A DNA stretch of 34,450 bases, from NCBI GenBank assembly GCA_903874255.1, contig CAIQRN010000074.1, positions 1 through 34,450 on the forward strand, given 5' to 3'. Position 1 is the stretch's first letter, and every line of letters begins with the position of its first letter. This document shows positions 1-34,450 of this stretch, one piece after another. Under the pieces are notes generated by a model, which was not told the DNA's origin, did not search any database, and was given only the letters and a program-made list of their open reading frames with translations. The stretch is from an uncultured Actinomycetes bacterium (GTDB lineage: Bacteria; Actinomycetota; Actinomycetes; Nanopelagicales; Nanopelagicaceae). A program made the position numbers and the translations under genes.

Positions 1-438
1 GACCGCGCGTGAAACGCCAAGATTTTTTGTGAACAAGGAGCCCAACTTATTGGCCCACCCGGGTTTTATATTTGCTTCGTGAATTACGATTGGAACATTG
101 CTTATGCGGGCCGCAATGTATGCGGGAGCGCTTACGTATCCACCAAAACCAATAAGCAAGTCTGCATTGCGTAATACTTTCTTTGCAGCTCTTACGGATG
201 CGAGCAAATCAATTGGCACGCGCAGCCACTGAAGCGATGGTTTTCTGGCGACCACTACTTTTGGGATATTGAAAAGATCAAAGCCTGCGGCTGGTACCAG
301 AGTATTTTCGAGCCCCTGAGATGTTCCGAGAAATGTAATCCGATCATCGGGCTGTTCTAATTTCCATGCTCTAGCTACTGCAAGTGCCGGCTCTACATGA
401 CCAGCAGTGCCTCCACCAGCTAAAACTATCGAAGCCAT
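1..438 (-). CDS. murG: MurG, lipid II synthase (3' end cut by window edge)
   Basis: UDP-GlcNAc:undecaprenyl-PP-MurNAc-pentapeptide GlcNAc transferase. It adds GlcNAc to lipid I to make lipid II at the inner face of the membrane. The 146 visible residues are the N-terminal domain. They start MASIVLAGGGTAGHVEPALA, with the family's GGGTAGH glycine-rich loop at residues 8-14. Further in are the DLLIGFGGYVSAPA segment and an IHEAN motif, both typical of MurG. The ATG at 438 overlaps the end of ftsW (stop at 426-428) by 13 bp, so the two are translationally coupled. The C-terminal UDP-GlcNAc-binding domain lies outside the window. Confidence 0.96.
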   Translation of the reverse strand, partial: MASIVLAGGGTAGHVEPALAVARAWKLEQPDDRITFLGTSQGLENTLVPAAGFDLFNIPKVVVARKPSLQWLRVPIDLLASVRAAKKVLRNADLLIGFGGYVSAPAYIAARISNVPIVIHEANIKPGWANKLGSLFTKNLGVSRAV

Positions 439-1598
439 GTCCATCCCGATTTCTGTAACTCAGAATATATTTCTGCATCTCGACGCGCTGCACCAATGAC
501 AAATGCAATGCCCATAAATGTAGAAATCAATGCCGATCCTCCGTATGAGATTAAGGGCAAAGTTACTCCGACCACAGGCAAAACGCTGATTGCCGAACCA
601 ATGTTAAGAATAGTTTGTATTCCAATCCAGCAACCAATCCCGCAACAAACATACCTATCCATTGGCTCATTTGCTCGCTGTGCAATTCTAAATATTGCAA
701 AAATTAGGACTGCAAGTAGAAATAATGTAGCTACTGCGCCGAATAAACCAAGCTCTTCGCCGATTACCGAAAAAATGAAATCGGTGTGAGCCTCTGCCAA
801 ATTCCCCCACTTTTGACGGCTTGCCCCAAGACCAACACCAAATAAGCCACCACTAGCCAAGCCCAAGAGACTGTGTGCAGGCTGCCATCCAAAATTTTGA
901 TACTGATCTTCGGCAAAGGGATTGAGAAAAACTAAGAATCTTTGCACTCGATATGTTTCAGACATAATGAGTACCGCGATTCCAAAGAATCCGATGCTTG
1001 TCACCAATGCAAATATGCCTAGGCGAACACCACTGACCCACAATAAACCCGCGAGAACAAATGCAAACACAGATGCGGTACCAAGGTCTCCACCAATTAA
1101 GACCAATAAAATACATACCAAAAATACGGGGGCTATCAATTTAATTACATTGGCTTGGATATCTCCAGATTTTTCACGCCTTGCAAGAATGAATCCCGCC
1201 CAGAGAATAACTAAAAATTTTGCCAATTCGCTTGGCTGTACATCAACAAAACCTAAACTGATCCAATTGTGATTACCGTTGACCGTTTTTCCAACTCGGG
1301 CAAACTGAACTACAGCAAGAAGCGCAACGGAAAACAGCACGCCAATTTTAGCAAACACCTTCCACTGAGCCAGAGATATTCTCGATAGTGCCCAGGTCAT
1401 CGGAATGCTTAAAGCTAAAAACAAAAGTTGTCGAAATATTATGGCGTACGTTGTCCCTTTATTTTCAAGGGAATATATCGATGAGGCAGAGAAAACCATT
1501 ACTAGACCAAATAGACTTAAAATCGTTGAGCTCGCCAAGAGCATGTAATAGAGATTTACTGGCCGCTTAAAAACACTTTGCTTTTGTTCAATTTGCAT
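426..1598 (-). CDS. ftsW: FtsW, septal SEDS peptidoglycan polymerase
   Basis: Polytopic SEDS glycosyltransferase that polymerises lipid II at the division septum, working with the class B PBP encoded upstream (ftsI). The 390 residues carry about ten hydrophobic segments. SEDS landmarks seen are GGDLGTASVFA, the IGEELGLFG loop and the C-terminal VTLPLISYGGSALIST motif. The frame stays open upstream to an ATG at 1766, but that part is antisense-like low-complexity residue inside murD. I start at the ATG at 1598 (MQIEQKQSVFKRP), which overlaps the murD stop by 11 bp, and the protein then has normal FtsW length and a normal cytoplasmic N-terminus. It could be read as RodA, but the position between murD and murG fixes it as FtsW. 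Confidence 0.96.
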   Translation of the reverse strand: MQIEQKQSVFKRPVNLYYMLLASSTILSLFGLVMVFSASSIYSLENKGTTYAIIFRQLLFLALSIPMTWALSRISLAQWKVFAKIGVLFSVALLAVVQFARVGKTVNGNHNWISLGFVDVQPSELAKFLVILWAGFILARREKSGDIQANVIKLIAPVFLVCILLVLIGGDLGTASVFAFVLAGLLWVSGVRLGIFALVTSIGFFGIAVLIMSETYRVQRFLVFLNPFAEDQYQNFGWQPAHSLLGLASGGLFGVGLGASRQKWGNLAEAHTDFIFSVIGEELGLFGAVATLFLLAVLIFAIFRIAQRANEPMDRYVCCGIGCWIGIQTILNIGSAISVLPVVGVTLPLISYGGSALISTFMGIAFVIGAARRDAEIYSELQKSGWTWLR

Positions 1599-2982
1599 GT
1601 TGCACCATTTTTTCGACTGAGCGGATAAATCTGTCACCACGATCTGCATATGAGATGAACTGGTCCATTGATGCACAAGCAGGCGCAAGCAGCACAACAT
1701 CGCCTTCAGAAGCGATAACAAGGGCTCGCGCAACGATGTCATCCATAAACGAATTCGACTCTCCACCTTTTATGTAATCGCTTTGAGGTTTAATCGAAAT
1801 CCGTACAGTTTCAGGTGAGTATCGAATAAATGCTCGCTCAATTAATTCTGCATCAGAACCAATTAAAATAGCTGCCTTAATATTTTTTGCAATCTTTTGG
1901 ACGAGTTCGTCCATTTCTGCGCCTTTTGCTAATCCCCCAGCGATCCAGATTATTGAGGAATAAGACGAGAGAGAAGCGGCAGCCGCATGCGGGTTAGTTG
2001 CTTTTGAATCATTTATCCAGGTAATGGAGTTTTTGGTGGCAACGGTCTCAATTCGATGACGCCCAGGTCGAAATGCAATAACTGCAGCTCTAATTTCTTC
2101 ATGCTTCACTCCGATGCATCGAGCAAGTGCACCGGCAGCCAAAGTGTTTGAAACATTATGCGGAATCGTTGGTTGGACTTCCATGAGCTCGGCAAAAATT
2201 GATGCCTCCTGTGGGTCGTTTACAAAAGCGCGATCAACTAATAATTCTTCAACTAAACCGATCTCACCAGGTGACGGCGTTCCAAGTGTGTAGAAAGCTT
2301 TTTTTCCGTGCCACGCCTGACTCCTCATAAGTATCTCGGAATCATCGGCATTTAATATTGCAATCTCCGAGCGTTCAAGTAATGAAAATTTATCGCCGGC
2401 ATATGAATCAAAGTCGCCATGCCAATCTAAATGGTCTTGCGCAATGTTTAATATGGCGCTTCCTACAAACTCAGCTTGGGTGCTCCAGTGAAGTTGGAAT
2501 GATGAAAGTTCAAGAACTAAAACATCGTACTGTTGATTGCTCTCAACGGCATCAATCACGGTATCGCCAACATTGCCACAAGCAATAGCTTTTAAACCGC
2601 CAGATCTAATCATGGCAGCAACTAGCTCTACCGTGGAGGTCTTGCCGTTAGTACCAGTAACAGCTAGCCATCTCTGTTGCGGTGCTACTTCATTTTTTAT
2701 ATTCCAGGCTAAATCAATTTCATTGAGTAAAGGAATCTGCAATTCACGCGCTCGGACTATTAGTGGGTGATTTACTCGCCAACCAGGTGAAACGACAATC
2801 TTTGTATAGTCCAAAGAATTCACTTGAGAAGTCTTAATTACTTTGTGAGCGCTATGAACATTTTCGGAATCATCGGCAATTGTTATCAATGCACCTCTTT
2901 TTGCCAGTGCATTTGCGACTGAATTTCCAGTTACACCAGCACCTAGAATTAATAGATTTTCACCTGCGAATGAGAGTTGCAT
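1588..2982 (-). CDS. murD: MurD, UDP-MurNAc-L-Ala:D-Glu ligase
   Basis: Cytoplasmic ATP-dependent ligase adding D-glutamate to UDP-MurNAc-L-Ala. At 464 residues it has normal family length. The N-terminal Rossmann-like domain begins with the LILGAGVTGNSVANALAKRG segment. The ATP-binding P-loop is VTGTNGKTSTVELVA near residue 110. The NIAQDHLDWHGDFDSYAGDK motif and WINDSKATNPHAA are typical Mur-ligase central and C-terminal signatures. It starts 4 bp after the mraY stop and overlaps ftsW by 11 bp. No oddities seen. Confidence 0.97.
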   Translation of the reverse strand: MQLSFAGENLLILGAGVTGNSVANALAKRGALITIADDSENVHSAHKVIKTSQVNSLDYTKIVVSPGWRVNHPLIVRARELQIPLLNEIDLAWNIKNEVAPQQRWLAVTGTNGKTSTVELVAAMIRSGGLKAIACGNVGDTVIDAVESNQQYDVLVLELSSFQLHWSTQAEFVGSAILNIAQDHLDWHGDFDSYAGDKFSLLERSEIAILNADDSEILMRSQAWHGKKAFYTLGTPSPGEIGLVEELLVDRAFVNDPQEASIFAELMEVQPTIPHNVSNTLAAGALARCIGVKHEEIRAAVIAFRPGRHRIETVATKNSITWINDSKATNPHAAAASLSSYSSIIWIAGGLAKGAEMDELVQKIAKNIKAAILIGSDAELIERAFIRYSPETVRISIKPQSDYIKGGESNSFMDDIVARALVIASEGDVVLLAPACASMDQFISYADRGDRFIRSVEKMVQHAN

Positions 2983-2986
2983 ACAA

Positions 2987-4051
2987 TTACTTAACTACCC
3001 ATTGGGCATAAAACAGACCAATTCCACCTGCGACGCTAAGTCCGGCAATGATCCAAAAACGAATAACCACGGTAATTTCTTCCCAACCTTTTAATTCAAA
3101 GTGGTGATGAAGTGGGGCCATTCTAAAGACTCTTTTTCCTCCGCTAATTTTAAAATACACAGTTTGAATAACTACAGAAAGCGTGATGATCACAAAAAGT
3201 CCGCCAAGTGGAACAAGAAGTAGTTCAACGCGAAGAGTTGAAGCGAAACCTGCAATCGCTGCACCAAGTGCAAGTGAACCGGTGTCACCCATAATAATTT
3301 TTGCAGGTGCGGTATTCCACCACAAGAATCCAATACAGCCTCCTGCAAATGCCGCAGCAAGGACTGCTAGATCCAAAGGATCGCGCACTTGATAACAGCC
3401 CGTAGTTGCGATGGCACCATCTTGACAACTTTGACCAAATTCCCAGACGCCGATTAAAACAAAAGATAGGAATGTCATGATGGTTGCACCTGTTGCTAGG
3501 CCATCTAGACCATCAGTGAGATTTACTCCATTGCTTGCTGACATCACCATAATGACGATGAAGAGAATTACTCCAAAAGTTCCTAGGTACAGAGTAGTTT
3601 CGCTCACTCCAGATAAGTACAGTGAAATCGGCGTCAATTGATTACTGTCTGGAAATTGCAAACCAAGATAACCAAAAGCACCGGCTAGAGTTGCTTGAGC
3701 TAATAACTTATAGCGCCCCTTTAACCCTCTTGAATTTTGACGAGAAACTTTCAGCCAATCATCAAGGAAACCAACGAAACCAAGTCCAACTACTAACCCA
3801 ATGATGAGTACAGCTGAGGTGGTCATGGTTGTTCCTGTAAATATATGTGCGACTACATATCCAAGAATGGCGGCAGTAATGAAGATGATTCCACCCATGG
3901 TTGGAGTTCCATGTTTTGTTTTATGAGTAGATGGTCCGTCATCGCGGATGATTTGTCCGTAGCCACGTCCTGCAAGAATATGAATCAACCCTTTTGTTCC
4001 AAAGAGAGCAAATGCCAACGCGAATGCTCCTGCAATTAATATCCGTGTCAT
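2987..4051 (-). CDS. mraY: MraY, phospho-MurNAc-pentapeptide translocase
   Basis: Integral membrane enzyme that transfers phospho-MurNAc-pentapeptide to undecaprenyl phosphate, making lipid I. The 354 residues have about ten hydrophobic segments. Family motifs are visible in order: DDGPSTHKTKHGTPTMGG after the first helix, the DD pair in FLDDWLKVSRQNSRGLKGRYK, NLTDGLDGLATG, IMGDTGSLALG and the APLHHHFELKGWEE histidine loop. All of these are catalytic or substrate-binding elements of MraY. The start overlaps the end of murF by 4 bp. Confidence 0.97.
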   Translation of the reverse strand: MTRILIAGAFALAFALFGTKGLIHILAGRGYGQIIRDDGPSTHKTKHGTPTMGGIIFITAAILGYVVAHIFTGTTMTTSAVLIIGLVVGLGFVGFLDDWLKVSRQNSRGLKGRYKLLAQATLAGAFGYLGLQFPDSNQLTPISLYLSGVSETTLYLGTFGVILFIVIMVMSASNGVNLTDGLDGLATGATIMTFLSFVLIGVWEFGQSCQDGAIATTGCYQVRDPLDLAVLAAAFAGGCIGFLWWNTAPAKIIMGDTGSLALGAAIAGFASTLRVELLLVPLGGLFVIITLSVVIQTVYFKISGGKRVFRMAPLHHHFELKGWEEITVVIRFWIIAGLSVAGGIGLFYAQWVVK

Positions 4052-5424
4052 TCACTTACCCCAATCTTTTCCATCCACATTCTCTCTAACTCTTGTGCCA
4101 ATAACTCAAAATGTTCAGAGCGTGAAGCTTTCACTAAAACAACATCACCGGCACGAAAATGTTCAAGTAATTTCAAAGCTGATTCCACTGTTGGATGATG
4201 GTGAACACTCATCGCACCAACTGGTGATCCATACTCTGGGGCATTAATGACAACCAAGTGATCAATGCCCAACTCATGAGCAAGAGTGCCAATTGTCAGG
4301 CTTTGTTCGGCTTGTGACTCGCCGAGTTCCTGCATCTTTCCTACAAAAGCCCACGCCGCTCCACCACGTTCTTGTGCAAAGAGAACTAAGGTTCGAAGTG
4401 CCGCCGCCATAGAAACCGGATTGGCGTTATATGAGTCATTTATTATTAGTAAATCGCCACAGTCATGAAGTTCCATCCGCCATTTACTTGAAATCTCACC
4501 GGTAGATAAGGAACTTGCTATAAGTTCGAGTGGTAACGATAGAGCTGTACCAACTGCCGCCACTGCAAGTGCATTTGATATCTGATGTGCGCCGACCAAT
4601 CGCATTCCAACCGCGTCTCTCCCAGCCGGAGTCACAACATCAAAATGTGGGCGGCCTTCACGCATCTCTATATCTGCAGCACGTACTTGTGAACTGCTAT
4701 TTTCTCCGAAAATAATTGTTCGCCCGCTATGGAGCTCGGCCATGGCCGGCGTAAATTCATCGTAACTACCCAGAATCGCAATTCCATCACTAGTTAAAGC
4801 TTTTACTAATTCGCTCTTGGCTTCAACGATTGCTTGTTGACTTCCAAATTCACCAATGTGAGCGGTCCCCACAGTTAATACCACTGCGATATTGGGCTGA
4901 GCAATTTCACACAAGCGAGTGATATCGCCCTTATGGCGCGCACCCATCTCTAAAATACAAAAACGAGTACGTTCATCACATTCCAACAAAGTAATAGGCA
5001 TCCCAAGATCATTATTGAACGAGCCACTTGGTGCAATCGTTGGCCCGACTGCAATCAACATATGCGCCAATAAATCTTTCGTACTTGTCTTGCCCTGTGA
5101 ACCAGTTATGGCAATTACTGTTAAATTCTCTAAGCGTTTGCGAACAAAGGTGGCGATAACTGACAAGGCTTCAATAACATCAGGAACAACTATGCATGGC
5201 CCATCGACTCGATGTGTGGTTATAGAAAACACCGCACCATTACGGTAGGCATCAGCAATAAATTCATGACCGTCCGTGCTCGCACCTTTAAGCGCTAGAA
5301 AGAAACTCCCTGGCTTTGCTATGCGAGAATCGAAGACCGGGGCCTTGGAAACAAGTAGGTCTTTGTCACAGAAAAGTTCGCCACCAATTAAAAGTGCGAT
5401 TTCTCCTGCAGTTAATGTAATCAT
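4048..5424 (-). CDS. murF: MurF, UDP-MurNAc-tripeptide:D-Ala-D-Ala ligase
   Basis: Cytoplasmic ligase that adds D-Ala-D-Ala to the UDP-MurNAc-tripeptide, completing the pentapeptide. The 458 residues show an N-terminal Mur-ligase catalytic-like domain (SRIAKPGSFFLALKGASTDGHEF), the ATP loop ITGSQGKTSTKDLLAH, the central GTAHIGEFGS and the C-terminal domain start INDSYNANPVSMAAAL. The INDSYNANP motif separates MurF from MurD and MurE. It overlaps the murE stop and the mraY start by 4 bp each (ATGA junctions), as expected for tight coupling. Confidence 0.96.
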   Translation of the reverse strand: MITLTAGEIALLIGGELFCDKDLLVSKAPVFDSRIAKPGSFFLALKGASTDGHEFIADAYRNGAVFSITTHRVDGPCIVVPDVIEALSVIATFVRKRLENLTVIAITGSQGKTSTKDLLAHMLIAVGPTIAPSGSFNNDLGMPITLLECDERTRFCILEMGARHKGDITRLCEIAQPNIAVVLTVGTAHIGEFGSQQAIVEAKSELVKALTSDGIAILGSYDEFTPAMAELHSGRTIIFGENSSSQVRAADIEMREGRPHFDVVTPAGRDAVGMRLVGAHQISNALAVAAVGTALSLPLELIASSLSTGEISSKWRMELHDCGDLLIINDSYNANPVSMAAALRTLVLFAQERGGAAWAFVGKMQELGESQAEQSLTIGTLAHELGIDHLVVINAPEYGSPVGAMSVHHHPTVESALKLLEHFRAGDVVLVKASRSEHFELLAQELERMWMEKIGVSE

Positions 5425-6911
5425 GCTTTATCTTCAATCGCTTTAGCTAGCTCAATGCGATCGTCGAATTCATAATTAATTCCATTGATTTCCTGACCCT
5501 TTTCATGGCCCTTTCCTAAAATCATTACAACGTCACCCGCAGAAGCAAGATCTACAGCTTTCTTTATCGCTGATGCGCGATCGACTATCACTTCACTAGG
5601 TGTTATTACATCAATATCTAGAACCATCTGAACTAAAATCTCTTCTGGCTTTTCGCTTCTTGGATTATCGCTAGTAAAAATTGCGATATCTGAACCCTCA
5701 TGTAGCGCTTGCCCCATAAGCGTGCGTTTTGTTTTATCTCGGTCTCCGCCACACCCTAGAACGGCAATTACTTTGCCATCAGAAATCTGATGAGCGGTTT
5801 CTAATACTCGCTTAACTGCATCGGGCGAATGTGCGTAATCTACAAGTGCCGTAAAATTCTGGCCTAGTCGGACTGCCTCAAGTCGGCCCGTTGCGCCTTT
5901 TAGAGTTGGCAAAATCGCAGCAATATCGATTGGATCGATTCCGCTTTCAAATGCAATTGCAACGGCCATTAATAAGTTATCGAAGTTATAGCCACCATGT
6001 AGTTGTGTCTTTGCTTCAATCAATATTCCACCCGTACCGCGAATCGAAACTGAAGCCCCAACATAATCAGTTTCAATTGAATTGAAATGCCATGTTGCTT
6101 GTCTATCCAATCTGGAAACAGTTACGACTGGTAACTCTGTTTGCTTTGCAAGTCGTAAGCCATGCTCATCATCAATATTTATTACCGCTAAGTCAGCATA
6201 CTCAAAGGTGAACAATGCAGCTTTTGCCTTGAAATAATCCTCCATGGTTTTATGAAAATCCAAATGATCTTGGGAAAGATTTGTGAATCCGACTACTGCA
6301 AAATGACTTCCCCGTACTCGATCTAAAGTAATTGCATGACTAGATACTTCCATTACTAAATTTCTCATGTGTCTCTCACGCATAACCGCTGATAGCGCTT
6401 GCAAATCGCTACTTTCAGGCGTCGTCCGTTTGCTGGCTAGAATCTCAACACCGATTCGGGTTTCTACAGTTCCAATTAACCCGCTCTCGCGACCCGCAGC
6501 GCTCATAATTTGGTGCAATAAAGTGGTTACTGTGGTTTTTCCATTAGTTCCTGTGACTCCAACGCTATAAAGATCACGCATCGGTTCTGAATAAAACCAG
6601 GCGCTCACAATTCCGGCGGCTCTACGTGGGTTTGCAGAAATCAGCACGGGAACCCCGGTCACTTTAAGTGCACCTGACTCATCAGTGAGAACAGCGACTG
6701 CACCACGTGCGATTGCATCTGCAGCAAAATCTGCTCCATGATGATTTTCCCCAGGAAGGGCAATAAATAGATCACCCGGAACCACTGCATTACTTGTTTG
6801 TGCAATTCCGCTTACTTCACAAATCTGATCAACTGTTGGATCTAACTGTGCACCAACTACATCTGCAATCGCACTTAATCTCTTCGAATGATTAGCCAGC
6901 GGTCGTTGCAT
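5421..6911 (-). CDS. murE: MurE, UDP-MurNAc-dipeptide ligase, probably meso-diaminopimelate type
   Basis: Adds the third stem-peptide residue to UDP-MurNAc-L-Ala-D-Glu. The 496 residues contain the ATP loop VTGTNGKTTVTTLLHQ, the TTPESSDLQ substrate segment, NLSQDHLDFHKTMEDYFKAK, and CGGDRDKTKR. The motif DNPRSEKPEEI carries the DNPR signature that marks meso-DAP-specific MurE; lysine-specific enzymes differ at this site. This suggests DAP-type peptidoglycan. The start overlaps the 3' end of ftsI by 20 bp. The gene ends in a KAIEDKA tail and overlaps murF by 4 bp. Confidence 0.96.
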   Translation of the reverse strand: MQRPLANHSKRLSAIADVVGAQLDPTVDQICEVSGIAQTSNAVVPGDLFIALPGENHHGADFAADAIARGAVAVLTDESGALKVTGVPVLISANPRRAAGIVSAWFYSEPMRDLYSVGVTGTNGKTTVTTLLHQIMSAAGRESGLIGTVETRIGVEILASKRTTPESSDLQALSAVMRERHMRNLVMEVSSHAITLDRVRGSHFAVVGFTNLSQDHLDFHKTMEDYFKAKAALFTFEYADLAVINIDDEHGLRLAKQTELPVVTVSRLDRQATWHFNSIETDYVGASVSIRGTGGILIEAKTQLHGGYNFDNLLMAVAIAFESGIDPIDIAAILPTLKGATGRLEAVRLGQNFTALVDYAHSPDAVKRVLETAHQISDGKVIAVLGCGGDRDKTKRTLMGQALHEGSDIAIFTSDNPRSEKPEEILVQMVLDIDVITPSEVIVDRASAIKKAVDLASAGDVVMILGKGHEKGQEINGINYEFDDRIELAKAIEDKA

Positions 6912-8691
6912 TGGTCACCTTCTTTGCTTGCAAATCTTTTTCATTGAGTGCAACAGGGACAATTGTTGATCCAGTTGGAGCTATGTGGCGACTTTGCAAA
7001 ACAAAAGTCATCACTTTTTTAAATACTGGCCCAGCTAATGTGCCTCCCCAGTGTTGTCCTTTTGGATTTTGAATAGTCACGCTAATTACATAAGCCGGCC
7101 TGTCGGCTGGAGCAAAACCAATAAACGAAGCTGTATATCCTCGATAGCACCCACATGTGTCATCAATTCGCATTGCGGTTCCAGTTTTACCGGCAACCCG
7201 ATAGCCAGGTATCGCTGCGCTCGGTGCAGTTCCATTTGCAGAAACAACGCTTTCCATCATCAATCTCAGGGCTTGAGCAGTTTGTGCACTTACGGCACGT
7301 TGACTTGTTCGATTTCCCGCAGGAGTGAAATTACCGCTCGCATCAGTAATTCCCGCAATCACTGTTGGCGAAACCCGCACTCCATCATTAGCAATTGTTG
7401 CAAAAATACTTGTCGCTTGAAGCGCAGTGACAGAGTATCCCTGACCGAATGCCATTGTTGGGGCAGTTGTGCCAGACCAGTCGGCAACTTTACGTAAAAT
7501 CCCACGCGACTCCCCCTGCAAACCCGAGCCAGTGCTTACGCCCACGCCAAATTTCTGTAGATATGAATACAAAGTTTGATGCGAAAGAAGTTCGCCAACT
7601 TTTATAGATCCGGTATTACTTGAAATCGCTAAAATTCCTGAAGTGGTCAACCGCTCTGTGGGATGTTTTTCATGATCGTGAAAAAGTTTATTGGAACGTT
7701 GAAGTGCATACGGGACAGTGAATACAGTGTTTGGTGTGACTTTCTTTTCTTCAATGGCCGCTGCCATCGTGATTACTTTTCCAGTTGAACCCGGCTCATA
7801 AACTTCCTGAACCGATGGATTTCTCATCTCAACTAATGAAACTCGTGAAGTGTCATTAGGGTCGTAGGTTGGTGCGGTCGCATGTGCCAATATTTCACCG
7901 GTTTTAGGATCCATCACAATGACTGTTCCACTAACCGCACCGGAATCCTTTACAGCTTTTGCAATCGCTTCTGCTGCAACCCATTGCACGTCACGGTCAA
8001 TAGTTAACCGGATTCCACTTCCTTGCTTAGCTGGAATGATTTCAGATTGAGACCCTGGAATTTCTGCACCGCCTGCTGATGCAAATGAATACTTTCCAAT
8101 TGTTCCTGCCAGTAATGAGTTCTTGCTGGATTCAAGTCCAGAAGCACCAACACCATCATGATTTACAAATCCAATAAGTGAAGCAATGAGAGAACCTGAG
8201 GGATATTCACGGATATAGCCACGTTCAGAATAAAAACCGATAATTCTTTGTGGACTCATACTTGGAAAAGCCTTGTTGTATTCCGCTATGGCCGCAGTTA
8301 ACTTCTGCCACACTAATGGCTTTGCATTTTCAAGGACCATGTTCCATTTGCGAGTTCCAGTAATCTTTGCTTCTACTTCTGCTGTAGACATTCCAAGAAT
8401 CGGGGCTATTAAGGCAGAGGTTGCAGTGGGATCAGAAATCTGTGTTTGATCAACGACAATACTTGTTGCCGCAACGCTTCGTGCAAATGCAACACCATTT
8501 ACATCAGTGATTGTCCCTCTAGGTGCTGGCAAAATTTTCGTATTTTCCATTTCATTAATTGCGCGATTTCGATATTCCCCTGCTTGAATTGCCTGCACTT
8601 GAACAAGTCGTACACAAAATAATGCAATAACCAAGGCCAAAACAAAGATCAAACTTCTAATTCGTTTCTGAGCTAAAGAAAAATTACCCAT
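6892..8691 (-). CDS. ftsI: FtsI/PBP3, septal class B transpeptidase
   Basis: Membrane-anchored D,D-transpeptidase that cross-links septal peptidoglycan and partners FtsW. The 599 residues have one N-terminal membrane anchor (about residues 12-32), then a class B dimerisation region and a transpeptidase domain. All three active-site motifs are present: SxxK as S302-TGK, SxN as S357-S-N, and KTG at 502-504 (GKTGTAMRID). Two cysteines sit together in the RIDDTCGCYRGY segment just after KTG, which is unusual enough to note. No PASTA domain is seen. It starts 8 bp before the end of the FtsL-like gene. Confidence 0.96.
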   Translation of the reverse strand: MGNFSLAQKRIRSLIFVLALVIALFCVRLVQVQAIQAGEYRNRAINEMENTKILPAPRGTITDVNGVAFARSVAATSIVVDQTQISDPTATSALIAPILGMSTAEVEAKITGTRKWNMVLENAKPLVWQKLTAAIAEYNKAFPSMSPQRIIGFYSERGYIREYPSGSLIASLIGFVNHDGVGASGLESSKNSLLAGTIGKYSFASAGGAEIPGSQSEIIPAKQGSGIRLTIDRDVQWVAAEAIAKAVKDSGAVSGTVIVMDPKTGEILAHATAPTYDPNDTSRVSLVEMRNPSVQEVYEPGSTGKVITMAAAIEEKKVTPNTVFTVPYALQRSNKLFHDHEKHPTERLTTSGILAISSNTGSIKVGELLSHQTLYSYLQKFGVGVSTGSGLQGESRGILRKVADWSGTTAPTMAFGQGYSVTALQATSIFATIANDGVRVSPTVIAGITDASGNFTPAGNRTSQRAVSAQTAQALRLMMESVVSANGTAPSAAIPGYRVAGKTGTAMRIDDTCGCYRGYTASFIGFAPADRPAYVISVTIQNPKGQHWGGTLAGPVFKKVMTFVLQSRHIAPTGSTIVPVALNEKDLQAKKVTNATTAG

Positions 8692-9091
8692 GATTTACCG
8701 TGCCAGGTGTACTTGCAGGTTGGTCAAGAGTTAAGTACGTAGAACTTGTCGCTGGTTTCATTCCAAGTGCTGTTGCCGCTTGTGCTAACTGCTCAGGCGA
8801 AGAAAGATTATCCATCGTGCGAGATATTGCCTCTCGCTCATCGCTCACCATCTTTGCTTCTTGCTTAAGGTGGCTCAAAGTAAATGCATCTTGGGCAAGC
8901 AAAGTGTTAATAAATAGTAAGAATAGAAGCGTCAATAAACCGAGCGCCGAAACAAACTTTGCAAAATATTTACGGCTCTCCTGCATATCAGCCGTTCCTT
9001 CGGGAACCAGTTTCAAAGCAACCTTTGCGCCTTGAGCGGCAATGACTTGCCGTGAACGGGTAATTGCTGGTGCAAATGAAGTAATCGCCAT
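8684..9091 (-). CDS. ftsL: FtsL-like septum protein
   Basis: A 135-residue bitopic membrane protein in the usual ftsL position between rsmH and ftsI. It has a cytoplasmic N-terminus of about 42 residues, one membrane helix (roughly 47-66, LGLLTLLFLLFINTLLAQ), then a heptad-like extracytoplasmic segment (TLSHLKQEAKMVSDEREAIS) that could form a coiled coil with a FtsB/DivIC-like partner, and a short C-terminus. Sequence alone is weakly conserved in this family, so the call depends mainly on topology and location. The ATG at 9091 overlaps the rsmH stop by 1 bp (TAATG) and the gene overlaps ftsI by 8 bp. Confidence 0.82.
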   Translation of the reverse strand: MAITSFAPAITRSRQVIAAQGAKVALKLVPEGTADMQESRKYFAKFVSALGLLTLLFLLFINTLLAQDAFTLSHLKQEAKMVSDEREAISRTMDNLSSPEQLAQAATALGMKPATSSTYLTLDQPASTPGTVNHG

Positions 9092-10044
9092 TACGCGGCC
9101 ACTCTTTCAATTGCACGTAATCGAACAGAAGCTGAACGCGGGTTCGTATCAAGTTCGGTTTGCGATGGTGTTTCGCTTCCACGAAAAACAAGTGCGAACT
9201 TTGCGGCAAATTCAGGTAACTCAAATGGGAGGTTGCGAGGAGTGCCCGAAGTTGATGAGGAAACGAATAACTCTTTGACGATTCGATCTTCAAGTGACTG
9301 GAAGGACATCACTACTAGGCGTGCACCTATATTTAATAGCTCCATGGCTGCCGGCAGTGCGCGCGTAATTGCACCTAATTCATCGTTTGTTTCAATACGC
9401 AGGGCCTGAAAAGTACGTTTAGCTGGGTTGCCGCCAGTTCGACGAGTTGCTGCCGGAATTGCATCTTTTATTAATGCTGCCAATTGAGCCGTTGAATTTA
9501 ATGGGGCAACTGCTCTTGCCTTAACAATCGACTCAACAACGCGAGTGGCAAACTTCTCTTCACCATATGTTCGAAGAATTCTTACCAACTGACCAGGCGC
9601 ATATGTATTAACAATCTCGGCAGCTGTTAATGACTGAGTTCTATCCATGCGCATATCAAGTGGTGCATCTTGAGAATATGAAAAACCACGTTCACTTTGA
9701 TCTAATTGCATTGACGAGACGCCTAAATCAAATAGCGCGCCATCTATTTTTGAAAAACCATGTGCTTTAACAGTTTCTGCAATCTGATCAAATGTTGCAT
9801 GTGAAGCATGAAATCGATTTGAAAAATCTGTCAGGCGGTTATTGGCGCTTGCAATTGCATCTTGATCTCGGTCGATGCCGATAACAGTTAGCTGAGGGAA
9901 TTTGGAAAGTAGCGCTTGCGTATGGCCGCCTAGTCCCAGGGTTGCATCGACAACAATTGGCTGCGCTGTTGAAACTATTGCGGGAGAGAGTAAATCAATG
10001 CAACGTTCACGCATTACAGATATGTGTGCGATATTGCTATCCAT
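9091..10044 (-). CDS. rsmH: RsmH (MraW), 16S rRNA m4C1402 methyltransferase
   Basis: SAM-dependent methyltransferase that N4-methylates C1402 in the 16S rRNA decoding centre. The 317 residues begin with HISVMRERCIDLLSP and carry the SAM-binding VVDATLGLGGHTQALLSKFP motif, IGIDRDQDAIASA, GALFDLGVSSMQLDQSERGFSYS and the GGNPAKRTFQALRIETNDEL segment, all RsmH hallmarks. The final residues RSASVRLRAIER are the standard C-terminus. It is preceded by about 150 bases holding a large hairpin element that probably controls expression from here on. Confidence 0.97.
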   Translation of the reverse strand: MDSNIAHISVMRERCIDLLSPAIVSTAQPIVVDATLGLGGHTQALLSKFPQLTVIGIDRDQDAIASANNRLTDFSNRFHASHATFDQIAETVKAHGFSKIDGALFDLGVSSMQLDQSERGFSYSQDAPLDMRMDRTQSLTAAEIVNTYAPGQLVRILRTYGEEKFATRVVESIVKARAVAPLNSTAQLAALIKDAIPAATRRTGGNPAKRTFQALRIETNDELGAITRALPAAMELLNIGARLVVMSFQSLEDRIVKELFVSSSTSGTPRNLPFELPEFAAKFALVFRGSETPSQTELDTNPRSASVRLRAIERVAA

Positions 10045-10091
10045 TACTCCCCCTCTTAATTGGTTTTACTCTGCTAGAAATATTTTTACTG

Positions 10092-10193
10092 CACTCACCT
10101 CTGGTCACCGCCGGCCGACGGATCTATTTGATAACGGCGCCGGGGAAGGGGCGCCGTTATCTTCGAAGGGTCGGCGGTGGCCACAAGTGAGTG
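10092..10193 (-). ncRNA. mraW-RNA-like structured 5' leader of rsmH
   Basis: The gap between the mraZ stop and the rsmH start contains three nested stems. The outer stem pairs 10092-10098 with 10187-10193 (7 bp). The middle stem pairs 10102-10112 with 10173-10183 (11 bp, one G-U). The inner stem pairs 10131-10141 with 10150-10160 (11 bp, perfect) around an 8-base loop. A further 3-bp pairing (10117-10119 with 10170-10172) extends the middle stem across a bulge. The mraW RNA motif is a known candidate structured RNA found upstream of mraW/rsmH in Actinobacteria, and both the location and the shape agree. I could not compare with the covariance model. It lies about 48 bases upstream of the rsmH start and lacks a clear U-run, so a simple terminator is less likely. 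Confidence 0.62.
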
Positions 10194-10195
10194 AT

Positions 10196-10627
10196 TTAGA
10201 ACAAGCCCGGGAAAACCTCCTCTGAAATATCAGCAAAACCTTTTTCGCGATCTGCAAGATATTCATTCCAAGAAGTTGCATCCCAAATTTCAACGCGAGT
10301 ATTTGCACCGATAACAATGCAATCTTTTTCAAGAGCTGCATAAGTGCGCAGTCCTTGTGGAATTGTTACTCGACCTTGGCGATCAGGAATTTCATCATGT
10401 GCACCTGCAAACATCACACGCATGTAATCTCGCGATGATTTTGCAGTGACTGGTGCTTGTTTTAATTTCTCTGTAATTATGGAAAATTCCTGAGATGGAA
10501 ATACATAAAGGCAACGTTCTTGTCCTTTAGTAATTACCAAACCGGCAGATAACTCATCACGAAATTTCGCTGGCAAAATTAATCGCCCTTTGTCATCTAG
10601 ACGTGGTTCATGAGTGCCAAGAAACAT
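10196..10627 (-). CDS. mraZ: MraZ, transcriptional regulator of the dcw cluster
   Basis: DNA-binding protein with two AbrB/SpoVT-like halves, known to bind repeats upstream of its own operon and to repress it in E. coli. The 143 residues have the normal length. The first half carries [17 protein letters not shown] (about residues 10-26) and the second [13 protein letters not shown] (about 83-95), the two diagnostic DxxGRxxxP motifs. Its target repeats lie just upstream. The gene is the first of the cluster, followed by a 151-base gap containing a structured element before rsmH. Confidence 0.96.
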
Positions 10628-10680
10628 TTCCTTTTCACTCCCTTCCCCGAGGTCTATGCACCTACCCGATGTGCTTAATC

Positions 10681-10730
10681 CCCCACTTTACTCCACTTTG
10701 CTCCTTTTTCAACCACCTTGAACCACTACA
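10681..10730 (-). promoter_or_regulatory. MraZ box array (10-bp direct repeats)
   Basis: Read on the minus strand, consecutive 10-base blocks give AGTGGTTC, AGGTGGTTG, AAAAGGAGC, AAAGTGGAGT and AAAGTGGGG. They are one ladder of GTGG-centred repeats in strict 10-bp register between 10681 and 10730. The middle unit is degenerate, and weaker units may continue to 10750. MraZ is known to bind tandem GTGG/TGGG-type repeats spaced by about one helical turn ahead of mraZ. The array begins about 54 bases upstream of the mraZ ATG. A possible minus-strand promoter (TTGAAA, 16-base spacer, TAAAGT) overlaps it, but this is weak. Confidence 0.75.
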
Positions 10731-10767
10731 ACCCCCTTTGCCCCCATTGAAGCCCCAGAAAAAGGGC

Positions 10768-10798
10768 ATGAAAAAAGGGGCCCACGTGGGAGCCCCTT
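10768..10798 (-). terminator. Rho-independent terminator of the DUF3040 gene
   Basis: On the minus strand the stem AAGGGGC pairs with GCCCCTT, closed by an inner CCCACGTGGG palindrome, and is followed directly by a run of T (10771-10776 read on minus). It lies about 20 bases after the stop of the DUF3040 gene at 10820 and separates that gene from the mraZ promoter region. Confidence 0.85.
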
Positions 10799-10819
10799 GC
10801 TTGGTAAGAAACAGTCTAG

Positions 10820-11161
10820 TTACTGGTTGTTACGCTCATCCCAGCGCTTTTCCAAGCGAGCGCTCAATGATCGAGCGGGCTTGGATGTGCCGACCGCCGG
10901 CTTACTTATGCTCGAAATCGCCAGAATTAGCCCGGCAAGAGCGATAACAAATCCCAGCACTCCGATTGGCGTGGTCTTAACTATCAACCCGCCGAAAAGT
11001 ACGGCCAGGCCGAGAACTACAAGAGCAAAGGCGATGCCAATTCGAGATTTTTTGCCCTGGCTGATTCCACCTGAAAACGCTGAAACTAGGCGTGGATCCT
11101 CGGTCATAAGGGCAGCTTCCATCTCCTGAAGCATTCGCATTTCATGATCTGATAGAGCCAT
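10820..11161 (-). CDS. DUF3040 family membrane protein
   Basis: A 113-residue protein of the actinobacterial DUF3040 family, recognised by the N-terminal pattern MALSDHEMRMLQEMEAALMTEDPRLVSAF (LSxHE, then ExALxxxDPxxxxxF). Two membrane helices follow (about residues 39-60 and 65-85), then a basic C-terminal tail (SKPARSLSARLEKRWDERNN). Its function is unknown. In many actinobacteria it lies next to dinB or the dcw cluster, as here (43-base gap from dinB upstream). It ends in a clear terminator. Confidence 0.85.
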   Translation of the reverse strand: MALSDHEMRMLQEMEAALMTEDPRLVSAFSGGISQGKKSRIGIAFALVVLGLAVLFGGLIVKTTPIGVLGFVIALAGLILAISSISKPAVGTSKPARSLSARLEKRWDERNNQ

Positions 11162-11204
11162 AACTCAACAATAGAACATCACATGCCCGACTGGCTACCG
11201 CAAA

Positions 11205-12392
11205 TCACTCCTCATCAGCCTGCTCAGGCTTAATTAAACGCGCTGGGCGCACACTGCCCTTGCCAAAACGGGCCCGCGCTTTGTCCATCGCCCCCTCCGC
11301 CTGACGCCAACCCACCTCACGTTCGCCAAGGACCAACTGCACTGGCGCTTCTTGGCTCAAATTCTCAAGTGAGACTCCGACTAGGCGCAATCTCGCCCTA
11401 TCAATACGAAGTGCTTGGTAGAGATTTTTTACTACCTCATATACATCGTGCGTACTATCGATTGGAAGCGGCAAAGTCTTACTGCGATTGATTGTTGAGA
11501 AATCCGCAAAGCGGACTTTGATACTAATTGTTTTGGCGAATAACTCGCGGTCTCGTAATCGCGCCGTTGCTCTCTCTGTTAATCGTAAGAACTCAGTCAA
11601 AATCTCTTCTGGGCTATCTAGATCTTGTGGGAAAGTTTCGGCAGCGCTAATACTTCGATCAGGCTCATCCGGTGTTACATCACGATAATCGCGTCCCCAC
11701 GCAAGTTCATATAACGATGCACCATTTGCTTCTCCAACTGCACGAATCAATGTTGCACGTGGAAGCTTTGCAATATCTTCAATTGTTCGTAATCCTAAGC
11801 GTTCAAGTACTTCAGCGGTTTTTGGCCCGACTCCCCACATTGCTTTAATTGGCAAAGGGTGCAGAAAGGTAAGAATCCGATCTGCAGATATTTCTAACAT
11901 TCCATTAGGTTTGCAATGTGCCGAAGCTAATTTGGCTATAAATTTAGATGGTGCGATACCCACTGAACATGTAATGCCCTCTTGCTCTTCGATTTTCTTG
12001 CGAATGGCAACGGCAATCTCGCGACCTGTACCTAAAAGTTTTTTTGATCCAGTTACATCAAGGAATGCTTCATCAAGTGAGATTGGTTCGACCCAAGGTG
12101 TGAAACTATGAAATATCTCCATGACGTGACTCGAAACTTCTTGATACCTAGGCATGTCAACCGGTAAGAAGATTGCATGTGGTGCCAAGCGCCGTGCACG
12201 CCCAACTGGCATCGCCGAATGAATTCCAAATTTTCGGGCTTCGTAATTTGCTGCAGATACAACACCACGTGCACCCATTCCGATCACAACGGCCTTACCT
12301 TTTAACTCTGGATTATCGCGTTCAGCAACGGATGCAAAAAATGCATCCATATCGACATGAAGAATTGTTGCCTGAACTTGCTCTTCACTCAT
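11205..12392 (-). CDS. dinB: DinB, Y-family DNA polymerase IV
   Basis: Error-prone translesion polymerase of 395 residues. The catalytic acidic residues are present: D14 in HVDMDAFFAS and D107/E108 in SLDEAFLDVTG. The nucleotide-contacting Y50-xx-R53 is also conserved. A helix-hairpin-helix region (GVGPKTAEVLERLGLRTIEDIA) and the little-finger domain follow. A likely sliding-clamp motif, QLVLGE, is near the C-terminus. It is therefore a full polymerase and not an inactive ImuB-type protein. Its ATG overlaps the dnaE2 stop by 4 bp, placing it third in an operon preceded by a LexA operator, so induction by DNA damage is expected. Confidence 0.94.
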   Translation of the reverse strand: MSEEQVQATILHVDMDAFFASVAERDNPELKGKAVVIGMGARGVVSAANYEARKFGIHSAMPVGRARRLAPHAIFLPVDMPRYQEVSSHVMEIFHSFTPWVEPISLDEAFLDVTGSKKLLGTGREIAVAIRKKIEEQEGITCSVGIAPSKFIAKLASAHCKPNGMLEISADRILTFLHPLPIKAMWGVGPKTAEVLERLGLRTIEDIAKLPRATLIRAVGEANGASLYELAWGRDYRDVTPDEPDRSISAAETFPQDLDSPEEILTEFLRLTERATARLRDRELFAKTISIKVRFADFSTINRSKTLPLPIDSTHDVYEVVKNLYQALRIDRARLRLVGVSLENLSQEAPVQLVLGEREVGWRQAEGAMDKARARFGKGSVRPARLIKPEQADEE

Positions 12393-15300
12393 ATTGCCAG
12401 CGTACTTTCTTTTATGCGCCAGGATTCATAGGCCGCGCGCAGATCCCACGCACCTGTTGCGCGTAATGAAATTCCACGGGCCCCCGTGCGCCGAGTAATG
12501 CCACGGATCAGTAGCAGGGATGAGGAATAGAGGGTGCTCGCATAGTCGGCTTGAACGTCGGTAAAAAATGTTGAATCACTGCAGCCATAGCCATCATCTA
12601 GCGTCACAAAGATGACACGTTTACCGCTGCGCACTGGTGGAGTTTGCATTGCTGTTTTAATTCCGGCAACTAAAACCGATGATTGCGAACGTTGTTTAAG
12701 TAAATCCGATGAACGAACTGCGCCTATAGCATTAAGGAAATCACTATAGAACTCTATTAAGTGTGCCGACATGTCCATTCCTAAACGTTCAATTTCATAT
12801 TTAACGCTTTCAGCCGGAGTCATATCGGCTAGGCCACTGCTAATTAATACTGGTGCAGGAAAAGCCAAATTCATCTGTGCGCCAGTAACTCCAGCGTTTG
12901 GAGACTTTTGTAAATCAGAAAAGTGCAACAACAAATCACGGCGATTAACGTCGGTATGCAAGCGGTCAAATGCACCAGTCAATATTGCGCTCTCGGTGAC
13001 AGGTGCACTACAACCAGCACGGCGGACAAAATCAGTTAAATCTATATATGGGCGTCCAGCAATTATTGAAGCTACTTCTGCATCGCTAATCTTTGCAAGA
13101 GTAGAAAGTGCAATGCGGATCGCTTTTCCACCATCTTCCACTCGATACACCGCATCAGATTCATTTATATCTAGCGGTGCCACTGTTAAACCCATTTGAC
13201 GAACTTCATCAACTATTAATCGCTTGGGATACATTCCTGGATCATGGGTCAGTACTCCGGCTAAAAAAGCTGCTGGGTAATGAGTCTTTAGCCATGCCGA
13301 TTGATATGTAGGTAGCGCAAAGGCTGCAGCATGAGCTTTGCAAAAACCAAAAGATGCAAAAGCCCGCAGAACCTCCCAGATCTCATGAACAATTTTTAGT
13401 TCATACCCACGCGCTATTGCTGCTGGAAAAAACCAATCGCATACTTCCTGTTGTCCGGCCTTGTCCCCCAATGCCCGTCGTTTTTCATCGGCGCTGGCTA
13501 AGGAAATTCCTGTCATGGTCGCAATGATTTCAATGACTTGTTCGTGGAAAACAACAACACCTTCGGTATCGCGCAGAATTTCATACAAATCGGGATGAAT
13601 AATTTGAGCTGTTGCCCAACCGTGTCGCGCTTTTAAAAAAGGCGTAATCATGTCGGATTTAACTGGGCCGGGCCGAAAGAGTGAGATATCAATAATTAAA
13701 TCAGTAAATGTTTTGGGTTCTAACTTACCCACTAATTCGCGTTGGCCTGGGCTCTCAATCTGAAATAGCCCCAAAGTTTTGGTGGATTGAATGAGCGAAT
13801 ATGTATCTGGATCATCAAGTGGAACGCAATCAATATCAACGCTCTTTTCTTCAGTGCGAGTTATTTCCTCAAGCGCATAGGAAATCGCCGACTGCATGCG
13901 CACACCCAAAACATCGAGTTTTAATAAACCAATCGCTTCTACATCATCTTTATCAAAAACCACCATCGGATAACCACTTGCATTTGATAAGAGTGGCGTG
14001 CGATCGAGTAAGCCACCATCAGATAAAACAATGGCGCATGGATGCATCGATAAATGTCTCGGCAATCCATCAAGACGTTCAGCAAGTGCAATTGTCATCG
14101 CCGTTAATGGTGCAGAGATATTGAGTGAACGAAGCTCGGGCAGATTTTCGAGCGTTTTAGAGATATTACGTGCACGAACATGCGGCATCGATTTTGCCAA
14201 CATATCAATCTCCATACCGGGCAACCCCAGAGCCGCCCCTGCATCTCGGATTGCATGTCTGGCCCGGTATGTATCAACCATGGCAACGGTTGCGCATCGT
14301 GATTGATTGCCGGGCTTATTCCATTGGGTATTGCCATAGCGTTTAAAGACCATGTCATAAATCTCAAGACGGCGGTGTGATTCAACATCGATATCTATAT
14401 CGGGTAACGCGCGGCGCAGCGGGGAACAAAAACGCTCCATCAATAAACCATGTTGCAATGGATCAACACCAGAGATTCCAAGTAGATGACAGATTAATGA
14501 ACCTGCACCGCTACCCCGTGCTGCTACGCGAATACCCGCATCTCTTGCCATGTCACAAATATCTGCAACGGTCAGAAAATATGATTCAAAGCCAAGAGTT
14601 GCAACGGTAGATAGTTCATCATCTAGGCGTGCACGAACTTTTTTAATAGTTGCGCTATCGCTATAGCGCCAGTTAATTGCCGCTTCGCTACGAGAGCGTA
14701 AAAGCAAGCGCATCTCATGCGCCGAATCCACACCAACTACATGTGGCTCAGGTAAATGTGCACCGCCCAAACCAATATCGCGTTGTGGTGATAGAAGACA
14801 ACGTTCGGCCCACTGCCGTGTTGTTGCTAACAACTGCCGTGGAGTTCGCTCACCTGCAGCGCGCGCAATCTCTGCAGCTAATGAAATCATTTCATCGCTA
14901 GATTTTAAAAAACCTTCAGCATTGCGCCGTTCAACATGGCGGGGATGCAGAGGAACTAATTGGCGAGCGCAATCTAAGACATCGGCCACTGGTCCATCGC
15001 CGCGATCACGCATTCGCACTGCATTGGTAACCACGGCATCAATATCGTGGTCTCTGGCAAAAATAAGTGATTTAGCTGCGTGCGAGGTAGAACGCGGGCC
15101 TTTACCTGCAACTAAGTGAGATACGCACTCGATTGCATTGCCTGCAAATAAATCACGCAACTGATTAAAGGCAGTAAAAGCTGCGTCAATTCGATTATCT
15201 GCAATTAATTCACCTACTGGTGATTGCGGACCATGTAGGGCATAAACATTGCTGCTGTAATGGCTAAAACTTTGCAAGAATTCTAATGTTAAAGCAGGGT

Positions 15301-15616
15301 TGCGGTCATCACTTGTCATTGCAAGAGATGTAAGCAATCGACACAGCGAGCGCCATCCCCCATCGCTGTGTGCCAAAAGTGTGATGCGATTATTTGCGCC
15401 CTGCATATCAATTGCTAGGTTGACGCCGATAATGGGGGCGATACCGAAATCAACACAACTTTGTGCAAAACGAATAGCACCAGCTAATCCATCACGATCG
15501 GTAAGTGCCAACGCGGGCATTTCAAATTCGCTAGCGCGTTGTACTAAATCAGCTGGTTGCGTGGTTCCATACTTAAGTGAATAAGCACTGGCAACATTTA
15601 AATGAATAAAACTCAT
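12389..15616 (-). CDS. dnaE2: DnaE2-type C-family DNA polymerase III alpha subunit (SOS-linked)
   Basis: C-family polymerase of 1075 residues, shorter than replicative actinobacterial DnaE1. The order is an N-terminal PHP domain, palm with catalytic PDIDID at 405-410, fingers, the helix-hairpin-helix region and a C-terminal OB-like segment. The ARGSGAGSL nucleotide loop (about 366-374) and the LLKLDVLGVR third catalytic aspartate are present, so polymerase activity is likely. The PHP start reads FIHLNVASAYS where an active PHP exonuclease has HxHxH-like metal ligands, so proofreading is probably lost. The style (HLxxASxYSxxYG, LTDRDGLAGAIRFA) resembles the Streptomyces DnaE linked to dinP. 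It overlaps its neighbours on both sides by 4 bp. No replicative DnaE is in the window for comparison. Confidence 0.9.
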   Translation of the reverse strand: MSFIHLNVASAYSLKYGTTQPADLVQRASEFEMPALALTDRDGLAGAIRFAQSCVDFGIAPIIGVNLAIDMQGANNRITLLAHSDGGWRSLCRLLTSLAMTSDDRNPALTLEFLQSFSHYSSNVYALHGPQSPVGELIADNRIDAAFTAFNQLRDLFAGNAIECVSHLVAGKGPRSTSHAAKSLIFARDHDIDAVVTNAVRMRDRGDGPVADVLDCARQLVPLHPRHVERRNAEGFLKSSDEMISLAAEIARAAGERTPRQLLATTRQWAERCLLSPQRDIGLGGAHLPEPHVVGVDSAHEMRLLLRSRSEAAINWRYSDSATIKKVRARLDDELSTVATLGFESYFLTVADICDMARDAGIRVAARGSGAGSLICHLLGISGVDPLQHGLLMERFCSPLRRALPDIDIDVESHRRLEIYDMVFKRYGNTQWNKPGNQSRCATVAMVDTYRARHAIRDAGAALGLPGMEIDMLAKSMPHVRARNISKTLENLPELRSLNISAPLTAMTIALAERLDGLPRHLSMHPCAIVLSDGGLLDRTPLLSNASGYPMVVFDKDDVEAIGLLKLDVLGVRMQSAISYALEEITRTEEKSVDIDCVPLDDPDTYSLIQSTKTLGLFQIESPGQRELVGKLEPKTFTDLIIDISLFRPGPVKSDMITPFLKARHGWATAQIIHPDLYEILRDTEGVVVFHEQVIEIIATMTGISLASADEKRRALGDKAGQQEVCDWFFPAAIARGYELKIVHEIWEVLRAFASFGFCKAHAAAFALPTYQSAWLKTHYPAAFLAGVLTHDPGMYPKRLIVDEVRQMGLTVAPLDINESDAVYRVEDGGKAIRIALSTLAKISDAEVASIIAGRPYIDLTDFVRRAGCSAPVTESAILTGAFDRLHTDVNRRDLLLHFSDLQKSPNAGVTGAQMNLAFPAPVLISSGLADMTPAESVKYEIERLGMDMSAHLIEFYSDFLNAIGAVRSSDLLKQRSQSSVLVAGIKTAMQTPPVRSGKRVIFVTLDDGYGCSDSTFFTDVQADYASTLYSSSLLLIRGITRRTGARGISLRATGAWDLRAAYESWRIKESTLAI

Positions 15617-15894
15617 ACGTTACGGATAATCCATTGCCCACTGAGTTCGTCACGCTCTAATTCAAAGGTCGTCAACGCACCTATTGGTGCCGCCTCTACT
15701 CGCCATAGTGCACGGGCTTGATCATCTGGCCTGTACTTGCCATCACTAATGCGATTCCACCAACCCCCAGCTTCGCACCACCTAGACAGGACTGCGTGAA
15801 TACGAAAGCGCCGACCCTTGAAAGTGAATTCAATAGGCGTTGTTGCTCCATCGATTGTGACATCGTTGGCGGGATTGACCTGAGGCGCTGACAT
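15613..15894 (-). CDS. DUF6504-like small protein, first gene of the SOS operon
   Basis: A 93-residue soluble protein. The core pattern PIEFTFKGRRFRIHAVLSRWCE, a WWN, ALWRVEAAP and FELERDELSGQWIIRNV fits the family I know as DUF6504, which in actinobacteria sits beside DnaE2-type or Y-family polymerases. The family assignment is from memory of the pattern, not from a search. The function is unknown. The gene starts 32 bases downstream of a LexA operator after an AGAAGGAAGG ribosome site, and overlaps dnaE2 by 4 bp. It is therefore expected to be made together with the two polymerases and may be an accessory factor. Confidence 0.7.
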   Translation of the reverse strand: MSAPQVNPANDVTIDGATTPIEFTFKGRRFRIHAVLSRWCEAGGWWNRISDGKYRPDDQARALWRVEAAPIGALTTFELERDELSGQWIIRNV

Positions 15895-15925
15895 TGTTGG
15901 CCCTTCCTTCTATGAGCTGTGGATA

Positions 15926-15943
15926 TTCGAACAGATGTTCGAA
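15926..15943 (-). promoter_or_regulatory. LexA operator (SOS box)
   Basis: TTCGAACAGATGTTCGAA is an 18-bp near-perfect palindrome with 7-bp arms. It matches the Gram-positive/actinobacterial LexA consensus TCGAAC-N4-GTTCGA at every defined base. It is 32 bases upstream of the DUF6504-like start, where a promoter for that operon should lie, and 113 bases upstream of the divergent doxX start. It predicts DNA-damage induction of the DUF6504-dnaE2-dinB operon. Confidence 0.9.
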
Positions 15944-16056
15944 AACTAGCCCCTTGCACCGACAAATGGCAAGTGGATGAGCGTGTCGGCATCTAAAAAT
16001 GGTTGAAAGTTCAATTAAAATTGCCCACGTTCGTATTCACCAACCTAAGGAGCTCC

Positions 16057-16470
16057 ATGAACGCAGTACTCGTAATCGGCCGCATCTTGTTTGCGCTGAT
16101 CTTCATCAACTCAGGCATAAGTCACCTCACCAAGCTAGAAGCGATGACTGGCTATGCCAAGTACAAGAAGGTCCCAGCTGCAAAGCTTGGCGTAATCGTT
16201 TCTGGTCTGATGATTCTCGTTGGCGGTCTTTACATCGTATTCGGCGTATACGCAGATCTCGGTGCACTTCTCATCGCTATCTTCCTTATCCCTACAGCAT
16301 TCTTGATGCATGCATTCTGGAAAGAAACTGATGCAACAGCTAAGCAAACAGAAACAATTGGATTCTTCAAAGATCTAGCTCTTGCTGGTGCAGCTTTAAT
16401 CATCTTCGCACTAGTCGGTGCAGGTGCCGATTTCGGCCCAAGCATTACAAGCGCGTTCTTCAACTTCTAA
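16057..16470 (+). CDS. DoxX family membrane protein
   Basis: A 137-residue protein with four hydrophobic helices and the DoxX-type start GRILFALIFINSGISHL. The family includes quinone-linked and redox-stress membrane proteins, but no specific substrate can be assigned. I chose the ATG at 16057 because AAGGAG lies 6 bases upstream; an in-frame ATG at 16003 adds 18 unlikely residues (MKVQLKLPTFVFTNLRSS). Codon use is biased to C-ending codons (ATC, TTC, AAG) more than its neighbours, which together with the strong ribosome site suggests high expression. It is divergent from the SOS operon. Confidence 0.85.
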   Translation: MNAVLVIGRILFALIFINSGISHLTKLEAMTGYAKYKKVPAAKLGVIVSGLMILVGGLYIVFGVYADLGALLIAIFLIPTAFLMHAFWKETDATAKQTETIGFFKDLALAGAALIIFALVGAGADFGPSITSAFFNF

Positions 16471-16479
16471 TTAATTAGA

Positions 16480-16522
16480 AAAATAAAGCCCCTGCAGAGA
16501 AATCTGTGGGGGCTTTATTTTT
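16480..16522. terminator. Bidirectional terminator between doxX and the MFS gene
   Basis: An inverted repeat AATAAAGCCCC...GGGGCTTTATT has an extended CTGCAG/CTGT part and a short loop, flanked by A-rich sequence on the left and TTTTTT on the right. It can stop transcription from doxX (+) and from the converging MFS gene (-), whose stop codon at 16515-16517 lies within the right arm. Confidence 0.85.
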
Positions 16523-17711
16523 TAATGATATGAGATTGATATCCAGCTAAAAGCAACATCAATACTGGATACATCATTGCAGCCGGCAAGCCAAGCCATT
16601 GTGCCAGTGCACCGGTTATAGAAGGTCCGATGAAATACCCCGCAATGCCAATGACACCTACACGTGCAATTGCAACAGATGCAGCGATTCCAGAAATTTC
16701 AGATGCAGCTAAAATATATGCGGGAAACATTGGGCCAATGCCAAGTCCAGCACAAGCAAAACCAACACAAACAATAATTAAAGCAGTCAATGGATGTGAA
16801 TCTGAGAGTGGTACGCCAATTGCGATTCCAGCACCCAGACCAACTCCTCCTAAATAGCCTCCGTACAACACTGTCTTTCGTGGACCAAAATAATCAAGTG
16901 CACGATCGCCTAAAAAGCGCGCAGTAATCATTGCTAAAGAAAAGACTGCAAATGCTGCTGCATTAACGCCTTTTCCAAAATGCATATCGTCCCGTAGAAG
17001 AATTGCGCCCCAGTCACTTGCTGCGCCTTCTGCAATTAGCCCGCCTAGTAGACCAATTCCCATTCCCCAGAGGGGCAAAACACTCTTACTAATTAGAGGG
17101 ATCTTTGCTGAAGTTTCATCTTCGCCACCGCTGTGATCATCAAGGGCAGGCGATAAAAGCATATTGACGGCGGGTATAAATAAGAAGAAGCAGACTATTC
17201 CGACTCCAACTAAGTTGTCGCGAGGAGAAACCAATTTTGCAATCGATCCGCCAAGGACAGTTGTAGCAAAAGCTCCAGATGACCAAAGCGCATGAAATGA
17301 AGACATAACTCTTTTTTCCAAAAGTTTTTCAATGACAACAGCTTGGGTATTACTTGAAATATCCATACTTGAATAGCCAAGACCCATTATGAATAAACCA
17401 AAGATTAAAGTAACTGGTGAAGTCGATAAACCCATCAAAATCAAACCAATCGGCATGATAATAATTGCGATTTTAATGACGGGCTTTGTTCCAAAAGTAT
17501 GGATTAAGCGACCGGCAAGTTGCGCTCCGATAATTGCACCGGCTGTGCTTGAGAGCAAAATCAAACCAAGTTGACCATTGTTTAATCCATTGGCATCGCG
17601 AATTTCAGGGATACGAGCAACCCACGCCATGGAAACAACTCCCATAAAAAAGAAGGTTGCCCAAAGGCCATTACGCGCTCGAGTTGCAGTGACTTTCAAA
17701 TCAGTTCCCAT
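16515..17711 (-). CDS. MFS transporter (YbjJ-like)
   Basis: A 398-residue major facilitator with about twelve membrane helices. The first half carries the MFS loop-like GRLIHTFGTKPVIK after helix 2. The opening GLWATFFFMGVVSMAWVARIPEIRDANGLNNGQLGLILL resembles the YbjJ-type permeases, whose substrate is uncertain. The final residues (SHIIKK) end inside a shared terminator. A 51-base spacer separates it from the divergent SulP gene. No substrate can be derived from neighbours. Confidence 0.85.
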   Translation of the reverse strand: MGTDLKVTATRARNGLWATFFFMGVVSMAWVARIPEIRDANGLNNGQLGLILLSSTAGAIIGAQLAGRLIHTFGTKPVIKIAIIIMPIGLILMGLSTSPVTLIFGLFIMGLGYSSMDISSNTQAVVIEKLLEKRVMSSFHALWSSGAFATTVLGGSIAKLVSPRDNLVGVGIVCFFLFIPAVNMLLSPALDDHSGGEDETSAKIPLISKSVLPLWGMGIGLLGGLIAEGAASDWGAILLRDDMHFGKGVNAAAFAVFSLAMITARFLGDRALDYFGPRKTVLYGGYLGGVGLGAGIAIGVPLSDSHPLTALIIVCVGFACAGLGIGPMFPAYILAASEISGIAASVAIARVGVIGIAGYFIGPSITGALAQWLGLPAAMMYPVLMLLLAGYQSHIIKK

Positions 17712-17762
17712 AAGGTGATAACGGTAACTGACAACGGCCGATAAACCTGCTTTTATAGAAAC

Positions 17763-19019
17763 ATGTTTTTCTCCTTCTGGCCAAGCCGAAGCGAGTTTTC
17801 AAATAATCGCAAAGACCTGATCGCTGACTTGATTGCAGGTCTTACTGTTGCAATCGTTGCGCTTCCACTTGCAATTGGTTTTGGCATAACTTCCGGAATG
17901 TCGGCCGCAGCTGGCTTAACCACTGCAATCATCGCAGGGTTCTTGGCTGCTGTATTTGGTGGATCTAAATATCAAGTAAGTGGGCCAACCGGTGCTATGA
18001 CAGTTATTTTAATTCCAGTCATTCACACATATGGAGTCAGCGCTATTCCTGCACTTGGTCTCATGGCTGGAGCCATGGTGATTGCGATGGCCATCTTTAA
18101 ACTTGGCGCAGTAATAAATCGTGTGCCATGGACCGTTGTGGAGGGTTTCACGGTTGGAATTGCGCTCATCATTTCATTACAACAGATTCCCCTTGCTTTA
18201 GGCATTGCAAAAGGTGAAGGTGAAAAGAGCTACATCGTCGCTTGGAATACTTTAATGAATGCAATCGATGCAGGATTAAATTACTCGAGCCTTCTTGTCG
18301 TCGCAATTACTTTAGTAATTAAATTTTCTTGGCCTCAGATTGTTTCCCGCTTAAAACTCAAGCTCCATATTCCCGCAAGCTTTATGGCGTTGGTATTTGT
18401 CACTTTAATTGTTAAAGCTTTTTCAATTGATGTCGCAACAATTGGAAACATCCCGCGCTCATTAGGTTCCTTCCAAAAGCCAATCTTCGACAATCTAACT
18501 TCACTTCTGGTCCCCGCCCTCTGGATTGCGCTTCTGGCTGCAGTTGAATCACTTCTGTCGGCACGTGTCGCCGATGGTCTTGCCCATAATAAAGAAAAGT
18601 TTGAACCTAATCGCGAATTATTTGGCCAGGGTCTTGCAACTCTTGCTGCATCGATTTTTGGAGGAATGCCAGCAACTGGTGCAATTGCGCGAACTAGCGT
18701 AAATGTACGTTCTCATGCCAAATCTAGGCTTGCCTCTGTCTTTCACGCCTTCGTACTTCTTTTTATAGCTTTAGTTGCCGCACCCCTAGTAAGCCAAATC
18801 CCAACGGCAGTAATTGCCGGTTTATTACTGGGTACTAGTTATCGAATCCTCAATCCCGTTTCAATAATGGAATCACTTCGCACTACAAAAGCCGAGGCCG
18901 CGACTTTGATAGTCACCGCGATAAGTACTGTGGCCATTGACTTAATTTGGGGCATGGCCATAGGTATTGGTCTTCATGTGATTCTCTCTCGCTATTCTAA
19001 AAAGCCACAAGCAATATAG
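17763..19019 (+). CDS. SulP family anion transporter lacking a STAS domain
   Basis: A 418-residue SulP/SLC26 permease. The opening DLIADLIAGLTVAIVALPLAIGFGITSGM and the KYQVSGPTGAMTVIL segment are SulP transmembrane signatures, and GGMPATGAIARTSVNVRSHAKSR follows in the second repeat. Classic family members have a cytoplasmic STAS domain after the membrane domain and are about 550 residues or longer. This one ends at LSRYSKKPQAI right after the last helix, with no frameshift sign. Substrate may be sulfate or bicarbonate; the sequence does not decide. A -10-like TTTATA ends 5 bases before the ATG, with no Shine-Dalgarno, so the message may be leaderless. Confidence 0.88.
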   Translation: MFFSFWPSRSEFSNNRKDLIADLIAGLTVAIVALPLAIGFGITSGMSAAAGLTTAIIAGFLAAVFGGSKYQVSGPTGAMTVILIPVIHTYGVSAIPALGLMAGAMVIAMAIFKLGAVINRVPWTVVEGFTVGIALIISLQQIPLALGIAKGEGEKSYIVAWNTLMNAIDAGLNYSSLLVVAITLVIKFSWPQIVSRLKLKLHIPASFMALVFVTLIVKAFSIDVATIGNIPRSLGSFQKPIFDNLTSLLVPALWIALLAAVESLLSARVADGLAHNKEKFEPNRELFGQGLATLAASIFGGMPATGAIARTSVNVRSHAKSRLASVFHAFVLLFIALVAAPLVSQIPTAVIAGLLLGTSYRILNPVSIMESLRTTKAEAATLIVTAISTVAIDLIWGMAIGIGLHVILSRYSKKPQAI

Positions 19020-19054
19020 AATCCAACCTATTCCAACTCATCAAGGAGATCTCC

Positions 19055-20233
19055 GTGGACAACATCAACGCATTCAATAACCATCTTCCAGTAAAAGTTC
19101 GTTTTGGAGAAGGTGTGGCAGCAACATTGCCAGCAGTTGTTGCCGAAATTGGTTCTAGCAAGGTTTTCTTGATGGTCGATAAAGATATTGAAAAATTTAA
19201 CCCAGCCGCTGCTCAACTCATTGATCAAATGAAATCTGCACCAGGTATCTCTGTTACTTTATTTGAAAAGCCTGCAGGCGAGCCAACAATTCAAATGGTT
19301 GATGATGCCATCGCATCTCTTAAAGCTGCAGGTTCAGATGTTGTTGTAGCTCTCGGTGGCGGTTCAGTTATCGATACTGCAAAAGCTGCGCGCTTATGCG
19401 CACAACTGAACTGCACATTCCGCGAATTCCAATCTCAACCTCCTGTTTATCCAGCACCAACACTTCCCCTTATCGCACTTCCAACTTCTGCTGGCACAGG
19501 CTCTGAAGTTTCTGGTGGGTCAGTTATCTCAGATCCAGAAGCTGGCCGTAAAGCAGGTATTGCAAATGGAAATCTTCGTGCACAGGTTGCCCTTGTTGAT
19601 CCAGTTCTTACATATTCAATGCCGCCTTCAATGACTGCAAACACTGGTATCGATGCACTTGCGCAAGCAATCGCAGGAATCATTGCAAAGTGCTCTACGC
19701 CAATTGGTGATGCAATCGGTTACGAAGCAGTTCGCATGATGACTCCAGCACTTGTTGCAGCTTTCAAAGATGGAAATGACAAAGCAGCTCGTGCAGGAAT
19801 GGCCGCCGGAAGCATGATGGCCGGTTTAACAATGAACATCTCTGACTGCACCGCCGAGCATTCACTCGGTCAAGCAATTGGCGGTCTGAAGCACGTTCCT
19901 CACGGTCTAACTATTGGATTAGTACTTGTTGAAACTCTTACCCGGGAGGCAAAAATTGTTCCCGAAAAAATGGAGCGCGTTGCAGATGCAATGGGTGTAC
20001 CGCAAGATGGAACAAAAGATGGATCTCGCTGCGTGAGCGCTGTTCGCAAGATTTTGGCAGAACTTCAATTCCCAGTCCTTTCATCCCTTGGATTTGTAGA
20101 AGCTGACATCGATGAACTCGCTGAAATCGCATTGAAGGATTTCTTCATTACTCAAGCACCTAAGCCTTGGAGTAAGCAAGAAGTTGTAGATGCATTCATG
20201 TCTGCTCTAAAACTAGAAAGCCGTGTCGCTTAA
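19055..20233 (+). CDS. Iron-containing alcohol dehydrogenase family protein
   Basis: Group III (Fe-ADH) oxidoreductase of 392 residues with an N-terminal dinucleotide-binding domain (ALGGGSVIDTAK at 99-110) and PTSAGTGSEV at 143-152. Aligned by eye to FucO, three metal ligands are kept (D200, H269, H283 in VPHG), but the second (FucO H200) is glutamine, Q204, in GIDALAQAI. The enzyme may use another metal or have weaker binding. The GTG start at 19055 is preceded by AAGGAG. It lies 35 bases after the SulP gene, probably in one transcript with the next gene. The physiological alcohol or aldehyde is unknown. Confidence 0.88.
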   Translation: MDNINAFNNHLPVKVRFGEGVAATLPAVVAEIGSSKVFLMVDKDIEKFNPAAAQLIDQMKSAPGISVTLFEKPAGEPTIQMVDDAIASLKAAGSDVVVALGGGSVIDTAKAARLCAQLNCTFREFQSQPPVYPAPTLPLIALPTSAGTGSEVSGGSVISDPEAGRKAGIANGNLRAQVALVDPVLTYSMPPSMTANTGIDALAQAIAGIIAKCSTPIGDAIGYEAVRMMTPALVAAFKDGNDKAARAGMAAGSMMAGLTMNISDCTAEHSLGQAIGGLKHVPHGLTIGLVLVETLTREAKIVPEKMERVADAMGVPQDGTKDGSRCVSAVRKILAELQFPVLSSLGFVEADIDELAEIALKDFFITQAPKPWSKQEVVDAFMSALKLESRVA

Positions 20234-20236
20234 ATA

Positions 20237-20725
20237 GTGGAGGAAGTTTTAACAAATCCCTCTGTAATCCGGGTTACTGCACTTCTAAAAGAGTTGGGCT
20301 GCACCGGTGAAGTCACCATACTTTCAGACTCTGCACGCACCGCACTTGATGCAGCACAAGCTTTAGGGATTGAAGTCGGTCAAGTCGCATCCTCTATCGT
20401 CTTCAAGTTACCTAGCGGAAATCCACTTTTAGTTATTACTAGTGGACGTCACCGCGTGGATACTGAACTGGTTGCAAGAAACTTAGGTGTAGAAAAACTC
20501 TACCGAGCCGATGCCGACTTTGTTAAGAACGCTTCAGGCTTTTCTATTGGTGGCGTCTCCCCCGTTGGTTGGGTGAACAAACCAGAGATCACTGTGATTG
20601 ATTTGGCCCTTGATGAACATGAGGTTGCTTGGGCCGCTGCCGGCCATCCTCATTCGGTCTACCCAACTTCTTTTTCTGAATTGCAACGCGTAACCGGTGC
20701 AACACCCATGGCCGTTGGCGATTAA
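20237..20725 (+). CDS. YbaK/EbsC-type aminoacyl-tRNA deacylase
   Basis: A 162-residue YbaK/ProX-type protein that hydrolyses mischarged tRNA, usually Cys-tRNAPro or Ala-tRNAPro. Seen are GQVASSIVFKLPSGNPLLVITSGRHRVD with the conserved lysine, IGGVSPVG and AAGHPHSVYPTSFSELQRVTGA, all family motifs. A GTG start at 20237 is 3 bases after the Fe-ADH stop and lacks a ribosome site, so translation is probably coupled. No alternative start is available in frame before the domain. It is a stand-alone deacylase; the exact tRNA specificity cannot be read here. Confidence 0.9.
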   Translation: MEEVLTNPSVIRVTALLKELGCTGEVTILSDSARTALDAAQALGIEVGQVASSIVFKLPSGNPLLVITSGRHRVDTELVARNLGVEKLYRADADFVKNASGFSIGGVSPVGWVNKPEITVIDLALDEHEVAWAAAGHPHSVYPTSFSELQRVTGATPMAVGD

Positions 20726-20757
20726 AACCAAGAGTTTGTAAAGGAAATACCGCAGCT

Positions 20758-21267
20758 ATGCGTAATAGGGGTATGAGCAAACGAGAGTTTGAGGATTTCT
20801 ACCTCGCAAATAGAACCCCTTGCTTTCGGGCGCTTTGTGTAACTGTTCCAAGCTTTGCCGAAGCAGAAGAGTTAGTAGCCGAGGGCTTCACCCGCGCCTA
20901 TGCCAACTGGAATACGGTGCGCAAGCATCCAGCGCCATCTGCTTGGGTAGTTCGAACTGCACTTAATCTGCACCGCGATAACTGGCGCAAGAGAAATACT
21001 TCTAAGCGCCATTTAGTTGCCGTATCAGAAAGCTACGAGGATCAATCTGAAATGCTCGATCCAGCTTTGCTACGTCAGCTCAAACAACTTCCAGAACAAC
21101 AGCTCTTAGTAATTGTTCATCGAGTCTTGCTTGACCTATCAACTGAACAAACTGCAATTGCAATGGGAATTGCCTCTGGAACCGTATCTACTCATTTAAA
21201 ACGAGGGCTCGCCTCTTTGCGTGATCTCTTGGAACCACAGACTCAAAAGGAGGCTATCAATGAGTAA
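20758..21267 (+). CDS. SigE-like ECF RNA polymerase sigma factor
   Basis: A 169-residue ECF sigma factor of the actinobacterial SigE family type. Region 2 spans about residues 10-80 (FEDFYLANRTPCFRALC...AWVVRTALNLHRDNWRKR) and region 4 about 110-160 (LKQLPEQQLLVIVHRVLLDLSTEQTAIAMGIASGTVSTHLKRGLASLRDLL). The start may be the ATG at 20758 (AAGGAAA 10 bases upstream) or the ATG at 20773. The downstream membrane protein overlaps by 8 bp and is the probable regulator. A repeated motif with AATAGGGGTAT sits across the start codons and recurs at 22163. Confidence 0.85.
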   Translation: MRNRGMSKREFEDFYLANRTPCFRALCVTVPSFAEAEELVAEGFTRAYANWNTVRKHPAPSAWVVRTALNLHRDNWRKRNTSKRHLVAVSESYEDQSEMLDPALLRQLKQLPEQQLLVIVHRVLLDLSTEQTAIAMGIASGTVSTHLKRGLASLRDLLEPQTQKEAINE

Positions 21268-22078
21268 TCAATTTAACCCACATGATGAAATGACCGAAAG
21301 GGAAACAGAATTGTTATCTAAGAAACTATTAGCAAAATTTTCGAAAGTTACATCCAACGAACCAGCACTGAATTTTTCAAGCACTTCAGGAAATAAGGCA
21401 AAACTTGGTTGGATAGGAGCGGTTGCTGCAGTTGGAATCGCAGCCCTGGCCTTTAACATGACTTCAGGTGTAGCACCGACAACATGGGCAGCTGATCCAA
21501 CGGATCTAACTGCCGCGGAAATTAAAACTATCAGTGCGCTCTGTGTTGAAACTATTGCAGGACCTGCAATGCCAGGTACTGAAGGTGCCGTTGGTGTTGA
21601 AGAACCTGGCGTGAAAGTAGTTCCAGATTCGCAAGACCCTAATCAAAACGCTGTGGTCGGCAAGATGCAGGACTCAACTATTCCGGGTGCTTCTACTCTT
21701 CCCCCACTCTTTGCTTTTGATTTTCGTGACGGGAATGGTTTCGCAATGTATGTAGATGAAGCAACTGGCGCTTCAGTAACTTGTAACATTGAATCTGATG
21801 GAGACGGTTTTAAGACAACCGGTTTCACAAGTTCACAAGCTTTAGCAAGCAATAAACTTGTCGTGGCTTCAATGTTAGTAAGAGGAAAATCATTCACATC
21901 GGCTATCGGATCTTTAGTTGATGGAGCAACACATGTAGAGCTACGTGCTAAGGGCTTTGAAACAGGTCACGCAAGCGTATTTGGCAATAACTGGGCAATC
22001 TTCTGGCCAGGATTTGAAAATGCCTCAATAGTTCAGCTTGATGATTCAGGAAAGATTCTCGACGAAACAAAGTTATAA
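21260..22078 (+). CDS. Sigma-factor-linked membrane protein, putative anti-sigma factor
   Basis: A 272-residue protein with about 50 cytoplasmic residues, one membrane helix (roughly 50-68, GWIGAVAAVGIAALAF) and an extracytoplasmic domain of about 200 residues with two cysteines (ISALCVET and VTCNIES). I recognise no domain. The AAGGAGG ribosome site is 7 bases upstream of the ATG at 21260, and the start overlaps the sigma gene stop by 8 bp. This arrangement is typical of ECF sigma/anti-sigma pairs, so it may hold the sigma factor. It lacks the usual HxxxCxxC zinc anti-sigma motif, so the function is inferred only. It could alternatively be a sensor or a target protein. Confidence 0.5.
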   Translation: MSNQFNPHDEMTERETELLSKKLLAKFSKVTSNEPALNFSSTSGNKAKLGWIGAVAAVGIAALAFNMTSGVAPTTWAADPTDLTAAEIKTISALCVETIAGPAMPGTEGAVGVEEPGVKVVPDSQDPNQNAVVGKMQDSTIPGASTLPPLFAFDFRDGNGFAMYVDEATGASVTCNIESDGDGFKTTGFTSSQALASNKLVVASMLVRGKSFTSAIGSLVDGATHVELRAKGFETGHASVFGNNWAIFWPGFENASIVQLDDSGKILDETKL

Positions 22079-22084
22079 GTGAGG

Positions 22085-22133
22085 TATGCGCACAATCACT
22101 CTGCAGTAATTGAGCAGGGTGATTGTGCGCATA
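22085..22133. repeat. 20-bp inverted repeat hairpin after the putative anti-sigma gene
   Basis: The arms 22085-22104 and 22114-22133 are reverse complements over 20 bases with one G-U type mismatch, around a 9-base loop. It begins 7 bases after the stop of the preceding gene. It may act as a terminator or RNA-stability hairpin, but neither strand has a T-run directly behind the stem. The stem is longer and more perfect than most terminators. Confidence 0.75.
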
Positions 22134-22245
22134 AATTGCAGTACTAGCAAAAAAATCTTGGATACGTGCAATAGGGGTATTTGCAAATGAGTCGTAGTAG
22201 CGCGTGTTAGTGGCGCTATTCAGCAGATAGTTAGAGAATGCTCCT

Positions 22246-22467
22246 ATGAAGGCACGCATATTTGAGTGGCTTGGCGTTGTTACCGCCATTGTTTATTCGC
22301 TCCTAGTAGCTGCAAATATTGGTGCTGAGTTCATGGGCTTTACTTTGCTGCTGACATCATCTGCCCTGATTGGAATTTGGGCATATTTAGGCAAACATAA
22401 AGGAATTCTTTTCTTGCAGTTTTTCTACGCCGCTGCCGGAATCATCGGAATGATTCGCTGGTTCTAA
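22246..22467 (+). CDS. Small three-helix membrane protein next to carotenoid genes
   Basis: A 73-residue protein made almost entirely of membrane helices (about 8-25, 29-46, 52-70), with MKARIFEWLGVVTAIVYSLLV at the start and FLQFFYAAAGIIGMIRWF at the end. The end pattern slightly recalls the last helices of PnuC-type permeases, as a half-sized version, but this is only an impression. No function can be assigned. Its stop abuts the GTG start of the CrtA-like gene (TAAGTG), so the two are co-translated. It is the first gene of the carotenoid-modification run. Confidence 0.65.
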   Translation: MKARIFEWLGVVTAIVYSLLVAANIGAEFMGFTLLLTSSALIGIWAYLGKHKGILFLQFFYAAAGIIGMIRWF

Positions 22468-23124
22468 GTGATAGTTGCCTATTTTTGGAAAATATCACCC
22501 CGAAAAATTCCCTTCGCACTTTTTGCAATGGCTTCCGACCGAATTTATCTAAAGGCTTCTACCAATGTGGGCTTCTTTAAATCTTTAGGCACTGGCAAAG
22601 GTGAAACCTTCACTCCTTCTGATGCAAATACTTTGCGCTGGGGAGTGATTGTTGAGGTAAAAAATATTGAAGAGTTCGATCACTCGCCAGTAGTAGAGAG
22701 ATGGCGCAAGAATTCAGATCATGAATTTCGTGCCGTTATCGAGCCGATTTCATCTCATGGACAATGGTCATCCAAGCAACCATTTGAACCCACGATTTCA
22801 CAATGGGACGGCAAAGTGATTGCGATTACTCGGGCACGAATTGCATTGCTTCAAAACCTAAAATTTTGGCGAGCGGTTCCTCCAGTTACCGCTTCACTCA
22901 AAACTGCTCCAGGTTTGATCTCGGCGATAGGAATCGGTGAGGCGCCTATCGGCCTCCAAGGAACATTTTCTATTTGGGAATCCCCTGCCGCTTTGCGCGA
23001 TTTCGCTTATCGCGGATCGGCACATATTGCCGCGATTGATGCCACCGCCAAGTACAAATGGTATTCAGAAGAGCTCTTTGCCCGCTTTGCAGTGCATGAT
23101 ATTCGAGGTTCGATTAATCCTTAA
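22468..23124 (+). CDS. CrtA-like carotenoid monooxygenase (spheroidene monooxygenase family)
   Basis: A 218-residue protein with the CrtA-family pattern: GIGEAPIGLQGTFSIWES (about 156-172), then LRDFAYRGSAHIAAIDATAK and WYSEELFARFAVHDIRG (about 198-213). CrtA of purple bacteria inserts oxygen at C-2 of an acyclic carotenoid end, giving a hydroxyl and then a ketone. It starts with GTG directly after the preceding stop and lies 27 bases before the CruF-like gene. With CruF, CruG and CrtD neighbours it would act on the non-cyclised end of gamma-carotene or lycopene. Whether it stops at the 2-hydroxy stage or makes the ketone is not visible. Confidence 0.78.
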   Translation: MIVAYFWKISPRKIPFALFAMASDRIYLKASTNVGFFKSLGTGKGETFTPSDANTLRWGVIVEVKNIEEFDHSPVVERWRKNSDHEFRAVIEPISSHGQWSSKQPFEPTISQWDGKVIAITRARIALLQNLKFWRAVPPVTASLKTAPGLISAIGIGEAPIGLQGTFSIWESPAALRDFAYRGSAHIAAIDATAKYKWYSEELFARFAVHDIRGSINP

Positions 23125-23151
23125 GGGGCTCGATAGGGCAGACTTACCACC

Positions 23152-23955
23152 ATGTCGATTCGCCATTACACACCAAGACGACGTCGCTATGGACAGTTAT
23201 CTCAACGCGCAAATGCTTTGTTAATCACAATAGTTTCAATCGCAATCCTCTTGCAAGTTATTTATCCCCTTGCAAGTGGTGAATTCTTAAGACTGCTCAC
23301 AATAAATGTCGTGTACTGGGGCGCTGGTGCCATGCTTTTGCATGCATTACTTACGTATGGTGGCCGCTATGCAATTACTTATTTCTTGTTCACATTCTTT
23401 TTTGCATTAACAATTGAGCAAGTGGGCGTTCAGACGGCATGGCCCTTTGGAGATTATTCTTACTCGAGTGATCTTGGATTGAAAATACTTCACGTACCGA
23501 TGGTTGTTCCATTTGCATGGATCATGCTCGTCCATCCCGTGCTAACTGCTGCCCGCAAAATAGCTGGAAGTTGGGTCTTTTTATACGGCGGAGCATTACT
23601 AATGGCATGGGATTTATTCTTAGATCCACTAATGGTTACCTCGGGCCGTTGGAGTTGGAAAGTAACTGGATCACATGTTCCATTCCAACCTGAAATCCCA
23701 CTCTCGAATACTTTCGGATGGCTTCTCAGTGGAATGTTTTTAATTGGAGTTCTTCACATGATTTTGCCGCGAGAGCGACGCAAAGCTGGGGCAACCTTTG
23801 CAACAACCGATGCCTTCATCCTCTGGACTTTATTCTCAGGCATTTTTGGAAATCTCTTCTTCTTTCACCGTCCCGGCATAGCTCTATTTGCTGGATTTAT
23901 TTTCGGTGCACTATTAACTCCATATTTCTTTACTCGCTGGCTCGGCCGGCCTTAG
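23152..23955 (+). CDS. cruF: CruF-like carotenoid 1',2'-hydratase
   Basis: A 267-residue membrane protein of the CruF/DUF422 family with about seven hydrophobic segments. The family pattern is seen in GVQTAWPFGDYSYSSDLGLKILHVPMVVPFAWIML and WDLFLDPLMVTSGRWSW, including the conserved W-P-F-G-x-Y-x-Y and D-P-x-M. CruF adds water across the terminal double bond of a psi end group, giving a tertiary 1'-hydroxyl. The gene is followed 5 bases later by the CruG-like glycosyltransferase. The exact substrate (gamma-carotene, lycopene or a keto form) is inferred from the pathway. Confidence 0.82.
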   Translation: MSIRHYTPRRRRYGQLSQRANALLITIVSIAILLQVIYPLASGEFLRLLTINVVYWGAGAMLLHALLTYGGRYAITYFLFTFFFALTIEQVGVQTAWPFGDYSYSSDLGLKILHVPMVVPFAWIMLVHPVLTAARKIAGSWVFLYGGALLMAWDLFLDPLMVTSGRWSWKVTGSHVPFQPEIPLSNTFGWLLSGMFLIGVLHMILPRERRKAGATFATTDAFILWTLFSGIFGNLFFFHRPGIALFAGFIFGALLTPYFFTRWLGRP

Positions 23956-23960
23956 TCTTT

Positions 23961-25034
23961 ATGGATTTAATTCTTCTAATTCCCGCGGGGCTTTTATTTT
24001 TTATTGGCCTTATTAATTTTATGACAGTTCGAAATCCCTGGGATTATTCACAAATTGACGAGAAACTCTCAATTCATATTCCGCTTCGCAATGAAGAATC
24101 AAATGTCCAAGCACTACTAGAAAATCTTAGCCAGCAGAAATACCTTTCAAATGCTCAATTTTTCTTTCTTGATGACAACTCGGAAGATGACACTTTTAAA
24201 TTGCTTGAACAGTTCTGCGAACGAGTACCCAATTTTCATCTTCTTTCTGGTGCGGCCCTACCCCAAGGTTGGATAGGAAAAACTTGGGCGCTGCAGCAAC
24301 TTCTTAATGAATCAAGAGGTGAAATTGTCGTCACCATTGATGCCGATGTTCGCCTTCAATCTGATGCCATCAGTAAAGCTGTTAATTTGCTTAAGAGCAC
24401 TCAACTAGATTTTCTCTCACCATATCCTGCTCAACTTGCCCACACATGGTCAGAAAAATTAATTCAACCGCTTTTGCAATGGTCTTGGTTTTCTACCGTT
24501 ATCTTGCGCTTTGCCGAAAGAAGTTCGATGAGTTCAACCGTTGTTGCAAATGGACAGTTCTTTGTTGTCCGTAGATCAGTGCTTGAGAAAATTGGTGGAT
24601 ACCGGGCAGTTGCGAATAAAGTTTTAGACGATGTGGCACTAGGGCGCGAACTTGTTAAATCTGGTTCTCATGGCACGGTGGCAAATGGTTCGTTGATTGC
24701 GTCGACTCGAATGTATTCGTCATGGGCAGAGATTCAAGCCGGTTATGGAAAATCACTTCATAGCGCATTTGGCTCTCTCGTTGGTTCGTTCTTTGCAATT
24801 ACCTTTTTGTTTGTCACTGGAATTGCACCTCTTATCGCCGGTATCACAGGTTCAGAGGCAGGCTGGTATGCATTTGCTGCCGTTACTCTTACACGCACAA
24901 TGAGTGCAATCAAGGCAGGAAAATCTGGCTTAGATGGATTTCTGCATCCTATTTCTAGTGCCCTGCTTATTTATTTAATTATTTACTCATGGCTCATGCG
25001 CGGTCACATTCAATGGAAAGGCCGCACCGTATGA
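23961..25034 (+). CDS. cruG: CruG-like family 2 glycosyltransferase
   Basis: A 357-residue membrane-anchored GT-A enzyme. It has an N-terminal helix (about 2-20), the donor-site start HIPLRNEESNVQALL, the DDNSEDD loop (71-77) and a DAD metal motif at 127-129. Further on are FFVVRR and the LDD acidic motif near 222-224, then two or three C-terminal helices. CruG is the carotenoid 2'-O-glycosyltransferase that completes myxol glycosides in cyanobacteria; the adjacent CruF supports this call. The ATG at 23961 follows the CruF-like stop by 5 bases; the frame is open further upstream but overlaps cruF. It overlaps the next gene by 4 bp (ATGA). Confidence 0.75.
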   Translation: MDLILLIPAGLLFFIGLINFMTVRNPWDYSQIDEKLSIHIPLRNEESNVQALLENLSQQKYLSNAQFFFLDDNSEDDTFKLLEQFCERVPNFHLLSGAALPQGWIGKTWALQQLLNESRGEIVVTIDADVRLQSDAISKAVNLLKSTQLDFLSPYPAQLAHTWSEKLIQPLLQWSWFSTVILRFAERSSMSSTVVANGQFFVVRRSVLEKIGGYRAVANKVLDDVALGRELVKSGSHGTVANGSLIASTRMYSSWAEIQAGYGKSLHSAFGSLVGSFFAITFLFVTGIAPLIAGITGSEAGWYAFAAVTLTRTMSAIKAGKSGLDGFLHPISSALLIYLIIYSWLMRGHIQWKGRTV

Positions 25035-26545
25035 AGATTGTTGTGATCGGCGCCGGAGTTGGCGGAATGATGGCTGCAGCTCGATTAGCTAAAGCCGGAC
25101 ATCAAGTCGAGGTATATGAAGCTTCTAATCGCACCGGAGGAAAACTACACACTGAATGGATTGGCAAAGTAGCTTTCGATACCGGTCCATCTCTTCTGAC
25201 ATTGCCCGCTGTGTATAAAGATTTCTTCCAGCGGACGGGAAAACATCTGGGACTCATGTGTGAAATAAAGGCAGTTGACCCTTCATTTGATTATAGGTTT
25301 GCCGACGGAACCAATGTTCAATTCGCAAATCTTTCCAGACATCAAACGCTCAATAACCTGCGCACTGCATATGGCGATGAAGTTGCTCACCAATGGAATG
25401 AATTGATGTATCGCGCGGAAAAAATGTGGGATGTCTCGCGTGAGCCATTCATTGAAAATGAACTACGTTCTGCATTTTCATTATTAAAACGACGCTCGCT
25501 TTTACGTGATTTGAAAATAATTGCACCTTGGAAATCGCTCCGGAAACTGTCCGAAGAATTACTACCCGACCAACATCTGCGCTTCATTTTAGATCGATAT
25601 GCGACATACAGCGGCTCTGATCCTCGTAAAGCACCTGCCGTGCTTTCGACTATAGCTTTTGTTGAAGAAAGCTTTGGCGCCTGGCACATCAAAGGTGGGC
25701 TTGGAACTTTAGCCGCGTTAGTTCATGAACGAGCGGAAAAAGTCGGCGTTATTTTCCATTTGAACTCCCCGGTTGCCGCAATAAATCTGCGCAAAGCTAA
25801 AGCCAATGGAATTACTTTAGATAGCGGAGAAATAGTTGATGCCGACGCAGTCATTGCCAATGCCGATGCTTCACTCATTTACAACACTCTCATCACGGGC
25901 AAAATCAGGAGAATTAAGAAAGAACGTAGAAATATCGCTAAAGCCGAGCCCTCTTTAGCGGGTTTTTCATTGCTTCTTGGAATTCGTAAAGATGAAACCG
26001 AAGCACTTGCACACCACACCGTGCTCTTTCCTGAAAACTATGATGCCGAATTTGATGCGATTTTCACACATAAGAAACCTGTTGAAAAACCCACAATCTA
26101 TATTTGCGCACCAAATGATGCCGCGATGACAAAAGATGAGAAGTTAGAAAGTTGGTTTGTCTTGGTAAATGCACCTGCTCATGGTGCTGATGGTTTTAAT
26201 TGGGACGATAAAGTTTTCGCTCAGAACTATGCCAACTCCATCATTGATCAAATTGAATCCCGAGGTATTCCTGTTCGAGCGCGACTTGAATCTCTCACAA
26301 TTCGAACGCCCGCAGATTTGGAAAACGCCGTTCGCGCTCCGGGAGGTTCGATTTACGGTACATCAAGTAACGGCGCTCGAGCAGCATTTATGCGAGCGAA
26401 GAATCGTTCACCAATCAAGAACCTCTACTGTGTGGGCGGCTCTGCTCATCCTGGTGGTGGGTTGCCTCTTGTTGGCTTGAGTGCTGAAATGGTTGCTAAC
26501 GCAATTGGGAATGCGCAAAACGCAAAACCATTAACAGGCCACTAG
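25031..26545 (+). CDS. CrtD-like carotenoid desaturase (phytoene desaturase family)
   Basis: A 504-residue FAD-dependent amine-oxidase-fold protein. The dinucleotide motif is VVIGAGVGGMMAAARLAKAG (about 4-23) followed by the VEVYEASNRTGGKL loop. The GPSLLTLPAVYKDFF and YATYSGSDPRKAPAVLSTIAFVEESFGAWHIKGGLGTLA segments and the C-terminal PGGGLPLVGLSAEMVANAI are typical of CrtD and other CrtI relatives. CrtD introduces a 3,4-double bond near a 1-hydroxy or methoxy end. As a separate crtI lies 1.8 kb away, this copy is more likely a late desaturase. The final 50 bases overlap the 3' end of the convergent gene on the other strand. Confidence 0.75.
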   Translation: MKIVVIGAGVGGMMAAARLAKAGHQVEVYEASNRTGGKLHTEWIGKVAFDTGPSLLTLPAVYKDFFQRTGKHLGLMCEIKAVDPSFDYRFADGTNVQFANLSRHQTLNNLRTAYGDEVAHQWNELMYRAEKMWDVSREPFIENELRSAFSLLKRRSLLRDLKIIAPWKSLRKLSEELLPDQHLRFILDRYATYSGSDPRKAPAVLSTIAFVEESFGAWHIKGGLGTLAALVHERAEKVGVIFHLNSPVAAINLRKAKANGITLDSGEIVDADAVIANADASLIYNTLITGKIRRIKKERRNIAKAEPSLAGFSLLLGIRKDETEALAHHTVLFPENYDAEFDAIFTHKKPVEKPTIYICAPNDAAMTKDEKLESWFVLVNAPAHGADGFNWDDKVFAQNYANSIIDQIESRGIPVRARLESLTIRTPADLENAVRAPGGSIYGTSSNGARAAFMRAKNRSPIKNLYCVGGSAHPGGGLPLVGLSAEMVANAIGNAQNAKPLTGH

Positions 26546-27116
26546 TTTGAAGTAGCAAGAACGCTACAGAAACTGCAAGAACGCCAGGAATATTCAAATG
26601 CCACATAAGTAAGACCATGAATAAGAAAATTGCACGTACTGGACGCTCTGCGGGCGTTACTACTCCGATATCTTTTATTTCAAGCGAGACAAGTTTTGCG
26701 CGTGCGTACTCTTGAAATGATGCAAGGCACCACAGAGTGATTACAAGCCAGGCGGGAACTCCAATTACATATAGCGCATAAAGCCAAAGCGCTTCGCTTA
26801 TTCGATCAACGACGGAATCAAGAGTTGCTCCCCAAGCGCTTTGGCGCTTCTGAAAAATTGCAACGCTGCCATCAATCCCATCGCAAAAAAGTGAGAAGAC
26901 AAGAAAGAAAATAGCCCACCAACTTGTAGCCATTAAAGCTGTTGCCGCAGCAGCGAGCAACCCCAACAAAGTCAGCACATTTGGTGAAATTCTCAATAAA
27001 GTTGCGACTAATCCGAAGCGGTATGAAATTTTAAGCCACCAAGCAACTGCACCTTCTACGGGTGCATCGCTATGCAATGAGCTCCACGTTTGGGTGAATT
27101 CTTGCTTACTTAGCAT
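26496..27116 (-). CDS. CDP-alcohol phosphatidyltransferase family protein
   Basis: A 206-residue membrane protein with about six hydrophobic segments. The metal and CDP motif is DGIDGSVAIFQKRQSAWG, then ATLDSVVD, with acidic residues at D79, D82, D100 and D104. The normal motif has Arg after the Ala (D-x2-D-G-x2-A-R-x8-G-x3-D-x3-D), but here it is Ile at 87, an unusual change. The family joins a CDP-alcohol to a second alcohol, for instance making phosphatidylglycerol phosphate or phosphoinositol. Its position between carotenoid blocks may be chance. It converges on the CrtD-like gene with a 50-bp overlap and is divergent from crtE. Confidence 0.72.
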   Translation of the reverse strand: MLSKQEFTQTWSSLHSDAPVEGAVAWWLKISYRFGLVATLLRISPNVLTLLGLLAAAATALMATSWWAIFFLVFSLFCDGIDGSVAIFQKRQSAWGATLDSVVDRISEALWLYALYVIGVPAWLVITLWCLASFQEYARAKLVSLEIKDIGVVTPAERPVRAIFLFMVLLMWHLNIPGVLAVSVAFLLLQTSGLLMVLRFAHSQLR

Positions 27117-27146
27117 TATGAAATCCTAAATTTCTCTCAGGTGGTA

Positions 27147-27166
27147 TGTACTGTGGTTATAGTACA
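27147..27166. promoter_or_regulatory. TGTACT-N8-AGTACA inverted repeat in the crtE divergent promoter
   Basis: TGTACT at 27147-27152 and AGTACA at 27161-27166 form a perfect 6-bp inverted repeat with an 8-base spacer. A candidate -10 hexamer TATAGT (27158-27163, 5 of 6 to TATAAT) overlaps the right arm and points to crtE, 60 bases downstream. I see no good -35. A dimeric repressor covering the promoter is plausible. The regulator is not in the window. Confidence 0.45.
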
Positions 27167-27223
27167 GAAGTTTGCGCCAGTTCTGTGTGGCGGATTCCTA
27201 CTTAGTGGCGGTACCTTTGCGAC

Positions 27224-28300
27224 GTGAGTTCACAGACAAAGTCGGAATTGCAAGAAGTCCGGGATGGCGTAGAAATTGAGTTAGCCCAATTCATGCGCGA
27301 TCAGCAGAGTTATCTGCAGTCAATCTCAACTGAACTCAATCCCGTATCGCAAGCCCTTTCTTCTTTTCTGCTCGATAGTGGCAAGCGTCTGCGCCCACTT
27401 TTTGCTTATGCGGGACTAACCAGTGCAGGAGCTTCATTATCGCCAGCTACGACTAAGGCGATTTCTTCCTTAGAACTTCTGCAAGCCTGTGCACTTATTC
27501 ATGATGATTTGATGGATGGTTCAGATACTCGGCGCGGAAAACCATCTATACACCGCCACTTTGAATCTATTCATGTGCAAGATGAGCTAGAGGGATTTGC
27601 TCCAGCCTATGGATTGGCGTCAGCGGTTTTGCTTGGTGACTTAGCGCTAGTTTGGTCTAATCAACTTTTAAATAACTCGGGAATATCAACTGAGGAATTG
27701 CAACGAGTCCTACCAATTTTTGATGAAATGCGCGTTGAGTTGATGGCGGGGCAGTTCTTAGATATTCATGAACAGACACAAAAGAATACAGATTTAGCCA
27801 GATCAATGAAGATTGCCCGATATAAATCAGGCAAGTACACAATCGAACGCCCCTTACATATGGGCGCCGTGTTATCGCACAATTCAACACCAGAACTTCT
27901 ACATGCGCTATCTAATTATGGATTACCACTTGGTGAAGCTTTTCAATTTAGAGATGACTTGCTAGGTGTGTTTGGTGATCCAAGTGTTACGGGCAAGCCC
28001 GCTGGTGATGATTTACGCGAAGGCAAGCGCACGGCATTAATTGCTATGACTGATACCCGTTGTACCGACGCAATGCGTGAAGAAAGTAGAAAATACTTTG
28101 GAAAAAATGATCTAGATGAAAATGGAGTAGCAATCTTGCAAGAAATGATTGTCTCTACAGGGGCAAAGACTGAACTTGAAAAACTAATAGATGAATTAAC
28201 TGAACGCGCCATGAAAGCAGTTGATAACCCGGTAATTGCCGATGGTGCACGGGAAACGCTAATTGAGTTAGCAACAATTGCAACAAGACGGAGTATGTAA
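27224..28300 (+). CDS. crtE: Geranylgeranyl diphosphate synthase (polyprenyl synthetase)
   Basis: Soluble trans-prenyltransferase of 358 residues. The first aspartate-rich motif is HDDLMDGSDTRRG (about residues 92-104). The second is FQFRDDLLGVFGD. It should make GGPP for phytoene synthesis. The GTG at 27224 is the only usable start: an in-frame stop lies at 27203. No Shine-Dalgarno is seen. It is followed directly by crtI (adjacent, 0 bases) and crtB, as one operon. Chain length cannot be measured from sequence, but the neighbours favour C20. Confidence 0.9.
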   Translation: MSSQTKSELQEVRDGVEIELAQFMRDQQSYLQSISTELNPVSQALSSFLLDSGKRLRPLFAYAGLTSAGASLSPATTKAISSLELLQACALIHDDLMDGSDTRRGKPSIHRHFESIHVQDELEGFAPAYGLASAVLLGDLALVWSNQLLNNSGISTEELQRVLPIFDEMRVELMAGQFLDIHEQTQKNTDLARSMKIARYKSGKYTIERPLHMGAVLSHNSTPELLHALSNYGLPLGEAFQFRDDLLGVFGDPSVTGKPAGDDLREGKRTALIAMTDTRCTDAMREESRKYFGKNDLDENGVAILQEMIVSTGAKTELEKLIDELTERAMKAVDNPVIADGARETLIELATIATRRSM

Positions 28301-29785
28301 GTGGTTGCACGTGTAAAAGGTCCAACAGATCACGTAATTATTGTCGGTGCCGGCCTTGCTGGATTAAGTGCAGCGTTACGTTTAGTAGGGGCAGGTCGCA
28401 AAGTAACGGTGATCGAGCGCGAAGGCGTTCCTGGCGGGCGAAATGGTCTCTTAAACAAAGATGGCTATTCATTTGATACCGGTCCGACGGTTTTAACAAT
28501 GCCATCGCTAATTAACGATGCTTTTAACTGCGTTGGTGAAGATATGAAAGATTGGTTAGAACTTAAACCACTTACTCCTTTATACCGAGCTTTTTATGCC
28601 GATGGTTCACAGTTAGATGTGCACTCCAATACCGCTGAAATGGAAGCTGAAATAGAGAAAAATATCAGCAGTGCAGAAGCTGCGGGATATCGTAAATATG
28701 TAGATTTTGTTACCAAGCTTTATAAATATGAAATGAATGATTTTATTGATAGAAACATTGATAGCCCGCTCAATTTGCTTACCCCCAATTTAGCTCGCTT
28801 GATTGCCCTAGGTGGCTTCCGCAAACTCTCTCCCAAAGTTAATCAATTCATGAAAGATCCACGTTTACAAAAGGTCTATTCATTTCAGGCCATGTATGCA
28901 GGGGTTAGCCCACAACAGGCTTTAGCTATCTATGCGGTGATCGCTTATATGGACTCGGTTAACGGTGTATTTTTTCCTAAAGGCGGAATGCATGCAGTTC
29001 CGCGCGCCCTTGCCGCAGCAGCCGAAAAACATGGTGTGGTTTTCAAATACAACACCACGGTTTCAAAGGTTGAGGTAAATAACGGACGCGCAAAGGCGGT
29101 CATCACCGAATCCGGTGAGCGTTTTGAATGCGACGCGGTAATCCTTAATCCAGATTTGCCTGTGGCATATCGCGACTTATTAGGTAAAACCCCTGCATCG
29201 GTGAAGAGGTTGAAATACTCACCGTCATGCGTCACTTTGCTTATTGGCTCAAATAAGAAATATGACTTTGCAGCGCATCACAACATTCACTTCGGGCATT
29301 CTTGGGATGGTGTGTTTGAAGAGTTAATCACGCAGAAGAAATTGATGAGTGACCCCAGCATCTTGGTAACAGTGCCAACGCATGATGACCCCGAATTGGC
29401 ACCACCCGGCAAACATTCGTATTACGTGCTCTTCCCGACTCCAAATTTAGATTCAGATATTGATTGGCACAAACAAGCTGGTCCATATCGAGATCAAATG
29501 ATTAAAACAGTCGAGGAGCGCGGGTACGAAGGTTTTGGCGACTCAATTGAAACTGAAGTCGTGACAACTCCCCTAGATTGGAAAAATCAAGGAATGGAGA
29601 TGGGTGCACCATTTGCAAGCGCACATACATTTTTCCAAACAGGTCCCTTTAGACCACGCAACATGGCGCAGGGCCTTGAAAACGTGGTCTTTGCAGGTTC
29701 TGGAACTCAACCCGGCGTTGGTGTGCCTATGGTTTTAATCTCAGGTCGCTTGGCCGCTGAACGAATTGTTGGACCAGTTAAGTAA
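28301..29785 (+). CDS. crtI: Phytoene desaturase
   Basis: FAD-dependent desaturase of 494 residues converting phytoene to lycopene or a close intermediate. It has the N-terminal VIIVGAGLAGLSAALRLVGAG FAD motif, FDTGPTVLTMPSL, the YAGVSPQQALAIYAVIAYMD middle segment, FPKGGMHAVPRALA, and the C-terminal FAGSGTQPGVGVPMVLISGRLAAERI signature. It starts with GTG at the base after the crtE stop and ends at the base before the crtB ATG, so the three genes form one unit. The number of desaturation steps is inferred as four. Confidence 0.93.
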   Translation: MVARVKGPTDHVIIVGAGLAGLSAALRLVGAGRKVTVIEREGVPGGRNGLLNKDGYSFDTGPTVLTMPSLINDAFNCVGEDMKDWLELKPLTPLYRAFYADGSQLDVHSNTAEMEAEIEKNISSAEAAGYRKYVDFVTKLYKYEMNDFIDRNIDSPLNLLTPNLARLIALGGFRKLSPKVNQFMKDPRLQKVYSFQAMYAGVSPQQALAIYAVIAYMDSVNGVFFPKGGMHAVPRALAAAAEKHGVVFKYNTTVSKVEVNNGRAKAVITESGERFECDAVILNPDLPVAYRDLLGKTPASVKRLKYSPSCVTLLIGSNKKYDFAAHHNIHFGHSWDGVFEELITQKKLMSDPSILVTVPTHDDPELAPPGKHSYYVLFPTPNLDSDIDWHKQAGPYRDQMIKTVEERGYEGFGDSIETEVVTTPLDWKNQGMEMGAPFASAHTFFQTGPFRPRNMAQGLENVVFAGSGTQPGVGVPMVLISGRLAAERIVGPVK

Positions 29786-30658
29786 ATGGATCAGTTAGAA
29801 GCGTCCTACGCCGAATGCAAGAGACTTAATTCACTGCATGGCAAGACTTATTACTTAGCAACTTTGTTGCTACCTCGCGCCAAAAGAAAGTACGTACATG
29901 CGCTCTATGGTTTTGCGCGATATGCAGATGAAATTGTAGATGATCTTGAATCCACACTTTCAATCGAGCAAAAGAGCGAAGTTTTAAATAATTGGGGAAG
30001 TAAAATACTGGCTGATCTTAAAAACGGTACAAGTGAAGATGCGGTTGGAAGAGCGTTGATTGATACTGTCAATACTTTTGGTATTCCACTTGCTCACTTT
30101 GAAGCTTTTCTCAAATCAATGACCATGGATTTAACCGTGCAGGAATACCAAAGTTATGACGACCTCATGGAATATGTATACGGCTCAGCGGCAGTAATTG
30201 GTTTGCAAATGGTTCCTGTCTTAGGAGCCCTTGATGAGGGAGCTTATGAATGTGCGCAGAAATTGGGTATTGCATTTCAATTAGCGAATTTTATTCGTGA
30301 TGTTAATGAAGATCTAGATCGCGGCCGAATCTATTTGCCAATCGAAGAGTTAGCCGAGCATGGCGTAACTCGCGAAATGCTCGAAGAACGAACTCTGACT
30401 CCACAAATCATCAATGCATTGAAGTTTCAAATTGCCCGAGTTCGTCGACTTCAAAAAGAGGCCGAACCAGGGATTTTGATGCTCTCTCCGTCGAGTCGAC
30501 CTTGCATAGAAGCAGCAAGTGAGCTCTACTGCGCAATTGTTGATGAAGTCGAAAAAATTGGTTACGACATTTTCAATAAACGTGCCAAGACTTCAACCCC
30601 TAGACGGTTGCGAGTATTTATCCGCGCTTATCTGAAGCGCCTAGCCGTATCCAATTAG
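29786..30658 (+). CDS. crtB: Phytoene synthase
   Basis: Condenses two GGPP to phytoene. The 290 residues include both metal motifs: YADEIVDD (about 47-54) and DVNEDLDRGRIYLP (about 172-185), plus YVYGSAAVIGLQM. It begins at the base after the crtI stop. The last 41 bases overlap the stop end of the convergent lycopene cyclase subunit gene at 30618-30658, a sign of tight packing. Confidence 0.95.
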   Translation: MDQLEASYAECKRLNSLHGKTYYLATLLLPRAKRKYVHALYGFARYADEIVDDLESTLSIEQKSEVLNNWGSKILADLKNGTSEDAVGRALIDTVNTFGIPLAHFEAFLKSMTMDLTVQEYQSYDDLMEYVYGSAAVIGLQMVPVLGALDEGAYECAQKLGIAFQLANFIRDVNEDLDRGRIYLPIEELAEHGVTREMLEERTLTPQIINALKFQIARVRRLQKEAEPGILMLSPSSRPCIEAASELYCAIVDEVEKIGYDIFNKRAKTSTPRRLRVFIRAYLKRLAVSN

Positions 30659-30920
30659 TTAAAACTGATAGGACCAAAGCAAACCCGAATAGCAAATCTT
30701 CCAAAGGTGCAGCTGCGATTCGAACACCAATTATTGACTCTGGGTTATACATAACAATATTTCTAGAGGTCAGCCACCAATTTGTGAGAAGTTGAAAACT
30801 CAAAATAATGGCATAAGAGACCCAGAAAACTTTTCGTTTGAGAAGTTGAGTTCCGATTAGATACATGTCGAAAGTGATTGCGACTACAACCGCGCTTGTC
30901 GCCAATTGCGTGTACGTCAT
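30618..30920 (-). CDS. crtYd: Lycopene cyclase subunit, CrtYd-like
   Basis: A 100-residue membrane protein with three predicted helices. The APLEDLLFGFALVL motif is the acidic membrane motif of the small heterodimeric lycopene cyclase subunits. It forms the second half of the cyclase with the upstream CrtYc-like protein (overlap 4 bp). The pair would form beta rings on lycopene. Actinobacterial homologues CrtYe/CrtYf form epsilon rings or C50 products; the sequence alone does not exclude those. Confidence 0.83.
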   Translation of the reverse strand: MTYTQLATSAVVVAITFDMYLIGTQLLKRKVFWVSYAIILSFQLLTNWWLTSRNIVMYNPESIIGVRIAAAPLEDLLFGFALVLSVLTNWIRLGASDKRG

Positions 30921-31243
30921 GGCTCAACCTGCCAGTGTCTCCTCTTTATGCGCACGGCTTCAATTGTCATAAGCGCAGCGATTGGCACTACTAAGAAAAA
31001 GAAGTACTCCTCTAGCGGAATACACCATGGTCCATAAATACCCAGAATCTGAGTTTTATCAAAGCTCCAATGCCCATGAGAAATTGCATACTTATCCCAA
31101 GCTATAAAAACAAAGGCAACTGGAGCAATCGCAAATATCACTCGTTTGACTTGCTTAAGCACTCCAACTTTCAAGAAAATCTCTAGCCAGAAAGATCCCA
31201 CGACCGTGAAAACAATCATCACTAGGTACCCATATTTTTGCAC
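30917..31243 (-). CDS. crtYc: Lycopene cyclase subunit, CrtYc-like
   Basis: A 108-residue protein with three membrane helices. WDKYAISHGHWSFD and IPLEEYFFFLVVP are the conserved segments of the CrtYc family, with the PxEE acidic motif. It works with CrtYd as a heterodimer. The GTG at 31243 (MQKYGYLVMIVF) is the probable start; the start region lacks a Shine-Dalgarno, so a leaderless transcript is possible. The gene is divergent from the riboswitch-controlled permease gene, and its promoter must lie in the shared space. Confidence 0.84.
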   Translation of the reverse strand: MQKYGYLVMIVFTVVGSFWLEIFLKVGVLKQVKRVIFAIAPVAFVFIAWDKYAISHGHWSFDKTQILGIYGPWCIPLEEYFFFLVVPIAALMTIEAVRIKRRHWQVEP

Positions 31244-31256
31244 GAGATAACGCTAC

Positions 31257-31262
31257 TCTAAT
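31257..31262 (+). promoter_or_regulatory. Possible -10 element ahead of the TPP riboswitch
   Basis: TCTAAT (5 of 6 to TATAAT) lies 7 bases before the presumed first base of the riboswitch. No convincing -35 sequence is visible. Confidence 0.35.
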
Positions 31263-31264
31263 AA

Positions 31265-31345
31265 CCACGGGAGCCATGTATGGCTGAGAGGGTTTGAGAT
31301 TCAAACCGACCGATTGACCCGTCCGATAATGCGGACGCGGAAAGG
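31265..31345 (+). promoter_or_regulatory. TPP (thiamine pyrophosphate) riboswitch
   Basis: The THI-box aptamer is recognised from the GCC-AUGUAU-GGCUGAGAG helix and the CUGAGA core (31283-31288). A variable hairpin GGTTTGA/TCAAACC (31291-31307) follows. The second arm has CCGATTGACCC and TCCGATAATGCGGACGCGG, closed by GTCCG (31321-31325) with CGGAC (31332-31336). It ends 7 bases before the ATG at 31353 and overlaps the AAGGAAG ribosome site region, so it probably controls translation initiation. It represses the downstream gene when TPP is plentiful. Confidence 0.88.
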
Positions 31346-31352
31346 AAGATTT

Positions 31353-31928
31353 ATGTCCACCGTTTTATTCTCCATTCGAGGAGTTGAAACCTCAGTTTTA
31401 GAATTTGTTTCAGCCGTTGTGTCTCTTGTAGGTGTCTGGTTAGGCACCACGGGTAAGAGAATTACCTGGCCTTGGTGGGCAGTAAGCAGTGCGATGTATT
31501 TAGTTTTCTTCTACGACGTAAAGCTCTATGCCAGTGCCGTACTACAAATTGTCTTTATTGTTGCTGCAGTATGGGGTTGGTTTGGCTGGGCACCCACTGG
31601 TGCGGTTCCTGGATTTCTCAATCATCGCAACCGCATGTACTGGTTCGGTGCAACAATCATTTCTGTCTCGATTTTAGCGCCACTGCTCTCGCGCATTGGT
31701 GCGGCAGCAACATGGTCTGATGCCTTTCTTTTCGTGGGATCTTTCGTTGCACAAATTCTTATGGTGTATGAAAAGGTTGAATCCTGGGCGCTATGGCTAA
31801 TTGTTGATGCAGTTGGCACAATTGAATACGCATACTACGGGTACTGGTTCACCGCTTTTCTCTACGCGATTTTTACTCTTGTTGCAGTGGTGGGTTGGAA
31901 ACGTTGGTATGACACTAATAGCAATTGA
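31353..31928 (+). CDS. pnuT: PnuC-family permease, probably thiamine transporter PnuT
   Basis: A 191-residue membrane protein of the PnuC family, with about six to seven helices and the WWAVSSAMYLVFFYDVKLYASAVLQIVFIVAAVWGWFGW core and a later YYGYWFTAFLYAIFTLVAVVGWKRW. PnuC imports nicotinamide riboside; the relative PnuT imports thiamine and is often under a TPP riboswitch. The riboswitch directly upstream makes thiamine the better substrate. I use the ATG at 31353 (AAGGAAG at 31343-31349); the frame is open upstream to 31314, inside the aptamer. Family members use facilitated diffusion, needing trapping by phosphorylation inside. The next gene (20-bp overlap) is a P-loop kinase. Confidence 0.85.
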   Translation: MSTVLFSIRGVETSVLEFVSAVVSLVGVWLGTTGKRITWPWWAVSSAMYLVFFYDVKLYASAVLQIVFIVAAVWGWFGWAPTGAVPGFLNHRNRMYWFGATIISVSILAPLLSRIGAAATWSDAFLFVGSFVAQILMVYEKVESWALWLIVDAVGTIEYAYYGYWFTAFLYAIFTLVAVVGWKRWYDTNSN

Positions 31929-32409
31929 TGGTCGCGCAGGTGCTGGTAAGACAACACTTGCAGAAAATCTACGCGCTAAATTCGCAAATTCGCAATCTGT
32001 TCAAGTCATACATATGGACGATCTTTATGACGGATGGGAAAATGCTCTAAGTGAAAAACTAACGAAGAGTTTAGAGAGAATTATTAGTGCACACTTATCT
32101 CGATCACCTATTGATATTGATATCTTTAACTGGCATACCCTGTGCTTCGACTCGGTCCAGCACATTGATCCCACGGATCTTTTAATCCTAGAAGGCGTTG
32201 GTGCCGGGCAAGAAGTGGTGCGTACCGCTGGAGCCACTGTTTACTGGCTAGACATCGATTCAGAGGTTGGCATTGCCAGGGTTTTGAAGCGAGATGGCGA
32301 GCAAATCGCATTACACATGAATAAATGGCGCGAACTTCAAGAGTTTCACTTTTTGCGAGATAAGACACGCGAAAACGCGGAACACATTCAAAGAGCATTC
32401 GGTACTTAG
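31909..32409 (+). CDS. P-loop kinase of the uridine-kinase-like family, co-translated with PnuT
   Basis: A 166-residue protein. The Walker A motif GRAGAGKT is at residues 8-15, the HMDDLYDGW segment at 35-43 and LILEGVGAGQE near 98. The pattern (DDLY-GW, EGVGAG, VARxLxRDGE) matches a common actinobacterial family often annotated as uridine kinase or ATP-binding protein; its true substrate is not known to me. The ATG at 31909 overlaps pnuT by 20 bp; a longer frame to 31801 lies within pnuT and is unlikely. The riboswitch should control it too. A role phosphorylating imported thiamine or a vitamin precursor is an inference from position. Confidence 0.65.
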   Translation: MTLIAIDGRAGAGKTTLAENLRAKFANSQSVQVIHMDDLYDGWENALSEKLTKSLERIISAHLSRSPIDIDIFNWHTLCFDSVQHIDPTDLLILEGVGAGQEVVRTAGATVYWLDIDSEVGIARVLKRDGEQIALHMNKWRELQEFHFLRDKTRENAEHIQRAFGT

Positions 32410-32425
32410 CCCTAAAATTCACAAC

Positions 32426-34327
32426 ATGTCAGACTTATCGGGTGAACTCATTGATAGTCGCTATCAATTAATTCGCCAGGTCGCTAATGGCGGAATGGCA
32501 TCAATCTATGAGGCCATCGATACTCGATTAGATCGCAAAGTTGCCGTAAAGATTATGCACCCACATTTGGCCCAAGACGAGGCCTATGTTGGACGTTTCA
32601 TCCGAGAAGCAAAAGCGGCGGCGGCACTTTCTCATCCAAATATTGTTGCAGTGCAAGATCAAGGGTGGAATCAAAACGGAGTGCCTGCCGTATTTCTCGT
32701 TATGGAGTTAATTCAAGGTCATACATTGCGTGATTATTTAAATGAACGTGGTCGATTTGAAATAAAGGATGCCATAAATTATCTGACACCAATTCTGAGT
32801 GCGTTAGCCGCAGCCCATGAAATTGGAATAGTCCACCGTGATATCAAGCCTGAAAATATTTTGATTTCGAATGAGGGCAGAGTCAAGATTGCAGACTTTG
32901 GGTTAGCGCGTGGTGAAATTATTGGATCAACCATGACAGCAGAATCCAGCGTAATTCTTGGTTCTGTTTCTTATCTCTCCCCCGAACAGGTTCAACGTGG
33001 TGTAGCTGATGCACGAAGTGATGTCTATGCCGTAGGAATTGTTGCCTATGAAATGCTTATTGGTGAAAAACCATTCATGGGTGAATCTCCAATTCAGATT
33101 GCATATATGCATGTAAATCAAGAAGTGCCTTCACTTCGCACTAAACGGAAAGAGATCCCTCAAAGCCTGGATGAATTAATTTTGAGAGCCGCAAATCGTA
33201 ACCCCGACCTACGTCCAGCACATGCAGGTGAATTCCTAAAGGCTCTTGAGAAAATTCAAATCGATTTGGACCCAACAACAAATCAAATGAAATTGTCATT
33301 GGATTTACCCGTTGAACCGATACGGGAAAAATCCCGTAACAAAGTCAAAAAGGAAGTTGCGAAAGTGGAAGAAGTTACTGAGCCGACCCAAGAAACAACC
33401 ACGCAGATCCGAACCACCAAAGGAAAGAAGAGAAGAGCCAGTAAACGAGTTCGACGCAATAGAAAAGTTGCACTTTTACTAGCTGTAGCTTTGGGCGTTG
33501 GTGGTTGGTATGCATTGGTTGGCCCAGGTTCTCGTACGGTGGTTCCATCCCTAGTTGGCGGCACTCTCGATGATGCAAGTAGTGCACTAACTCCGCTTGG
33601 TCTTACGAGCAAAGTGACTGAAAAGAGATTTGACGAAGAGATTCCTGCTGGCGCAATTATTGAATCTGATCCTCCCGGCGGTGGCCGTGTTGCATCGGGT
33701 GGAGAAGTTAAATTTATAGTTTCCAAAGGTCCAGAGCGCTACACAATTCCGCAAGTAGTTGGATTATCGCCAGAAGCTGCAGTGGCAGCAATAACAAAAT
33801 ATCCACTCAAGTTAGATTCCACAACTGAGGAATTTAACTCCGAGATCCCCAAAGGATTTGTGATTACGAGCATTCCAGTGCCAGGTAAGAAAGTTAAGCG
33901 AAACTCTACGGTTGCACTTGTTGTCAGCAAGGGAACAGAGACCGTTGCCCTTACAACATATATTGGAAAAATTGGCGAACAAGCTCTTACTGAATTAACC
34001 GATGCGGGATTTACCGTGACTACGAAATATGTTTTCGATGAAACGGTTCTATCCGGAATTGTTATTTCTCAAACACCTTCTGGAATCGATGTCGCTCCGA
34101 AGGGATCCAAAGTGGCGCTTGTGGTCTCGAAGGGTTCTCAATTTGTCTTTATTCCAAATCTTTTCTCCATTGAACAATCCTTGGCCGTGAAGACGCTTCA
34201 GGATTTAGAACTCAAAGTTGTTGTGAAGAAATTGGGGAAAAAGGCCGTTAAGAAAGTGACAAATGTTGTCCCTAAGGTAGGAAGTAAAGTTAAACGTGGC
34301 AGCACTGTCACGATTACCGTAGGGTAA
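32426..34327 (+). CDS. PASTA-domain Ser/Thr protein kinase (PknB/Stk type)
   Basis: A 633-residue membrane sensor kinase. The kinase domain occupies about 12-280, with lysine K42 (AVKIM), HRDIKPEN with catalytic D139, DFG at 157-159 and GSVSYLSPEQ. A charged linker leads to one membrane helix (about 348-365). Four PASTA repeats fill residues 370-633 (starts TVVPSLVGG, YTIPQVVGL, VALTTYIGK, VFIPNLFSI). PASTA domains bind muropeptides or lipid II, so it may coordinate growth. A TAAAAT -10-like hexamer (32413-32418) ends 7 bases before the ATG, and no Shine-Dalgarno is seen, consistent with a leaderless message. The 16-base gap to the preceding gene still allows readthrough. Confidence 0.92.
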   Translation: MSDLSGELIDSRYQLIRQVANGGMASIYEAIDTRLDRKVAVKIMHPHLAQDEAYVGRFIREAKAAAALSHPNIVAVQDQGWNQNGVPAVFLVMELIQGHTLRDYLNERGRFEIKDAINYLTPILSALAAAHEIGIVHRDIKPENILISNEGRVKIADFGLARGEIIGSTMTAESSVILGSVSYLSPEQVQRGVADARSDVYAVGIVAYEMLIGEKPFMGESPIQIAYMHVNQEVPSLRTKRKEIPQSLDELILRAANRNPDLRPAHAGEFLKALEKIQIDLDPTTNQMKLSLDLPVEPIREKSRNKVKKEVAKVEEVTEPTQETTTQIRTTKGKKRRASKRVRRNRKVALLLAVALGVGGWYALVGPGSRTVVPSLVGGTLDDASSALTPLGLTSKVTEKRFDEEIPAGAIIESDPPGGGRVASGGEVKFIVSKGPERYTIPQVVGLSPEAAVAAITKYPLKLDSTTEEFNSEIPKGFVITSIPVPGKKVKRNSTVALVVSKGTETVALTTYIGKIGEQALTELTDAGFTVTTKYVFDETVLSGIVISQTPSGIDVAPKGSKVALVVSKGSQFVFIPNLFSIEQSLAVKTLQDLELKVVVKKLGKKAVKKVTNVVPKVGSKVKRGSTVTITVG

Positions 34328-34331
34328 GCCA

Positions 34332-34450
34332 ATGTCAAAAGTAAGTAATAAGCCACGCATTGGTGCCCATGTTCCTACAACAGGTGGAATGGCTAAACGC
34401 TCCATTGAATATGCCCAAGAAATTGGGGCAAGTGCGATTCAAGTTTTCGC
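34332..34450 (+). CDS. nfo: Endonuclease IV (deoxyribonuclease IV), N-terminal part
   Basis: Only the first 39 residues lie in the window: MSKVSNKPRIGAHVPTTGG, then AKRSIEYAQEIGASAIQVFA. The RIGAHVxxxGG and GAxAxQxF pattern is the conserved start of the AP endonuclease family 2 TIM barrel (Nfo), which cuts DNA at abasic sites in base-excision repair. The ATG at 34332 follows the PASTA kinase stop by 4 bases, so co-transcription is likely. The 3' part is cut by the window edge. Confidence 0.75.
   Translation, partial: MSKVSNKPRIGAHVPTTGGMAKRSIEYAQEIGASAIQVF

Follow-up and report, generated by a model that had tools for sequence, protein, structure and literature searches.

Described pathways to related carotenoids

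The flavobacterial deoxymyxol/myxol pathway of Nonlabens spongiae and Flavobacterium P99-3 shares both enzyme types and order with the locus analysed here, namely a lycopene cyclase, CruF, CrtD and a CrtA-type 2-hydroxylase (PMC11855829). In E. coli, the Nonlabens genes for CrtY, CruF and CrtD led to 1'-hydroxytorulene, and the further addition of CrtA-OH led to deoxymyxol (PMC11855829). On our reading, the joint use of CrtY, CruF, CrtD and CrtA is therefore known chemistry, proven in Nonlabens. The acI system differs in having a heterodimeric CrtYc/CrtYd cyclase and a glycosyltransferase, and in having no CrtZ-family match. A preliminary description of this DNA had traced CrtA to purple bacteria and missed the flavobacterial CrtA-type 2-hydroxylase, whose action in myxol synthesis had been demonstrated.

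Sioxanthin of the actinobacterium Salinispora, with glucose on C-1' and a free 2'-OH, resembles the proposed acI pigment at the psi-end, which is 1',2'-dioxygenated and 3',4'-didehydro and carries a single sugar (PMC8469146). It differs in that the other end is aromatic (phi) and the sugar is known to be on C-1'. Unlike those of acI, the sioxanthin genes reportedly lie in separate subclusters (the title of Richter 2015). Cyanobacterial myxol 2'-glycosides (myxoxanthophyll) involve a CruF-type hydratase and a CruG-type transferase, as in acI; unlike the proposed acI pigment, they carry the sugar on C-2' and a hydroxylated ring. A CrtA-type enzyme is not known to be part of the described cyanobacterial route. 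Salinixanthin (Salinibacter/Rhodothermus), the antenna of xanthorhodopsin, is again a monocyclic carotenoid glucoside with a 2'-hydroxyl (PMC5822342), but has a 4-keto ring and an acylated sugar. In R. marinus, which has no recognisable CruF, CrtD or CrtA, a non-keto form is produced as well (PMC5822342).

Organization and conservation of the locus

The window (the whole stretch of 34,450 nucleotides analysed) belongs to a genome of the acI group (Nanopelagicaceae, Ca. Planktophila-like), bacteria that are very common in fresh water. The genes, coordinates and spacings (0, 27, 5 and -4 bp across the first five genes) of the preliminary description all match our ORF calls (Table 1). The likely product of the cluster is an orange C40 carotenoid of the deoxymyxol (plectaniaxanthin) type, with a single ring and a glycosylated psi-end whose sugar is probably at C-1'.

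Table 1. Genes of the carotenoid region, in window coordinates
Feature	Position	Strand	Remarks
73-aa membrane protein gene	22246..22467	+	ORF call; weakly like half of NMN transporter PnuC
CrtA-like carotenoid oxygenase, proposed psi-end 2'-hydroxylase	22468..23124	+	GTG start; NF045923 151.8 bits
CruF-like carotenoid 1',2'-hydratase	23152..23955	+	PF04240 113.6 bits; TIGR03460 93.4 bits
CruG-like GT2 glycosyltransferase, proposed carotenoid glycosyltransferase	23961..25034	+	NF045692 141.3 bits; PF00535
CrtD-like 1'-hydroxycarotenoid 3',4'-desaturase	25031..26545	+	NF045637 331.6 bits
CDP-alcohol phosphatidyltransferase	26496..27116	-	PF01066; between two crt runs
CrtE-like prenyl diphosphate synthase	27224..28300	+	PF00348
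CrtI phytoene desaturase	28301..29785	+	TIGR02734 530.9 bits
CrtB phytoene synthase	29786..30658	+	PF00494 228 bits
CrtYd, half of heterodimeric lycopene cyclase	30618..30920	-	named from sequence and position; convergent to crtB, paired with crtYc
CrtYc, second half of lycopene cyclase	30917..31243	-	named from sequence and position

Across the order, crtA-cruF-cruG-crtD adjoins crtE-crtI-crtB and crtYc/crtYd in the loci of relatives. Gene order persists in the loci spanning the region, down to ~52% CrtA protein identity and below. Against close relatives, dN/dS of the cluster genes is ~0.05-0.2 where dS is computable (dS being near saturation), indicating purifying selection. Conserved order and purifying selection together argue that the arrangement is not due to chance. 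The CDP-alcohol phosphatidyltransferase gene occupies the same place in relatives and is a conserved neighbour of the crt runs; crtYd, too, is kept in relatives' loci. Further afield, a Gordonia locus (L053) carries the same gene set as crtE-crtA-cruF-cruG-crtD, and a Nonomuraea locus (L067) carries it in a different order. A scan for promoters and terminators returned nothing beyond chance level.

The inclusion of the 73-aa gene in a five-gene unit, as first described, is not well supported. This gene lies directly before crtA in 10 of 19 genus-level loci (L003-L021), roughly every second congener, and no copy turned up in loci more distant than genus level. Its product scores 15.7 bits against PF04973 (cut-off 27.3), and its dN/dS is ~0.02. 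We set it aside as a pathway member because its linkage to crtA is not constant; it is probably not part of the carotenoid pathway.

Family assignment of the psi-end enzymes

Judged by profile scores, the CrtA-, CruF-, CruG- and CrtD-like proteins are all family homologues, none of which exceeds its curated equivalog cut-off (300 bits for the spheroidene monooxygenase CrtA model NF045923, 400 for the gamma-carotene 1'-hydroxylase model NF045693, 600 for the 2'-O-glycosyltransferase CruG model NF045692 and 580 for the CrtD model NF045637). The CruF-like protein scores 50.8 bits with NF045693 and passes the broader PF04240 (Caroten_synth) cut-off of 25 bits. The CruG-like protein has conserved DADxR and (E/D)D motifs. 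For the CrtD-like protein, NF045637 is the best model, ahead of TIGR02734 (crtI_fam, cut-off 238.1 bits) at 304.6 bits, and CrtI at 28301 shows the reverse preference. Among the four genomes that lack phytoene synthase, three encode a CruF in which 8-9 of the 27 conserved residues are no longer present, which ties CruF to carotenoids; an intact-looking CruF in G044, likewise without phytoene synthase, counts against this reading.

The CrtA-like protein can be aligned over its full length with both Rhodobacterales CrtA and Bacteroidota CrtA-like proteins, 27 columns being invariant. In a fold search, the predicted CrtA fold falls among dimeric alpha/beta-barrel proteins (best TM ~0.60, heme aldoxime dehydratase); searches by sequence returned no solved structure for CrtA or CruF. 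The full-length alignment with Rhodobacterales CrtA, and a family that includes spheroidene monooxygenase, would suit a 2'-ketolase of the purple-bacterial kind, whose 2'-keto product would be unglycosylated at C-2'. We regard this as very unlikely, as co-occurrence with a CruF-type hydratase, CrtD and a glycosyltransferase resembles the hydroxylase pathways, and the acI proteins stand apart from the Rhodobacterales clade in a tree whose deep branches are weakly supported and which contains no characterised CrtA-OH.

The CruG-like protein might instead act on a hopanoid (HpnB-type) or other lipid acceptor, leaving free deoxymyxol as the pigment. Its HpnB score of 116 bits is near the 141 bits of the CruG model, and cruG diverges faster than the neighbouring genes. 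On the other hand, cruG is flanked by cruF and crtD in all loci read and is gone from the examined genomes that lost the carotenoid genes, making a non-carotenoid acceptor quite improbable.

Predicted pathway and product

Genes for CrtE, CrtB, CrtI, lycopene cyclase (its halves named from sequence and position), CruF, CrtD and a CrtA-type enzyme are all present; with the lycopene cyclase profile PF05834, the source genome gives only weak N-terminal matches. Alongside the observed gene content, conservation, co-retention and losses, each reaction step is inferred from characterised relatives. CrtE, CrtB and CrtI would produce lycopene, on which CrtYc/CrtYd would close a single beta ring to give gamma-carotene. 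CruF would then add water across C-1',2', CrtD would desaturate C-3',4', and the CrtA-like enzyme would hydroxylate C-2' to yield deoxymyxol (C40H56O2). Finally, the CruG-like enzyme would add one sugar, more likely to the C-1' than to the C-2' oxygen; a hexoside would be C46H66O7, ~730.48 Da.

The ring-modifying CrtZ/CrtW families gave no PF04116 or PF00487 match in the source genome (G000, 93%-complete), in which positive controls were detected. A ring hydroxylase of the CrtZ type, as expected for myxol with its 3-hydroxylated ring, is thus unmatched at PF04116, and the beta ring is probably plain and unsubstituted.

The literature searched contained no structure of an acI pigment. Dwulit-Smith et al. 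2018 (AEM) reportedly found that all acI clades carry genes for an unnamed 'complex carotenoid', a secondary carotenoid branch which we take to be, very likely, this crtA-cruF-cruG-crtD cluster; the branch has therefore probably been noted in earlier acI work.

Position of the sugar

The preliminary description proposed a carotenoid with one ring and a psi-end that is hydrated, desaturated, C-2'-oxygenated and probably glycosylated, and this much agrees with the Nonlabens series and with crtYc being kept without blh. It further proposed that CrtA supplies the 2'-hydroxyl needed by CruG, and here the evidence leans the other way. Three genomes (G007, G069 and G081, one of them complete) have no crtA but keep orthologous cruF-cruG-crtD; together with sioxanthin being a 1'-glucoside (PMC8469146), this makes a sugar on the 2' oxygen less likely. 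All three are from one genus, and probably reflect one loss event; an unrelated 2'-hydroxylase may be present in them as an alternative. The crtA-less genomes are, in effect, natural deletions separating the two possible sugar positions.

A 2'-O-glycoside of the same backbone, with CruG acting on the CrtA-made hydroxyl as in cyanobacterial myxoxanthophyll, is possible but doubtful. The best specific transferase model, NF045692, is named for exactly this activity, yet the score is far under its cut-off (141 vs 600). Cyanobacterial products are generally known as myxol 2'-glycosides (the title of Graham and Bryant 2009 names myxol-2 fucoside), while Gordonia terrae is said to make 1'-glucosides, which we count against a 2'-O-glycoside.

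Cyclase retention and retinal synthesis across the order

Among 151 genomes of the order, crtA is present in 138, the cyclase gene crtYc in 145 and the retinal-forming blh in 71, so that crtA is ~2x as common as blh. Of the crtA+ blh- genomes, 68/70, the source genome included, keep crtYc, compared to 6/10 of those lacking both genes (Fisher p=0.0017, uncorrected for phylogeny). This indicates that retinal is not the sole reason for retaining the cyclase, and it favours a monocyclic product, although crtYc could also be retained for beta-carotene itself.

A different product, acyclic and oscillol-like, would arise if CruF, CrtD, CrtA and CruG acted on lycopene ends and CrtYc/CrtYd served beta-carotene or retinal only. 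This reading was raised by the absence of crtYcd from crt loci L017, L020 and L021, and accords with crtYcd being encoded on the other strand and with its position beside blh, outside the crt cluster, in some genomes. A crtYcd pair adjoins blh in the loci read, and 31 of the 33 genomes with multiple crtYc copies have blh. The finding of crtYc beside blh elsewhere, the frequent second crtYc in blh+ genomes and the retention of crtYc in blh-less ones set the acyclic product back, and we judge it unlikely.

Earlier work recorded genomes with crtE, crtB, crtI and a cyclase but no blh, and stated no use for these genes (PMC5301498). With crtA so much commoner than blh, the monocyclic psi-end branch supplies such a use, and its near-universal presence explains a full carotenoid pathway in many strains unable to make retinal.

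Possible role of the pigment

The carotenoid is likely to serve as a polar, photoprotective pigment of the membrane. It may also be an antenna for actinorhodopsin, and the cluster provides a defined candidate pigment for this role. In the specific form of this idea, a monocyclic deoxymyxol 1'-glycoside, which shares the scaffold of salinixanthin but not its ring ketone, would dock on actinorhodopsin as a light-harvesting antenna, also in retinal-importing lineages; we offer this as a speculation with little weight. In many lakes, acI are described as the commonest bacteria. If true, light harvesting of this kind would take place in a bacterial group that ranks among the most abundant in fresh water. 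A function solely as rhodopsin antenna is weakened by 22 crtA+ genomes without detected rhodopsin, even though crtA and rhodopsin associate across genomes (p=0.0036, uncorrected for phylogeny).

Gene content and conservation of the cluster

The window corresponds to contig C74 in a draft genome of 1.57 Mb, and its five adjacent genes were recovered in an ORF check with the coordinates and spacings of the preliminary description. The naming of four of them as CrtA-, CruF-, CruG- and CrtD-like was borne out by HMM searches, which returned an oxygenase, a hydratase, a GT2 transferase and a desaturase, all clear homologues, yet scoring under the equivalog cut-offs. crtE, crtI and crtB continue on the same strand past one convergent CDP-alcohol phosphatidyltransferase gene, which lies between crtD and crtE lineage-wide, while crtYd and crtYc are convergent to crtB.

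The related loci are catalogued under Candidatus Planktophila or Nanopelagicaceae, and the acI assignment of the window therefore holds. The same gene order recurs in other acI genomes, with crtA-cruF-cruG-crtD, the CDP-alcohol gene, crtE, crtI and crtB kept in loci spanning the region. Across 151 genomes of the order, each at least 85% complete, crtA is present in 138, crtYc in 145, rhodopsin in 122 and the retinal-forming gene blh (PF15461) in 71. When each species was represented by a single genome, relatives of CrtA turned up at 63 loci, mostly from this lineage, with one Gordonia and a few Bacteroidota. Gordonia sp. ABSL49_1 has the order crtE-crtA-cruF-cruG-crtD, and Nonomuraea has this gene set arranged differently. 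A Deinococcus taeanensis plasmid carries a CrtA-like gene annotated as hypothetical, the stretch read being without other carotenoid genes.

The 73-aa gene adjoins crtA in only 10/19 genus-level loci; where present, its end directly abuts the crtA start, and it is absent there in about half of congeners. It encodes a membrane protein, probably three-helix, 94-99% conserved in four relatives, and is far more conserved than the downstream crt genes. Immediately upstream of the cluster, the stretch holding a sigma-factor-like gene and the next gene, perhaps its regulator, is much shorter in one relative (L003).

Coordinates of the features discussed
Feature	Sequence	Positions	Orientation
Sigma-factor-like gene and next gene	window	20758-22078	
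Five-gene cluster	window	22246-26545	+
73-aa gene	window	22246-22467	+
cruG	window	23961-25034	+
CDP-alcohol phosphatidyltransferase gene	window	26496-27116	convergent
cruF of G044	C46	10216-11013	
cruF of G111	C105		
cruF of G114	C40		
cruF of G122	C26		
CrtA-like gene, D. taeanensis plasmid	L068	5881-6666	

A known type of pathway

Dwulit-Smith et al. 2018 reportedly found that every acI clade has the genes of a secondary branch of carotenoid synthesis, which would imply a complex carotenoid. Later papers cite that work for acI carotenoid synthesis. Nonlabens CrtY, CruF and CrtD produce 1'-hydroxytorulene in E. coli, which Nonlabens CrtA-OH converts there to deoxymyxol (PMC11855829), and the CrtA-type 2-hydroxylase goes back, as cited in that paper, to Rahlert et al. 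2009; thus a 2'-hydroxyl from CrtA in a CruF/CrtD route was already known. The step order that the cluster would follow is established in other bacteria (Nonlabens), and the route is a known type of pathway, not new chemistry. New here are the crtA count against blh, the co-retention of the cyclase, and natural crtA-loss genomes that inform the sugar position.

The predicted fold of the CrtA-like protein (pLDDT 88) is a dimeric alpha/beta-barrel whose top global similarity is to heme aldoxime dehydratase. His186 is invariant in the alignment and could, by inference only, be a heme ligand.

Position of the sugar

Attachment of the sugar to a CrtA-supplied 2' oxygen, as initially proposed, looks less likely than attachment at C-1'. 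If CruG depended on that hydroxyl, its loss or change would be expected in crtA-less genomes. In genus g2, G007 (3 contigs, 100% complete), G069 (parts of the retained set on separate contigs) and G081 have no crtA match, yet keep cruF, cruG, crtD, crtE, crtI, crtB and crtYcd, and their CruG proteins are ordinary members of the acI CruG tree. The Gordonia terrae carotenoid glucosyl esters are 1'-glucosides. PMC9680422 cites work on these esters, and sioxanthin, an actinobacterial pigment of the same type from Salinispora, bears glucose on C-1' with the 2'-OH free (PMC8469146). Against C-1' attachment, the crtA-less genomes with cruG form one clade, probably reflecting one loss, and the transferase family carries a 2'-O name. 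Most simply, CruG would act on the C-1' hydroxyl that CruF introduces.

Divergence is quicker in cruG than in the genes around it, with identities of 65-69% where crtD has 82-86%, and this might reflect different sugars.

The cyclase and retinal

Were the cyclase solely for retinal, crtYc should follow blh, and the counts show otherwise: among blh-negative genomes, crtYc is kept in 68/70 with crtA vs 6/10 without (p=0.0017). The window's genome is itself crtYc-positive and, in the PF15461 search, gave no match to blh. Where crtYc is present in multiple copies, 31/33 such genomes carry blh, and in the loci read (L092, L094, L084-L086) the crtYc/crtYd pair adjoining blh is either a second or the sole copy. 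The cyclase is thus probably not kept for retinal alone, a conclusion for which these tests are supportive rather than decisive, because they ignore phylogeny and missing contigs can take linked genes away jointly. Searches for the CrtZ (PF04116) and CrtW (PF00487) families gave no match in the window's genome and matches in control genomes.

Possible role of the pigment

The window's genome carries an actinorhodopsin-type gene, whose Gly149 (as counted along the alignment) pairs with Gly178 of Gloeobacter rhodopsin, a residue required for carotenoid binding in that protein. R. marinus makes glucosides of the related salinixanthin type in two forms, one bearing a ketone on the ring and one lacking it (PMC5822342). 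Taken together, the glycine match and the non-keto glucosides make a role as actinorhodopsin antenna possible. It is safer to propose a general role in protection or in the membrane, since 22 crtA-positive genomes gave no rhodopsin match.

Phytoene synthase gave no match in four genomes of the order (G044, G111, G114 and G122), in which cruF is present beside crtE (loci L108-L111). In G111, G114 and G122, 8-9 of 27 otherwise invariant CruF positions are altered, with Asp154 replaced by His in G111 and G114, which links CruF to carotenoids. Counter to this link, all 27 are intact in G044.
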